Shown here: one piece after another, positions 1-64,000 of the stretch | Numbering within the stretch: the first letter of the stretch is position 1 | How the letters are laid out: every line of letters begins with the position of its first letter | Assembly (NCBI GenBank): GCA_945952065.1 | Contig: CAMFGY010000007.1 | Location: 62,001 to 126,000, forward strand | DNA from: an uncultured Burkholderiales bacterium | GTDB taxonomy: Bacteria > Pseudomonadota > Gammaproteobacteria > Burkholderiales > Burkholderiaceae_C | Direction of reading: 5' to 3' | DNA: 64,000 bases | The notes under the pieces: generated by a model | What the model saw: only the letters and a program-made list of their open reading frames with translations | The model's database searches: none | Told to the model about the DNA's origin: nothing | Made by a program: the position numbers and the translations under genes

Positions 1-2
1 GC

Positions 3-329
3 AAATCCAGCGAAATCACCGTGGCCGACATCATTGTGGCGGTTGATGAGCCCATCGACGCGACCGGATGTGGCGGCCATGAAAACTGCATGGGCGAGAA
101 CACGGGGCGCTGCATCACCCATGAACTGTGGACCAGTCTGAACGCCAAGATGATTGAGTATCTGGACTCGGTGTCTTTGCGCAAACTGGTGGAAGACCAA
201 GTCGCCAAAGGCGTGACCATTGAGGAGTCGCCCATGAAGCGCGCCATTTCTTCGACCCCGGTGGTGAAGCCCATTCGTATCACGGCGCCGAACTCGGTCT
301 TTGCCCTCGGCAATGCCTTCACCAAGTAA
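3..329 (+). CDS. iscR: Fe-S cluster regulator IscR, C-terminal part (5' end cut by window)
   Basis: Rrf2-family transcription factor that senses Fe-S status by binding a [2Fe-2S] cluster and represses the isc operon. Only the last 108 residues are present; the frame is open to the left edge, so the winged-helix DNA-binding part is missing. Three cysteines (CGGHENC then GRC) followed by ITHELW are the cluster ligands. The spacing between the second and third Cys is seven residues, longer than the five of E. coli and, from memory, usual for beta-proteobacteria. The end, NSVFALGNAFTK, is also the beta-proteobacterial type. It is followed 45 bp later by iscS, as expected for the first gene of the isc operon. 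Confidence 0.95.
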   Translation, partial: KSSEITVADIIVAVDEPIDATGCGGHENCMGENTGRCITHELWTSLNAKMIEYLDSVSLRKLVEDQVAKGVTIEESPMKRAISSTPVVKPIRITAPNSVFALGNAFTK

Positions 330-374
330 ACACCCTTCAAACGCTAACAAGCCAAGCAAGAAGCCCAGCCAAAC

Positions 375-1595
375 ATGGACATGACCCCGCACTTCCCGAT
401 TTATTTGGACTACGGCGCAACCACGCCCGTGGACCCCCGTGTTGTTACCGCCATGGTGCCTTGGTTGAGTGAGCATTTTGGCAACCCGGCCTCGCGCAGC
501 CATGCTTGGGGTTGGGAGGCTGAGGCCGTCGTCGAAAAGTCTCGGGAAGAAGTGGCAGCCTTGATTGGTGCCGACCCGCGCGAAATCGTCTGGACCTCGG
601 GTGCCACGGAGTCGATCAACCTCGCCCTCAAAGGCGCAGCCCAGTTCTACAAGACGCGCGGCAAGCACATCATCACGCTGAAGACCGAACACAAGGCGGT
701 TTTGGACACCTGCCGCGAACTCGAGCGGCAAGGCTTTGAGGTGACTTACCTGGATGTGGAGCCTAATGGCTTGTTGGATCTGGACAATCTCAAAGCGGCG
801 TTCCGTCCGGACACCATCTTGGTCTCGGTCTTGTTCGTCAGCAACGAGATTGGTGTGATTCAAGACATCCCCGCCATCGGCGCCATGTGCCGTGAGCGTG
901 GCGCGATCTTCCACGTTGACGCTGCGCAAGCCACCGGCAAAGTGGAAATCAATTTGGCTGAATTGCCGGTCGACTTGATGAGCTTGGCCTCGCACAAGAC
1001 CTATGGTCCCAAGGGCATTGGCGCCTTGTTTGTGCGTCGCAAGCCACGCATTCGCCTGGAGGCTCAAATGCACGGCGGTGGCCAAGAGCGCGGCATGCGC
1101 TCCGGCACCTTGGCCACGCACCAAATCGTTGGCATGGCCACGGCCTACCGGATTGCGCGCGAAGAGATGGCCGAGGAAGGCAAGCGCATTCGCGCATTGC
1201 ACCAGCGTTTGCTGGATGGCTTGAGTGGCATCGAGCAGGTCTTTGTGAACGGCGACTTGGAGCGCCGCGTGCCGCACAACCTGAACATGTCCTTCAACTA
1301 TGTGGAAGGCGAGTCTCTGATCATGGGCGTGAAGGGCTTGGCCTTGTCCTCGGGTTCGGCCTGCACCTCGGCCAGTTTGGAGCCCAGCTATGTCTTGCGC
1401 GCCTTGGGTCGCAGCGACGAATTGGCGCATTCCTCTTTGCGCATGACGATTGGTCGTTTCACCACTGTTGAAGACATTGATTACGCGATTGCCACCTTGA
1501 AAGATCGCGTCGCGAAGCTGCGTGAGTTGTCGCCGCTGTGGGATATGTACAAGGATGGCATCGACCTCAGCACCATCCAATGGGCAGCCCACTGA
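375..1595 (+). CDS. iscS: Cysteine desulfurase IscS
   Basis: PLP enzyme that takes sulfur from L-cysteine as an enzyme persulfide and passes it to IscU and other acceptors (tRNA thiolation, cofactors). 406 aa, near-identical in layout to E. coli IscS. The PLP lysine lies in SHKTYGPKG (about K208) and the persulfide cysteine in [10 protein letters not shown] (about C330). The C-terminus [18 protein letters not shown] matches the IscU/TusA docking tail. Start taken as ATG at 375; an in-frame ATG at 381 is equally possible because neither has a clear ribosome binding site. Second gene of the isc operon. Confidence 0.98.
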
Positions 1596-1636
1596 GTTGA
1601 AGCTCGGCAAGCCAAGAACAGAATCAGGAGAACATC

Positions 1637-2038
1637 ATGGCCTATAGCGAAAAAGTCGTTGATCACTATGAAAACCCCCGCAACGTCGGCACCTTCGAAA
1701 AGGGTGACGACACGGTCGGTACCGGCATGGTCGGTGCGCCTGCCTGTGGCGATGTGATGAAGCTGCAGATCAAGGTCAATCCAGCCACGGGTCTGATTGA
1801 AGACGCCAAGTTCAAGACTTACGGTTGTGGCTCCGCCATCGCGTCGAGCTCGCTGGTGACCGAGTGGGTCAAGGGCAAGTCTTTGGATCAAGCGCTTGCG
1901 ATCAAGAACACGCAGATCGCTGAGGAACTGGCTTTGCCTCCCGTCAAGATTCACTGCTCGATCCTGGCGGAAGACGCCATCAAGGCTGCTGTGGACGATT
2001 ACCGTGCAAAGCATGGTGGCGCTGCTGCGGCCGAATAA
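1637..2038 (+). CDS. iscU: Fe-S cluster scaffold IscU
   Basis: Scaffold on which IscS-derived sulfur and iron are assembled into [2Fe-2S] clusters before HscA/HscB-assisted transfer. 133 aa, usual length. The three ligand cysteines are visible: ACGDV near residue 37, GCGSA near 63, and HCSIL near 106, with the PPVKIHCS stretch just before the last one; the LPPVK sequence is the HscA recognition motif. A GGAG ribosome binding site lies about 8 bases before the ATG. It lies 41 bp after iscS and 12 bp before iscA. Confidence 0.98.
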   Translation: MAYSEKVVDHYENPRNVGTFEKGDDTVGTGMVGAPACGDVMKLQIKVNPATGLIEDAKFKTYGCGSAIASSSLVTEWVKGKSLDQALAIKNTQIAEELALPPVKIHCSILAEDAIKAAVDDYRAKHGGAAAAE

Positions 2039-2050
2039 GAGGGCCAGCGC

Positions 2051-2374
2051 ATGTCAGTGACTGTGACCGAAGCGGCTGCGCGCCATGTGACGCGCTACAT
2101 CACCAAGCGTGGCCGTGGCATCGGTGTGCGTCTGGGCGTCAAGACCACGGGCTGTTCGGGTTTAGCCTACAAGCTGGAGTACGCCGACGAAGTGGCGCCC
2201 GAGGATGTGGTCTTCGAAGGGCATGGCATCAAGATCTTGATCGACCCCAAGAGCTTGCCTTATCTGGATGGCACCGAGCTGGACTTTGTGCGTGAAGGCC
2301 TGAACGAGGGTTTCAAGTTCCGCAATCCGCGCGAGAAGGATCGCTGCGGATGCGGTGAATCCTTCCGCGTGTAA
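2051..2374 (+). CDS. iscA: A-type Fe-S carrier IscA
   Basis: A-type carrier that accepts Fe-S clusters or iron and delivers them to apo-proteins, especially [4Fe-4S] targets. 107 aa, HesB/IscA fold. Ligand cysteines are TTGCSGLAY near residue 35 and DRCGCGESF at the C-terminus, the family signature. It follows iscU by 12 bp. A strong terminator-like hairpin lies between it and hscB, so it may be the last gene transcribed at full level from the iscR promoter. Confidence 0.97.
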
Positions 2375-2401
2375 AGTTGCGCCCCTTTGAATCCGAACCA
2401 G

Positions 2402-2435
2402 GGCGCGGCGTGAGCTGCGCCTTTTCCTTTTTTTT
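2402..2435 (+). terminator. Internal terminator or attenuator between iscA and hscB
   Basis: Stem GGCGCGGC / GCTGCGCC (8 pairs including one G-U) closed by a GTGA tetraloop (GNRA type), followed by TTTTCC and a run of eight Ts at 2428-2435. It is in the 78-bp gap between iscA and hscB and points in the operon direction. By form it is an intrinsic terminator; whether it terminates partly or fully is inference. Confidence 0.7.
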
Positions 2436-2452
2436 GAAGCGAAGAAGATCTG

Positions 2453-2983
2453 ATGCGACTGGATGACGATGATTTCAGCCTTTTCGGTTTGCCGCAGCGG
2501 CAGGACCAGAATCGTGCCGACATCGATGCATGCTGGAAGCGCTTGCAGACTCAAGTTCATCCGGACCGCTTCGCCAGTGAAGGTGCGGCGGCCCAGCGCT
2601 TGGCTATGCAATGGGCGGTGCGGGTGAACGAAGCGCATCAACGGCTGCGCGATCCCCTGAAGCGGGCGGCTTATCTGTGCGAGTTGCGCGGCGCTCCATT
2701 GCGCAGCCAAGAAAACACGCGCATGCCGGTGGCATTTCTGATGGAGCAAATGAGCTGGCGCGAGGCACTGGACGATGCGCCCGATGCCGCCGCGGTGCAG
2801 GCCTTGGACGAGCAGATCGCCGAACGCGAGCGCGCCTTGTTGGTCGAGGTGCAAATATTGCTGGACCAAAAGCATGAGCCTGAGGCCGCCGCGGAGCAGG
2901 TCAGGGCATTGATGTTCCTGGCCAAGTTTCGAGCCGATATTGCGCGGCGCTTGGATGCGCTCGACGCATCGAGTCCGCTGTAA
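2453..2983 (+). CDS. hscB: Co-chaperone HscB (J-domain)
   Basis: J-domain co-chaperone that brings IscU to the Hsp70 HscA and stimulates its ATPase. 176 aa. The N-terminal J-domain starts DDDDFSLFGLPQ and carries the HPD tripeptide in QVHPDRFASEG (about residues 35-37). The C-terminal part (about 90-170) is the three-helix IscU-binding domain. The gene lies between iscA and hscA, the normal isc order. The ATG at 2453 lies 17 bases after the T-run of the hairpin above, so its expression depends on read-through or on a start site not seen here. Confidence 0.96.
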   Translation: MRLDDDDFSLFGLPQRQDQNRADIDACWKRLQTQVHPDRFASEGAAAQRLAMQWAVRVNEAHQRLRDPLKRAAYLCELRGAPLRSQENTRMPVAFLMEQMSWREALDDAPDAAAVQALDEQIAERERALLVEVQILLDQKHEPEAAAEQVRALMFLAKFRADIARRLDALDASSPL

Positions 2984-3004
2984 ACCCCTAAAGACAAAAA
3001 CAAG

Positions 3005-4861
3005 ATGGCATTGCTGCAGATTTCCGAACCCGGCCAGTCCCCCAATCCGCACGAGCGCCGCATTGCCGTGGGTATTGATCTGGGCACCACGCATTCCCTG
3101 GTCGCGGCGGTGCGCAGCGGTGTGGCGGAGTGCTTGCCTGATGAGCAGGGTCAGGTGATCTTGCCCTCGGCGGTGCGCTATTTGGAAGAAGGGCGTCGCC
3201 AAATCGGTACTGCTGCCTTGCAGGCGCAGGCCGAAGATCCGGTCAACACCATCGTGTCGGTGAAGCGCTTCATGGGGCGCGCCTTGTCGGACATTGCCAA
3301 TCGCGACAAGCTCCCTTATCAATTTGAAGACACACCTGGCATGGTTTCGCTGCGCACCCGCGACGGCGTCAAGACACCCGTGGAGGTGTCGGCAGAGATC
3401 CTGGCGACGCTGCGTTTCCGCGCCGAAGACAGCTTTGCAGATGATGTGTTTGGCGCGGTCATCACGGTGCCTGCTTATTTTGACGATGCCCAGCGTCAGG
3501 CCACCAAAGATGCTGCGCAACTGGCGGGCTTGAACGTGCTGCGCCTGATCAACGAGCCTACCGCTGCCGCCATCGCCTATGGCTTGGACAACGGCAGTGA
3601 AGGGCTTTATGCGGTCTATGACCTGGGCGGCGGCACGTTTGACATCTCCTTGCTGCGCCTGAGTCGCGGTGTCTTTGAGGTGGTGGCTACTGGCGGAGAC
3701 GCGGCTCTGGGCGGTGATGACTTCGACCGGGTGATTGCGGACGCCATGCTCGCGCAGGCAGGCCTTGTGGCCGACAGTGCGCATGACAAGCGGGCTGTGT
3801 TGGTGGCAGCGCGACGCGCAAAAGAAGCCTTGTCAGAAGCGGAGCAGGTGAGCTTTGTGGCGCAGCTGGATGCCGGAGAACTCCAACTGACTTTGACGCG
3901 TGCCCAATTCGAGGCTTTGGCCGAGCCTTTGGTGGCGAAGACTTTGAGTTCGGTGCGCCGCGTGCTGCGCGACGCCAAAGTCAAGGCCGAGGAAGTGCAG
4001 GGCGTGGTGATGGTGGGGGGCTCCACCCGCATGCCCGTGGTTCGCAAGGCGGTGGGCGCTCTGTTTGGTCGCGATGTGTTGACCAATTTGAACCCGGATG
4101 AAGTGGTGGCCTTGGGTGCGGCCATTCAGGCCAATCAGCTGGCCGGCAACTCGGCGGGCGGCGATATTTTGTTGTTGGATGTGATTCCTCTGTCGCTGGG
4201 TCTGGAGACCATGGGCGGCTTGGTGGAGCGGGTGATCGAGCGCAACGCCACCATCCCGGTTGCACAGGCACAAGACTTCACCACCTTCAAAGACGGGCAG
4301 ACGGCCATGGCTGTGCATGTGCTGCAAGGCGAACGCGAGTTGGTCAGTGAATGCCGGTCCTTGGCGCGCTTTGAATTGCGCGGCATTCCGCCCATGGTGG
4401 CCGGTGCGGCGCGCATCCGCGTCACTTTTCAAGTGGATGCCGATGGTTTGCTGAGTGTCTCGGCCAAGGAATTGACCTCGGGTGTTGAAGCGGCCATCAG
4501 CGTCAAGCCCAGCTATGGCTTGTCGGATGAGCAGATCGCGGGCATGTTGAAAGATGGCTTCGCCAGTGCCGAGTCCGATATGGAGGCGCGCAAGCTGCGT
4601 GAAGCATTGGTGGAGGCTGAACGCATGCGCTTGGCCACCTTGTCCGCCCTGGCTGCAGATGGAGACTTGCTCAGCCCCGGCGAGCGGGCCGAGATCGAGG
4701 CCTTGTTGACCTTCTTGGCCGAAGCTGCAGCGGGTACAGATGCCGCAGCGGTGGATGCGGCTGTGGAGCGCTTGGCTCAGGGGACGGAGGCCTTTGCGGC
4801 CGCGCGCATGAATCGCGGCATCCATCAGGCCTTGACTGGCCGCAGCATTGAGCAACTCTGA
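3005..4861 (+). CDS. hscA: Fe-S assembly Hsp70 chaperone HscA
   Basis: Specialised Hsp70 that binds the LPPVK loop of IscU and drives cluster transfer at the cost of ATP. 618 aa. The ATPase domain (about 1-390) shows the phosphate-binding loops GIDLGTTHS and [10 protein letters not shown] and the [10 protein letters not shown] adenosine motif. The substrate-binding domain follows (about 400-530), then the helical lid. It is shorter than DnaK and lacks the glutamate-rich DnaK tail, as expected for HscA. It is 21 bp after hscB and 23 bp before fdx. Confidence 0.97.
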
Positions 4862-4884
4862 GCACAGGGAAAGAAAGGCCCATC

Positions 4885-5223
4885 ATGCCCATCATCAAAA
4901 TTCTTCCCCATCCCGAATACTGCCCTGAAGGTGCTGCGGTCAATGCGCCCAGCGGTACCTCCATCTGCGAGGCTTTGTTGGACAACAACATCGCCATTGA
5001 GCATGCCTGCGATATGGTGTGCGCTTGCACCACCTGCCATGTGGTGGTGCGCGAAGGCATGAGATCTTTGTCCGAAATGGAAGAGGGCGAAGAAGATATG
5101 TTGGATCGCGCTTGGGGCCTGGAGCCTGATTCGCGCTTGAGTTGTCAGGCCATCTTGGGTCAGCAGGACGTCACGATCGAGATCCCCAAGTATTCGATCA
5201 ATCACGCCAAAGAAAAGCACTGA
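4885..5223 (+). CDS. fdx: Isc-type [2Fe-2S] ferredoxin
   Basis: Adrenodoxin-type [2Fe-2S] ferredoxin that supplies electrons during cluster assembly on IscU/IscS. 112 aa, usual length. The cluster cysteines are in CDMVCACTTCH (the first, third and fourth Cys in the C-x5-C-x2-C pattern) and a distal Cys in RLSCQAI. It closes the isc operon; no iscX gene follows, and tsaD begins 9 bp later. Confidence 0.96.
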   Translation: MPIIKILPHPEYCPEGAAVNAPSGTSICEALLDNNIAIEHACDMVCACTTCHVVVREGMRSLSEMEEGEEDMLDRAWGLEPDSRLSCQAILGQQDVTIEIPKYSINHAKEKH

Positions 5224-5232
5224 AGGCCAAGC

Positions 5233-6264
5233 ATGTTGGTCCTTGGCTTTGAGTCGTCCTGTGATGAAACCGGTGTGGCGCTGATTGAGGTGCCACCCAG
5301 CGCTGCGCCGCGCTTGCTGGCGCAGGCCCTGCACAGCCAGATCAGCATGCATCAGGCCTATGGCGGGGTGGTGCCAGAATTAGCCTCGCGTGACCATATC
5401 CGCCGTGTGTTGCCGCTGACGCGAGAGGTGCTGGCCGAGTCGGGGCGCGCTTTGGGCGATGTGGATGTGATCGCCTATACGCAGGGGCCGGGTCTTGCTG
5501 GTGCCTTGTTGGTCGGAGCTGGCGTGGCGGTGGCCATGGCGGCTGCCCTGAACAAGCCGACCCTGGGCATTCATCATTTGGAAGGGCATTTGCTGTCGCC
5601 CTTTTTGTCGGCCGATGCGCCGGAGTTTCCCTTCGTGGCCTTGCTGGTCTCGGGCGGGCATACCCAGTTGATGCGGGTCGATGATGTGGGTCAGTATCAA
5701 ATGCTGGGCGAAACCATTGACGATGCCGCTGGCGAGGCCTTTGATAAAAGCGCAAAGCTCTTGGGCCTACCCTATCCGGGCGGACCGCATCTGGCCAAGC
5801 TCGCGCTATCGGGCGATCCCAAGGCTTTTGATTTGCCTCGCCCCATGTTGAAGAGCGGCAAGCCGGATTTCAGCTTTGCTGGGTTGAAAACGGCGGTCTT
5901 GACCCAGGTGAAGCGCCTGGGTGAGGCGCCGACCGAGCAAGAGCGCGCCGACTTGGCGGCCTCGACGCAGGCCGCGATTGTGGAGTTGCTGGTACGCAAG
6001 TCCTTGTTGGCCTTGAAGGAGACGGGCCTCAAGCGTTTGGTCGTCGCAGGCGGCGTGGGGGCCAATGCCTTGCTGCGCGCGCAATTGAATGCCAGTTGCG
6101 GCAAGCGCGGCATCCGGGTTCATTACCCCGAGTTGAGTCTGTGCACCGACAACGGCGCGATGATTGCGATGGCCGCTGCCCTGCGATTGCAGCGCGGCAT
6201 GGCCACGCTGAATCGCGATGGAGCGTTTGCAGTGCGGCCGCGCTGGACCTTGGGCGCGGCTTAA
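5233..6264 (+). CDS. tsaD: tRNA N6-adenosine threonylcarbamoyltransferase TsaD
   Basis: Transfers the threonylcarbamoyl group to A37 of ANN-decoding tRNAs, acting with TsaB and TsaE (not in this window). 343 aa, usual size. The N-terminus [14 protein letters not shown] is the family signature, the metal-binding histidines are in HHLEGH, and the nucleotide site includes VSGGHTQL and the later VAGGVGAN. It starts 9 bp after fdx, so it is probably co-transcribed with the isc genes; its metal site may explain the linkage, but that is inference. Confidence 0.97.
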
Positions 6265-6288
6265 AGCGCCTGCCCTGGGTCCTGAGGC

Positions 6289-6729
6289 TTACATCACCGG
6301 CAGGTGGCTTGGGCTGGGAGCCTGACGCTTGGCCAGGGTCAAGGTCAACACCCCCAACTCCAATTTGGCGCTTGAATCGGATTGGCTGACTTCTTTGGGG
6401 AGCACGATGCTGCGTGAGAAGCGTGTCAGCGCGCGCTCTTGATGCAGCATCTGCTCGGCGGCCGGCGACTCGCCTTGTGCGGCTACGGCTGGCTTGGCTT
6501 GCTCGGCATCGATGTTGACGCGACGGCCCTCGATCGAGATTTTGATGGCTTCCTTTTGGACGCCGGGCAAATCCAGTTGCAGCATATAGCTGTGCTCAGT
6601 CTCCTTCACATCCAGCGCTGGCGAGCGCAGGGAGACAGCGTCGGGCTCGTTTTTGAACATGCGCTCGATCTGGCGGGCGAAGTCGGATTCATGACGGCGC
6701 AAATGGCGGCTGACGGGGATCACAAACAT
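6289..6729 (-). CDS. Hsp20/alpha-crystallin family small heat-shock protein
   Basis: Small heat-shock protein, an ATP-independent holdase in the cytoplasm. 146 aa. The alpha-crystallin domain runs from about residue 35 to 130 and includes ALDVKETEHSYMLQLDLPG, the F-R-S beta strand (TRFSRSIVLP) and the closing GVLTLTLAKR motif. A clean AGGAG ribosome binding site lies 6 bases before the ATG at 6729. It converges with tsaD, 24 bp away. An upstream CTTGAAA (6820-6826, minus strand) resembles a heat-shock -35 box, but no matching -10 is visible. Confidence 0.9.
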   Translation of the reverse strand: MFVIPVSRHLRRHESDFARQIERMFKNEPDAVSLRSPALDVKETEHSYMLQLDLPGVQKEAIKISIEGRRVNIDAEQAKPAVAAQGESPAAEQMLHQERALTRFSRSIVLPKEVSQSDSSAKLELGVLTLTLAKRQAPSPSHLPVM

Positions 6730-7060
6730 ATCGGGCTCCTGGCGTTTGTTGAGGCTGTTCTCGCGATGAGGCAGTCATTGTTTTGCCCCATGGCACCGAA
6801 TTTGTAGCGATCGAAAGCCTTTCAAGGGCTTTGGAAAATTCAGTTTCTCCCCTCTTGCCGGAGCCGAAACTGCCGCCATATGGCGGCGCTCGTGATGGCC
6901 TCGGGCTCGCCTTGAAGGTCTCTGCTTGGCGATTCGCTCCCTGCTTGGGTGGCGTGACGCAGGCAGTCCAGCGTGAGGTGTTGGAGGGCTGTTGCCTGCG
7001 TCCAAAGACCTGTGCATTCGCGCCGCCGACACGCGCAGCATTCGCCAAGCCATTGCTTCA
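6730..7060. other. Non-coding stretch between the hsp20 and rpsO promoters
   Basis: About 330 bp separating the divergent hsp20 and rpsO units. Open frames exist on both strands but none has a ribosome binding site or a recognisable protein. The left part must hold the hsp20 promoter (minus strand). A small inverted repeat AAAGCC / GGGCTTT lies near 6814-6832. I recognise nothing else here. Confidence 0.5.
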
Positions 7061-7063
7061 GGC

Positions 7064-7069
7064 TATAAT
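7064..7069 (+). promoter_or_regulatory. Probable rpsO -10 box
   Basis: A perfect TATAAT about 190 bp upstream of rpsO. At the best spacing (17 bp) the -35 position is TTCGCC, a poor match, so the promoter may depend on other contacts. It implies a long leader of roughly 185 nt with a short open frame and a pairing stem. Confidence 0.5.
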
Positions 7070-7115
7070 CGACAGGTTTTGTACTTGTTGGGGGCATTGC
7101 CAAGGCGTTTGCGTC

Positions 7116-7187
7116 ATGGCGGGTGTGCTCAAAAAGTGCAAATCGCAAGGCACGGCTCGGGTCGGTTTCACCCGTGACCGCAAGTAA
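7116..7187 (+). CDS. Possible 23-residue basic leader peptide upstream of rpsO
   Basis: Short ATG-started open frame lying wholly inside the predicted rpsO leader. The product, MAGVLKKCKSQG followed by TARVGFTRDRK, has seven Lys/Arg in 23 residues. An AAGG lies about 11 bases before the start, a poor ribosome site. Its last codons form one arm of a 7-bp stem (CGGTTTC 7163-7169 with GAAACCG 7195-7201), so ribosomes translating it would open that stem. It may simply be a chance frame. Confidence 0.25.
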   Translation: MAGVLKKCKSQGTARVGFTRDRK

Positions 7188-7201
7188 AACCATGGAAACC
7201 G
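7163..7201 (+). promoter_or_regulatory. Base-paired element in the rpsO leader
   Basis: CGGTTTC (7163-7169) is the exact reverse complement of GAAACCG (7195-7201), enclosing 25 nt. It is 60 nt upstream of the rpsO ATG. In E. coli S15 represses its own mRNA through a structured leader; whether this element does so is inference. Confidence 0.3.
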
Positions 7202-7260
7202 TCTGCGTACCAGGGCATTGATCCTGCGTTGCCAGCGGCTTCCGATACCAAGGAACGCAA

Positions 7261-7530
7261 ATGTCCGTCGCAGATATCAACAAGGCAGAGATCGTTCAAG
7301 CGAACGCCCGCAGCGCCAACGACACTGGCTCGCCAGAAGTCCAAGTCGCTCTGCTGACAGCTCGCATCAACGCGCTGACCCCTCACTTCAAGGCAAACAT
7401 GAAGGACCATCATGGTCGTCGTGGTTTGCTGAAGATGGTCAACACACGCAAGAGCTTGCTGGCTTACCTGAAGTCAAAAGACGCCGCTCGTTACACCGCA
7501 TTGATCCAGAAGCTGGGCCTGCGTAAGTAA
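7261..7530 (+). CDS. rpsO: 30S ribosomal protein S15
   Basis: Primary 16S rRNA-binding protein of the small-subunit platform. 89 aa, the normal length. The sequence [16 protein letters not shown] and the stretch [12 protein letters not shown] are the S15 signature. An AAGGAA ribosome site is 6 bases before the ATG. It is followed by an intrinsic terminator and then pnp, the conserved rpsO-pnp order. Confidence 0.99.
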
Positions 7531-7548
7531 TTCGCGAGTGAGAGCAAG

Positions 7549-7592
7549 GAGCCTGTCTGGGTCGTTTGTCCAGTACAGGCTCTTTGTCTTTT
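7549..7592 (+). terminator. Intrinsic terminator after rpsO
   Basis: GAGCCTGT, then CTGG, loops over nine bases to CCAG and ACAGGCTC, with one bulged T; TTTGTCTTTT follows. It begins 18 bp after the rpsO stop, so much of rpsO transcription should end before pnp. Confidence 0.85.
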
Positions 7593-7632
7593 AAGAATCC
7601 ATTGGAGTTGAGCTGACGTGGCGCTGCTGTGT

Positions 7633-7748
7633 CATTCCAATACCTCGGTCCCCAGTCCACTGTGTGGTTCGGGCACGAGCGATGTTTTGGAATGGCATCC
7701 CGCCAAACCCAGTCTCACTCTCGGTTGTGAGGCGGCACCGCAAGCCGC
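7633..7748 (+). promoter_or_regulatory. Structured pnp leader
   Basis: Perfect 8-bp repeat CATTCCAA (7633-7640) with TTGGAATG (7687-7694), followed by a GCGGC / GCCGC hairpin (7732-7748), all between the rpsO terminator and the pnp start. In enterobacteria the pnp leader hairpin is cut by RNase III and lets PNPase repress itself; a similar role here is inferred from position only. Confidence 0.35.
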
Positions 7749-7802
7749 TTCGAAACAGCTGTGCGGGCGTTGGCGCCTGCCAGTCAAGAGGAGAGACGCA
7801 CA

Positions 7803-9938
7803 ATGAGCATGTTCAATAAAGTCACCAAGACTTTCCAGTGGGGCCCCCATTCCGTCACGATGGAAACCGGCGAAATCGCTCGCCAATCGACGGGCGCCGT
7901 GCTGGTCAATATCGAAGGCACTGTGGTGCTGGCCACCGTGGTTGCCAAGACCGAGGCCAAGGCGGGCCAAGACTTTTTCCCCTTGACGGTTGACTACCTG
8001 GAAAAAACCTATGCCGCGGGCAAGATTCCTGGCAGCTTCTTCAAGCGTGAAGGCCGTCCCAGCGAGTTGGAGACCCTGACCAGCCGTCTGATCGATCGTC
8101 CGATTCGTCCGCTGTTCCCGGAAGGCTTCTACAACGAAGTCCAAGTCGTTGTTCACGTCCTGTCTTTGAACCCTGAAGTGCAGGCTGACATTGCGGCCAT
8201 GATCGCCTCCAGCGCTGCGCTGGCTGTGTCGGGCATCCCCTTCAATGGCCCGATCGGCGCGGCGCGCGTTGGCTATGTGAACGGTGAATACATCCTGAAC
8301 CCGGGCAAGACCGAGTTGGCCAACAGCAAGATGGATCTGGTGGTGGCCGGTACTCAAGCTGCCGTGCTGATGGTGGAGTCCGAGGCAGATGGCCTGAGCG
8401 AAGAAATCATGCTGGGCGCCGTGGTGTTCGGTCATGAGCAAGGCAATATCGCCATTGCGGCCATCGATGAGTTGGTGCGTGACGCCGGCAAGCCGGCGTG
8501 GGACTGGCAGCCTCCAGCCAAGAATGAGGCGCTGATCGCCAAGGTGGGCGCTTTGGCCGATGGACCCTTGGCCGCCGCCTACCAAATCCGCAACAAGCAA
8601 GCCCGCACCCAGGCTTGCCGCACGGTTACGGCCAACGTCTTCAAGGCACTGAGCGATGAAGGCGTTGAGTTCGACAAGGTCGAAGTCGAAACCATGTTGT
8701 TCGAGATCGAAGCTCGCATCGTGCGCGGCCAAATCCTGGCAGGCGAACCCCGCATTGACGGCCGCGACACCCGCACGGTGCGCCCGATCGAGATCCGCAA
8801 CAGCATCTTGCCGCGCACCCACGGCTCGGCCTTGTTCACCCGGGGTGAGACCCAGGCGCTGGTGGTGGCCACATTGGGCACCGACCGCGATGCGCAGCGC
8901 ATTGATGCCTTGTCGGGCGAGTTTGAAGACCGCTTCATGTTGCACTACAACATGCCTCCCTTTGCCACCGGTGAAACCGGCCGCGTGGGTTCGCCCAAGC
9001 GTCGTGAAATCGGCCATGGCCGTTTGGCCAAGCGCGCCCTGGTTGCCGCTTTGCCCAGCAAGGAAGAGTTCCCGTACTCCATGCGCGTGGTTTCGGAAAT
9101 CACCGAGTCGAACGGCTCTTCGTCGATGGCCTCGGTCTGCGGCGGCTGCTTGGCTTTGATGGACGCTGGCGTGCCGATGAAGGCCCATGTGGCCGGTATT
9201 GCCATGGGCTTGATCAAGGATGGCAACCGTTTTGCCGTGCTGACCGACATCTTGGGTGATGAAGATCATCTGGGCGATATGGACTTCAAGGTGGCCGGCA
9301 CCACCGGCGGCATCACCGCCTTGCAAATGGACATCAAGATCCAAGGCATCACCAAGGAGATCATGCAAGTCGCCTTGGCGCAGGCCAAGGAGGCTCGTTT
9401 GCACATCCTGGGCAAGATGGTCGAAGCCATGGGTACGGCCAACACCGAGGTGTCGCAATTTGCGCCGCGTCTGTACAGCATGAAGATCAATCCGGAGAAA
9501 ATCCGTGACGTGATCGGCAAGGGTGGCGCCACCATCCGCGCGTTGACCGAAGAAACCGGTACCACCATCGATATCGCAGAAGACGGCACCATCACCATCG
9601 CCTCGACCGATGCTGAAAAGGCCGCTTTGGCCAAGAAGCGCATCGAAGAAATCACGGCTGAAGTTGAAATCGGCAAGGTCTACGAAGGTCCCATCACCAA
9701 GATCTTGGACTTCGGTGCTTTGGTGAATTTGTTGCCGGGCAAGGACGGCTTGTTGCACATCAGCCAGATCGCGCACCAGCGCGTCGAAAAAGTGACCGAC
9801 TTCCTGAAGGAAGGTCAGATCGTCAAGGTCAAGGTCCTGGAAACCGACGAGAAGGGTCGCATCAAACTGTCGATGAAAGCCTTGATTGAGCGTGAGGCCG
9901 CAGCTGCTGCTCCTCAGGCGCCGGCAGAGGCTGAATAA
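7803..9938 (+). CDS. pnp: Polyribonucleotide nucleotidyltransferase (PNPase)
   Basis: 3'-to-5' phosphorolytic exoribonuclease, a core degradosome enzyme. 711 aa. Order: first RNase PH domain, helical linker, second RNase PH domain ([10 protein letters not shown] and [12 protein letters not shown]), KH domain ([17 protein letters not shown], about 560-620), and C-terminal S1 domain ([16 protein letters not shown]). Start set at 7803 because an AAGAGGAG ribosome site lies just upstream and the protein then begins [11 protein letters not shown] as in relatives; the frame stays open 42 bases further upstream. Confidence 0.98.
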
Positions 9939-9947
9939 GCACTGCGC

Positions 9948-10937
9948 ATGAAGGCCATTGCCATCACCCGCCCCGGCGGGCCTGAAGTCTTGCAGTTGGT
10001 TGAGTGCTCGCAACCCCAAGCGGGTGCGGGCGAGTGCTTGATCGCTGTTGAGGCCTTTGGCATCAACCGCCCTGACGTTTTGCAGCGCAAAGGCGTCTAC
10101 CCGGCGCCGGCGGGTGCCAGTGATTTGCCCGGCCTTGAAGTGGCGGGGCGAATTGTTGCGGGTGATGAGCAGGCGCTGGCTGCGGCGGGCTTCAAGATCG
10201 GCGACGCCGTTTGCGCCTTGGTTGCAGGTGGCGGCTATGCCGAGTTTTGTGTGGCGCCCATCGGGCAGTGTCTGCCTGTGCCGGCCTCATGGAGCATGGT
10301 CGAAGCGGCCAGTTTGCCCGAGACCTTCTTCACCGTTTGGTCCAATGTGTTCGAGCGGGCAGGTTTGAAGCCGGGCGAAACATTGTTGGTCCATGGTGGC
10401 AGCAGCGGCATTGGCGTGAGTGCCATTCAATTGGCCAAGGCCTTTGGCGCAAGGGTCTTGGTCACGGTTGGTAGTGCCGACAAGGCGGCGGCCTGCGTGC
10501 GTTTGGGGGCAGATCTGGCCATTGACTACAAGCGGCAAGACTTCGAGGCCGAAGTTGCTGCGGCAACGGCGGGTCGAGGCGTCGATGTGATCTTGGACAT
10601 GGTGGCGGGTAGCTATGTGGAACGCAATGTGCGGTGTCTGGCCGAAGACGGCCGGGCTGTCATCATTGCGGTTCAAGGCGGGGTCGAGGCCAAGATCGAC
10701 GCAGGCTTGGTGTTGCGCCGCCGGTTGACGGTGACGGGTTCAACGCTAAGGCCCCGCTCCTTGGCCTTCAAGGCCTCGGTCGCACAAGCCCTGCGGACCA
10801 AAGTCTGGCCTTTGTTGGACCAACGGCTCATTCAACCTGTGATTTTTCGCAGCATGGTGGCGGAGCAAACCGCTGAGGCTCATGCTTTGATGGAGTCGGG
10901 CGAGCACATCGGCAAGATTGTGCTGAGCTGGCACTGA
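9948..10937 (+). CDS. NAD(P)H:quinone oxidoreductase, zinc-less MDR family
   Basis: Medium-chain dehydrogenase/reductase of the PIG3/QOR type, expected to reduce quinones with NADPH. 329 aa. The N-terminal GroES-like part ([13 protein letters not shown]) is followed by the Rossmann motif [19 protein letters not shown] (about residues 145-163). The zinc-binding residues of true alcohol dehydrogenases are missing, as in this subfamily. It starts 9 bp after pnp and ends 22 bp before tpiA, so it is probably in the same transcript. The natural substrate cannot be told from sequence. Confidence 0.88.
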
Positions 10938-10959
10938 TTTGCGAGAAGAGGACAAAACA

Positions 10960-11700
10960 ATGCGTAAAAAGCTTGTTGTTGGCAATTGGAAGATGCATGG
11001 CAATCGCGCAGCCAATGCTGCGCTCTTGGGGGCTTTGAAAGAGGCGGGGCCTTGGACTGCGGAGGTTGCAGTCTGTGTGCCATTTCCTTATCTGACGGAG
11101 ACTGCGCTGGCCTTGACGGGGCAGCAGGTCTTGCTTGGTGCTCAAGACTGCTCGTCGCATGAGCAGGGCGCTTATACGGGCGAAGTGTCTTCGGCCATGT
11201 TGTCGGACCTGGGGTGCCGCTTTGTCATCGTGGGTCATTCCGAGCGCCGCGCCTATCACCATGAGAGTGATCAATTGGTGGCGGACAAGGCCAAGGCAGC
11301 CTTGGCTCACGGTGTGACGCCCATTGTTTGTGTGGGTGAAACGCTGGCTGAGCGTGAGGCTGGGCAAACTGAAGTGGTGGTCAAGCGTCAATTGGCGGCG
11401 GTGATTCACACACTGACCCATTGCATCGGCGAAATTGTGCTGGCGTATGAGCCAGTTTGGGCTATTGGCACGGGTTTGACGGCGACGCCGGAGCAGGCGC
11501 AGGCGGTTCATGCGGTCTTGCGCAAGCAGTTGCAAGCGGCCAGCCAGAAGGCCGATGCCATGCGTATTCTGTATGGCGGCAGTGTCAAGGCCGATAACGC
11601 TGCGCAGTTGTTCGCGCAGCCGGACATCGACGGCGGCCTCATTGGCGGTGCTTCCCTGAAGGCGGCGGATTTTGCTGCCATTTGCCGGGCAGCCATGTAA
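10960..11700 (+). CDS. tpiA: Triosephosphate isomerase
   Basis: Interconverts dihydroxyacetone phosphate and glyceraldehyde 3-phosphate in glycolysis. 246 aa. Catalytic Lys in VGNWKMHGN, His in VGHSERR, Glu in [11 protein letters not shown], and the flexible phosphate loop with GGSVKADN near the end. Start at 10960 ([11 protein letters not shown]) has a GAGGAC ribosome site; a TTG-started extension seven codons upstream is less likely. Confidence 0.98.
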
Positions 11701-11802
11701 AAGTGAATCAACCGAGGGGTTCGGAAGTTCAGCGGGCGTCCATCCGGGGTCGCTGCTTCAGAGCTTGAGGTCCGAGATAAAAGAGTTATTGGAGTATTTG
11801 AA

Positions 11803-12183
11803 ATGCAAGTGTGGATGAATTTGGTCTTGGTTTTGCAGTTGCTGAGCGCATTGGCCATGATTGGCTTGGTCTTGGTGCAGCACGGCAAGGGGGCTGATAT
11901 GGGGGCTTCCTTTGGCAGCGGCGCCTCGGGCAGTTTGTTTGGGGCAACGGGCAGCGCGAACTTTCTGTCGCGCAGTACCGCCATGTGCGCCACCATCTTT
12001 TTCGTCAGCACGCTGGCCATGGCTTATTTGGCCAACCATCGTGGCGGCGTAGGTAGCAAGGACACGATCTTGGATCGTGCAGCCCCTGCCGCGGTGGCTG
12101 CCTCTGGTGCGGCCGCCATTCCTGGCGCAGCACCCGCTCAGATCGCGCCTGCAGCGGCCCCGGCTTCGGCGGCCTCAAACTGA
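11803..12183 (+). CDS. secG: Protein translocase subunit SecG
   Basis: Inner-membrane subunit of SecYEG. 126 aa. Two membrane helices (about 4-26 and 55-75) flank the conserved LVQHGKGADMGASFGSGASGSLFG loop. The C-terminal third is an Ala/Pro-rich tail, a common variable region in beta-proteobacterial SecG. The GGAG ribosome site is 8 bases from the ATG. It sits between tpiA and tRNA-Leu, the same order as in many proteobacteria. Confidence 0.95.
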   Translation: MQVWMNLVLVLQLLSALAMIGLVLVQHGKGADMGASFGSGASGSLFGATGSANFLSRSTAMCATIFFVSTLAMAYLANHRGGVGSKDTILDRAAPAAVAASGAAAIPGAAPAQIAPAAAPASAASN

Positions 12184-12195
12184 GAACCGCATTTC

Positions 12196-12254
12196 GGCAC
12201 CCAAGCTTTGTCGGCCTGTGTCAACAAAAAGCAAACATTTTGCCTTTGGGTGCC
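12196..12254 (+). repeat. Long inverted repeat after secG
   Basis: GGCACCCAA (12196-12204) is exactly complementary to TTGGGTGCC (12246-12254), with 41 nt between and a smaller GCAAA / TTTGC hairpin inside. It begins 13 bp after the secG stop and ends before the tRNA promoter. No T-run follows, so it is not a classic intrinsic terminator; it may protect the secG 3' end. Confidence 0.45.
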
Positions 12255-12293
12255 AAGAGGCCTAGAAATTTCGGTATAGAATTCGAGGCTGAC

Positions 12294-12321
12294 TTGATGG
12301 CGATCCCTCTAGCCATATAAG
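12294..12321 (+). promoter_or_regulatory. Probable promoter of tRNA-Leu (and perhaps nuo)
   Basis: TTGATG, 16 bp, then TATAAG. The predicted start is about 20 nt upstream of the mature tRNA 5' end, a normal tRNA arrangement. No equally good promoter is visible between the tRNA and nuoA. Confidence 0.5.
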
Positions 12322-12348
12322 ACAAGTCGAAAATTGAATTAGCGGTTG

Positions 12349-12433
12349 GCCGTCGTGGTGAAATTGGTAGACACGCTATCTTGAGGGGGTAGTGGCGAAA
12401 GCTGTGCGAGTTCGAGTCTCGCCGACGGCACCA
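12349..12433 (+). tRNA. tRNA-Leu(GAG)
   Basis: Class II tRNA of 85 nt with the CCA encoded. Acceptor arms GCCGTCG and CGACGGC pair perfectly, with discriminator A then CCA. The anticodon loop TTGAGGG between CTATC and GGTAG gives anticodon GAG (leucine codons CTC and CTT). The long variable arm (TGGCGAAAGC region) and the T-loop GTTCGAGTC are typical of tRNA-Leu. Confidence 0.96.
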
Positions 12434-12540
12434 AAACATAGGTTAGCATCCCAGGGTTGGAGCCCGAAGATTGTTAATCGAAGCGCCCTGTCGCGGAGTA
12501 TGTTGGGATGGATTTCCTGATTGCAAGGCCGGGGACCAGG

Positions 12541-12582
12541 CGGGCGCAGTCCGTAAGCGATTTTTCGCTGTCGGTGCGCCCG
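12541..12582 (+). other. Large hairpin in the nuoA leader
   Basis: CGGGCGCA pairs with TGCGCCCG (8 bp), then CCG with CGG, then AGCGA with TCGCT around a TTTT loop: 16 paired positions in 42 nt. It ends 65 nt before nuoA, and the bases after it are not a T-run. A longer-range pair, CATCCCA (12447-12453) with TGGGATG (12504-12510), lies upstream in the same leader. Confidence 0.5.
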
Positions 12583-12647
12583 TTGCTATTTTCGAATCGC
12601 CGTGGACTGCCTGGAGGCGGGAAGCGGCTTTAGACAGAGCGTCACCC

Positions 12648-13007
12648 ATGAACTTGGATCAGTACCTTCCCGTCATCCTCTTCATCCTGGTCGGCGCTGG
12701 CGTCGGCGTGGCGCCCCAGGTGCTCGGCTTTCTGCTTGGGCCCAATCGGCCCGATGCGGCCAAACAATCCCCTTATGAATGTGGCTTCGAGGCCTTTGAA
12801 GATGCTCGAATGAAATTCGACGTCCGGTATTACCTCGTGGCCATTTTGTTCATTTTGTTCGACCTCGAAATCGCGTTTCTCTTTCCTTGGGCAGTTTCTC
12901 TGCGCGAGATTGGGGCGACCGGCTTCTGGTCGATGATGATTTTCCTGGGCATTCTGGTCGTGGGTTTTGCCTACGAGTGGAAAAAAGGCGCCCTGGATTG
13001 GGAATGA
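12648..13007 (+). CDS. nuoA: NADH-quinone oxidoreductase subunit A
   Basis: Small membrane subunit of complex I at the junction of the peripheral and membrane arms. 119 aa, three predicted helices. The conserved loop [20 protein letters not shown] lies between the first and second helices. The ATG at 12648 was chosen because it gives the family N-terminus [12 protein letters not shown]; the frame is open well upstream but that part has no similarity to the family. First gene of a complete 14-gene nuo operon. Confidence 0.95.
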
Positions 13008-13051
13008 TGCACCTGGTCTGCTGACAGACTCAGAACTCGGAAGCGCACCTC

Positions 13052-13528
13052 ATGGGTATCGAAGGCGTTCTAAAAGAAGGCTTTGTCACCACCTCGGTTG
13101 ACAAGCTGATCAACTGGTCCAAGACCGGTTCCTTGTGGCCAATGACCTTCGGTCTGGCTTGTTGTGCGGTGGAGATGATGCACGCTGGTGCGGCGCGTTA
13201 TGACATCGACCGTTTTGGCATGTTGTTCCGTCCCAGCCCACGTCAGAGCGATCTGATGATCGTGGCCGGTACGCTGTGCAACAAGATGGCCCCAGCGTTG
13301 CGCAAGGTTTATGACCAAATGGCTGAGCCCCGTTGGGTGCTCTCCATGGGTTCCTGTGCCAATGGCGGTGGCTATTACCACTACAGCTACTCCGTCGTGC
13401 GCGGTTGCGATCGCATCGTGCCGGTGGATGTGTATGTGCCGGGCTGCCCGCCGACCGCGGAAGCCTTGCTCTACGGCATCCTGCAGTTGCAGGCCAAGAT
13501 TCGCCGTGAAAACACAATTGCCCGCTGA
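13052..13528 (+). CDS. nuoB: NADH-quinone oxidoreductase subunit B
   Basis: Carries cluster N2, the last Fe-S cluster before quinone. 158 aa. Ligand cysteines: the adjacent pair in [12 protein letters not shown], then GSCANGGG and [13 protein letters not shown]. It assembles with NuoC, D and I in the quinone-reducing module. A small GTCTG / CAGAC hairpin sits in the 44-bp gap after nuoA. Confidence 0.98.
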
Positions 13529-13542
13529 AGGACGTTGAACCC

Positions 13543-14136
13543 ATGAGCAAACTTGCCACATTGCAAGCCGCCCTTGAGTCCGTTCTGGGCGACAAGATCC
13601 AAAAGCTGAAGCAGCAGTTCGGCGAAATCACCATCGAAGTTGCGGCCGCCGATTACTACGCGGTGGCCAAGACTCTGCATGATCATCCAGAACTGCGCTT
13701 CGAGCAGTTGATTGATCTGTGTGGTCTGGACTACAGCACCTACAAGGACGGAGGCTACGAGGGTCTCCGTTATGCAGTGGCTTCGCACCTGTTGTCGGTG
13801 AATAAAAACTGGCGGCTGCGTTTGAAGGTCTTCTGCCCGGATGATGCTTTCCCTTGCGTGCCGGCCGTCACCTCGATCTGGAATTCCGCCAATTGGTTTG
13901 AGCGCGAAGCTTTTGATCTGTTCGGCATCATTTTCGATGGGCACGAAGACCTGCGTCGCATCTTGACCGACTATGGCTTCATCGGTCACCCCATGCGCAA
14001 AGACTTCCCGACTTCGGGCAATGTGGAAATGCGTTACGACGCCGAACAAAAACGCGTGATTTATCAAGCGGTGACGATTGAGCCGCGTGAGATCACGCCG
14101 CGCATCATCCGCGAAGAAAACTACGGTGGTATCTGA
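13543..14136 (+). CDS. nuoC: NADH-quinone oxidoreductase subunit C
   Basis: Peripheral-arm subunit without cofactors, packing against NuoD. 197 aa. The 30-kDa-subunit signature is visible around residues 120-150: ERYAFDLFGI-like [20 protein letters not shown] and the GHPMRKDFP stretch. NuoC and NuoD are separate genes here, unlike the fused E. coli protein. It ends 3 bp before nuoD. Confidence 0.97.
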
Positions 14137-14139
14137 TTC

Positions 14140-15393
14140 ATGGCTGAAATCAAGAACTACACGCTGAATTTCGGGCCTCAGCACCCGGCAGCGCACGGTG
14201 TGCTGCGCTTGGTCTTGGAGCTCGATGGTGAAGTGATTCAGCGCGCTGACCCGCACATCGGTCTGCTGCATCGTGCGACCGAGAAGCTGGCCGAGAGCAA
14301 AACCTATATCCAGTCTTTGCCCTATATGGACCGTCTCGACTATGTGTCGATGATGGCCAATGAGCAGGCCTATTGCTTGGCCATCGAGAAGATGCTGGGC
14401 ATTGAGGTGCCGATCCGCGCGCAGTACATCCGTGTGATGTTTGCCGAGATCACCCGTTTGCTGAACCATTTGATGTGGTTGGGTGCTCACGGGCTGGATT
14501 GCGGCGCCATGAACGTGCTGATTTACGCATTCCGTGAGCGTGAAGACCTGTTTGACATGTACGAAGCCGTCTCCGGCGCGCGCATGCATGCGGCTTACTT
14601 CCGTCCCGGTGGCGTCTACCGCGATCTGCCGGACAGCATGCCGCAGTACAAGGTCAGCAAGATCAAGAATGCCAAGGCCTTGGCCAAGATGAATGAAAAC
14701 CGCAGCGGTTCGCTGCTGGACTTCATCGAGGACTTCTGCAATCGCTTCCCCAGCAATGTCGATGACTACGAGACCCTGCTGACCGACAACCGCATCTGGA
14801 AGCAGCGTACCGTCGGCATCGGTGTGGTTTCGCCCGAGCGTGCGCTGAACATGGGCTTCACCGGACCGATGCTGCGCGGTTGCGGCATCCCCTGGGACTT
14901 GCGCAAGAGTCAGCCTTACGACGCCTATGCCAAGCTGGACTTTGACATTCCCGTCGGCACCAATGGCGACACCTATGACCGCTATGTGGTGCGCGTTGAA
15001 GAGATGCGCCAATCGAATCGCATCATCCAGCAATGTGTGGCTTGGTTGCGCGCCAATCCCGGCCCCGTGATCACCGACAACCACAAAGTTGCTCCTCCTT
15101 CGCGTGTCGGCATGAAGTCGAACATGGAAGAGTTGATTCACCACTTCAAGCTCTTCACCGAAGGCTTCCCGGTGCCTGAAGGCGAAACCTACGCAGCGGT
15201 TGAACACCCCAAGGGGGAGTTCGGAATCTATATGGTCAGCGATGGCGCCAACAAGCCGTATCGGCTGAAGATCCGTGCCCCGGGCTTTGCCCACTTGGCG
15301 GCCTTGGACGAAATGGCGCGCGGCCACATGCTGGCTGACGCTGTAGCCATCATCGGCACGATGGATATCGTGTTCGGTGAAATCGATCGGTGA
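14140..15393 (+). CDS. nuoD: NADH-quinone oxidoreductase subunit D
   Basis: 49-kDa-type subunit that forms the quinone-binding cavity with NuoB; related to the large subunit of [NiFe] hydrogenases. 417 aa. The N-terminal [14 protein letters not shown] loop contributes the quinone-site His and the segment [16 protein letters not shown] follows. The hydrogenase metal-ligand cysteines are absent, as expected. Ends just before nuoE, with its stop codon overlapping a possible GTG start of that gene. Confidence 0.98.
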
Positions 15394-15401
15394 GTCATTC
15401 G

Positions 15402-15926
15402 ATGAGCAATGAATACATTCTGAGTGAAGCCACCGCTGCGCGCTTTGCGCGTGAAGTGGCCAAGTACCCGCCCGACCAGAAACAGTCGGCCGTGATGGCC
15501 TGCTTGTCCATCGTTCAGCAGGAAATTGGTTATGTGTCTCGCGCCAGCGAAGACGCGATTGCTGCCTACTTGGGCATGCCGCCAATTGCTGTGTATGAAG
15601 TGACGACCTTCTACAACATGTACAACCAGCGCAAGCTGGGTCGCTTCAAGTTGAACGTCTGCACCAATCTGCCTTGCCAGTTGCGCGACGGTCAGAAGGC
15701 ACTCAACCATCTCTGCGAGAAGCTGGGCGTGGAAGAGGGCGGCACCACTGCCGATGGCTTGTTCACCGTGCAAAAGAGCGAATGCCTGGGTGCTTGCGCA
15801 GACTCGCCTGTGATGTTGGTGAATGATCGCCAGATGTGCAGCTTCATGAGCAACCAGCGTCTCGATGAACTGGTGGACGTGCTCAAGGCTCATGCAGCGG
15901 CTGAAGCTGCTGCGGCCAAGAACTGA
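15402..15926 (+). CDS. nuoE: NADH-quinone oxidoreductase subunit E
   Basis: Thioredoxin-like [2Fe-2S] subunit (cluster N1a) of the NADH-oxidising module. 174 aa from this start. Ligands: Cys in VCTNLPCQL and in SECLGACADSPV, the C-x4-C and C-x3-C pattern. ATG 15402 has a GGTGAG ribosome-like sequence 7 bases upstream; the alternative GTG at 15390 overlaps the nuoD stop and would add four residues. A poly-Ala tail (AAAEAAAAK) ends the protein. Confidence 0.95.
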   Translation: MSNEYILSEATAARFAREVAKYPPDQKQSAVMACLSIVQQEIGYVSRASEDAIAAYLGMPPIAVYEVTTFYNMYNQRKLGRFKLNVCTNLPCQLRDGQKALNHLCEKLGVEEGGTTADGLFTVQKSECLGACADSPVMLVNDRQMCSFMSNQRLDELVDVLKAHAAAEAAAAKN

Positions 15927-15941
15927 GGAACGGGAAGAAGC

Positions 15942-17294
15942 ATGCTGGATCTATCCAAGTTTCAGAGTCAGGGCGTCGAGACCTGTTTTCATGATCGCCA
16001 TATCGGCGCGCAGATTTACGCCGGTCTGGATGGCAAGAACTGGAGCCTGAAGGACTACGTCGCGCGTGGTGGCTATGCGGCCCTGCGCAAGATCCTGAAG
16101 GGTGAGGGCGCGCCCGACGGTACGCCATTGACCCAAGACCAAGTGATTGCCGAGGTCAAGGCTTCGGGTCTGCGTGGCCGCGGTGGCGCGGGCTTCCCTA
16201 CCGGTTTGAAGTGGAGCTTCATGCCCCGTCAGTTCCCGGGGGCTAAGTACTTGGTCTGCAACTCTGACGAGGGCGAACCGGGCACCTGCAAAGACCGCGA
16301 CATCTTGATGTTCAACCCGCACGTCGTGATTGAAGGCATGGCCATTGCCGCTTTCGCCATGGGCATCAAGACCGGCTACAACTACATCCACGGCGAGATT
16401 TTTGAGGTCTACGAGCGATTCGAAGCCGCCCTCGAGGAAGCGCGTGCTGCCGGCTTTTTGGGTGACAACATCCTGGGCTCGGACTTCAGCTTCCAGTTGT
16501 ATGCGCACCATGGTTTTGGTGCTTATATCTGCGGCGAAGAAACAGCCTTGCTGGAGTCTTTGGAAGGCAAGAAGGGCCAGCCGCGCTTCAAGCCGCCTTT
16601 CCCGGCCAGCTTTGGTCTGTATGGCCGGCCCACCACCATCAACAACACCGAGACCTTTGCGGCGGTGCCTTGGATCATCCGCAACGGTGGCCAGCCCTAT
16701 CTTGAGATTGGCAAGCCGAACAATGGCGGCACCAAGATTTTCTCGGTCTCGGGCGATGTGGAGCGCCCAGGTAACTACGAAATCCCGCTCGGCACCCCGT
16801 TCTCCAAATTGCTGGAGTTGGCCGGTGGCGTGCGCAAGGGTCGCAAGCTCAAGGCTGTGATTCCTGGTGGGTCGTCTTCGCCCGTCTTGACGGCCGAAGT
16901 GATGATGGACTGCACGATGGACTATGACTCCATTGCCAAAGCCGGCTCCATGTTGGGTTCGGGCGCCGTCATCGTGATGGACGACAGTCGTTGCATGGTC
17001 AAGAGCCTGCTGCGTTTGTCTTACTTCTACGCTCACGAGTCCTGCGGGCAGTGCACGCCTTGCCGTGAAGGCACGGGTTGGATGCACCGCGTGATTGAGC
17101 GTATTGCCAACGGGCAGGGCAAGCCCGAGGACATCGATCTGCTGAACTCGGTGGCAGACAACATCCAAGGTCGCACCATCTGCGCCCTGGGTGATGCTGC
17201 GGCCATGCCGGTGCGCGCCATGATCAAGAACTTCAAACACGAGTTCGTTCATCTGATCGAACACAAAACGGCTCTGGTGCCGGCCTCGGTTTGA
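15942..17294 (+). CDS. nuoF: NADH-quinone oxidoreductase subunit F
   Basis: NADH-binding subunit with FMN and cluster N3. 450 aa. NADH/FMN motifs are [13 protein letters not shown] (about 67-79) and [16 protein letters not shown]. The [4Fe-4S] ligands are [11 protein letters not shown] near residue 367 plus a Cys in TICALGDAA. It lies 15 bp after nuoE. Confidence 0.98.
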
Positions 17295-17312
17295 GGCAGG
17301 ACAGGACACGAC

Positions 17313-19646
17313 ATGATTGAAATCGAACTCGACGGTCAGAAGCTGACGGTTCCTGCAGGCAGCATGGTGATGCATGCCGCTGAGCAGGCCGGCACTTACA
17401 TCCCGCACTTCTGCTATCACAAGAAGCTCTCCATCGCCGCCAACTGCCGCATGTGCTTGGTCGATGTCGAGAAGGCGCCCAAGCCGATGCCTGCCTGCGC
17501 GACGCCCGTCACGCAGGGCATGATTGTTCGCACCAAGAGCGACAAGGCCTTGAAGGCCCAGCAAGGCGTGATGGAGTTCTTGCTGATCAACCACCCGCTG
17601 GATTGCCCCATCTGTGACCAGGGCGGCGAGTGCCAGTTGCAAGACTTGGCCGTGGGCTATGGCTCCGCCAAGTCGCGCTACACCGAAGAAAAACGCGTTG
17701 TTTTCCAAAAGAACGTCGGTCCGCTGATCTCCATGCAGGAGATGAGTCGTTGCATCCATTGCACCCGCTGCGTTCGTTTCGGCCAGGAAATCGCAGGCGT
17801 GATGGAACTCGGCATGGCCCATCGCGGCGAGCATGCCGAGATCCAGACCTTTGTGGGCCGCTCGGTCGACTCGGAACTGTCGGGCAATATGATCGACATC
17901 TGCCCGGTGGGTGCCCTCACCAGCAAGCCCTTCCGCTACAGCGCCCGCACGTGGGAGTTGTCGCGTCGCAAGAGCGTCAGCCCGCATGACAGCACCGGTG
18001 CCAACTTGATCGTTCAGGTCAAGGGCAACGACGTGATGCGCGTGGTGCCGCTTGAGAACGAAGCTGTCAACGAATGCTGGATTGCTGACCGCGACCGTTT
18101 CTCTTATGAGGCCTTGAACAGCGATCAGCGTCTGACCCAGCCCATGATCAAACAGGGTGGCGCATGGAAGACCGTCGACTGGAGCACCGCGCTGGAGTAC
18201 ATCGCCAATGGCTTGAAGGCCATTCGCGCCGAGCATGGCCCGGCTGCGATTGGTGCGCTCGGCTCCGAGCACAGCACGGTGGAAGAGTTGCACCTGTTAG
18301 CCAAGCTGGTGCGCGGCCTGGGCGGCGAGAACATCGACACCCGTCTGCGCCACAGCGACTTCGCCAATCAAGCCGAAGCCGGCAAGGCCTTCTGGCTGGG
18401 CCGCTCCATTGCTTCGTTGAGCGAAGTCGATCGCGCTCTGGTGATCGGTTCGCATCTGCGCAAGGATCACCCGCTGTTCGCACAGCGCCTGCGTCAGGCG
18501 GCGCGACATGGCGCTCAAGTGATGAGCATCCATGCAGCGGAAGATGATTGGCTGATGCCAATCGCGGCGCGCATCACGGCTGCGCCAAGCGCCTGGGTGC
18601 AAAGCCTGGCGGACGTGGCCACCGCGATTGCCGCGGCCACTGGTGCCACGGCGCCGTTGGCTGGTCAGGCGACAGCGGCCGCACAAGCGATGGCCGATGC
18701 CTTGCTGTCGGGTGAGCGCAAGGCCGTTTTGCTCGGCAATGCCGCCGCTCAACATCCCCAAGCCAGCAGCTTGCTGAGCCTGGGGAGCTGGATTGCTGCG
18801 CAAACCGGAGCGACGGTGGGCTACCTCAGCGCTGCCGCCAACACGGTGGGCGCTCAGCTGGCCTCAGCCTTGCCCAAGACGGGTGGCCTGAACGCAGCAC
18901 AAATGCTGCAAGGCCAGCTCAAGGCCTTGCTGCTCTTGAACAATGATCCCGTGTTGGACAGCGCCAATCCCGCTGCCGCCGCCAAGGCTTTGGCCGCAGC
19001 GGAGATGGTGGTGGTGATGAGCGCCTTCAAGACCGGCCTGGATTACGCCGATGTGATGCTGCCCACCGCGCCCTTCACCGAAACATCAGGCACCTTCGTC
19101 AATGCAGAAGGTCGTGCGCAGAGTTTCGTTGGCGTGGTCAAGGCGCGCGGCGAAACCCGTCCGGGCTGGAAGATTTTGCGGGTGCTGGGTAATTTGCTGG
19201 CACTTGATGGCTTTGCACAAGAGAGCTCCGAGCAGGTCCGTAGCGAAGTGCTGGGCCATGACTGCAGCGATCTGAGCGCGCGTTTGAGCAATGCATGCAG
19301 CCATACGCCTTCACTGGTGGCAGCGCCCGCCGGTTTGGAGCGATTGGCCGATCTGCCGATCTATGCCACCGATGCCCTGGTGCGCAATGCAACGGCCTTG
19401 CAACTGAGCAGCGATGCCCGCAATGCGGCCATTGCCAGCCTGCCACAAGCGTTGTGGGCGAATTTGGGGCTGGGCGAGGGCACGAGCGCCGAAGTTCGTA
19501 TCAGCCAAGAGGGCGCTGGCGAAGTGCAACTCAAGGCTCGACTGGACGTCACGCTTCCCGCCAATGTGGTTCGCGTGCCAGCCGGCTTGCCTGAAACCGC
19601 GGCGCTGGGCTCGTCTTTCGGCGCTTTGAGCGTGGCCAAGGCTTGA
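17313..19646 (+). CDS. nuoG: NADH-quinone oxidoreductase subunit G
   Basis: 75-kDa-type Fe-S subunit of the peripheral arm. 777 aa. N-terminal [2Fe-2S] ligands in [16 protein letters not shown] and ACATPV; then the His/Cys [4Fe-4S] site in [15 protein letters not shown], and a second [4Fe-4S] site in [13 protein letters not shown] with [13 protein letters not shown]. The rest is a molybdopterin-oxidoreductase-like domain without a molybdenum site, rich in Ala and more variable, as is usual. Confidence 0.97.
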
Positions 19647-19662
19647 GAGGCTTAGAACAGCA

Positions 19663-20721
19663 ATGATTGACACCTTCTACCAATCTGGCGCGCAGCTCTT
19701 GGGTGGCGCCTGGCCTGTGATCTGGAATCTGATCAAGATCATCGTCTTGGTTCTTCCGTTGATGATCTGCGTGGCCTATTTGACCCTGTGGGAACGCAAG
19801 GCCATTGGCTGGACGCAGATTCGGCCCGGCCCGAACCGCGTGGGCCCATTTGGCTTGCTGACCCCTATTGCCGACGCTGTGAAGTTGATCTTCAAAGAGA
19901 TCATTGTTCCCACGGCGGCCAACAAGGGCTTGTTCTTCATCGGCCCCATCATGACCATCATGCCGGCCTTGGCCGCTTGGGTGGTGGTGCCCTTTGGTCC
20001 TGAAGTGGCCTTGGCCAATATCAATGCCGGTGTTTTGCTCTTGATGGCGATCACCTCCATCGAGGTGTACGGCGTCATCATTGCGGGCTGGGCTTCGAAC
20101 TCCAAGTACGCGTTCTTGGGGGCTTTGCGCGCCTCCGCACAGATGGTCAGTTACGAAATCGCCATGGGCTTTGCTCTGGTGGTGGTGCTGATGGTGAGCG
20201 GTAGCTTGAACATGACGGACATCGTCATGGGGCAGGGCAAGGGCCAGTTCGCCGATATGGGTCTGGGTGTGCTGTCTTGGAACTGGTTGCCGCTGCTGCC
20301 CATCTTTGGCGTGTACTTCATCTCGGGTCTGGCCGAGACCAACCGTCACCCCTTCGACGTGGTGGAAGGTGAGTCGGAAATTGTGGCCGGCCACATGGTC
20401 GAGTACTCGGGCATGTCCTTCGCGATGTTCTTCTTGGCTGAATACGCCAATATGTGGTTGGTCTCCATCCTGACCGTGCTGTTCTTCCTGGGCGGTTGGT
20501 TGTCGCCATTCGCGGCCTTGGACTTCATTCCAGGCTGGATCTGGCTGGGTGCCAAGACCTTCATCGTCGTGACCATGTTCTTGTGGGTGCGAGCCAGCTT
20601 CCCGCGTTACCGCTACGACCAGATCATGCGTCTGGGTTGGAAGATTTTTATCCCTGTGACCCTGGTCTGGTTGGTCGTGATCGGCCTCTGGATCCAATCG
20701 CCCTACAACATCTGGAAGTGA
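19663..20721 (+). CDS. nuoH: NADH-quinone oxidoreductase subunit H
   Basis: Membrane subunit that links the quinone cavity to the proton channels. 352 aa with about eight membrane helices. Conserved sequences: [24 protein letters not shown] near the start, and the charged loop [22 protein letters not shown] in the middle. 16 bp after nuoG and 14 bp before nuoI. Confidence 0.98.
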
Positions 20722-20735
20722 GCTGAGGTCCTCCC

Positions 20736-21221
20736 ATGTCTGCAGTAAGCTTCATCAAGAGCTTCATGCTCATCGAGCTGTTCAAGGGTTTGGCCCTGAC
20801 TGGACGGCATTTCCTGTCGCGCAATATCACGGTGCAGTTCCCGGAAGAGAAGACACCGCTGTCGCCGCGCTTCCGTGGTTTGCACGCGCTGCGCCGTTAT
20901 GAAAACGGCGAAGAACGCTGCATTGCTTGCAAGCTGTGCGAAGCCGTGTGCCCGGCCATGGCCATCACCATTGAAGCCGGTGTGCGGGACGATGGTTCAC
21001 GGCGCACCACGCGTTACGACATTGACCTGACCAAGTGCATCTTCTGCGGCTTCTGCGAAGAGAGTTGCCCGGTGGACTCGATCGTTGAAACCAATATTTT
21101 TGAGTATCACGGCGAAAAACGCGGCGATCTGTACTTCACCAAGGACATGTTGCTGGCCGTCGGTGATCGCTTCGAACCCGAGATCGCAGCCCAAAAGGAG
21201 GCCGACGCCAAGTACCGCTGA
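20736..21221 (+). CDS. nuoI: NADH-quinone oxidoreductase subunit I
   Basis: Ferredoxin-like subunit with two [4Fe-4S] clusters (N6a and N6b). 161 aa. The two motifs are [16 protein letters not shown] and [16 protein letters not shown], each followed by the distal Pro that binds the partner cluster. An amphipathic N-terminal helix precedes them. A very stable hairpin begins 7 bp after its stop codon. Confidence 0.98.
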
Positions 21222-21228
21222 TCGCGTT

Positions 21229-21262
21229 GTTTGAGACTTGGCATCAAATGCCAATCTCAAAC
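21229..21262 (+). repeat. Near-perfect 15-bp hairpin between nuoI and nuoJ
   Basis: GTTTGAGA, a bulged C, then TTGGCAT, a CAA loop, ATGCCAA and TCTCAAAC. All 15 possible pairs form. The gap between nuoI and nuoJ is 72 bp in an operon whose other gaps are mostly under 20 bp. No T-run follows, so it should not terminate; an RNA-stabilising or processing role is likely. Confidence 0.85.
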
Positions 21263-21293
21263 GCCGTGAGACTGCTGCTTTGCAGGAAGACGC

Positions 21294-21944
21294 ATGGATA
21301 TCACCACTGCTTTGTTCTATATCTTCTCAGCCGTACTGCTGGGTGCTTCGTTCCGTGTGATCACGGCACAGAGCACGGTGCACTCGGCTCTGTTCTTGAT
21401 CTTGGCTTTCTTCACCGCCTCCTGCATCTGGATGTTGCTGAAGGCAGAGTTCTTGGCCATCACCCTGGTGTTGGTCTATATCGGCGCCGTGATGGTGCTC
21501 TTCCTGTTCGTGGTGATGATGCTGGACATCAACTCTGACCATGTGCGGGAAGGCTTTTGGAAGCATTTGCCGCTGGGCGCCTTGGTGGGTACTTTGATCG
21601 CCCTGGAAATGGCGGCCGTGCTGATGGGCGGCTTCCGCTTGAGCGAAGCGCCGGCAGCCACCGAAGCCGCTTTGAAGCTGGGCAATACCAAGATGCTGGG
21701 GGTGTCGATTTACACCCAGTACCTCTACCCCTTGCAAATCGCCGCGGTCTTGTTGTTGGTGGCCATCATCGCGGCCATCGCGCTGACCCTGCGCAAGCGC
21801 AAAGATTCGCGCAGCCAGAACCCTTCTGAGCAGGTCAAGGTCAAGAAGGCCGATCGTTTGCGCGTCATCAAGGTGGCGCCAAGCGTGGAAGTTCCAGCCG
21901 CCCCTGCTGCAGACGCAGCCGCCGATACAGGAGCCAAAGCATGA
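21294..21944 (+). CDS. nuoJ: NADH-quinone oxidoreductase subunit J
   Basis: Membrane subunit with five predicted helices; its third helix ([18 protein letters not shown]) carries the conserved bulge. 216 aa, about 30 longer than the E. coli protein because of a polar tail after the last helix: a Lys/Arg-rich stretch ([11 protein letters not shown] onward) then an Ala-rich end. The tail should be on the cytoplasmic side. Its stop codon overlaps the nuoK start by 4 bp. Confidence 0.96.
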
Positions 21945-22252
21945 TGACCCTGACGCTGGGCCACTTTCTGACCCTGGGCGCAATGCTGTTTGCGCTGTCG
22001 GTGGTGGGTATCTTCATGAACCGCAAAAACTTGATCGTGCTCTTGATGGCGATTGAGCTGATGTTGCTGGCCGTGAATCTGAATTTCGTTGCCTTCTCGC
22101 ACTATTTGGGCGATATGGCTGGGCAAGTCTTTGTCTTCTTCATCTTGACCGTGGCGGCCGCCGAGTCGGCCATCGGCCTGGCCATCTTGGTCGTGCTGTT
22201 CCGCAACCGCGCCACCATCAATGTCGAAGAACTCGACGCGTTGAAGGGCTGA
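21941..22252 (+). CDS. nuoK: NADH-quinone oxidoreductase subunit K
   Basis: Small membrane subunit, three helices, 103 aa. The conserved acidic residues lie in the second and third helices: [14 protein letters not shown] and [13 protein letters not shown]. Overlaps nuoJ by 4 bp (ATGA), indicating translational coupling, and ends 7 bp before nuoL. Confidence 0.98.
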
Positions 22253-22259
22253 TCGCCAT

Positions 22260-24311
22260 ATGTCCGCACAACTCTCTCAAAACATGTTGCTTGCGGTGCC
22301 TTTGGCACCCTTGGCCGGCGCCGTCATTGCCGGCCTGTTTGGCAAGCAGGTGGGGCGCGCTGGCGCTCACAGCGTCACCATTCTGGGCGTTTTGATCGCC
22401 TTCATCATCTCTGCAATGACCTTGAACTCGGTCATCAGCGATGGTGCTCGCTTCAATCAGACCATTTATGAATGGATGGTGGTCGGTGGCCTGAAGATGG
22501 AAGTCGGCTTCTTGGTCGACGGTTTGACGGCCATGATGATGTGCGTGGTGACCTTTGTGTCGCTGATGGTGCACATCTACACCATCGGCTATATGGAAGA
22601 AGACCCGGGCTATCAGCGCTTCTTCAGCTACATCTCCTTGTTCACCTTCTCGATGTTGATGCTCGTCATGAGCAATAACATGCTGCAGCTGTTCTTCGGC
22701 TGGGAAGCCGTGGGCCTGGTCAGTTACCTCTTGATTGGTTTTTGGTACACCAAGCCGACAGCGATCTTCGCCAATATGAAGGCCTTCCTGGTCAACCGTG
22801 TCGGTGACTTTGGCTTCATCTTGGGCATCGGCTTGCTGGTGGCCTATGCCGGCTCTTTGAACTACACCGAGGTCTTCGCCAAGCGCGAGCAACTCGCCAC
22901 CATCGCTTTCAATGCGCCGCTGTGGGGCAGTGACTGGATGCTGCTGAGCGTGGCTTGCATCTGCTTGTTCATCGGCGCCATGGGCAAGTCGGCTCAGTTC
23001 CCGCTCCATGTTTGGCTGCCGGACTCGATGGAAGGCCCGACACCGATTTCTGCGCTGATCCACGCCGCCACCATGGTGACGGCCGGCATCTTCATGGTGG
23101 CTCGCATGAGCCCGCTGTTTGAGTTGTCGGATACCGCTTTGAATTTCGTGTTGGTGATCGGTGCGATCACGGCGCTGTTCATGGGCTTCCTGGGCATCAT
23201 TCAAAACGACATCAAGCGCGTTGTGGCCTACTCGACCTTGTCGCAGCTGGGCTATATGACGGTGGCTTTGGGCGCCTCGGCCTACTCGGTCGCGGTGTTC
23301 CACTTGATGACCCATGCCTTCTTCAAGGCCTTGTTGTTCCTCGGCGCCGGCTCGGTCATCATCGGCATGCACCACGATCAGGACATCCGCAATATGGGCG
23401 GGCTGCGCAAGTACATGCCCATCACATGGCTGACTTCGCTGCTGGGTTCCCTGGCGCTGATTGGCACGCCGTTCTTTGCCGGCTTCTATTCCAAGGACAG
23501 CATCATCGAAGCGGTGCACGCCAGCCATTTGCCCGGCGCAGGTTTCGCTTACATCGCGGTCGTGGCCGGTGTTTTCGTGACCGCCTTCTATTCCTTCCGT
23601 ATGTATTTCCTGGTCTTCCATGGCAAGGAAAACTTCCGTCACAAGCCTTTCCCGGGCGAGCATGACCATCATGATGATCATGGTCACCATGAGCCGCACG
23701 TGCCGCATGAGTCGCCTTGGGTGGTGACGCTGCCACTGGTGCTGCTGGCGATTCCTTCGGTGCTGATTGGCTACTTTGCGATCCAACCGATGCTGTTTGG
23801 CGATTTCTTCAAGGACGCGATCTTCGTCAACCACGAAGTGCACCACGCCATGAAGGAGTTGGCCCATGAGTTCCATGGCGCTGCCGCCATGGCCATCCAC
23901 GGCTTGAGCACCTTACCCTTCTGGCTGGCCCTGGGTGGGGTGGTGACGGCCTATGTGTTCTACATGGTCGCGCCGAGCATTCCCAAGACCATTGGCCGTG
24001 TCTTGTCGCCCGTCATCAAGGTGCTGGAAAACAAGTACTACTTGGACTGGTTCAATGAAAACGTGTTGGCCAAGTTGGCGCGGGGGCTGGGCCTGGCTTT
24101 CTGGAAGGGCGGCGACGCGGTGCTGATTGATGGTCTGATCATCAATGGTTCGGCTCGTACCGTGGGTGGCATTGCCAGCCTGGTTCGCCTGGTGCAAACG
24201 GGTCATCTGTACTGGTATGCGCTGGTGATGATTCTGGGCGTGATCGGACTGATGACGTGGCAGCTGTGGCCCTATATATGGCCCCAATTCAAGACCTTGG
24301 CCGGTCTTTGA
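22260..24311 (+). CDS. nuoL: NADH-quinone oxidoreductase subunit L
   Basis: Largest antiporter-like subunit, at the distal end of the membrane arm. 683 aa with about 16 helices and the long lateral amphipathic helix in the C-terminal third. Proton-path residues are seen in GWEAVGLVSYLLIGFW, and the key Lys/His segment in SAQFPLHVWLPDSMEGPTPISALIHAATMV. A histidine-rich loop (EHDHHDDHGHHEPHVPHES, about residues 467-485) lies in a polar segment between helices. Confidence 0.98.
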   Translation: MSAQLSQNMLLAVPLAPLAGAVIAGLFGKQVGRAGAHSVTILGVLIAFIISAMTLNSVISDGARFNQTIYEWMVVGGLKMEVGFLVDGLTAMMMCVVTFVSLMVHIYTIGYMEEDPGYQRFFSYISLFTFSMLMLVMSNNMLQLFFGWEAVGLVSYLLIGFWYTKPTAIFANMKAFLVNRVGDFGFILGIGLLVAYAGSLNYTEVFAKREQLATIAFNAPLWGSDWMLLSVACICLFIGAMGKSAQFPLHVWLPDSMEGPTPISALIHAATMVTAGIFMVARMSPLFELSDTALNFVLVIGAITALFMGFLGIIQNDIKRVVAYSTLSQLGYMTVALGASAYSVAVFHLMTHAFFKALLFLGAGSVIIGMHHDQDIRNMGGLRKYMPITWLTSLLGSLALIGTPFFAGFYSKDSIIEAVHASHLPGAGFAYIAVVAGVFVTAFYSFRMYFLVFHGKENFRHKPFPGEHDHHDDHGHHEPHVPHESPWVVTLPLVLLAIPSVLIGYFAIQPMLFGDFFKDAIFVNHEVHHAMKELAHEFHGAAAMAIHGLSTLPFWLALGGVVTAYVFYMVAPSIPKTIGRVLSPVIKVLENKYYLDWFNENVLAKLARGLGLAFWKGGDAVLIDGLIINGSARTVGGIASLVRLVQTGHLYWYALVMILGVIGLMTWQLWPYIWPQFKTLAGL

Positions 24312-24329
24312 TCAGGGCGGAGAACAAGA

Positions 24330-25808
24330 ATGTTGCTTAGTCTTGCCATTTTTCTACCCATCGCCTGCGGCCTGATCCTCTTGGCCCTGGGCCGTGATGA
24401 CCAAGCCAAGACCGTGCGTTGGCTGGCTTTGATTGCTTCTTTGGCCTGTTTTGCGGTCACGCTGCCCTTGATTGGCGGCTTTGACACCAGCACGGCCGCC
24501 ATGCAGTTCGTTGAGAACCAGCCCTGGATTGAGCGCTTCAATGTGCGCTATCACCTGGGCGTGGATGGCATCTCGATGTGGTTCGTGCCCCTGACGGCCT
24601 TCATCACCGTCATCGTGGTGCTGGCCGCTTGGGAAGTGATCGAAACCCGCGTCAACCAGTACATGGGCGCCTTCATGATCCTGTCGGGTCTGATGATTGG
24701 CGTGTTCTCGGCGCTGGATGGTCTGCTGTTCTACGTCTTCTTCGAAGCGACCCTGATCCCCATGTACATCATCATCGGTGTCTGGGGTGGCCCGCGCCGT
24801 GTTTATGCGGCTTTCAAGTTCTTCTTGTACACCCTGGCCGGCTCCTTGTTGATGCTGATCGCGCTGCTGTATTTGTACTTCCAGTCTGGCGGCTCCTTCG
24901 ACATCCTGACCTGGCACAAGCTGCCCTTGGGTTCGCAAGCGCAAACCCTGCTGTTCTTCGCCTTCTTGGCGGCCTTCTCGGTGAAGGTGCCGATGTGGCC
25001 AGTGCACACCTGGCTGCCGGACGCTCACGTGGAAGCCCCGACCGGCGGTTCCGTCGTGCTGGCGGCCATCATGCTGAAGCTGGGTGCTTATGGCTTCCTG
25101 CGTTTCTCCATGCCGATCACGCCTGACGCGGCGCATCAGTGGTCGTGGTTGATCATTGCCATGTCCTTGATTGGCGTGGTCTACATCGGCTTGGTGGCGC
25201 TGGTCCAGCAAGACATGAAGAAGCTGGTGGCTTATTCCTCCATCGCGCACATGGGTTTTGTGACCCTGGGCTTCTTCATCTTCAACGAACTCGGCATGGC
25301 CGGCGGTCTGGTGCAGATGATCTCGCACGGCTTTGTGTCGGGTGCCATGTTCTTGTCCATTGGTGTGCTGTACGACCGGGTGCATTCGCGTGAAATCGCC
25401 AGCTATGGCGGTGTGGTCAACACCATGCCCAAGTTCGCGGCCTTCGCCTTGTTCTTTGCCATGGCCAATTGCGGCTTGCCAGCAACCGCCGGCTTTGTCG
25501 GTGAGTGGATGGTGATTCTGGGGACCGTCAAATACAGCTTCTGGCTGGGCGCTATTGCAGCCACTGCCTTGATCTTTGGCGCCGCTTACTCGCTGTGGAT
25601 GTACAAGCGCGTCTATTTCGGTGCGGTCACCAACGATGAGGTCAAGAACCTCAGCGACATCAACGCCCGAGAATTCTTGATGATGGCGGTGCTGGCAGTT
25701 GCAGTGCTGTGGATGGGTGTGTATCCCAAGCCCTTTACCGACGTCATGCAGGTCTCTGTGAGCGAGTTGCTCAAGCATGTGGCCGTATCCAAGCTGAGCG
25801 GCATTTGA
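24330..25808 (+). CDS. nuoM: NADH-quinone oxidoreductase subunit M
   Basis: Antiporter-like proton-pumping subunit. 492 aa, about 14 helices. Characteristic stretches: [18 protein letters not shown] with the conserved Glu, [24 protein letters not shown] with the channel Lys, and [12 protein letters not shown]. It follows nuoL by 18 bp and precedes nuoN by 16 bp. Confidence 0.98.
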
Positions 25809-25824
25809 GAGAGGCCACACCCAA

Positions 25825-27306
25825 ATGAACACTATGAACTGGCTCGCGGTCTATCCCGAAATTGCGCTCTTGGTCATGGCCTGTATCGTGGCCATGGTGG
25901 ATCTGTTTGTCACCGATCCAGCGCGACGCCCCACCTATTGGCTGACTCAACTCACCCTGGCCGTGGTGGGTGCGGTGCATCTCAGCTACTTCAATGACGG
26001 AGCCACCGTTTACGCCATGCAAGGCATGGTGGTGGCCGACCCGATGGGGCATTTGCTGGCCTTCTTTGCTTGTGTCGCAACCATCATCACCCTGGTTTAT
26101 GCGCGGCCCTATGCGGCTTCGCGTGACATGCTCAAGGGCGAGTTGTTCACACTGACGCTGTTCTCTTTGCTGGGCATTTTTGTGATGCTGTCAGCGAACA
26201 ACTTCCTGGTCATTTACCTGGGCCTGGAGTTGATGAGCTTGTCTTTGTATGCCTTGGTGGCCCTGCGTCGTGACCATGCCAATTCGACCGAAGCGGCGAT
26301 GAAGTACTTTGTGCTGGGCGCTCTGGCCAGCGGCTTCTTGCTCTATGGCTTGTCCATGATGTATGGCGCGACCGGCTCGCTGTCGATCCCGCAGGTCTTC
26401 AACGTCATCAGTGCCGGCGTGCCGAACAAATCGGTGCTGGTGTTTGGCGTGGTGTTTGTGGTGGCCGGCTTGGCCTTCAAGCTCGGTGCGGCTCCTTTCC
26501 ATATGTGGGTGCCCGACGTTTACCAAGGCTCGCCAACTGCGGCCACGCTGCTGATTGGTGCTGCGCCCAAGTTGGCAGCCTTCGCCATCACCATCCGCCT
26601 GCTGGTGGAAGGCATGATTGGCTTGGCCGTGGACTGGCAGCAAATGCTGATTGTGTTGGCCGTGATGTCCTTGCTGGTCGGTAACTTGGCCGCCATCGCC
26701 CAGACCAATCTGAAGCGCATGTTGGCTTACTCCACCATTGCGCAGATGGGCTTTATGTTGCTGGGCCTGGCCTCGGGCGTGGTGAACAACAACACCTTGT
26801 CGGCCGCAAATGCCTACAGCTCCGCGATGTTCTATGTGGTGACCTATGTGATGACCACATTGGGCTCCTTTGGCATCATCTTGCTGCTCTCGCGTCAAGG
26901 TCATGAGGCTGAAGAAATCAAGGATTTGGCCGGTTTGGCCAAGCGCAGCCCCTGGTACGCGACCGTGATGACCATCTTCATGTTCTCGCTGGCCGGTGTG
27001 CCGCCCACCGCAGGTTTCTATGCCAAGTTGTCGGTGCTGCAAGCCTTGGTTTCGACCAATGTGAACTTCTATTTGGCGCTGGCCGTGCTGGCCGTGGTGG
27101 TGTCTTTGATCGGCGCTTTCTACTACCTGCGCATTGTCAAAGTGATGTTCTTTGATGAGCCCAGCGACACGGCGCCTTTGGCTGCGCCCAGCGATGTTCG
27201 GGTGGTCATGTCTTTGAATGGCGCTGCTGTGCTCTTCTTCGGCTTGCTCCCGGGCGGTTTGATGGCGATGTGCGCGCAAGCCATCGTCAAGACGCTGGCC
27301 ACCTGA
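25825..27306 (+). CDS. nuoN: NADH-quinone oxidoreductase subunit N
   Basis: Third antiporter-like subunit, next to NuoK. 493 aa, about 14 helices. Family signatures: [19 protein letters not shown] with the conserved Glu, [20 protein letters not shown] with the channel Lys, and [16 protein letters not shown]. Last true complex I gene of the operon; DUF2818 follows after 16 bp. Confidence 0.98.
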
Positions 27307-27322
27307 GCCTGAAGCGCTTTTG

Positions 27323-27631
27323 ATGGATCAGCAGACAGCGATCTGGCTGGTATTGATCGCCGCGCTCGCGGCGGCCAACTGGCCCTATCTCAGCCACCGT
27401 ATTTTGCTGATCGGCCCGCTGCGGCGGCCCAAGTCGGCCGCTTGGCTGCTTTTGGAGCTCGCATTGCTGGCTGTTTTGACTCTGGCCTTGGGCTTCGCCT
27501 TGGAAGCGAAGCTGGGCCAAAGACATCCGCAGGGTTGGGAGTTCTATGCGGCAGGTTTGTGCCTGTTCATCACTTTGGGCTTCCCCGGCTTTGTCTGGCG
27601 TTACCTGAGGCGATCGCGCCATGAAGACTGA
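27323..27631 (+). CDS. DUF2818 membrane protein
   Basis: Small membrane protein of unknown function, 102 aa with three hydrophobic segments (about 5-22, 45-62 and 76-93). The conserved N-terminal pattern is QTAIWLVLIAALAAANWPYL. From memory DUF2818 genes regularly follow nuoN in Burkholderiales, which suggests a role tied to complex I; that is inference. The start is ATG 27323, next to a TTG at 27320. Overlaps the next gene by 11 bp. Confidence 0.85.
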   Translation: MDQQTAIWLVLIAALAAANWPYLSHRILLIGPLRRPKSAAWLLLELALLAVLTLALGFALEAKLGQRHPQGWEFYAAGLCLFITLGFPGFVWRYLRRSRHED

Positions 27632-28235
27632 GGTTCCTGCGCCAGCTGATGCAACAGCCGATGCGCATTTGCGCGAGCATTGCGTGGCGTCGGCAGAGGT
27701 TTACAAGGGCAGTTTTTTGCGAGTCAAACGCGATGTTGTTCGTTTGCCCGACGGTGCAAACGCCACCCGCGAGTACATCGTGCACCCCGGTGCGGTGATG
27801 ATTGTTCCCCTGCTCGACGATGGTCGCCTGTTGATGGAGCGCCAGTTCCGCTACCCGATGGGGCGGGCCATGTTGGAGTTCCCCGCTGGCAAGTTGGATG
27901 CCGGCGAAGCACCATTGCGATGCGCGCAAAGAGAGTTGCTGGAGGAGACCGGCTACAGCGCCGCCGAATGGGCGTATGCCGGCGTTTTGCACAATGCCAT
28001 TGCGTATTCAGACGAAGGCATACACATTTTGTTCGCCCGCGGTTTGAAATCCGGCGTCCAGTCTCTGGACGAGGGCGAGTTTCTCGATATCGTCACCCAC
28101 AGCGTGGACGAGCTTGAGTCCATGGCGGTCAAGGGCGAACTGACGGATGCCAAGACGCTCATTGGCCTGCTTTGGCTGACACGCTGGCAGCGGGGTGAAT
28201 GGGCCTTGGATTGGCAATCTGGCGCCCAGCGCTGA
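27621..28235 (+). CDS. Nudix hydrolase, ADP-ribose pyrophosphatase type
   Basis: Likely hydrolyses ADP-ribose or a related nucleoside diphosphate sugar. 204 aa. The Nudix box is complete: GKLDAGE, seven residues, then RELLEETGY (about residues 93-115), preceded by the MERQFRYPMGRAMLEFPAG segment typical of ADP-ribose pyrophosphatases. It overlaps the DUF2818 gene by 11 bp, so it is part of the nuo transcript and translationally coupled. Confidence 0.88.
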   Translation: MKTEVPAPADATADAHLREHCVASAEVYKGSFLRVKRDVVRLPDGANATREYIVHPGAVMIVPLLDDGRLLMERQFRYPMGRAMLEFPAGKLDAGEAPLRCAQRELLEETGYSAAEWAYAGVLHNAIAYSDEGIHILFARGLKSGVQSLDEGEFLDIVTHSVDELESMAVKGELTDAKTLIGLLWLTRWQRGEWALDWQSGAQR

Positions 28236-28268
28236 ATTTGTGCACAGCTCCTACGCTTTCGCCTTGCC

Positions 28269-28799
28269 ATGATTGTTTTGAACTTGGCTTGCAGCCACGA
28301 CCATCGCTTTGAAGGATGGTTCGGGTCTGCCCATGACTTTGAAACTCAGCAGACCCAAGGGCTGCTCAGTTGCCCGCTTTGTGCAGACAAATCCATTCGT
28401 CGCATGCCAACCGCCGCGCGCTTGAATGTCTCCAAGTCGCGGGAAGACACCCAACTGCCTCAAAGCCAGGGCAGGGCAAAGCCCAGCCCGTCGGCTGCGA
28501 GTCAGACCGGCATCGAACGCAGTCCAAAGCCCGTCAGCGACGAAGCGCCAGCGTCCGCACAGGCGGATCTTGGTCAACTGCAAGGGCAGGTTTTGCGCGC
28601 TGTGCGCGAGTGGATGGCCAAGACCGAAGACGTCGGGACTCAGTTCGCTGAAGAAGCCCGGCGCATGCATTACGGCGAAGCCGAAGAGCGAGCCATTCGT
28701 GGGCAAAGCAATGCAGAGGAATTGCAAGCCTTGAGCGAAGAAGGCATCGAGGTCTTGGCGTTGCCCATCGCGCCTGGCTTGGCGGAAACGCTGCAATAA
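28269..28799 (+). CDS. DUF1178 protein with N-terminal zinc-ribbon-like motif
   Basis: Unknown function, 176 aa. The N-terminus has the DUF1178 pattern: NLACSHDHRFEGWFGS, then CPLCADKSIRRMPTAARLNV, so Cys8, Cys39 and Cys42 could bind zinc. A low-complexity linker (about 55-100) leads to a conserved helical part (AVREWMAKTEDVGTQFAEE and RAIRGQSNAEELQALSEEG). Probably cytoplasmic. It lies 33 bp after the Nudix gene and is likely the last gene of the nuo transcript. Confidence 0.85.
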   Translation: MIVLNLACSHDHRFEGWFGSAHDFETQQTQGLLSCPLCADKSIRRMPTAARLNVSKSREDTQLPQSQGRAKPSPSAASQTGIERSPKPVSDEAPASAQADLGQLQGQVLRAVREWMAKTEDVGTQFAEEARRMHYGEAEERAIRGQSNAEELQALSEEGIEVLALPIAPGLAETLQ

Positions 28800-28926
28800 G
28801 GTCAACAGAACCTCCAGCAAGCGGCATGGGATTTCGACTCCTAGGGTAAGTACCTGGGTGATTTGTGAGGGCATGACCTCTGGGGACAGGGGCAATGTGG
28901 CTTAAGCTGTCGCGCCCCAAGATCAA

Positions 28927-28940
28927 CTGATCCAAATCAA
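28927..28940 (+). promoter_or_regulatory. FNR/CRP-like palindrome upstream of the first RND operon
   Basis: CTGAT-CCAA-ATCAA matches the FNR half-site pair TTGAT-N4-ATCAA in nine of ten positions. It ends 17 bp before the ATG of the efflux adaptor, so if used it would more likely block than activate. The rest of the 158-bp gap after DUF1178 shows no clear promoter. Confidence 0.3.
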
Positions 28941-28957
28941 TAATCGGAGTTCGTCTG

Positions 28958-30160
28958 ATGACGCGTCGTCCTGTCTCGCTGTCTGTCTTTTTTGCAGCTG
29001 CTGCTGTGTCTGGCGCTTTGGCCTTGAGTGCCTGTGGCAAGTCTGCATCCAGCGCTGATGCAGCGAAAGCCGACAAAGCAGCGTCTCATGTGCTGCAGAT
29101 CGCGCCTGAAGACATCCTGACCATGAGTTTGGGGACCTATGCGTCCGGTCCGGTCATCACGGGTTCGATTCAGCCTGAAAAGCGAGCTGATCTGCGTGCC
29201 GAGGTGTCGGCGGTGGTGCTGCAGGTCTTGAAAGAAAACGGCGAGAACGTGCGTGCTGGCGATTTGCTGGTGCGGCTGGACAGCACCTATATCCGGGATC
29301 AACTGGCCTCAGCGGAAGAGTCTGCACGGGTGGCCGCGCAGTCCTTTGAACAGGCCGAGCGTCAGTACCAACGGCTCAAGACCCTGCAGTCCCAAGGCAT
29401 GAGCTCGCTGCAAGCCATGGAAGACGCTGAACAGCGCCGCAACACCGCGCAAAGCGATTTGGTGGCAGCCAAGGCCCGCGCGGTGCAAGCCCGCCAACAA
29501 TTGCAACGCACCGAGGTGCGCGCACCCTTTGATGGTGTGGTCAGCGAGCGCAAGGTGTCTGCGGGAGACACGGCGCAGATCGGCAAAGAACTGGTCAAAG
29601 TCATTGACCCGCGCAGCATGCGTTTTGAAGGCCTGGTCTCGGCCGACCGCATGAGCGAACTGAAAGTGGGCCAAACGGTCAGCTTCAGCGTCAATGGCAT
29701 GGGCGACAAAGACTTCACGGGCAAGATTCGTCGGGTAGACGCAGCAGCCAACGCCACCACCCGGCAATTGGAAGTGTTGGTGGACTTTGTGCCCGGCACG
29801 GCGCCCAAAGTGGCGGGTCTTTATGCCGAAGGCCGGGTTGAAACCGGCAGCACCGAGACCTTGCTCTTGGCCGATGCTTCGCTGGTTCGCGCTGGCGACG
29901 AAGCTTTTGCTTGGTTGATCCAGGGCGACACGCTGAAGAAAGTGGCCCTCAAACTGGGCGAGCGTGATGCAAGGCGAGGACAAATGGTGCTGATCAGTGG
30001 GCTGAAGGCCGGGGACCGCATCCTGCGCAAGCCGGGCTCCAATTTGCAAGATGGGCAGAAGGTTCAACTGGTCGCGTCGCCCAAACCGAGCTTGCCCTCT
30101 GGGGCCGCAAGCGCAGCGCAAAAAGCAGCGTCCGCGGGCTCGGCTGCTGCAGGGAAGTAA
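28958..30160 (+). CDS. RND efflux periplasmic adaptor (lipoprotein)
   Basis: Membrane-fusion protein linking an RND pump to an outer-membrane channel. 400 aa. The N-terminus is a lipoprotein signal with lipobox LSAC (Cys26). Then come the barrel-sandwich half (EKRADLRAEVSAVVLQV), an alpha-helical hairpin (about 105-160), the second half (RAPFDGVVSERKVSAGD) and beta-barrel domains. A low-complexity Ala/Ser tail ends it. The RND gene starts 3 bp later. No outer-membrane factor is encoded nearby, so it must borrow a TolC-like channel. Confidence 0.92.
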   Translation: MTRRPVSLSVFFAAAAVSGALALSACGKSASSADAAKADKAASHVLQIAPEDILTMSLGTYASGPVITGSIQPEKRADLRAEVSAVVLQVLKENGENVRAGDLLVRLDSTYIRDQLASAEESARVAAQSFEQAERQYQRLKTLQSQGMSSLQAMEDAEQRRNTAQSDLVAAKARAVQARQQLQRTEVRAPFDGVVSERKVSAGDTAQIGKELVKVIDPRSMRFEGLVSADRMSELKVGQTVSFSVNGMGDKDFTGKIRRVDAAANATTRQLEVLVDFVPGTAPKVAGLYAEGRVETGSTETLLLADASLVRAGDEAFAWLIQGDTLKKVALKLGERDARRGQMVLISGLKAGDRILRKPGSNLQDGQKVQLVASPKPSLPSGAASAAQKAASAGSAAAGK

Positions 30161-30163
30161 GCC

Positions 30164-33100
30164 ATGTTCCTTTCCGATTTCAGCATCAAAAAACCGATCG
30201 CCACGATCGTCATCATCATTTCCTTGATGTGTCTTGGGCTGCTTGCACTCAAGAAGCTGAAGGTCAACCAAATCCCCGATGTGCAAGAACCGGTCCTGGT
30301 GGTGGGCATTTCCTATCCAGGAGCCTCGCCCGAGACGGTCGAGCGTGAGGTGATCAACCGCATCGAGAAGTCCTTGCAAAGCATCTCTGGCGTGGCTCGG
30401 GTTCGCTCCAGTGCGAATGAGGGTTATGCGCAGATTGTGCTGATCTTCAATTTCAACAAAAACCTGATTGAAGCCTCTGATGAGGTTCGCAATGCCATCG
30501 ACACGGTGCGCTACAAGCTGCCCACCGAGATCCGCGAGCCCGTGGTTCAGCGCGAGGACCCCGCTGCCGAACCCATCATGCAGTTGGCCTTGTCCAGCAG
30601 CAAACAAAGCCATGCGGAGATCTCTCGCATTGCCGAAGACCAACTGGCGGACAAATTCCGGGGCGTGCCGGGCGTGGCCGTGGTCATGGTCAATGGCGCG
30701 CTCAAGCGCGAATTGAGTGTGCTGCTGCATGCCGAGAAGCTGCGCGAAAACAATGTGTCGGTGACCGAGGTGGTGGCGGCGCTGCGCAATCAAAACAGCA
30801 CGGCGCCGGTCGGCAAGGTGCGTGGCACTTTGGAAGATCAAAGCATTCGTTTGATCGGTCGCATTGAGTCGCCTGCTGAATTCCAGCAAATCGTGGTGAA
30901 GCGTCGCGGCACGGAATTGGTTCGCCTCTCGCAAGTGGCCAGCATCCAAGACGGATTTGCCGAAATCAACCGGGTCAGCTTGCGCAACGGCAACCCCAAT
31001 GTGGGCATTGCCATCACCCGTTCGCGCGATGCGTCCACTGTCACGGTGGCGGCCAAGATTCGCAAAATGGTCGAGGAGATCAACAAGACCCTGCCCGAAG
31101 GCGCCACCTTGGAAGTCACCCAAGACGGTGGCAAAGACGCGCAAAACAGCCTGAACAATGTGATCGAATCCCTGGTGCTGGGTGCGGGCTTGACCATTTT
31201 TGTGGTCTATGTGTTCTTGAATTCCTGGCGCTCGACCTTGATTACCGCGCTGTCGCTGCCGACCTCGGTGATTGCTGCCTTTATCGCGGTGTGGTTGTGC
31301 GGCTTCACCTTGAACTTCATGAGCCTGCTGGGCTTGTCTTTGGCTATCGGTGTGCTGATCGACGATGCCATCGTGGTGCGTGAAAACATCGTGCGGCACA
31401 TGGAACGCGGCTCTGACCGCCGCACCGCCGCGCTCAATGGCACGGCTGAAATTGGCCTGGCCGTGGCGGCCACCACCTTCGCCATCGTGGCGGTGTTCGT
31501 GCCCGTGGCCTTCATGCCTGGTGTGTCGGGCGAATGGTTCCGGCCTTTTGCCTTGACCGTGGTGGCCTCGGTGCTGGTCAGCCTGTTCATCTCCTTCACG
31601 CTGGATCCCATGTTGTCGGCCTATTGGGGCGACCCACCGAACCATCATCTGCAGGCTAAGAACGCTTTGGGTCGTGGCCTGGTTCGATTCAATGCGTGGT
31701 TTGACCATCAAACCGAGCGTTATGGCCATGTCATCGCCTGGGCTTTGCATCACCGCATTTGGATGGCTTTGTTCGCGGTGGCCAGCTTGATTGGGGCCTT
31801 GTTTTTGCAAGGCAAGTTTGGCGGCTCCAGCTTCTTGCCGGTCACCGATTCAGGCATGGTGGCGGTGGAGGTGCGCACGCCCGCCAGCAGCAGCCTGGAG
31901 TATTCCAAGTTGAAGGTCGAAGCCGCCGCCGAGTTGGCTCGCCGTTTGCCTGAGACCGTGGCCACCAATTCCAATATCAATATTGGCGGTGGGCGCATCT
32001 ATGTGGACATCGGCAAGAGCAATAAGCGCAAGCGCTCAGCGACCGAGGTGGCCAATGAATTGCGGGACCGGGTCAAGGGCTTGGTGGGCGCCGAGTATGC
32101 GGTGTCCGATGACCTGAATGGCGGCGGCCGCAAGCCCGTGCAGATTCGCTTCACTGGGGCCGACTCGCGCAAGCTGCTCGACATCACCAATGCCTTCATG
32201 GCCCAGATGCGCGGCATCAAGGGTGCGGTGGACGTGGGCCTGTCGGAGCAAGACCCGCAAGACGAATTGCAAATCGAGCTCAATCGTGGCTTGGCCAACT
32301 CGCTGGGGATTTCGGTCAACGATGCAGCGCAAGCCTTGCGGGTGGCGTTTGCAGGGGTTGAAGTCGGTGATTGGGTGGACCCTTCGGGAGAGACCCGCGA
32401 TGTGGCGGTGCGCCTGGCCCCGGAAGACCGCGTCGACGCCAGCAATATCGAGCGTTTGCCCATCGCCGTCAGTGGCAGCAATTTGATGGTGCCGCTCGAG
32501 CAGATCGCCACCGTGACCATGGGCAAGGGCCCCAGCAAGATTCAGCATGCCGATGGCAAGCGCACCATTGCGGTGGCCGCCAATGTGCAGGGGCGCTCGC
32601 CGGGCGAAGTGACGGCCGAGGCCTTGAAACTGGCCAAAGCGATCAACTTCCCACCGGGTTACAGCCTGGAGTTGGAAGGGGACTCGCGTGAGCAAGAAGT
32701 GGTGTTCACCGAGATGGCGATTGCCTTGGTCTCTGGCATCGGTCTGATGTATTTGGTGCTGGTCATGCAGTTCGGCTCCTTCACTGCACCATTGCCGGTG
32801 ATGCTGTCCTTGCCACTCTCACTCATCGGTGTGGTACTGGCGCTCTTGATGACCAAGAGCACCTTGAACCTGATGAGCTTTATCGGCGTCATCATGTTGA
32901 TGGGCTTGGTGGCCAAGAACGCCATTCTTTTGTTGGATGCGGCTCGCCAGTTGGAAGCCGAAGGCATCGACCGTGAAGAGGCCTTGATGAGTGCAGGTCG
33001 CAAGCGCCTGCGGCCGATTCTGATGACCACCTTTGCCTTGATTGCGGGCATGTTGCCGGTGGCCATTGGTTTGGGCGAGGGCAGTGAGTTCTACCGCCCG

Positions 33101-33382
33101 ATGGCTGTGGCCATCATTGGTGGCACCATCACCTCAACCATTCTGACGCTGTTGGTGATCCCCACCTTCTACGACAGCATTGAGATTGCGCGCGACCGCA
33201 TGATTGCCAAGTTCCGTGCACGTGCCGCGCGTTGGAATGGTTTGTTCGCCTTTGTGCTGACCTTTGTGGAAGCCCTGTTGACGCTTTTGATGCTGCGCTT
33301 CGTCTGGCGCTTGTTGATGCGCGGCTTCAATGTGGCGCGCGGCGTCAGGCCGGTCAAGGCTGCGGCGCAGGGGGCAGACTGA
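30164..33382 (+). CDS. RND efflux transporter, HAE-1/AcrB-like
   Basis: Proton-driven inner-membrane efflux pump. 1072 aa with 12 helices and two large periplasmic loops. Proton-relay residues: the Asp pair in IGVLIDDAIVVREN (D400, D401) and the Lys in MGLVAKNAILLLD (K918). The first helix begins FSIKKPIATIVIIIS. A basic cytoplasmic tail of about 45 residues follows the last helix. The substrate cannot be predicted; the paired adaptor is just upstream. Confidence 0.93.
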   Translation: MFLSDFSIKKPIATIVIIISLMCLGLLALKKLKVNQIPDVQEPVLVVGISYPGASPETVEREVINRIEKSLQSISGVARVRSSANEGYAQIVLIFNFNKNLIEASDEVRNAIDTVRYKLPTEIREPVVQREDPAAEPIMQLALSSSKQSHAEISRIAEDQLADKFRGVPGVAVVMVNGALKRELSVLLHAEKLRENNVSVTEVVAALRNQNSTAPVGKVRGTLEDQSIRLIGRIESPAEFQQIVVKRRGTELVRLSQVASIQDGFAEINRVSLRNGNPNVGIAITRSRDASTVTVAAKIRKMVEEINKTLPEGATLEVTQDGGKDAQNSLNNVIESLVLGAGLTIFVVYVFLNSWRSTLITALSLPTSVIAAFIAVWLCGFTLNFMSLLGLSLAIGVLIDDAIVVRENIVRHMERGSDRRTAALNGTAEIGLAVAATTFAIVAVFVPVAFMPGVSGEWFRPFALTVVASVLVSLFISFTLDPMLSAYWGDPPNHHLQAKNALGRGLVRFNAWFDHQTERYGHVIAWALHHRIWMALFAVASLIGALFLQGKFGGSSFLPVTDSGMVAVEVRTPASSSLEYSKLKVEAAAELARRLPETVATNSNINIGGGRIYVDIGKSNKRKRSATEVANELRDRVKGLVGAEYAVSDDLNGGGRKPVQIRFTGADSRKLLDITNAFMAQMRGIKGAVDVGLSEQDPQDELQIELNRGLANSLGISVNDAAQALRVAFAGVEVGDWVDPSGETRDVAVRLAPEDRVDASNIERLPIAVSGSNLMVPLEQIATVTMGKGPSKIQHADGKRTIAVAANVQGRSPGEVTAEALKLAKAINFPPGYSLELEGDSREQEVVFTEMAIALVSGIGLMYLVLVMQFGSFTAPLPVMLSLPLSLIGVVLALLMTKSTLNLMSFIGVIMLMGLVAKNAILLLDAARQLEAEGIDREEALMSAGRKRLRPILMTTFALIAGMLPVAIGLGEGSEFYRPMAVAIIGGTITSTILTLLVIPTFYDSIEIARDRMIAKFRARAARWNGLFAFVLTFVEALLTLLMLRFVWRLLMRGFNVARGVRPVKAAAQGAD

Positions 33383-33410
33383 GTCGGCCGCCTTGCGCGC
33401 AGGTCTGGGC

Positions 33411-34832
33411 TCAGAGAAGCCGGCCCGGATTCATCAAGCCCTGGGGATCCAGGGCTTTTTTGATGGCGCGCATCATGTGCAGCGCGACGGGATGTTTGCG
33501 CTGCGCCAATTCCTCGCGCTTGAGTCGCCCGATGCCATGCTCGGCCGAAAAGCTGCCGCCAAACGCATCCACCGCGTCATAGACGATGCGGTTGATGGGC
33601 TGCTCATGCTGAGCCAAGAACTGCTTGGGGTCCAGGCCCAGCGGGGCCTGAACGTTGTAGTGCAGATTGCCATCACCCAGATGGCCAAAGTTGACCAAAC
33701 GCACGCCCGGCACCGCTTGCATCAGGGCGGCATCCGTCTGCGCAACAAAAGCCGGAATGGCCGAAATCGGCAAGGCAATATCGTGTTTGATATTGAGCCC
33801 TTCTTGGGCTTGCGCCAGCGGGATGGATTCCCGCAAATGCCAAAGCCCTTGGGATTGCGCCTGGCTTTCAGCCACAGCGGCATCGTCGATCAAGCCCTGT
33901 TCGAGCGCGCGCTCCAGCAGTGACTCCAAGACTTGGCGCGCATGCGGCTCGCTTTCAGCGTCTGACAACTCCAACAAGACCGTCCAGGGGCTGGGCGCCA
34001 GCGCTTGTTGCAACTGCGGAAAGTGTTGGCGCACCAGCCCCAGCGAAAAGGCGTTCATCACTTCAAAGCCGGTCAAGGCTGGGCCAGCGACTTGCTGGGC
34101 CAATGACAATAAACGCACCGCCTCATCCAAGGTGGGGCAGGCAGCCAGCGCTGTCATGTGCGCCCGGGCTTGCGGATAGAGCTTGAGCGTGGCGGCGGTG
34201 ATCACGCCCAAGGTGCCTTCGCTGCCAATGAAGAGGTCGCGCAAGTCGTAGCCGGTGTTGTCTTTGCGCAGCCCCGAAAGCCCGTCCCAAATCTCACCCT
34301 GAGCCGTCACGACTTCCAAGCCCAGGCAAAGTTCACGCGCATTGCCATAGCGCAAGACCTGGGTGCCGCCCGCATTGGTGGCCAAATTGCCACCAATGGT
34401 GCAAGAGCCTTCGGCGGCCAGGCTGAGGGGAAACAAGCGCTGCTGCGCGGCCGCGGCAGCTTGCACGTTTTGCAAAATGCAGCCGGCCTCGGCGGTCAGG
34501 GTGTGGTTGGCCCCATCGATGTGGCGGATGCGATTCATGCGGCCCAGGTTGAGCAGCAATTGCTGCCCGCTTTCGTCTGGGCTTGATCCGCCGACCAGCC
34601 CGGTGTTGCCCCCTTGGGGCACCAGACTCACGCCGTAAAGGCTGCACAGTTGGAGGACCCGTGCCACTTGCTCGGTGGCAGAAGGCCGGGCCACTGCCAA
34701 TGCCCGCCCCGCGTAGCGGCCGCGCCAGTCGCGCTCAAACGCCGACAGGTCACCGCTGCTCAAGAGTCCGGCCTCGCCCAGTTCATCGCGCAAGGCCTGC
34801 AAAAACGCGGCCTTTTGACTGGGCGAAATCAC
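33411..34832 (-). CDS. FAD-linked oxidase, D-2-hydroxyacid dehydrogenase (GlcD/D-LDH) type
   Basis: Flavoprotein expected to oxidise a D-2-hydroxy acid such as D-lactate or glycolate. 473 aa. The PCMH-type FAD domain spans about 40-220, with VPQGGNTGLVGGS and CTIGGNLATNAGG as FAD-binding loops. The C-terminal cap carries NFGHLGDGNLHYN and AEHGIGRLK. The GTG start at 34832 shares its bases with the stop codon of the upstream DUF2069 gene (GTGA), which supports this start over the longer open frame. No Fe-S subunit accompanies it, so it is the single-chain type. Confidence 0.9.
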   Translation of the reverse strand: MISPSQKAAFLQALRDELGEAGLLSSGDLSAFERDWRGRYAGRALAVARPSATEQVARVLQLCSLYGVSLVPQGGNTGLVGGSSPDESGQQLLLNLGRMNRIRHIDGANHTLTAEAGCILQNVQAAAAAQQRLFPLSLAAEGSCTIGGNLATNAGGTQVLRYGNARELCLGLEVVTAQGEIWDGLSGLRKDNTGYDLRDLFIGSEGTLGVITAATLKLYPQARAHMTALAACPTLDEAVRLLSLAQQVAGPALTGFEVMNAFSLGLVRQHFPQLQQALAPSPWTVLLELSDAESEPHARQVLESLLERALEQGLIDDAAVAESQAQSQGLWHLRESIPLAQAQEGLNIKHDIALPISAIPAFVAQTDAALMQAVPGVRLVNFGHLGDGNLHYNVQAPLGLDPKQFLAQHEQPINRIVYDAVDAFGGSFSAEHGIGRLKREELAQRKHPVALHMMRAIKKALDPQGLMNPGRLL

Positions 34833-35287
34833 GGGGCCGAACCTTCTTGTACCGCTGCAGCCTGCTTGGCCGCGGCCAAGCGCAAACGCACATGCAGGGC
34901 ACAGGCGCAGAAAATGACCACGCTCAACAAGACTTCCAGCGCTGCCAGCCCCGCGCCCAAGCCCGACTCGCTGGTGGCGCGCACCGCGCCCTCGGCAAAG
35001 TACAGCCAAATCATCAGGCTCAGCCAGCGAAAGGTGTAGAGCCGGTAGCGCCACAGGCCCAGCATGGGCACCAAGAGCGGGAAGGCCTTGATGGCCAGCG
35101 TGCCGCTGCCGGTCGGCGCCAGGTAGAGCTCCCAGGCCAAACACAGCACAAACAAGGCGATCAAGGCCCCGAGGGCCAAACTGCGTGACAGCGCCTCGCG
35201 GCGGCTGGCTTGGGTGCGCAACACGGGGTCGCTCAAGCTTGCAGAGGTCGTGCCCAAGGCGGGCGAATTCGAGGGAGGTTTAGACAT
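34829..35287 (-). CDS. DUF2069 membrane protein
   Basis: Small inner-membrane protein of unknown function, 152 aa. A polar N-terminal part of about 35 residues is followed by four hydrophobic segments (roughly 36-52, 64-80, 85-101 and 113-130). The pair LLVPMLGLWRYRLYTFRWLSLMIWLYFAEG is the DUF2069 core. It overlaps the FAD oxidase by 4 bp. Its ATG is the outer end of a perfect inverted repeat whose other end is the start codon of the divergent YihY gene. No ribosome binding site is visible. Confidence 0.82.
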   Translation of the reverse strand: MSKPPSNSPALGTTSASLSDPVLRTQASRREALSRSLALGALIALFVLCLAWELYLAPTGSGTLAIKAFPLLVPMLGLWRYRLYTFRWLSLMIWLYFAEGAVRATSESGLGAGLAALEVLLSVVIFCACALHVRLRLAAAKQAAAVQEGSAP

Positions 35288-35308
35288 GCTGGCATCATAG
35301 CCAGCATG
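35285..35308. repeat. Perfect inverted repeat joining two divergent start codons
   Basis: CATGCTGGC (35285-35293), six bases, GCCAGCATG (35300-35308). The outer triplets are the start codons of the DUF2069 gene (minus) and the YihY gene (plus), so only 18 bp separate the two coding regions. The minus strand of the spacer reads TATGAT, a -10-like hexamer exactly placed for transcription to begin at the DUF2069 ATG. Confidence 0.75.
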
Positions 35309-36541
35309 CGCAAAATCTCCCCTGAACAACTCCAACTGAAAGACTGGGCCGGGCTGTTTCTTTCGACGCTGAACCGTTGGCCCTGGCGGCTGATGGTGCA
35401 AAGCCTGCATGAGCGATTCCGTGAAGGCCGCTTGGGCCTGACCGCCGGCAGCCTGACCTTCACCACCCTGATCTCCTTGGTGCCTTTGCTGACGGTGATG
35501 TTGGCCTTGTTCACCGCGTTTCCAATCTTTTCTTCCTTCCAAGTGGCTTTGGAGCAGTACTTTGTCAAAAGCCTGATCCCCGCCAATATCGCCAAGCCGG
35601 TCTTGGGTGCGTTGACCCAGTTCGCTTCCAAAGCCAATCGACTCGGTGCGGTGGGCCTGGTGGCCTTGGGCTTGTCGGCCTTGGCGCTGATGTTGACGAT
35701 TGATCGCACCCTCAACTCGATTTGGCGGGTGCAACGCCCGCGCCCGTTCACGCAACGATTGCTGGTGTACTGGGCCACCTTGACGGCGGGACCCTTGGTC
35801 TTGGGCGGAAGCTTGGCGCTGACCAGCTATGCCATCACCACCGGCCATGGCCTGCTGTCCAGCCTGCCTTTCAGTTTGGCGCTGCTGTTCAGCAGCATTG
35901 AATTCCTGGTCATGGTGGCCGGGGTCGCGGCCTTGTTCCGCTATGTGCCTAACACCGATGTGCGCTGGCGCCATGCCCTGGCGGGCGGGGTCTTTGTGAC
36001 CCTGGGCTTCAATGTGGCCAAGACCGTGCTGGCCTGGTATTTCAAATCGGTGCCCACGTTTTCGACCTTGTACGGGGCCTTTGCCACGGTGCCGATTTTT
36101 CTGGTCTGGATTTATGCCGGTTGGGTCATCGTGTTGCTGGGCGCCTTGCTGGCGGCCAATGCGCCCAGCCTGAGCACGGGCATGTTGCGGCGACCGGACA
36201 TGCCCGGCTTGGGCTTGGAGTTGGCCCTGGGCGTGTTGCGCGAATTGCGCTTGGCCCAGCAGCTGGGGGAGGGTGGGATCAGCACCTTGGGTCTGGCCAG
36301 CCGTTTGCGCGTGGACCCCTTGCAATTGGAGCCGGTGCTGGATCAGCTCGGCGACCTTGACCTGATCGGCCGCTTGGAAGAGCGCGGTGCTCAGCGCTTG
36401 GTGCTTTTGGGTGTGCCCGAGCAAGTGGCGGCGGCGCCTTTGCTGCGAGCCCTATTGGCCGAGCGGAGCATGAGCTTGGCGCCGCTGTGGCAGCGCAGCA
36501 GCTGGGAGAAGCTCAGCATCGCCGATCTCCTGGGCGGCTGA
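35306..36541 (+). CDS. YihY/BrkB family (UPF0761) membrane protein
   Basis: Inner-membrane protein of the YihY/virulence factor BrkB family, function unsettled (once called RNase BN in error). 411 aa from this start. About six helices between residues 30 and 290, with the family motifs RFREGRLGLTAGSLTFTTLISLVPL and the GALLAANAPS end of the last helix. The last 110 residues are soluble and look like a winged-helix domain, longer than the 290-residue E. coli protein. ATG 35306 starts MRKISPEQLQLKDW. Confidence 0.88.
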   Translation: MRKISPEQLQLKDWAGLFLSTLNRWPWRLMVQSLHERFREGRLGLTAGSLTFTTLISLVPLLTVMLALFTAFPIFSSFQVALEQYFVKSLIPANIAKPVLGALTQFASKANRLGAVGLVALGLSALALMLTIDRTLNSIWRVQRPRPFTQRLLVYWATLTAGPLVLGGSLALTSYAITTGHGLLSSLPFSLALLFSSIEFLVMVAGVAALFRYVPNTDVRWRHALAGGVFVTLGFNVAKTVLAWYFKSVPTFSTLYGAFATVPIFLVWIYAGWVIVLLGALLAANAPSLSTGMLRRPDMPGLGLELALGVLRELRLAQQLGEGGISTLGLASRLRVDPLQLEPVLDQLGDLDLIGRLEERGAQRLVLLGVPEQVAAAPLLRALLAERSMSLAPLWQRSSWEKLSIADLLGG

Positions 36542-36582
36542 GTCAGCCGGCCTCGCGGCACGCTGCCGCGCTCAGCCTCGCA

Positions 36583-37170
36583 TCAGGGGTGCAAGACCAC
36601 CAGCAAAGCCACCGCCGGCTCGCCATCGGCTTTGGCCTTGTTGCGTATGGCATGGGGGCCATCCACCGCATAACGGGCTGTTTCACCGGCGGACAAAGTT
36701 TGCGTGCTGCCGCCTGCACTGACGTCCAGGCTGCCACTCAAGACGCTCAAGTGCTCCCGGGAGCCGGGCTCATGCGCGGCCGACTCCAGCACGCCGCCGG
36801 GCTGCACCGTCAGCTGGTACCACTCAAATTGCCCGGCCAAATCAATAGGCCCCAAGATGCGCAACTGGCACAGCCCATCGGGGCTGCTCATGCCGGGAAT
36901 GGAGTGGGCCGCGACTTTCTCGATCGCCGGCGCGGTGCTGCGCTCGCCGCCGAGCAACTCCGACATCTCCACCCGCAGCGCATTCGCCAGCCGCCACACC
37001 ACGGCGACCGTCGGGTTGGCTTGATTGCGTTCAATCTGTGAAAGCATCGACTTGCTGACGCCCGCGCGGCGCGACAACTCGTCCAGTGACAGCCCCTGTG
37101 ACTGCCGCAGGTTTTGCAAAGTGGCGCCCACCTTGGGCGGCTCCAGGCTCTCCAGATTCGGAATCGACAT
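36583..37170 (-). CDS. XRE-family regulator with C-terminal cupin domain
   Basis: Likely transcriptional repressor. 195 aa: an N-terminal helix-turn-helix (about 14-70, LRQSQGLSLDELSRRAGVSKSMLSQIERNQANPTV) and a C-terminal cupin_2 sensor domain (about 115-190, QPGGVLESAAHEPGSREHLSVLSG). It is divergent from kbl-tdh, with a 94-bp gap holding two matched dyads. By position it should control threonine breakdown, sensing an amino acid or a product through the cupin; that is inference. An AAGG sequence precedes the ATG. Confidence 0.9.
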   Translation of the reverse strand: MSIPNLESLEPPKVGATLQNLRQSQGLSLDELSRRAGVSKSMLSQIERNQANPTVAVVWRLANALRVEMSELLGGERSTAPAIEKVAAHSIPGMSSPDGLCQLRILGPIDLAGQFEWYQLTVQPGGVLESAAHEPGSREHLSVLSGSLDVSAGGSTQTLSAGETARYAVDGPHAIRNKAKADGEPAVALLVVLHP

Positions 37171-37210
37171 GCTTGACCTTGAATAGAAATTCCCAGATAC
37201 TGCACGAAAG

Positions 37211-37243
37211 TTCGGTATATCGAACTGCGTTCAATTTAGTGAA
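37211..37243. promoter_or_regulatory. Tandem 14-bp operators between the XRE-cupin regulator and kbl
   Basis: Two dyads of the same shape, TTCG-N6-CGAA (37211-37224) and TTCA-N6-TGAA (37230-37243), with centres 19 bp apart, about two helical turns. An extra CGAA half-site lies at 37205-37208. They sit in the only gap between the divergent genes, just before the kbl ribosome site (AGGAG, 37253-37257). Confidence 0.55.
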
Positions 37244-37264
37244 TTGTGCACCAGGAGTCCGATG

Positions 37265-38470
37265 ATGGCCAACACGCAAGCGTTCTACGCCCACCTGAAC
37301 AGCGAACTGCAAAGCATCCGTGAAGCGGGCCTGTACAAAAGCGAGCGAGTCATCACCGGGCCGCAAGGGGCGGTGGTTCACACCCAAGATGGCCGCGAGG
37401 TGATCAATCTGTGTGCCAACAACTACTTGGGCCTGTCCTCGCACCCCAAGGTCATCGAGGCGGCGCATGAGGCCTTGCGCAGCCATGGCTATGGGCTGTC
37501 TTCGGTGCGCTTCATTTGCGGCACCCAGAATCTGCACAAGACGCTGGAGCAGCGCCTGGCCCGTTTCTTGGGCACAGAAGACACGATTCTTTATGCCGCC
37601 GCCTTTGACGCCAACGGCGGCCTCTTCGAGCCGCTGCTGGGCGAGCAAGACGCCATCATCAGCGACGAGTTGAACCACGCCTCCATCATCGACGGCATCC
37701 GCCTGTGCAAGGCCAAACGCTTCCGCTACAAGCACAACGACATGGCCGACCTGGAGCGTTGCCTGCAAGAAGCGCAGGCGGCGGGCGCGCGTTTCACTTT
37801 GGTCTTTACCGATGGCGTCTTTTCCATGGACGGCACCATCGCCCAACTCGACAAAATCCGCGAGATCACCGACCGCTACGGCGCTTTGCTGGGCATCGAT
37901 GAATGTCACGCCAGCGGCTTCCTCGGCAAGACCGGTCGCGGCACCCATGAATACCGCAATGTCTTCGGCAAGATCGACATCATCACCGGCACCCTGGGCA
38001 AGGCCTTGGGTGGCGCCTCGGGCGGCTTCACCAGCGGCCGCAAAGAGGTGATCGAGTTGCTGCGGCAGCGCTCGCGCCCGTATTTGTTCTCCAACACCGT
38101 GGCACCCAGCATTGTTGGTGCCTCGATTGCGGTGCTGGACTTGCTGGAGGGCTCAACCGATCTGCGTGACAAGCTCGAAGCCAACACCGCTTATTTCCGC
38201 GAGGCCATCCAGGCCGCTGGGTTCGAGATCAAGCCCGGCACCCATCCCATCGTGCCCATCATGGTGTACGACGCCGTCATGGCGCAAAAACTCAGTGCCC
38301 GCATCCTGGAACTGGGCATTTATGCGGTGGGCTTTTTCTTCCCCGTGGTGCCGCGCGGCCAAGCCCGCATCCGGGTGCAGGTCTCGGCCGGCCATGAACG
38401 CGAGCATCTGGAAAAGGCGGTTGCTGCCTTCGCTCAGGCGGGCCGCGAGTTGGGCTTGATCAAGGCCTGA
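37265..38470 (+). CDS. kbl: Glycine C-acetyltransferase (2-amino-3-ketobutyrate CoA ligase)
   Basis: Cleaves 2-amino-3-ketobutyrate with CoA to glycine and acetyl-CoA, the second step of threonine breakdown. 401 aa, alpha-oxoamine synthase family of PLP enzymes. Motifs: [24 protein letters not shown], the [10 protein letters not shown] cofactor loop, and the PLP Lys in GTLGKALGG. The AGGAG at 37253-37257 best fits ATG 37265; ATG 37262 is adjacent. The threonine dehydrogenase gene follows after 57 bp. Confidence 0.96.
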
Positions 38471-38527
38471 GCGCGCCCCGACTTCGAGCATTTCTCCCGA
38501 CACGACCTCCGCGAAAGCTATCGACGC

Positions 38528-39484
38528 ATGAGCACCACCAAGATCCTCATCATTGGCGCCAACGGCCAAATCGGCACCGAGCTGGCTCAAGAACTCGCAT
38601 TGCGCCACGGTGATGCCAATGTCATCACCAGCGACTTGGCGCCGAACGGGCGCGTGCCCCATCTGCACCACGAAGTGCTGGACGTGACCGACGCCGCAGC
38701 CCTGGCCAGCGTCGTCAAGCGCAACAGCATCACCCAGATCTACCACTTGGCGGCGGCCCTGTCGGCCACCGGCGAAAAGCATCCGATGTGGGCCTGGGAC
38801 TTGAACATGAAAGGCCTGCTCAATGTCTTGGAGCTGGCGCGCACGCAAAAGCTGGACAAGATCTTCTGGCCCAGCTCCATTGCCGCTTTTGGCCCCAACA
38901 CACCGGCCTTGGACACACCGCAAACCACGGTGATGGACCCGACCACCATTTACGGCATCTCCAAGCTGGCCGGCGAACGCTGGTGTGCTTGGTATCACAA
39001 GAACCACGGCGTGGATGTGCGCAGCCTGCGCTATCCCGGCCTGATCAGCTACAAAACGCCTCCTGGCGGCGGCACCACCGACTACGCCATCGACATCTTC
39101 CACTCGGCCTTGAAGACCGGGCGCTACACCTGCTTCCTGGAAGCCGGCCAGGGCTTGCCCATGATGTACATGCCCGATGCGCTGCGCGCCACCATTGAGT
39201 TGATGGAAGCTCCGGCGGAGGCGATCGTGCAGCGCGGCAGTTACAACCTCGCCGGTGTGAGCTTCACGCCTGCTGAGATCGCCGCTGAAATTGCGCGCCA
39301 GCTGCCGGGCTTTGAAATCGATTACGCGCCGGACTTCCGCCAAGCCATTGCCGCCAGCTGGCCGCAGCGCATTGATGACAGCGCCGCGGTGCAAGACTGG
39401 GGCTGGAAGCTGCAGTACGACTTGCCCGCCATGGTCAGCGATATGCTGACGCAGCTGCGCCCCATCCTGGGCATCACCGCCTGA
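38528..39484 (+). CDS. L-threonine 3-dehydrogenase, SDR (epimerase-like) type
   Basis: Oxidises L-threonine to 2-amino-3-ketobutyrate with NAD. 318 aa, an extended short-chain dehydrogenase. NAD-binding GANGQIG is at the N-terminus (residues 10-16), the catalytic Ser is in WPSSIAAFGP and the Tyr/Lys pair in TIYGISKLAGE. The segment LRYPGLISYKTPPGGGTTDYA is typical of SDR threonine dehydrogenases. Pairing with kbl supports the assignment. It is unrelated in fold to the zinc-dependent Tdh of E. coli. Confidence 0.9.
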   Translation: MSTTKILIIGANGQIGTELAQELALRHGDANVITSDLAPNGRVPHLHHEVLDVTDAAALASVVKRNSITQIYHLAAALSATGEKHPMWAWDLNMKGLLNVLELARTQKLDKIFWPSSIAAFGPNTPALDTPQTTVMDPTTIYGISKLAGERWCAWYHKNHGVDVRSLRYPGLISYKTPPGGGTTDYAIDIFHSALKTGRYTCFLEAGQGLPMMYMPDALRATIELMEAPAEAIVQRGSYNLAGVSFTPAEIAAEIARQLPGFEIDYAPDFRQAIAASWPQRIDDSAAVQDWGWKLQYDLPAMVSDMLTQLRPILGITA

Positions 39485-39499
39485 GTTGAAGGCTGGATC

Positions 39500-39519
39500 A
39501 GCGGCAGGGAATTGCCGCT
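39500..39519 (+). other. Hairpin after the threonine dehydrogenase gene
   Basis: AGCGGCA, six bases, TGCCGCT: a perfect 7-bp stem 15 bp after the stop codon. The following bases are ATCCCCC, not a T-run, so termination is uncertain. Confidence 0.35.
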
Positions 39520-39564
39520 ATCCCCCACATTGCGATCCCCGGGCGCGCTGCTAAGCTGGGGTCC

Positions 39565-40491
39565 ATGCGACTCGCATTGATTCAGCCCTGCATGGCATTG
39601 TTCTTGTGCGCTTGGTCTCAGGCGCAAGAGCCACCCAGCCCGGCGCCGCAATCAAGCGCTGAATCCGACCCCGTGGCCGGCGTGTTGAAGCCGCCCTTGA
39701 AGGCAGTGATCACCGTGCTCGACCCCGAGATGGCCCATGGGCAACTGGTGGACCAAGACTTCCGCTATTTGCTGGGGCTGGCGTCTCAATATGCGCCGAG
39801 CTACTGGGGTGCCAAGAAGATGGACGCCTCGATCAAACCCATGTGGGCCGTGCGCTGGGGCAAGTGGCGAATTTCCACCTCCGGTGGTGCGGCCTTGATG
39901 GGCTTTGGCCATGCGGCAATAGGCCCAGGCCCTGGAGCCAGCCGCGATCTGTACAGCAGTGAGCGAATGCGCTTGGGCCTGAGCTTACGCTTGGACGGTG
40001 GCCGCAAGGCCAGCGAGGAGGGCGTGCTGGCCGGTCTGCCCGAGGTGCAAAGCACGCTGCGCGGACGGGTCTACGGCACCTACACCTTGGCGCCCGAATG
40101 GCATGTGTCGGCGGCCTTGGGGCAAGATCTCTTGGGGCGCGGCGGCGGGCTGATGGGCAATCTGGACTTGAGCCACAGCCTGTACCGCAACAGCCGTTCG
40201 GAACTGCTGGCGGGCCTGAGCCTGGGCGGCGGTGATGCCCGGTATATGGGCAGTTATTTCGGCGTGCCAGAAGGCAGCGCCGCGGCGGCCCGCTTGGGAC
40301 GTAGCTTCAAGGCGGGGGCGGGTCTGCGAGAGTTCAGCCTGAACGCGGGCTACACCTACGCCTTCAGCCCCCATTGGTTGGGCTTTGCCAGTGCGGGCTA
40401 CAACCGGCTGCTGGGCCCGGCCCTGCACAGCCCCATCACCGAGCGGAGTCAGGGCTACAGCCTGGGACTGAGCCTGGGCTATCGCAACTGA
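39565..40491 (+). CDS. MipA/OmpV family outer-membrane protein
   Basis: Predicted outer-membrane beta-barrel. 308 aa. A signal peptide (about 1-20, ending SQAQ) is followed by a low-complexity linker, then MipA-like features: LLGLASQYAPSYWGAKKMDASIKP, GLSLRLDGGRK and repeated amphipathic strands. The end, YSLGLSLGYRN, is a plausible C-terminal strand although it ends in Asn rather than Phe. E. coli MipA is a scaffold for murein enzymes; other members act in antibiotic or metal resistance, so no role is assigned. It stands alone between two operons. Confidence 0.75.
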   Translation: MRLALIQPCMALFLCAWSQAQEPPSPAPQSSAESDPVAGVLKPPLKAVITVLDPEMAHGQLVDQDFRYLLGLASQYAPSYWGAKKMDASIKPMWAVRWGKWRISTSGGAALMGFGHAAIGPGPGASRDLYSSERMRLGLSLRLDGGRKASEEGVLAGLPEVQSTLRGRVYGTYTLAPEWHVSAALGQDLLGRGGGLMGNLDLSHSLYRNSRSELLAGLSLGGGDARYMGSYFGVPEGSAAAARLGRSFKAGAGLREFSLNAGYTYAFSPHWLGFASAGYNRLLGPALHSPITERSQGYSLGLSLGYRN

Positions 40492-40504
40492 GGGTGCATC
40501 CGCC

Positions 40505-41317
40505 TCAGGGCTTTGAGCCTTGCAAGGCTTGTCGCAGCGTTTGCAGCATCAGGTCCGGCTGTTCGGCCATCAAAGAGTGCCCGGCGGGCAATAGATGCAG
40601 CTTGGCTTGCAAAGCTTCGGCCAGCGTTCGGGCCTGCTTGGGGCTGGTCATTTGGTCGCGCTCACCAAGGATGAAGTCGCAAGGGCAGGTCACGCGGCGG
40701 GCGGCCTCCAGGCCCTCGTCATAGGCGTCGCACAAGCGGAAGTCGTGCGCAAAGAGGTTGAGCTCTTTTTGCTGGGCTTGGATGCGCCGCTTCAGCGCCA
40801 GCTCGGCGCCTTGCAGCCAAGCGCCGGGGCCGGGATACGAGGGCTTGGCCGCCCAGCTGGCGAAGGAGAAGTGGTTGACCATTTGGATGGCTTTGAGCGG
40901 CTGCTCTTGCGCGGTCTGCAACAAGGCCTCGCTGACCTTCATCGGATAGGCCGTGCCCACCATCAGCAAATGGCGAGCCCGTTCGGGTTGCCGCGCCGCA
41001 GCTTCGAGCGCAATCAAAGACCCCATGCTGTGGCCGACCAGTGCGGCGCGGGCAATACCTGCGGCATCCAGAAAGTCCCAGACCCAATCGCCCAAAGCGC
41101 CCAGGCTGTTCAAAGCTGGGCCGCTGCTGCGGCCATGGCCGGGCAGATCGAGGGCGAGGACGGCATGGCCGTGATGCGCGAAATAGCGCGCCAACAGCGT
41201 CCACACGCTGTGGTCGTTCAAGGCGCCGTGGATGAAGACCAGGGCGGGCAGGGCAGGGTTGAGCGCTTTGCCGCCGGTGTAGGCGTAGGCGCTTTGGCCT
41301 TGGAGTGTGAGTTTCAT
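40505..41317 (-). CDS. Alpha/beta-fold hydrolase
   Basis: Serine hydrolase of unknown substrate, 270 aa, probably cytoplasmic. The oxyanion/His-Gly motif is FIHGALNDHSVW, the nucleophile Ser is in LVGHSMGSL (about residue 98), and the late His in LPAGHSLMAEQPD completes the triad, with an Asp in GERDQMTS. It lies 18 bp after metY on the same strand and is likely in one transcript with it. Confidence 0.85.
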   Translation of the reverse strand: MKLTLQGQSAYAYTGGKALNPALPALVFIHGALNDHSVWTLLARYFAHHGHAVLALDLPGHGRSSGPALNSLGALGDWVWDFLDAAGIARAALVGHSMGSLIALEAAARQPERARHLLMVGTAYPMKVSEALLQTAQEQPLKAIQMVNHFSFASWAAKPSYPGPGAWLQGAELALKRRIQAQQKELNLFAHDFRLCDAYDEGLEAARRVTCPCDFILGERDQMTSPKQARTLAEALQAKLHLLPAGHSLMAEQPDLMLQTLRQALQGSKP

Positions 41318-41335
41318 GGGCTGCGCGTCCTGGGT

Positions 41336-42640
41336 TTATTTGGCGGCGGCTTTGAGGGCACGCTTCAGGTCATCGATCAAATCGTCGGCATCTTCCAATC
41401 CGATAGACAGACGGATCGTGCCGGGCGCTATGCCCGCCAAGGCGAGGGCTGCATCGTCCATGCGGCTGTGCGTGGTCGAGGCCGGGTGAATCACCAAAGA
41501 CCGACAGTCGCCCACATTGGCCAAGTGCGAAAAAATCTTGAGGCTTTCGATCAAGGTTTGACCTTGCGCGCGCGTGCCCTTCAGATCAAAGCTGAACACC
41601 GAGCCGCAGCCACGAGGCAGCAGGGCTTGGGCCAAGCCATGGTCCGGGTGGCTGCTCAAGCCGGGGTAGCTGACCTTTTCCACCATCGCCTGCCCCGCCA
41701 AAAACTCGGCGATCTTTTGCGCGTTCTGCACATGGCGCTGCATGCGCAGCGACAAGGTCTCAATGCCTTGCAAGATCAGCCATGCGGTGTGGGGACTCAT
41801 GCAGGCGCCAAAGTCGCGCAAGCCTTCGCGACGCGCGCGCAGCAAAAAGGCGCCCACCGTGCTTTCCTCGGCGAACACCATGTCATGAAACCCGGCATAG
41901 GGCTCGCACAACTCGGGGAAGAGGCCGTGGCGGTCGTGGGCGGCCTGCCAGTCAAAGTTGCCGCTGTCGACCAGCACGCCACCCACCACCGTGCCGTGAC
42001 CCGACAAGAACTTGGTGGCTGAGTGATAGACCAGATCAGCCCCATGCGCAAAGGGCTGCATCAAATATGGGGTGGTCAGCGTGGCATCGACCAGCAAGGG
42101 CAGGCCGGCTTCGTGAGCGATCTGCGCAACTTGGGGAATGTCCAGCACATCCAGGCCCGGGTTGCCCAAGGTTTCGCCGAACAGCAGCTTGGTGTTGGGG
42201 CGGATGGCAGCACGCCAAGCATCCAAGTCTCCCGGCTTCACAAAGCTGGTGCTGATGCCAAAGCGCGCCAGCGTGTAGTGCAAGAGATTGTGGGAGCCCC
42301 CGTACAGTGCGCCGCTGGCCACGATGTGCGAGCCCGCGCCAGCCAAGGTTGCAATCGCCAGATGCAGCGCGGCTTGCCCGCTGGCGGTGGCAATGGCGCC
42401 GATGCCGCCTTCCAGCGCCGCCATGCGCTCCTCGAACACCGCCGTGGTCGGATTGGACAGGCGCGAGTACACATGGCCGGCGCGTTCCATATTGAACAGC
42501 GAGGCCGCATGGGCCGAGTTCTCGAACACAAAGGAGGTGCTCAAATGCAAGGGCGTGACCCGCGCACCGGTGCTGGGGTCAGGGGCAGCGCCAGCGTGTA
42601 GCGCCAAGGTGTCAAAAGCAGGGTCGGCATAGCCTGACAT
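41336..42640 (-). CDS. metY: O-acetylhomoserine sulfhydrylase (aminocarboxypropyltransferase)
   Basis: Makes homocysteine from O-acetylhomoserine and sulfide. 434 aa, the longer Cys/Met-metabolism PLP enzyme class. The N-terminus FDTLALHAGAAPDPSTGAR and the PLP Lys in YHSATKFLSGHG are diagnostic; the extra 30-40 residues relative to cystathionine enzymes fit the MetY group. A GGGAG ribosome site precedes the ATG. No SAM riboswitch is recognisable upstream. Confidence 0.93.
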   Translation of the reverse strand: MSGYADPAFDTLALHAGAAPDPSTGARVTPLHLSTSFVFENSAHAASLFNMERAGHVYSRLSNPTTAVFEERMAALEGGIGAIATASGQAALHLAIATLAGAGSHIVASGALYGGSHNLLHYTLARFGISTSFVKPGDLDAWRAAIRPNTKLLFGETLGNPGLDVLDIPQVAQIAHEAGLPLLVDATLTTPYLMQPFAHGADLVYHSATKFLSGHGTVVGGVLVDSGNFDWQAAHDRHGLFPELCEPYAGFHDMVFAEESTVGAFLLRARREGLRDFGACMSPHTAWLILQGIETLSLRMQRHVQNAQKIAEFLAGQAMVEKVSYPGLSSHPDHGLAQALLPRGCGSVFSFDLKGTRAQGQTLIESLKIFSHLANVGDCRSLVIHPASTTHSRMDDAALALAGIAPGTIRLSIGLEDADDLIDDLKRALKAAAK

Positions 42641-42707
42641 GGTGTCTCCCGGGTGTTTGATGCGGGCATTGTGTGCTATGTTTCTTCCCAGTTACCAAGT
42701 CAGGACT

Positions 42708-42732
42708 GGGGCCGCCAAATCGGGCCCTTTTT
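42708..42732 (+). other. Terminator-like hairpin in the CBS-protein leader
   Basis: GGGCC pairs with GGCCC over a nine-base loop and is followed by TTTTT (42728-42732). It is 22 bp before the CBS gene and points toward it, so it could attenuate that gene. Confidence 0.35.
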
Positions 42733-42754
42733 GCCTACGTTAGAGGAGAAGCGC

Positions 42755-43225
42755 ATGAAGGTCGTCGACATACTTCGGGTCAAGGGCGGAACGCTGTTCA
42801 CGGTCACGCCGGATGAGCCGCTGTCGGTGGCCGTGACCACCATGGCTGAGCGCGATATCGGCTCGCTGGTGGTGATGACCCATGGCGACTTGATCGGCAT
42901 GCTGACCTTCCGCGAAGTCATCGCCGCCGTGGTGCGCAATGGCGGCAGCGTCGGCACCTTGCTGGTTCGCAGCGTGATGGACGACCATCCGCTGACCTGC
43001 ACCCCCGAGACCGAAATCGACGAAGTGCGCCGCATGATGCTGGGTCGCCACGCCCGCTACATGCCGGTGCTCGATGGCAAGACCTTGATGGGCGTGATCT
43101 CCTTTTACGACGTGGCCAAGGCCGTGGTCGATGGCCAAGACTTCGAGAACCGCATGCTCAAAGCCTATATCCGCGACTGGCCGCTGGAAGACAACCCGCA
43201 AACGGCCGGCGAGTCCAAGCTCTGA
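42755..43225 (+). CDS. CBS-domain pair protein
   Basis: Small cytoplasmic protein of two CBS domains, 156 aa (about 8-60 and 75-130). CBS pairs bind adenine nucleotides and act as energy sensors, but no partner domain is present. Typical motifs: [16 protein letters not shown] and [18 protein letters not shown] 42755 follows the ribosome site AGAGGAGAAG; an upstream in-frame extension lacks one. The partner is unknown; it is divergent from metY and followed by a terminator. Confidence 0.88.
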
Positions 43226-43260
43226 TCGAGTCGGCGCTGCGGCGTCAGCCCGAAACACAA

Positions 43261-43284
43261 GCGACCTGAGGGTCGCTTTTTTTC
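43261..43284 (+). terminator. Intrinsic terminator after the CBS gene
   Basis: GCGACC, TGAG loop, GGTCGC, then seven Ts. It lies 35 bp after the stop codon. Confidence 0.9.
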
Positions 43285-43315
43285 TTGCCCTGACGACCCT
43301 GCGGTGGGTGACCGA

Positions 43316-43321
43316 TAGAAT
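43316..43321 (+). promoter_or_regulatory. Possible aroC -10 box
   Basis: TAGAAT, 55 bp before the aroC start and just after the terminator of the previous gene. No good -35 box is visible at the usual distance. Confidence 0.3.
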
Positions 43322-43376
43322 CGCTCAAGCCCATTTGGGCACTCCCGCAACGCTTCAGAACCCCAGGTCGTCCCCC

Positions 43377-44477
43377 ATGTCAGGCAGCACTTTCGGCGAA
43401 TTGTTCCGTGTCACCAATTTCGGCGAGAGCCACGGACCGGCGATTGGCTGCGTGATTGACGGCTGCCCACCGGGTTTGGCCTTGAGTGAAGCCGATATCC
43501 AGCCCGAGTTGGATCGTCGCCGCCCCGGCACCTCGCGCCATGTGACGCAGCGCAATGAGCCCGATGCGGTTGAAATCCTCTCCGGGGTTTACGAAGGCTT
43601 CACCACCGGCACGCCGATCTGCCTGCTGATCAAAAACACCGATCAGCGCAGCAAAGACTACGGCAACATCCTCGACACCTTCCGCCCCGGCCATGCCGAT
43701 TACGCCTATTGGCGCAAATACGGGCTGCGCGATCCGCGCGGTGGCGGCCGCAGTTCGGCGCGCCTGACCGCACCCATGGTGGGCGCGGGCGCGGTGGCCC
43801 GCAAATGGCTGAAAGAGAAATTCGGCACCGAGTTCCGGGGCTGCATGACGCAACTGGGCGAGATCGAAATTCCCTTCGAGGGCTGGCAACACGTGGGCAG
43901 CAATCCATTTTTCGCAGCCAATGCCAGCAAGATCGCCGAGCTGGAAGCCTATATGGACGCCTTGCGCAAGTCGGGCGATTCGGTGGGTGCGCGCATCCGC
44001 GTGGAGGCCACCGGGGTGCCGGTGGGCCTGGGCGAGCCGCTCTTTGACAAGCTCGATGCCGATATTGCCTATGCCTTGATGGGCATCAATGCGGTCAAGG
44101 GGGTGGAGATCGGTGCTGGCTTTGGCGTGGTGGCACAGCGCGGCAGCGAACATGGCGATGAGCTGACGCCGCAGGGCTTTGCCTCCAACAATGCCGGCGG
44201 CATGTTGGGCGGCATTTCCACGGGGCAAGACATTGTGGCCTCCATTGCCATCAAGCCCACCAGCTCGATCCGCACGCCCAAGGCCTCCATCAACCGCGCC
44301 GGTGAGGTGTCCACGGTGGAGACTTTTGGCCGCCACGACCCCTGTGTGGGCATCCGCGCCACGCCGATTGCCGAGGCCATGCTGGCCTTGGTGTTGATGG
44401 ACCATGCGCTGCGCCACCGCGCTCAATGCGGCGATGTGGTCTTGCCCATCGAGGCGATTGCGGCATCTACACCTTGA
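43377..44477 (+). CDS. aroC: Chorismate synthase
   Basis: Last step of the shikimate pathway, converting 5-enolpyruvylshikimate 3-phosphate to chorismate with reduced FMN. 366 aa. Signatures: [19 protein letters not shown] at the start, [21 protein letters not shown] in the first third, and [18 protein letters not shown] at the end. The ATG at 43377 gives the family N-terminus [13 protein letters not shown]; the frame remains open upstream into the CBS gene, but that part is not conserved. Confidence 0.98.
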
Positions 44478-44482
44478 ATTGA

Positions 44483-45709
44483 ATGGCTGAAAGCGCCGCC
44501 TCCAGGCGCACGCTGCTGGCTTGCAGCGCGCTTTCTTTCGCCTATTTCGCAGCCATCGGCGCCTTCAATCCCTTCGCGCCGCTTTGGTACAAGGAGCTGG
44601 GCCTGCCGGTGGTAGCGATCGGTTTTCTGGTGTCATTGGCCAGTTGGACGCGTTTGTTTGCGCCCTATGCCTGGGGCGCTTTGGCGGATCGCAGCGGCCA
44701 GCGCGTCAAGATCATCCGTTATGCCGCCTTGGCCAGCTTTTTGGCCGCGCTGGGCTTTTTGTTGCCGCCGCCCTGGCAATCAGCCACTAGCTTGGCTGCC
44801 GCCACCTTTTTGATGTTCAGCTTCAACGCAGCCATCGTGCCCTTGACCGAAACCTTGATTGCCGCGCAATTGATGACGCCGGAGGGCGGCATGGATGCGC
44901 GACGCTATGGTCGGGTGCGGGTCTGGGGCTCGGTCGGTTTTTTGGCCACGGTCTTGATCGCCGGTTGGTGGTTTGAGCATTTCGGCATGCAGGCCTTTGC
45001 CTTCACTGTCTTGGTCTTGCTGGCCGCCGTGGTGGTGATGGCCTGGCGTTTGCCGCAGCAGCCCGAGCGTGCGGCCCATGCCCACGCACCGTCCCCGCCG
45101 GTGATGGCGGTGCTGCGCCGCCCCGAGGTGCGTTGGTTTTTCGCCGGGGTGTTTTTGACCGTTTTGGCGCATACCGCGCTCTACACCTTTTTCAGTCTGT
45201 TTCTCGATGCCTTGGGTTATGGCAAGCAGATCGTGGGCCTCTTGTGGGCCGCTTCGGTAGTGGTGGAGATTGCCTGGTTTGCCTTGCAAGGCCGCATGAT
45301 GGAGCGCGGCAGCTTGCATCACTGGTTGCTCGCCGCCGCGCTGCTGACGGCCTTGCGATTCGGCTTGACGGGCGCTTTTGCAAACAGCCTGCTGGTTTTG
45401 TTTTTGGCGCAATGCCTGCATGCCATCACTTTTGCGGCCCAGCACACGGCTTGCATCGCCTTGGTCACGCGCTATTTTCCGGGCGCGCTGCGGGGCCGGG
45501 GGCAGGCTTTGTACTCGGTGCTGGGCTATGGCTGTTCGGGGGTCTTGGGCAGTGTGGCGGGGGCCTGGTTGGTGTCGCACACGAGCTACGCCACGGTCTT
45601 CGGCGCGGCCTCTGTCTGTGCCTTGGCCAGTGCGCTGTGCTGCTGGCGCAGCGGGGTTTGGGACCGGCGGCAAAACCCGCCTCAGGCGCCTCAGCCCAGC
45701 GGGTCATGA
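44483..45709 (+). CDS. MFS transporter, HcaT/phenylpropionate-permease-like
   Basis: Major facilitator with 12 predicted helices, 408 aa. The N-terminal SALSFAYFAAIGAFNPFAPLWYKELG and the RYGRVRVWGSVGFLATV segment resemble the MFS_1-like nucleoside/phenylpropionate group. It starts 5 bp after aroC, so it shares that transcript, but the link is not obviously functional. The substrate is unknown. Confidence 0.82.
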   Translation: MAESAASRRTLLACSALSFAYFAAIGAFNPFAPLWYKELGLPVVAIGFLVSLASWTRLFAPYAWGALADRSGQRVKIIRYAALASFLAALGFLLPPPWQSATSLAAATFLMFSFNAAIVPLTETLIAAQLMTPEGGMDARRYGRVRVWGSVGFLATVLIAGWWFEHFGMQAFAFTVLVLLAAVVVMAWRLPQQPERAAHAHAPSPPVMAVLRRPEVRWFFAGVFLTVLAHTALYTFFSLFLDALGYGKQIVGLLWAASVVVEIAWFALQGRMMERGSLHHWLLAAALLTALRFGLTGAFANSLLVLFLAQCLHAITFAAQHTACIALVTRYFPGALRGRGQALYSVLGYGCSGVLGSVAGAWLVSHTSYATVFGAASVCALASALCCWRSGVWDRRQNPPQAPQPSGS

Positions 45710-45837
45710 CTCGCGCCATCGGAGCCGGTGGCAGATCGTGCCCCGCTTTCTGCAGTTCGTCCTAGTCACCCTCCCTCGTGCGGGTGAGCCTGCCTACACT
45801 GCGGCCACTTTCAGCTCGACAGTCAATGGGGGACTCC

Positions 45838-47040
45838 ATGCGCAAGCAATGGTTGATCGGCGGCATCGCCGCAGTGGTTTTGGCAAGCGGCGCCGGTGTG
45901 GCGCTGCTGGGTAGCAGCAAGGCCAGCCAGCCCGCAAGTGCGGGGGGCAGTCCCGCGGCGGCCCCGAAGGGGGGCGAGGAGAAGGCCAGCGTGGCCCTGG
46001 AGTTTGTGCCCAGCGAAGTCGTCAAGCCGGTGTTGACCAGCATGCCGGCCCATATCGAGTTTTCTGGGCCTTTGGTGGCGCCGGGCACGGTGGTGGTGCG
46101 TTCCAAATCTACGGGCACCTTGGTGCAGCTCAGCGTGGCCGAGGGCAGCCGCGTCAAGGCCGGGCAAAACCTGGGTCAGCTGGACCTGGAAGAACTGCGC
46201 TACCGCATTGCCGAACGCAACGCGAGCTTGGAGTCGGCCCGCGCCCAATACGAGCAGGCCGAACGGCAGTTCAAGGCCAACCAGGGACTGGCCGATCAAA
46301 AATTCATTGCGTCCACTGCGCTGGACAATTCCAGGGCCAGCCTGGAAGCCGCCCGCGCCCAAGTCGCCGCCGCCAAGGCTCAGCTGGATACGGCTGAGGT
46401 GACCTTGCGACAGGCCGCCTTGGTCGCACCCATCAGTGGTGTGGTCAGCAAGCGCCACGCCTTGCCGGGCGAAAAGCTCGCGCCCGAGCAGCAAATCCTC
46501 AGCATTGTGGATTTGAGCCGCTTGGAACTGGCGGGCCTGGTGGGCACCCATGAGGTCAGCCGTTTAAAGCCCGGCATGCTGGTGCAGATCCAGGTCGAGG
46601 GGCATGACCGGGCTGTCGAAGCGCGCATCAGCCGCATTGCACCTGCGGCGGAGCCCGGCACCCGCTCCATTGGCGTGACCCTGGAGCTGGCCAATCCCAA
46701 AGAAGATTTTCGTGCCGGCCAGTATGCCGTGGCACGTGTGGAGTTGCCGGATGAGGCTCAGCGCCTGACCGTGCCCCAAGCAGCCGTCAGCAGCAATGCC
46801 GGACAGGAACAGGTGTGGATGATTGAAAACGGCGCGCTGCTGCGCCGCATCGTCACCACCGGGCGCCGTGATGCGCGCGAAGGGCGGGTTGAAGTGCTGC
46901 AGGGTTTGACGCCCAACGCGCAGGTGCTGGCGGCACGTTTTGACAATCTGCGCGAAGGCGCCAAGGCTTCGGTGGTGCCCACCAAGACCAAGGTGGCCGC
47001 CAATTTTGCGTCGGCCGCTTCGGCCGCCCCGGTGAACTGA
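45838..47040 (+). CDS. RND efflux periplasmic adaptor (membrane-anchored)
   Basis: Second membrane-fusion protein, 400 aa. It has one N-terminal hydrophobic segment (about 5-26) without a lipobox Cys, so it should be a membrane-anchored or cleaved protein, unlike the first adaptor. Core elements: VVVRSKSTGTLVQLSVAEGSRVKAGQ, a helical hairpin (about 125-180), and RQAALVAPISGVVSKRHALPGE. The GGGGGAC ribosome site favours ATG 45838 over the in-frame ATG at 45826. Its RND partner starts 10 bp later. Confidence 0.9.
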   Translation: MRKQWLIGGIAAVVLASGAGVALLGSSKASQPASAGGSPAAAPKGGEEKASVALEFVPSEVVKPVLTSMPAHIEFSGPLVAPGTVVVRSKSTGTLVQLSVAEGSRVKAGQNLGQLDLEELRYRIAERNASLESARAQYEQAERQFKANQGLADQKFIASTALDNSRASLEAARAQVAAAKAQLDTAEVTLRQAALVAPISGVVSKRHALPGEKLAPEQQILSIVDLSRLELAGLVGTHEVSRLKPGMLVQIQVEGHDRAVEARISRIAPAAEPGTRSIGVTLELANPKEDFRAGQYAVARVELPDEAQRLTVPQAAVSSNAGQEQVWMIENGALLRRIVTTGRRDAREGRVEVLQGLTPNAQVLAARFDNLREGAKASVVPTKTKVAANFASAASAAPVN

Positions 47041-47050
47041 GGGGCTCAGC

Positions 47051-50000
47051 ATGTGGATGACCAAAGTCTCAATCCAAAACCCGGTCTTCGCGACCATGGT
47101 GATGGTGGCCTTGTGCGTGCTGGGCCTGTTCTCCTACGCCAAGCTGGGCGTGGAAAACATGCCGGACATTTCCATTCCGGTGGCTTCTGTGGATGTGCGC
47201 TACCCCGGCGCTTCGCCCGAGGCGGTGGAGCGTGAAGTGGCCAAGCCGCTGGAGGAGGCGCTGAACTCGATTGCCGGCGTTGAAAAAGTCATGTCGCGCA
47301 GCTTTGAAGGGCGGGTGCAAGCCCAGGTCGAATTTGGGCTGAACACCGATATGGGCCGGGCCATGCAAGAGGTGCGCGACCGCGTGGCAGCGGCGCAAGC
47401 GGCCTTCCCCAAGGATGTCAAGACACCGACGGTGGCGCGTGCCCAGGTTGAAGACAGCCAGCCGGTGGTGCTGGCCGCGCTGATGAGCAAGACGCGACCC
47501 GCGCGCGAATTGTCGATGATGGCCGAGCTGACCATTGCCAAGCGCTTGGGCCGTGTGGACGGGGTGGCGCGGGTGGATGTGAGCGGTTTGGTGACCCGCG
47601 AGGTGCGCATCGACCTGGACCCCTTGCGCTTGCGCGCCTATGGCGTGACGCCGGCCGAGATTTCTCAGGCCTTGCGCGAGGCCAATGCCGACCAACCCGT
47701 GGGCCTGATTTCTGACAAAAACGCCGACGCAATTCTGCGCGTGGAAGGGCGTGTCAAAGACCCCAAGCAATTCGCTCAAATCGTGGTCGCGCGGCGTGGC
47801 AATCTGGTTTTGACCCTGGGGGACCTGGGCACTTTGGTGGAGCGTGAGCGTGAGCCGGACAGCATCGCTCGCATCAATGGTGCGCAGGCCGTCAGCTTCA
47901 ATGTCTTCAAGCAGCAAGACGCCAATATCGTGACGACCGGCGAAGGCGTCAAAGAAGCGATGGACGAGCTGCGCAAAACCTTGCCGGCGGACGTGGAGCT
48001 GAATGTGATCTTCGCCTCCAGCGACAACGTCAAAAATGCCTTGGACGGGCTGAAGCACACCTTGGTGGAGGGGGCTTTGCTGACCGTGGCGATTGTCTTT
48101 TTGTTCCTGCACAGCTGGCGCTCGACCATCATCACCGGCCTGACCTTGCCGATTGCGGTGATCTCCAGCTTCATCGCGGTGCATGCCTTTGGTTTCACGC
48201 TGAATTTCATGACCATGATGGCCTTGAGCTTGTGCATCGGCTTGCTGATCGACGATGCCATCGTGGTGCGGGAGAACATCGTTCGCCATGTGGGCATGGG
48301 CAAAGACCATCACACCGCAGCTTTTGATGGCACCAATGAAATCGGGCTGGCGGTGATGGCCACCACCTTTGCCATCTGTGCGGTGTTCGTGCCCATCTCT
48401 TTCATGGGCGGCATCATTGGCAAGTTCTTCTACCCCTTTGGCATCACCGTGGCGGTGGCGGTGCTGGTGAGCTTGTTTGTGAGTTTCACCCTGGACCCCA
48501 TGCTCAGCTCGATCTGGAAAGACCCACCCAGCCACTACCTGCAGCGCGTGCCGGTGATCGGCCATTTGCTGCGCGCCACGGATCGCGGCCTGGAGGTCTT
48601 GCACCGTGTCTACGAAGTCGTGATTCGTTGGGCTTTTTCCGGGCGTCGCTATCGGGTCTTGGTGCCGCCTATCCCGGCCTTCGGTCGCCCGTTCAATACG
48701 CAAGGGCAGCGCGACCCCAGCCAAAAGCGTCGTCTGCGCTGGGCCACCATCACGCCGCGCGGCTTGGTGTTGATGGCCGGTGGCGGCAGCTTTGTGCTGG
48801 CCCTGGTGCTGGCAGGCATGCTGGGCAGTGAGTTCGCACCCAAGACCGATGAAAGCTTCACCCAAGTCAATCTGCGCATGCCGGTGGCTTCCAGCTTGGA
48901 GCGCAGCAATGCCAAGGTGGCGCAGATCGAGGCGATTCTGAGTGAGTACAAAGAAATCAAGACCGTTTCGACGGTGATCGGAGGCACGGGGGAGGGCATG
49001 AGCACCGGCCGCAATCAAGCCACCCTGAGCATTTCCTTGGTCGACAAGAAGGAGCGCAAGCGCAGCCAGAAGCAGGTGGAGGATGCCATCCGCGCCGATA
49101 TCGCCAAGATTCCCGGTGTGGACGCCAGCGTCGGCGGCGACCGCGCCATTTGGATCACCCTGCTGGGCAACGACCCGCAGGTCTTGACCCAGGCGGCCAA
49201 TGACCTGGTGGCCAAGATCAAGAAGATCCCCGGCGCGGTGGACGTGGAGACCACGGTCAAACCCGGTCTGCCGGCCTATGCCGTCAAGCTGAAGGACTCG
49301 GCCGTGCGCGAACTGGGCCTGACCGCGCCGCAATTGGCCGCTTCTTTGCGGGCCTATGTGAATGGCGATGTGGCCACCTACTGGACCACGCCCGATGGCA
49401 ATCAGGTGGAGGTGTTGTTGCGCCTGCCGGTGGAAGCTCGGCAGCGGGTGGAGCAGATGCAAAAGCTGCCCGTGGCCTTTGCCAAAGACGGCTCGCCCAT
49501 CGCACTGGATCAGGTGGCCACCATTGAGTCGGTGTTCAATCCTGAAGTGATCCGCCGCCAGAATCTGCAGCGCCGCGAGGCCGTGTTTGCGGGCACCGAG
49601 GGCCGCCCTTCGGGAGACGTGAACGCCGATGTTCAGAAGATGATCAAGGCCACGCAGCTGCCCCCCGGCGTGAGCTTCAATGTGGACGGCGGCGCCAAGC
49701 AACAGGCCGAGGCCTTCAAGGGCTTGCTGGCCGCGATGGGCTTGGCCGTGATCTTCATCTACATCGTGCTGGCCAGCCAATTCGGCAGCTTTGTACAGCC
49801 CATTGCCATCATGGCTTCGCTGCCGCTGGCTTTGATCGGGGTGGTCTTGGCCTTGCTGATCACCGGTTCAACGCTCAATGTGTTCTCCATGATCGGCCTG
49901 GTGATGCTGATGGGCCTGGTCAGCAAGAACGCGATTTTGCTGGTGGACTTTGCCAACCATGCGCGCAAAGCCGGGGCCAGCATTCCAGAGGCGCTCTTGC

Positions 50001-50272
50001 AAGCAGGCTTGATTCGTATGCGGCCCATCATCATGACCACCGCCGCCATGGTGTTTGGCATGTTGCCCCTGGCGCTCGCCTTCAACCAAGGCGCGGAAAT
50101 CCAGGCACCGATGGGGCGCGCCATCATCGGCGGCGTCATCACCTCGACGCTGCTGACCCTGGTGGTGGTGCCGGTGCTCTATTCCTATCTGGTGCGTGAG
50201 CGCAAAGCATCCAGCAAGACGGCGCCCGCCCAGCCCTCGCAAGAAGCTCTGGGCTTGATGCCGGCGGAATAG
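47051..50272 (+). CDS. RND efflux transporter, HAE-1/AcrB-like
   Basis: Second proton-driven RND pump, 1073 aa. The Asp pair is in IGLLIDDAIVVREN (D401, D402) and the Lys in LMGLVSKNAILLV (K959). Compared with the first pump it has an extra basic segment of about 33 residues (around 535-568: VPPIPAFGRPFNTQGQRDPS then QKRRLRWATI) on the cytoplasmic side just before helix 7. No outer-membrane channel gene is nearby. A strong terminator follows. Confidence 0.93.
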   Translation: MWMTKVSIQNPVFATMVMVALCVLGLFSYAKLGVENMPDISIPVASVDVRYPGASPEAVEREVAKPLEEALNSIAGVEKVMSRSFEGRVQAQVEFGLNTDMGRAMQEVRDRVAAAQAAFPKDVKTPTVARAQVEDSQPVVLAALMSKTRPARELSMMAELTIAKRLGRVDGVARVDVSGLVTREVRIDLDPLRLRAYGVTPAEISQALREANADQPVGLISDKNADAILRVEGRVKDPKQFAQIVVARRGNLVLTLGDLGTLVEREREPDSIARINGAQAVSFNVFKQQDANIVTTGEGVKEAMDELRKTLPADVELNVIFASSDNVKNALDGLKHTLVEGALLTVAIVFLFLHSWRSTIITGLTLPIAVISSFIAVHAFGFTLNFMTMMALSLCIGLLIDDAIVVRENIVRHVGMGKDHHTAAFDGTNEIGLAVMATTFAICAVFVPISFMGGIIGKFFYPFGITVAVAVLVSLFVSFTLDPMLSSIWKDPPSHYLQRVPVIGHLLRATDRGLEVLHRVYEVVIRWAFSGRRYRVLVPPIPAFGRPFNTQGQRDPSQKRRLRWATITPRGLVLMAGGGSFVLALVLAGMLGSEFAPKTDESFTQVNLRMPVASSLERSNAKVAQIEAILSEYKEIKTVSTVIGGTGEGMSTGRNQATLSISLVDKKERKRSQKQVEDAIRADIAKIPGVDASVGGDRAIWITLLGNDPQVLTQAANDLVAKIKKIPGAVDVETTVKPGLPAYAVKLKDSAVRELGLTAPQLAASLRAYVNGDVATYWTTPDGNQVEVLLRLPVEARQRVEQMQKLPVAFAKDGSPIALDQVATIESVFNPEVIRRQNLQRREAVFAGTEGRPSGDVNADVQKMIKATQLPPGVSFNVDGGAKQQAEAFKGLLAAMGLAVIFIYIVLASQFGSFVQPIAIMASLPLALIGVVLALLITGSTLNVFSMIGLVMLMGLVSKNAILLVDFANHARKAGASIPEALLQAGLIRMRPIIMTTAAMVFGMLPLALAFNQGAEIQAPMGRAIIGGVITSTLLTLVVVPVLYSYLVRERKASSKTAPAQPSQEALGLMPAE

Positions 50273-50300
50273 GTCAGGGCTCCAATGCCTTGTCAAAAAA

Positions 50301-50328
50301 GGGGGCGTCTGCGACGCCCCCTTTTTTT
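50301..50328 (+). terminator. Intrinsic terminator after the second RND operon
   Basis: GGGGGCGTC, TGC loop, GACGCCCCC, then seven Ts; the A-run before the stem makes it potentially bidirectional. Confidence 0.93.
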
Positions 50329-50394
50329 GTCTTCCCGGCTCGCGCCAGTTCGCTGCGGCAAAGCGCTTTTCTTGCTGCTATCCTGCGCACACCG

Positions 50395-51165
50395 ATGATG
50401 AAGCGTCCCTCCTCTATTTTTCGCGACGGCTTGGCCGCCTTGGCTTTGAGCCTTTGCCTGCTGCAAGCTGCGCAGGCCGAGTTGCGTTTGTTGAGTGAGG
50501 AGTTCCCGCCCGTCAATTTCAGCCAAGACGGCCAGCCCAAGGGCTTGGCGGTTGAAGTGGTGCAGGAGATTCAGCGGCGCTTGGGCAAGAAGCAAAGAAT
50601 TGAATTCATGCCCTGGGCGCGGGCCTTTCGCGAGGTCAAAGGGCCCGGCGCGGTGGCCTTGTTCTCGATGGCACGCACGCCCGAGCGTGAAAAACAATTC
50701 AAATGGGTCGGCCCCATCGTGACCTTCTACAGCTCCATCTATGCGCCCGCCAAGAACGGCATGCGCTTGCGCAGCATGGAGGACGCCAAGCAGGCTCCAG
50801 CCGTGCTGGTGGTGCGGGATTGGTTCACGGCCGAAGAGCTCAAGACCCTGGGATTTGAGAACCTGTTGCCGGTGACCGACCCCGTCACCGCCATCAAAAT
50901 GCTGCTGGCCAAGCGCGCGCCGTTCTATGCCACCGAACGCCTGTCCATGCCGCAAATCATGGCCAAAGCAGGGGTGTCGGAAGACGCGCTGGAGATTGTC
51001 TACAGCTATGCCAGCTCTGAAGGCTATATCGCCTTCTCCCTGGACACGCCCGATGCTGAAATCAAAGCTTGGTCCGACAAACTGCAAGAGATGAAACGCG
51101 ACGGCAGTTTCGTAACGATCTACAAGCGCTGGCTGCCCAAGGACAAACCGCCGCTGGAACGCTGA
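50395..51165 (+). CDS. Periplasmic substrate-binding protein (amino-acid-binding type)
   Basis: Solute-binding protein of the extracellular family 3 fold, 256 aa. A signal peptide (about 1-27, ending AAQA) precedes ELRLLSEEFPPVNFSQDGQPKGLAVEVVQEI, the classic start of this family. No permease or ATPase gene is near, so it may be an orphan sensor-like protein or work with a distant transporter. A doubled ATG (50395, 50398) leaves a one-residue uncertainty. Confidence 0.82.
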   Translation: MMKRPSSIFRDGLAALALSLCLLQAAQAELRLLSEEFPPVNFSQDGQPKGLAVEVVQEIQRRLGKKQRIEFMPWARAFREVKGPGAVALFSMARTPEREKQFKWVGPIVTFYSSIYAPAKNGMRLRSMEDAKQAPAVLVVRDWFTAEELKTLGFENLLPVTDPVTAIKMLLAKRAPFYATERLSMPQIMAKAGVSEDALEIVYSYASSEGYIAFSLDTPDAEIKAWSDKLQEMKRDGSFVTIYKRWLPKDKPPLER

Positions 51166-51180
51166 GCTGCAGCCGAGGTA

Positions 51181-51252
51181 GCCGCTGCGTCAGCGGCCAT
51201 CCGACCGCTTGCGAAAGAGCGACGTGGCAAGGCGGCAGGATTGGCTGCCGCC
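51181..51252. other. Two hairpins in the convergent gap before sdaA
   Basis: GCCGCTG-CGT-CAGCGGC (51181-51197) and GGCGGCAG-GATTGG-CTGCCGCC (51231-51252) are both perfect stems between the 3' ends of the binding-protein gene and sdaA. Neither is followed by a T-run on either strand; they may act as Rho-linked or RNA-stabilising ends. Confidence 0.45.
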
Positions 51253-51292
51253 TGGCTGTGGGATTGCGATGGCGCCGCCGAGGCTGAGCCGA

Positions 51293-52684
51293 TCAGCATT
51301 CCACGATATTGACCGCCAAACCGCCGCGGGCGGTTTCTTTGTACTTGGTCATCATGTCGGCGCCGGTGTCGCGCATGGTTTTGATCACCTTGTCTAGGCT
51401 GACAAAGTGCGTGCCGTCGCCGCGCAAGGCCATGCGGGCGGCGTTGATGGCCTTCACCGAAGCGATCGCATTGCGCTCAATGCAGGGGATCTGCACCAAG
51501 CCGCCCACCGGGTCGCAGGTCAGGCCCAGGTGATGCTCCATGCCGATCTCGGCGGCGTTCTCGACTTGCTCGGGCGTGCCGCCCATGACTTGGCAGAGCG
51601 CACCGGCGGCCATCGAGCAGGCCACACCCACCTCGCCTTGGCAGCCGACCTCGGCGCCCGAAATGGAGGCGTTCTCTTTGTAGAGAATGCCAATGGCGGC
51701 AGCCGTGAGCAGGAAGTCGATCACGCCATCCTCATTGGCGTTGTGAACAAAGCGGCTGTAGTAGTGCAGCACGGCGGGCACGATGCCAGCCGCGCCATTG
51801 GTGGGGGCGGTGACGACCCGGCCGCCGGCCGCGTTTTCCTCGTTCACCGCCAAGGCATAGAGATTGACCCAGTCCATCACCTGCAGGGGGTCGCGCAAAG
51901 CGGCCTCGGGGTTGGCGGTGAGGTCGCGGTGCAATTGCGGCGCACGGCGCTTGACCTTGAAGCCGCCCGGCAAGATGCCTTCGGTCTTGCAGCCCCGATT
52001 GACGCAGTCTTGCATCACTTGCCAGATCTTCAGCAGGCCGGCACGGGTTTCTTCGTCGCTGCGCCAGTGGCGCTCGTTGCGGCGCATCACTTCAGCAATG
52101 CTGATGCCATGGGCTTTGGTCAAGGCCAGCAACTCGTCGCCGGACTTGAAGGGGTAGGGCAGCACGGTGGCGTCAGGCGCGATGACTTTTTGCTTTTGCC
52201 CATCGGCCAACACTTCTTCGGCCACCACAAAGCCGCCGCCCACCGAGTAATAGGTGCGCTCAGCCAAGAGCTCGCCTTGCTCGTCATAGGCACTGAACTT
52301 CATGCCATTGGCATGCAAGGGCAGGCTTTGGCGGCGGAACATCACCAAGTCCTTGGCCTCGTTGAAGGCAATGTTTTTTTCGCCCAACAAGCTCACACAG
52401 TTGCCGCTGCGGATGGCGTCGAGATAAGCCGGTACTTGCTCGACATCCACCGTGTCCGGTTCATGACCGGCCAGACCCAGCAAGACTGCTTTGTCACTGC
52501 CGTGGCCCTTGCCCGTGGCGCCCAATGAGCCATAGAGCTGCGAGACCACGCGCGTGGTCTTGTCCAGCAAGTCCTCATGACGCAGACGCAGTGCAAACAG
52601 CCGTGCGGCGCGCATCGGGCCGACGGTGTGGCTGCTGGACGGGCCGATGCCAATCTTGAAGAGGTCGAACACTGAAACGGCCAT
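51293..52684 (-). CDS. sdaA: L-serine ammonia-lyase, single-chain Fe-S type
   Basis: Deaminates L-serine to pyruvate using a [4Fe-4S] cluster. 463 aa, beta and alpha domains in one chain. The N-terminus [21 protein letters not shown] is diagnostic. Cluster cysteines are in [18 protein letters not shown] and later in [25 protein letters not shown] ribosome site precedes the ATG. It follows gcvP after 101 bp, but a strong terminator lies in that gap. It completes a route from glycine via serine to pyruvate. Confidence 0.97.
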
Positions 52685-52720
52685 GGGGCCTCCATCAGAA
52701 AAAGATGAAAACTCGGGTTC

Positions 52721-52766
52721 AAAAAAAACCGACGGCGCTGCAGTGAATGCTGCGCGCGGTCGGTTT
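52721..52766 (-). terminator. Intrinsic terminator between gcvP and sdaA
   Basis: On the minus strand AACCGAC pairs with GTCGGTT, and inside GCGC and GCAG pair with CTGC and GCGC across one bulged A: about 15 pairs, followed by eight Ts. It begins 20 bp after the gcvP stop. Confidence 0.9.
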
Positions 52767-52785
52767 CACTGGTTAGAGCTGGGAA

Positions 52786-55683
<2,898 letters not shown>

Positions 55684-55820
55684 GGCAAATCCTTGCTGGA
55701 GCACACCGGCTTGTGGCGGGCGCGCTCCTGTCATTCGGGAAAGAGGTGGGGCGGCTTGTTCAAGCGCCGCCCCTGAAACTTCGGGCTCAAGTCAAGACCG
55801 GCTGGCGGTCTTGGGCCTCA

Positions 55821-56195
55821 TCAGCTGTTCTTAACCAGCTCGTCGTAAGCGGTGCCGTCCATCAGGGCGTCGAGTTCAGCGGGGTTGCTGAGCTTGACCT
55901 TGAAGAACCAGCCGGCCTTCAGCGGGTCGGAGTTGGCCAGCGAGGGGTCGTCGCGCAGGGTTTCATTGACTTCGGTGATCTCGCCGCTGACGGGCATGTA
56001 CACATCAGCCGCGGCCTTGACGGACTCCACCACGCCGGCCACTTCCTTGGCGGCAAATGTGGCGCCCACGCTGGGCAGGTCCACGAACACCACATCGCCC
56101 AGCGCGTCTTGCGCATGCACGGTGATGCCCACGGTGACGATGCCGTCCGCTTCGGTCTGGACCCACTCGTGGTCGTGCGTGTACTTGATGCTCAT
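55821..56195 (-). CDS. gcvH: Glycine cleavage system H protein
   Basis: Lipoyl carrier that shuttles the aminomethyl group between GcvP, GcvT and lipoamide dehydrogenase. 124 aa. The lipoylated Lys is K60 in [19 protein letters not shown], at the tip of the beta hairpin. N-terminus [12 protein letters not shown] is typical. Lies between gcvT and gcvP in one operon. Confidence 0.98.
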
Positions 56196-56271
56196 GTGTT
56201 GCTCCGTGAATAAATGAGGGCAGAAAAAAGGGTGAAGGCAAAGGGCGGCGCCGAGGCGGGCCGACCCAATA

Positions 56272-57417
56272 TCAACCGCGGTAGTAGCCGTTGGGCGTGA
56301 AGGGCGTGCTGGAAACCGTCATCGGCGTGCGCTTGTCACGCACGATGGCAAACACCTCGGTGCCCAGGGCCGAGTATTCCTTGCTCAGATAGGCCAAGGC
56401 AACCGGCTTGCCCACGGTGGGGCCCAAGGTGCCGCTGGTGACCACGCCGATTTCAGCGCCATCCGCATTGACCAACTTGGCGCCTTCGCGCACCGGCATG
56501 CGTTCGCTGCTGACCAGGCCGACGCGCTTGCGGGCCGCGCCGTTGGCGAGTTGAGCGTCCACCACCGCCGCACCCGGATAGCCGCCGGCGCGGGCGCCCC
56601 CGGCGCGACGCACTTTTTGGATGGCCCAGGTCAGCGAGGCTTCCACCGGCGTGGTGCTGGTGTCGATGTCGTGGCCGTAGAGGCACAGGCCGGCCTCCAG
56701 GCGCAGCGAGTCGCGCGCGCCCAGGCCGATGGGCTTGACCTCGGGCTGGGCCAGCAGCTTGCGAGCCAGAGCCACGGCTTGGTCTTGGTGCACCGAGATT
56801 TCAAAGCCGTCTTCGCCGGTGTAGCCCGAGCGGGTCAGGAAGGTGTCAATGCCGTCCAGATTGAAGAAGCCGCCGGTCATGAAGGTCAGCTTGGCCACCT
56901 CGGGATTCAGGCGCGACAGGGCGGTCACCGCCTGCGGGCCTTGCAAGGCCAACAAGGCCTGCTCGGGCATGGGCACGACCTGGCACTTGTCACCAATCTG
57001 GGCCTGCATATGGGCGATGTCTTGCACCTTGCAGCCGGCGTTGACCACCACAAAGAGGTCATCCGGGCGGCGGGCAATCATCAAGTCATCCAAGATGCCG
57101 CCTTCGCTGTTGGTGAACAAAGCGTAGCGCTGCTTGAACAGGCCCAGGTCGATCACGTCCACCGGCACGATGGTTTCCAGCGCGGCAGCGGCGCCTTCGC
57201 CGATCAGGCGCACCTGGCCCATATGGGAAACGTCAAACAAGCCTGCCGCAGCGCGGGTGTGCTTGTGCTCGGCCATCACCCCGGTCGGGTACTGCACCGG
57301 CATGTCGTAACCGCCGAAGGGCACCATCTTGGCGCCGAGTTCAATGTGCAGCGCGTGCAGGGGGGTCTTGAGGAGGGTTTGTTCTGCGGACATGGCGGTT
57401 TCCATCGAGGGCTTCAT
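56272..57417 (-). CDS. gcvT: Aminomethyltransferase, T-protein of glycine cleavage
   Basis: Transfers the methylene group from aminomethyl-lipoyl-GcvH to tetrahydrofolate, releasing ammonia. 381 aa from ATG 57417. Motifs: [21 protein letters not shown] near the N-terminus, the catalytic Asp region [13 protein letters not shown], and [11 protein letters not shown]. The start was chosen because GGAG lies 8 bases upstream; that GGAG is inside a hairpin of the riboswitch platform. In-frame ATGs at 57405 and 57393 have no ribosome site. Confidence 0.97.
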
Positions 57418-57422
57418 CTGGC

Positions 57423-57442
57423 CTACTCCAGCCAAGGAGTAG
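57423..57442 (-). promoter_or_regulatory. Ribosome-site hairpin of the gcvT riboswitch
   Basis: CTACTCC, six bases, GGAGTAG: a perfect 7-bp stem on the minus strand. The 3' arm contains the GGAG ribosome site of gcvT, 8 bases from its ATG. It follows aptamer II directly and is a likely translational switch. Confidence 0.6.
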
Positions 57443-57450
57443 GGGGAATG

Positions 57451-57668
57451 CCCTCGCTGTCCGCTTTACCTGAGAGATTGGCCGCAGGCGTATCGCCCAC
57501 AGCTTGCCCCTTCGGTGGATGAGCTCAAAGACCCATCTCTCTCCAGTGAGGAACGCCCGGATGTGGGCGTTTTGTCAGTCCTTTTGCCTGAGCGTTCGCA
57601 GCGTGGGATCACCAGTGCCACTGCGCCTTCGGCGGCTCCCGCGAGGGAACTCTCTCCTGACCGCGCGC
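57451..57668 (-). promoter_or_regulatory. Tandem glycine riboswitch
   Basis: Two aptamers on the minus strand. Aptamer I: GGAGAGAG (57657-57650), CGCCGAAGGCGCA (57634-57622) and CTCAGGCAAAAGGAC (57592-57578). Aptamer II: GGAGAGAGATGGG (57544-57532), CCACCGAAGGGGCAAGC (57518-57502) and TCTCTCAGGTAAAGCGGAC. These are the conserved glycine-aptamer strings, and the gene below is gcvT. Aptamer I closes with TCAG / CTGA. A 7-bp hairpin AACGCCC / GGGCGTT lies in the linker between the aptamers. Confidence 0.95.
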
Positions 57669-57674
57669 ATTGTA
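57669..57674 (-). promoter_or_regulatory. Probable -10 box of the gcv operon
   Basis: TACAAT on the minus strand, just before aptamer I. The -35 position (about 57692-57697) is GC-rich and does not match well. Confidence 0.4.
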
Positions 57675-57724
57675 GCCATGCTTTAGCGCATCGCGGGAGA
57701 GAGATTTTTCATGCCCGGCCCGCC

Positions 57725-60700
57725 TCAGTCATGGCTGTGGCTATGGGCTTGGCCCGCCAGCTCCTCGTTGATGGGGGTGACCCCAGCCTTCATGCCCTCA
57801 AAGAAGAAGGGCCGCCGGGCCTTGTTGCGCGGCCACACTTCGTTGAGGGTGCTGGCTTCGAACAGCCGGCCGTTTTGCATCACCTGGCTGATTTGATCGC
57901 TGTTGCGGATATTGCCCAGAATGTCGCCGCTCAGGATGATCAGGTCGGCCAGCTTGCCGACCTCCAAGGAGCCCAGGTCTTTGTCCAAGCCCAGGCTTTG
58001 CGCCGGATTCAAGGTGGCGCTGCGGATGGCCTCCAGCGGGCTCATACCGCCCAGGCCAAACATCCACATCTCCCAATGCGCCCCCAAGCCTTCGCGCTGC
58101 CCATGGGCACCGATATTGGTGCGCACACCTGCACGCTGCAATTCGGTGGCGGTTTTGGCGACGCGCAGCACATTGAAGTCTTCTTCCGGCGCGGTCAAAC
58201 GGCGCACGCTGCGCGCTTGCAGCAGGGCCGGCGGCACGAAACGGCTCAGCAAAGGATGCTTCCAGACTTCGGTGCGGGCGTACCAATAGTGCTCGCCATC
58301 CAAGCCGCCAAAGCCCACATTCAAGGTGGGCGTGTAAGCCACCTGGGTTTGCGACCAGAGCTGTTTCACATCGTCGTACACCTGGGCCACCGGCAGCGAA
58401 TGCTCGATGCTGCTGTGGCCGTCCACCAGCATGCTCATATCGAGCTGGAACAGCGAAGCGCCCTCGGGCACCACCATCATGCCGGTCTGGCGCGCAGCTT
58501 CAATGACTTGTTGGCGTTGCTCGCGTCGGGGCTGCTGGTAGCTTTTGACGCTGATGGCCCCGGCCGCCTGTTGGCGCTTCAAATGCACCAAGGCGTCGTC
58601 CAGCTTGTTGATGACGGCGGTGAAGGGCGTTTTCGCGCCGTAAAGAATCGTGCCGGTGGAGTAGATGCGCGGCGCCACCACGGTGCCCGCTCGCTGCATT
58701 TCGGCTTGGGTGAAGATGTCGCCGTTGCGATTGGAGGGGTCGAACAGGGTCGTCACCCCAAAAGCCAGCGAAGCGTAATTGACCCAGCTTTGTTGCGGAA
58801 TGATCTCTGATTCACCCATGCCGCCATGCCAATGCGCATCGATCAGGCCGGGGATGACGGTCTTGCCGCTGAGGTCCAAGACCTTCGCCCCGGCCGGCAC
58901 GCTCACCTGGCCTTTGGCGCCGATGGCGGCGATGCGATTGCCCTGCACCACGATCACGCCCTCGGGGATCACTTCGTCAACCTTCATCGTCACGATGCGC
59001 GCGCCGCTGAGGGCGAGGGTGCCGCTGGGCGCGTCGGCCTTCTGCATGAAGCCGATGGCTCGGCCTTGTCCCGTGGGCTTGTAGTCCGCCTGTCCTGGCG
59101 CAAAAGCATCGGCCAGGGCGGTCGTGAAGAGTTGGTCGGCGGCCGTGAAGTGCACCTGGCGGCTGTCGCCGCTCCATTGCATGGCCTCGCCGCTGATCAC
59201 ATCCAACTGACGCACCGGCAGCGCATCCATCTTGGGGCCGACGTTGATGGGCTTGCCGGCCTGCGGCAGCGGCGTCACATAGGCGTGAAAGCGCTCCACA
59301 AAGCCCAGCCATTGGCCGTCCGGCGAGATGCTGAATTCGGTGGCAAATTCAGATTTGGCGATCTCGGTCTCTTGCCTGTCCTTCAAGTCAATCCGCACCA
59401 GCTTGCGGACAAAGTCCACCTCACTGCTCATGGCCGAACGGCTCAAATAGACGGCATCATTGCGCGCGCCAAACTGCGGTGCTTCGCCGTCCTTGGCGAT
59501 GCGCTGCGGCGTGCCGCTGCCATCGGCAGCAGCCAGGTAGATGCCTTTGTCCAGGCCGTGCCAAGGTGAAGTCAGATAGCCGCCGGCTTGCTTGCTGTAG
59601 ACCACCGACTTGCCATCTGGCGAGAACTTCGGGGCCAGGTATTTGCCGGGGGCCTGGGTGATGGCGGTCTCGAGTCCACTGGCCAGCTCCAGCTTGCGCA
59701 CGCTGCCCAGTTGTTCATCGTTCCAGGTCACAAAGACCAAGGCTTTGCCGTCGCGCGAAAAACTCGGGAAGAACTCAAAGGCATCGCTGCGCTGAGTGAG
59801 GCGTCGAGGCACTTGTGCCTCTTTGCCGCTGCGCAGGTCTTTGATGTAGAGCTGACCGAGCGCGGAGTAGACCACCGCGCTGCCATCGGGCGCCACCGTG
59901 GCCCAACGCAGCTGCTTTACGGCAAATTGATCAGGGGCCACCTCTTGCGTCTGACGCAAGGCCTCGCGCACTTCGCGCTGGTCTTTCACATGGAAGGGAA
60001 TTTCTGTGGCCGTGCCCGCAAAGGGATCGACCTTCCAGATGCGGCCCTGCGCCCAGGTCACCACATGCTTGGCGTCGGGCGTCCAGGCAAAAGCGGGGTA
60101 GACCCCGTTGACCGACCAGGACTCTTGCAAGTCGCGCTCCATCTGGGCCCAGACCGGCTTTTCCTGGCCGCTTTGCAAGTCTTTCAAAAACAAGGTGCTT
60201 TGGTTGCGGATGCGGCGAACAAAGGCCAGGTATTTGCCGTCCGGTGAGGGGGTGGGGCGCACGGCGCCGCCTGCGCCTTGCACCAGGGGCTCTACCGTGC
60301 CATCACGCAAGTCTTGGCGGAAGATTTTGAAGATCTCGCCATTGGCATCTTTGTTGTACTCAAACTCCCGGCCCGGGGTGGTGTCGCGGGAGTAGTAAAG
60401 CGTGTTGCCGTCGGGCGATATCGCGGGTTCGCCCAGGTCTTTTTGCCAGTTGGGTTTTTCATTGAGCTGCACGCCCTTGTTGTTGGCGCCGCCGTCCACG
60501 TGATAGAGCCAGATTTCGCCGGAGCCCGCAGAGCGCGTGCCGGTGTAGTGCTTACGGGCCGCAATGTATTGCCCATTGGGGTGCCACACCGGGTTGTTCA
60601 ACAGTCGGAAATCTTCATGGCTGACCGCGCGTGGATGGGTGCCGTCGGCGTTCATCACCCAGATGTTGTCGCCACCGCCGGCATCGCTTTGGTAGGCAAT

Positions 60701-61057
60701 CTGCTTGCCGTCGGGCGAGAAGCGCGGCTGCTGCTCCCAGGCGACGGAATGCGTCAACGCCCGCGCTTCGCCACCGCTGATGGGCAAGAGGTACAGATCG
60801 CCGAGCAGATCAAAGACGATGGTTTTGCCATCTGGGCTGACATCCAGCGACATCCAAGTGCCGCTGCGGATGTCGATGTCGACATGTCGGCTCGGGCCTG
60901 GCGCTTGGTTGACGTTCCACTTGCTCGGGCTGGCCGCTGCGGTGCTGTTGCCGTGGGTAGCGGTGGTTTGAGCGCAAAGCGAAGCGCTGAGCAAAGGCAG
61001 CAGCGCCAAGACGCTGCACTTCAGCACCCGCGCAGGGGCCAAAAGACGTGGTTTCAT
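57725..61057 (-). CDS. Exported beta-propeller / amidohydrolase fusion protein
   Basis: 1110 aa. A signal peptide (about 1-29, ending SASLCAQ) points to export. The first 650 residues are TolB/WD40-like PD40 repeats, several with SPDGK cores. The last 430 are an amidohydrolase: metal HxH in GLIDAHWHGGMGE, a likely bridging Lys in ISVKSYQQP, His in HSSIEHSL, and NIGAHGQREGLGAHWEMW where many relatives have GTD. It ends in a His-rich tail (HSHSHD). Substrate unknown; probably an amide, peptide or cyclic compound in the periplasm. The start MKPRLLAP has no strong ribosome site; the frame stays open upstream. Confidence 0.82.
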   Translation of the reverse strand: MKPRLLAPARVLKCSVLALLPLLSASLCAQTTATHGNSTAAASPSKWNVNQAPGPSRHVDIDIRSGTWMSLDVSPDGKTIVFDLLGDLYLLPISGGEARALTHSVAWEQQPRFSPDGKQIAYQSDAGGGDNIWVMNADGTHPRAVSHEDFRLLNNPVWHPNGQYIAARKHYTGTRSAGSGEIWLYHVDGGANNKGVQLNEKPNWQKDLGEPAISPDGNTLYYSRDTTPGREFEYNKDANGEIFKIFRQDLRDGTVEPLVQGAGGAVRPTPSPDGKYLAFVRRIRNQSTLFLKDLQSGQEKPVWAQMERDLQESWSVNGVYPAFAWTPDAKHVVTWAQGRIWKVDPFAGTATEIPFHVKDQREVREALRQTQEVAPDQFAVKQLRWATVAPDGSAVVYSALGQLYIKDLRSGKEAQVPRRLTQRSDAFEFFPSFSRDGKALVFVTWNDEQLGSVRKLELASGLETAITQAPGKYLAPKFSPDGKSVVYSKQAGGYLTSPWHGLDKGIYLAAADGSGTPQRIAKDGEAPQFGARNDAVYLSRSAMSSEVDFVRKLVRIDLKDRQETEIAKSEFATEFSISPDGQWLGFVERFHAYVTPLPQAGKPINVGPKMDALPVRQLDVISGEAMQWSGDSRQVHFTAADQLFTTALADAFAPGQADYKPTGQGRAIGFMQKADAPSGTLALSGARIVTMKVDEVIPEGVIVVQGNRIAAIGAKGQVSVPAGAKVLDLSGKTVIPGLIDAHWHGGMGESEIIPQQSWVNYASLAFGVTTLFDPSNRNGDIFTQAEMQRAGTVVAPRIYSTGTILYGAKTPFTAVINKLDDALVHLKRQQAAGAISVKSYQQPRREQRQQVIEAARQTGMMVVPEGASLFQLDMSMLVDGHSSIEHSLPVAQVYDDVKQLWSQTQVAYTPTLNVGFGGLDGEHYWYARTEVWKHPLLSRFVPPALLQARSVRRLTAPEEDFNVLRVAKTATELQRAGVRTNIGAHGQREGLGAHWEMWMFGLGGMSPLEAIRSATLNPAQSLGLDKDLGSLEVGKLADLIILSGDILGNIRNSDQISQVMQNGRLFEASTLNEVWPRNKARRPFFFEGMKAGVTPINEELAGQAHSHSHD

Positions 61058-61120
61058 GAGCTTGTGGCGGCCAGTCGGCCGGATGACGCCGCGGATGGCG
61101 GCAGGCAGGCGCAGCATAGG

Positions 61121-61144
61121 CGAGTCACCGCAACAAGTAACTCG
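61121..61144 (-). other. Dyad upstream of the amidohydrolase gene
   Basis: CGAGTCAC (61121-61128) with GTAACTCG (61137-61144), seven Watson-Crick pairs plus one mismatch or G-U over an 8-base centre. It lies 64-87 bp upstream of the amidohydrolase start and could be an operator. The rest of the 194-bp gap 61058-61251 shows nothing recognisable. Confidence 0.3.
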
Positions 61145-61251
61145 GTCAAAACCTGGGCTGTGCGACTGGCGCATGCGAGATCCCCCGCATCGAAAGTGTG
61201 GGCCGCCTGGGCTTTCGAATGCCTGCGCTGAACCGTCCCTGTGCGCTTGTA

Positions 61252-61809
61252 TCAGCGGCCGCGCTCTGCGGCCTTCTTCTTGGCGGGCCGGGCGGGCTTG
61301 TTGGGTTTTTCGGCTTCGCTCGCCGCCGCTTGCCATTGCTCCAATGCGGACACGGTGTTCATGTGCGTGAGCACGCGAACCAGATAGTCGGGCGCCAGGG
61401 CTTGCAACTGCTGCAGCAGGCGCGTGGCCAGCGCCTGGCCATTGAGCGGACCCAGCGGCGCAGTCACCGGCGCATGCAACTCGGCCAGGCTGTGCGCCAC
61501 ACGCAGGCGCCGCCAGGTGCTTTGATGCAATTGCACTTGCTGCAAGGCGTCGCTGGCATGCTGGGGCAGCAAGGCCCGCAGTTCGGCGACCGGGTTGCGC
61601 AGGGCAGGGCGGGGCGGCTGAGACGTGCTGACAGGCGGGCGCTGGGCGCGCTGCTGCAGCTTGGCGATCAGGTGCTCGCGCAAGGCCCCGGGCGGCTGGG
61701 CGGCCGCGCGCTGCGCCAGGCTTTGCAGCATGCGGCGGCGCACCGGGTCCGTGGCTTGGGATCCCGCCCATTGCACCAGGTCGACATTCACTTCATGCGG
61801 CATGTTCAC
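61252..61809 (-). CDS. DUF2894 protein
   Basis: Cytoplasmic protein of unknown function, 185 aa, no signal or membrane helix. Helical throughout, Gln/Ala/Leu-rich, with a basic Lys/Pro-rich tail (EKPNKPARPAKKKAAERGR). The pattern LRALLPQHASDALQQVQLHQSTWRRLRV resembles DUF2894. The GTG start at 61809 overlaps the stop of the upstream OmpA-like gene by 4 bp (GTGA); ATG 61803 is the alternative. From memory this family is found beside DUF802 and OmpA-like genes in other Burkholderiales. Confidence 0.75.
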   Translation of the reverse strand: MNMPHEVNVDLVQWAGSQATDPVRRRMLQSLAQRAAAQPPGALREHLIAKLQQRAQRPPVSTSQPPRPALRNPVAELRALLPQHASDALQQVQLHQSTWRRLRVAHSLAELHAPVTAPLGPLNGQALATRLLQQLQALAPDYLVRVLTHMNTVSALEQWQAAASEAEKPNKPARPAKKKAAERGR

Positions 61810-62453
61810 GGCGTCAGCACCGCAGCGGCGCGCTTGGGGCGCGGTGTGGGGGCGATTTCAACGCGCCGATTGAGGGCGCGCCCGGCCGCGCTGTCGTTGG
61901 AGGCCACCGGTTGTTGCGACCCAAAAGCCGCCGAGAACACCGCATCAGGTGGCAGGCCGTCGGCCAGCAGGGCGCGCGTCACGTTCAAGGCGCGGCGGGC
62001 CGAGAGGTCCCAGTTGTCGGTGAACTGCATGCCGGGCACCACGCCACGGTCATCGGTAAAGCCGCTGACCATCAAAATCTCATCCCTTTGGGCCAGATAG
62101 GTACGCAGCGGTTTGGCCAAGGCCGCGAGCAGGGCGCGTCCATCGGCCAGCAATTGATCGGAGCCGGTGGCAAAGAGCACGGCGCTGTTGATGCCAATGC
62201 GCCCTTCTACCAAGGTGATGCGGCCATCGGCCAGCGGGCCGGCCAGTGCGCGTTCCAAGGCTTCGCGGCGGCTTTGTTCGGCTTTGCGCTGCTGCATTTC
62301 GGCTTGCAATTGATGGGCAAGGTCCAGCTGCCCCACCAGGGCAGCCGCCAGCACCAACACGAAAGCGCCCAAGACGCCGGCCATCAAGTCACCAAAAGCA
62401 GCCCAAGCATGGGCGGCCGTGCCTTCGTGCTCCAGCTCCAGCTGATCATCCAT
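61806..62453 (-). CDS. MotB/OmpA-like peptidoglycan-anchored membrane protein
   Basis: 215 aa. One N-terminal membrane helix (about 17-41, AWAAFGDLMAGVLGAFVLVL) containing a single acidic residue, D22, placed like the proton-binding Asp of MotB. A helical linker (about 45-70) leads to an OmpA-like domain with VSGFTDDRG, TDNWDLSARRALNVTRALL and NRRVEI, the peptidoglycan-binding signature. AAGGAG lies 8 bases before the ATG. It overlaps the DUF802 gene by 8 bp and DUF2894 by 4 bp, so all three are translationally coupled. Confidence 0.85.
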   Translation of the reverse strand: MDDQLELEHEGTAAHAWAAFGDLMAGVLGAFVLVLAAALVGQLDLAHQLQAEMQQRKAEQSRREALERALAGPLADGRITLVEGRIGINSAVLFATGSDQLLADGRALLAALAKPLRTYLAQRDEILMVSGFTDDRGVVPGMQFTDNWDLSARRALNVTRALLADGLPPDAVFSAAFGSQQPVASNDSAAGRALNRRVEIAPTPRPKRAAAVLTP

Positions 62454-64000
62454 GGGGGGCCGCTCCTTGCAGTGCATCCAGGATTTGCTTTTGCGAGCCC
62501 AGGCAGAGCTCGATCACCTCGCGTGCTTGGGCCACGTAATAGCCCAGTTGCTCGTCGCTGCGGTTGATGCTGGCGGCCAGGCGTTCTTCCAGCGCCGCCA
62601 AATGCTGTTGCAGCTGAAGGTTGCTCTGTTGGAACTGCTCAATGGCGGCGCCAAATCCATCGCCCACGCTGGCGATATCGGCCGCGCTGGCCGCCAAATG
62701 GGTGGCGGCATCGGCCAGCGAGTGGCCCGAGGCTTCGGCCAGCGCGGTGAAGCGCTGCCCCACGGTCTCAATCTGATGGGCCGAGCGGTCCACCAGGGCG
62801 TCAATCGCGCGGCGTTGTTCGCCAGCGGCTTGCTGCAGCGAGCTGAGCAGGGTGGACACCGTGCTCATCAGTTCGCTTCGTTCCAACAGGGCCGCGCGAT
62901 CTTGCGCTTGGCTTTGGGCCAGTTGCTCACGCAAAGCCGCCACCACTTCCACCGCCGCGCGGGGCGCTGCACTGGCGGCTTGCAAAATTTCGCCCGCCTC
63001 GCTCAGGGTCTTTTGGGAACAGACTTCGGCTTGAGCGACCAAGCTGCGGGTGTTGGTCAAGAGTTCGTCGGCGAGCGCTTGTTGTTGCTGCAGCTGTGCG
63101 GCCCCGGCTGCCGTCAGCTCGCTGCGCCAAGCGGCAAGGCGCGCCGCTTCATCGGCTTCTTGCGCGGATTGCAATTGCTGGAAGGCCGCGCCGATGGCCG
63201 CAATGCTGGCCTGCATTTGCTCTGCGGACAAGCGGCTGATCTCGCTGAGCGCTTGGTTGGCGCGCGCATCGCTGTCTTGCAGCATTTGCACAGCCTGGGC
63301 CCGCTGATGGGCCAACGCAGCTTCGAGGGCCTCGCGCTGCTGCTTCAAGGCCGCGGCATCGGCCGAGGCCTGAGCATGGCTTTGCTGGTCGCGAGCATCC
63401 AGGGCTGCGAGCTGACGCTCTTGGGCGCGCGAAACCTGTGCCAGCAGGTCTTGCATTTGGGCCGCGAACTGCTGTGCGGCTTGGCTGAGCAAATCGCCGG
63501 CGCCGGCTTGTTGCGCCTGCAGCGCTTGCAGCTGATCTTGCAGGGCCGCCCAGCGGGCTTGATCGGCTTCGGCCTGGGCCGCTTGCTGGCGGCTGACCAT
63601 GGCGTCCAAGGTCGCCAACATCGCTTGCGCATCGGATGCCCAACGCTGAGCCTGCGCCTGCGAGCTCCGCTCCGCGGCCGCGGCCGCGTCCTCCAAGAAA
63701 CGCTGCGACATGGCATGTTGCGCGGCCAGCGCCTCGGTCTGCTGCTGAGCGGCGAGTGCTTGTTGATGCTGCATGCGCTCGGCCCCGGCTTCAAATTGGG
63801 CGGCCAGTCCGCTCAATTGCTCGCTGACCACCTGGCCCACGCGCTCATGCAAAGCCCCGGCTTCGCTGGCAATGCCGGCCATCGCGGATTTCGCGGACGT
63901 CTGCATGGCCGCGCCGGCTTCTTTTGCCGCGTCATTCAGGCTGCTGCGCAACGTGGCATCCACACTTTGGGCCAAGGCCAGATAGGCCTTGCTGGTTTCG
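62446..64000 (-). CDS. DUF802-type long coiled-coil protein, C-terminal part (5' end cut by window)
   Basis: The last 517 residues of a protein open to the right edge. Almost wholly helical, very rich in Ala, Gln, Leu and Glu, with few Pro or Gly: a long coiled-coil or helical rod without membrane helices in the visible part. The end RSDEQLGYYVAQAREVIELC then LGSQKQILDALQ is the most conserved-looking block. Function unknown. The coupling to a MotB-like gene suggests a stator-like complex in which the missing N-terminus would hold membrane helices; that is inference. Confidence 0.72.
   Translation of the reverse strand, partial: ETSKAYLALAQSVDATLRSSLNDAAKEAGAAMQTSAKSAMAGIASEAGALHERVGQVVSEQLSGLAAQFEAGAERMQHQQALAAQQQTEALAAQHAMSQRFLEDAAAAAERSSQAQAQRWASDAQAMLATLDAMVSRQQAAQAEADQARWAALQDQLQALQAQQAGAGDLLSQAAQQFAAQMQDLLAQVSRAQERQLAALDARDQQSHAQASADAAALKQQREALEAALAHQRAQAVQMLQDSDARANQALSEISRLSAEQMQASIAAIGAAFQQLQSAQEADEAARLAAWRSELTAAGAAQLQQQQALADELLTNTRSLVAQAEVCSQKTLSEAGEILQAASAAPRAAVEVVAALREQLAQSQAQDRAALLERSELMSTVSTLLSSLQQAAGEQRRAIDALVDRSAHQIETVGQRFTALAEASGHSLADAATHLAASAADIASVGDGFGAAIEQFQQSNLQLQQHLAALEERLAASINRSDEQLGYYVAQAREVIELCLGSQKQILDALQGAAPHG

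Follow-up and report, generated by a model that had tools for sequence, protein, structure and literature searches.

A Zorya type III gene set in an uncultured Burkholderiales bacterium, with ZorA divided into motor, rod and tip

Gene layout and identity of the cluster

Three overlapping genes lie on the minus strand at the right edge of the window (the whole 64,000-nucleotide stretch analysed, contig positions 62001-126000): a DUF2894 gene, zorB and zorA (Table 1). Their coordinates agree with the overlaps of 8 and 4 bp given in an earlier note on this sequence, with 8 bp (ATGGATGA) shared by zorB and zorA and 4 bp (GTGA) shared by the DUF2894 gene and zorB; an in-frame ATG 24 bases upstream is an alternative start for zorB. 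A 14-kb stretch across the window's right end (L002) was used to complete zorA, whose start overlaps the end of a fourth gene by 4 bp. This gene encodes a DUF3348 protein, as the earlier note had foreseen for the sequence past the edge. Given these overlaps, the four genes are probably translated as a coupled unit.

Table 1 Positions of the cluster's genes and protein features, numbered from the first base of the window.
Feature	Position	Strand	Description
DUF2894 gene	61252-61809	-	185 aa; Pfam PF11445 2.8e-15; PADLOC PDLC00652 1.1e-21
zorB	61806-62453	-	215 aa; one membrane helix and OmpA/MotB-type peptidoglycan-binding domain; PADLOC ZorB3 1.1e-90
zorA, part within the window	62446-64000	-	517 of the 776 aa, encoding the helical rod in the cytoplasm and the C-terminal module; PADLOC ZorA3 1.4e-169
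zorA, full extent	to base 64776 (L002:2447-4777:-)	-	part beyond the edge encodes the four-helix MotA-like motor domain
DUF3348 gene	equivalent of 64773-65477 (L002:4774-5478:-)	-	234 aa; Pfam PF11828 2e-25; PADLOC 2.6e-37
ZorB D22 codon	62388-62390	-	conserved Asp where the membrane helix begins
OmpA-like domain of ZorB (residues 93-196)	61866-62177	-	Pfam PF00691 1.7e-17
ZorA residues 596-776, the C-terminal module and candidate docking tip	62449-62991	-	conservation

The DUF3348-ZorA-ZorB-DUF2894 set is clearly Zorya type III, a system whose identity has already been published. Type III was defined in 2021 as ZorAB flanked by DUF3348 (ZorF) and DUF2894 (ZorG) (PMC8565338), a definition taken up again in 2025 (PMC11890865). 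PADLOC's 2021 paper counted 6,401 cases and reported that the type III system of Stenotrophomonas nitritireducens DSM 12575 lowered plaquing when cloned into E. coli (PMC8565338). The DUF2894 protein is called ZorG in that paper and ZorF3 in PADLOC-DB 2.0.0, the letters F and G being swapped between the two. At our locus, the DUF3348 gene adjoins zorA and the DUF2894 gene adjoins zorB; ZorA has a MotA/TolQ/ExbB-like membrane core with a long cytoplasmic tail, and ZorB combines one membrane helix carrying an Asp with an OmpA-like peptidoglycan-binding domain. Each of the four proteins is matched by its PADLOC type III model (E-values in Table 1), with the ZorA3 model covering ZorA residues 14-771 and the ZorB3 model covering positions 1-210 of the 215 in ZorB, and both score far above the Zorya I/II and flagellar MotB models.

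The earlier note had described a possible stator whose layout was parallel to that of Zorya, an uncharacterised machine of unknown purpose. The likeness and the machine type stand; the rest does not, since by PADLOC and the 2021 definition the cluster is itself Zorya type III, published in 2021 with a relative that protected E. coli (PMC8565338). Beyond the known system, our analysis contributes only the address of this cluster, evidence of how the unit has moved within the genus, and the division of ZorA into motor, rod and tip. The label DUF802, which the note had given to the rod protein, was dropped: a Pfam search of the full 776-aa ZorA returned no DUF802 match at E<=0.1, though the name 'DUF802 domain-containing protein' does occur beside an OmpA gene (under the ZorB match) in 4 of 27 listed plasmid records.

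Architecture of ZorA and ZorB

Hydropathy places four hydrophobic segments in ZorA, near residues 8-26, 35-53, 114-132 and 167-185, and the core aligns to a solved ZorA, 8vvn_C (E 1.6e-6). The N-terminus beyond the window is thus hydrophobic, with four helices and a MotA-type core, where the earlier note had conjectured MotA/ExbB-like helices and had weighed a soluble N-terminus against them. For comparison we used 80 named loci, the best 80 of 548 confirmed when picked by ZorB similarity. In their alignment, T126 is T in 75 of the 80 rows and S168 is S in 74, the remaining rows all having gaps at these positions; both residues align with a T and an S of 8vvn_C, which fits the expected Ser/Thr ring.

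Behind the motor, ZorA continues as a helical rod in which two prolines occur after residue 260. Matches of ZorA to apolipoprotein and to designed bundles were put down to the composition of this rod. Across 34 sequences, rod length varies from 207 to 481 aa (SD 78); the motor spans 183-205 aa, and the module at the C-terminal end measures 181-266 aa (median 188.5). Mean identity of 33 relatives to our ZorA follows the same division (motor 0.54, rod 0.34, C-terminal module 0.54); for the whole protein, identity is 62-72% to nine rows of the Paucibacter/Roseateles group and 33-43% to the other 24 aligned rows. Seven residues of the module were checked (R739, D741, Q743, Y746, V748, Q750 and Q762) and all are identical in 80/80 loci. 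The PADLOC ZorA1 and ZorA2 models stop at ZorA residue 342, leaving the module outside their match. From this pattern of conservation we infer that the module is a type-specific end that may meet the DUF3348 and DUF2894 proteins, making it a candidate docking site.

ZorB has a single hydrophobic helix (peak at residues 23-41) with D22 at its start, in line with the single membrane helix and lone Asp proposed from the window alone. Its profile matches two solved ZorB structures, 8qyd_F (9.7e-8, profile 6-198) and 8vvn_B (1.2e-7, profile 6-201), and alignment of the N-termini pairs D22 with D24 of 8vvn_B. D24 is described as critical in the ion path, and defence in types I and II reportedly hinges on this Asp (PMC11890865). 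D22, on whose conservation the earlier reading had been made to depend, is D in 80/80 relatives, as invariant as D134, N147, R154, N195, R196 and R197 of the OmpA domain; one further ZorB alignment consisted of our own protein and 29 of 30 loci taken, out of 43 carriers. The proposal of a stator-type machine is supported, as are those of MotA-like helices in ZorA and a conserved Asp in ZorB.

Distribution, movement and surroundings of the unit

ZorA, ZorB and the DUF2894 protein occur together in all 80 named loci (L061-L063 among them repeat loci of the genus set) and the DUF3348 protein in 74, indicating that the layout is not due to chance. Five of the six loci without DUF3348 lie at contig edges, and the sixth (L062) has a truncated zorA. 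Within the family, a ZorB3-class match (E<=5.5e-89, followed by a clear gap to 2.2e-25) was found in 43 of 150 sampled genomes, ours included and with 17 of the 150 below the quality bar. A raw ZorB3 tally of 149/150 was discarded as a count of OmpA-domain proteins that was also positive in 3 of 14 control genomes. ZorA is present in 8 of 18 genomes of the genus, six of them with 70-100% identity and the other two with 37-38%, and all eight carriers have all four genes (split over two contigs in G150).

Our genome was compared with five congeners of the same ZorA lineage (G150, G151, G155, G156 and G157). The unit aligns at 71-74% between our genome and the congeners and mostly at 81-92% among the congeners; on one side the alignment runs up to the stop codon of DUF2894, and on the other it breaks off roughly 25-90 bp ahead of DUF3348, close to a TAAAAT-like box (L049 was outside the second comparison). 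For 12 of the 15 genome pairs there is no flanking DNA in common over ~19 kb on each side. Our genome and G156 have 14 kb of one neighbourhood in common, with the unit inverted within it; G151 and G155 have a common flank of ~12 kb in changed arrangement; and G151 and G150 have one 1.1-kb flank piece in common. In G156 the unit sits between two copies of a dienelactone hydrolase gene, and it is absent beside that gene in the four congeners examined there. The divergent carriers G152 and G161 have a common neighbourhood near an amidohydrolase gene. The unit shows accessory-gene behaviour, as expected for defence.

Among the 80 named loci, where more than 5 kb was available on both sides in only 61, single linkage at three or more same-side common genes placed 39 loci in 7 groups and left 41 alone. 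Relaxing this to one or more common genes joined 71 of the 80 into one group, so weak flank sharing is uninformative. At the stricter setting, 16 of 18 Stenotrophomonas-type loci formed one group with at least three flank genes in common. Type III in Ralstonia solanacearum is described as a highly conserved system, found in at least 90% of genomes (PMC13064858), and together with the common Stenotrophomonas-type flanks this indicates that type III is stable in some lineages. As to vehicles, a phage-borne origin was rejected: a search of 50,697 phage records turned up no ZorB relative at E<=1e-10, and none of 28 pattern matches to ZorB in viral contigs was confirmed. A plasmid-borne origin was rejected as well: ZorB occurs in 27 of 72,556 plasmid records, carriers of 366 kb to 3.5 Mb that are mostly large secondary replicons (20 of the 27 rated non-mobilizable).

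Around our own cluster, the neighbouring genes are metabolic (glycine cleavage, serine dehydratase, amidohydrolase); aldehyde dehydrogenase and some other labels on L002 were assigned by reading the sequence, not by the scan. PADLOC found one match among ten flanking proteins, a TatD to QatD, which we take as an ordinary TatD nuclease. With this as the only match, the surroundings are not a defence island. No ZorC, ZorD or ZorE was found by PADLOC among the four cluster proteins or the ten flanking proteins. Of 36 NCBIfam models for ZorB, 25 were listed, and among these NF006547 ('hypothetical protein') is the one that scores above its cut-off; the flagellar MotB models fall far short of theirs. 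With no flagellar stator as best match and metabolic genes on its flanks, the cluster does not qualify as flagellar MotAB.

Proposed mechanism and relation to known systems

We consider it very probable that the four genes make up a complete type III Zorya directed against phages, in which an ion-driven ZorAB stator would act on the DUF3348 and DUF2894 proteins through a ZorA module that captures or activates them. The 5:2 ZorAB structure, the need for ion flow and peptidoglycan binding are described for types I and II only (PMC11890865), and we infer by analogy that they carry over to type III. ZorA, with four helices, and ZorB, with one helix and D22, would then most likely assemble at 5:2 into a rotary stator driven by ions, with ZorB predicted to bind peptidoglycan. 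When phage entry disturbs the wall, ZorB may engage peptidoglycan; the ion path could then open, with D22 of ZorB working against Ser/Thr residues of ZorA such as T126 and S168, and the ion flow would turn or reshape the five-fold ZorA rod. The distal, type-III-specific module of ZorA may then capture or activate the DUF3348 and DUF2894 proteins, which would stand in for ZorC/D of type I or ZorE of type II; a host protein is an alternative candidate for the recruited partner in type III. For types I and II, recruitment of ZorCD or ZorE by ZorAB is the favoured view (PMC11890865), and in type III the final step against the phage may lie with the DUF proteins.

Structure prediction for DUF3348, made on the relative in L061 with 55 sequences, gave an all-helical model of high confidence (pLDDT 91, pTM 0.84), and the AlphaFold2 model of DUF2894 is also all-helical, with uncertain packing (pLDDT 82, pTM 0.41). 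A fold search of both models against the PDB returned nothing at E<=0.001, and a sequence search against the PDB gave no match for DUF3348; a PDB sequence match of DUF2894 to PscE (0.012) is weak, covers a short helical stretch and was not trusted. Neither protein matches anything in Pfam or NCBIfam above cut-off besides its own DUF. No enzyme signature was recognised in the DUF proteins, and an all-helical fold is still compatible with an enzyme. The two proteins have been proposed as ZorAB regulators (PMC8565338), and the accessible portions of the literature on Zorya III hold no test of either one individually. A more specific form of our reading, which we regard as doubtful, is a nuclease-free Zorya in which a motor drives a rod of variable length and the strictly conserved, type-specific ZorA tip (596-776) clamps the all-helical DUF proteins, so that the phage is stopped by an assembly that works mechanically or by gating a channel and not by the cutting of DNA.

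An unlikely alternative, though the strongest, revives an older Zorya proposal cited in PMC8565338: ZorAB would be a proton channel whose ion leak kills the infected cell (abortive infection), with the DUF proteins only gating the channel. The four proteins contain no known nuclease or helicase domain (PADLOC, Pfam and NCBIfam), which suits such a leak, as do the two all-helical models with no PDB match and the regulatory role proposed for the DUF proteins (PMC8565338). However, recruitment is favoured for types I and II (PMC11890865), and the conserved distal module of ZorA suggests that a signal travels down the rod to a partner.

We find it quite improbable that the genes encode a housekeeping stator of the envelope or of cell division (Tol/Pal-like), its anti-phage effect being a side effect of wall perturbation on overexpression. 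Core or quasi-core status in R. solanacearum (PMC13064858), the flanks common to 16 Stenotrophomonas-type loci and the metabolic neighbours of our cluster would suit a housekeeping role, but 107 of the 150 family genomes (17 of the 150 below the quality bar) have no ZorB3-class match, 10 of 18 genus genomes (two of them <80% complete) have no ZorA, neighbourhoods have changed within the genus, and protection of E. coli by a relative has been published (PMC8565338). The generic MotA/ExbB/TolQ core and OmpA domain might point to a paralogue of flagellar or ExbBD/TolQR stators with incidental neighbours, but this is so implausible that we reject it, given type-specific ZorA3 and ZorB3 matches far above Zorya I/II and flagellar MotB and the strict linkage of two cognate DUF genes. 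To our knowledge, long rods of the ZorA kind are absent from flagellar and ExbBD/TolQR stators.

During infection of Burkholderia cenocepacia, the change in expression was confined to the first one or two genes of the Zorya III operon, and the authors leave the system out of those they list as transcriptionally active (PMC12584637). This expression result, the conservation of at least 90% in R. solanacearum, the common Stenotrophomonas flanks and the absence of a defence island were counted against the anti-phage reading.

The identification itself is routine, adding a further carrier of an already published type of defence; what modest importance it has comes from type III being the least understood Zorya. 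The split of ZorA into a motor, a length-variable rod and a conserved tip makes the role of the DUF proteins addressable by simple deletion. Like the tested type III system of S. nitritireducens DSM 12575 (PMC8565338), the present cluster has all four genes, each with a type-specific profile match; it differs in being carried by another host. With Zorya I and II (8qyd, 8vvn; PMC11890865) it shares a MotA-like ZorA with a long tail and a ZorB with a critical Asp and a peptidoglycan-binding domain. Unlike those types, it has no ZorC, ZorD or ZorE among the proteins examined, and its ZorA ends in a module outside the ZorA1 and ZorA2 models. The flagellar MotAB and PomAB stators resemble it in their four-helix A subunit and in a B subunit that has one helix, an Asp in a DLM motif and an OmpA-like domain, whereas the operon partners here are DUF3348 and DUF2894. 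Where the flagellar stators have a torque-generating loop, ZorA has its long rod.

Possible rearrangement and a stable neighbour of the Zorya unit

In the congener G156 a dienelactone hydrolase gene occurs twice, once on each side of the unit (Table), and comparison with our genome showed a common neighbourhood in which the unit lies in inverted orientation. These data suggest a local duplication or inversion. The gene for a WD40-like/amidohydrolase protein, found in 17 of the 18 genomes of the genus, is a stable neighbour of the moving unit. The peptidase M9 family protein encoded nearby is just 305 aa long, its domain covering nearly the whole length. Elsewhere in the window, AT skew was pronounced across positions 20001-28000, reaching -0.20 in one 4-kb bin and -0.26 in another, and the region contained long plus-strand frames.

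Features at or near Zorya units
Feature	Position	Genome	Strand	Remark
Dienelactone hydrolase gene, copy 1	L043 3701-4600	G156		82-83% identity to own-genome gene
Dienelactone hydrolase gene, copy 2	L043 9327-10220	G156		82-83% identity to own-genome gene
WD40-like propeller repeats fused to amidohydrolase domain	window 57725-60979	own	-	1084 aa; domain scan
Peptidase M9 (collagenase) family protein	L002 9031-9948	own	+	
zorB with internal stop	G016:C61:7704-8339 (L008)	G016

Possible split, truncated or interrupted copies

In the congener G150, one contig (C43; L049/L062) carries zorB and the DUF2894 gene, with zorA reduced to its final ~236 residues. Full zorA and the DUF3348 gene lie on a separate 3.6-kb contig (C18; L036). 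Either the assembly is split here or the genome has a second copy that is truncated. The zorB of G016, a strong match to ZorB3 interrupted by one TGA, is possibly a decayed copy or a sequencing error, and was excluded from alignments.

Gene names

In PMC8565338, ZorF denotes DUF3348 and ZorG DUF2894; PADLOC-DB 2.0.0 reverses these letters, labelling DUF3348 ZorG3 and DUF2894 ZorF3.
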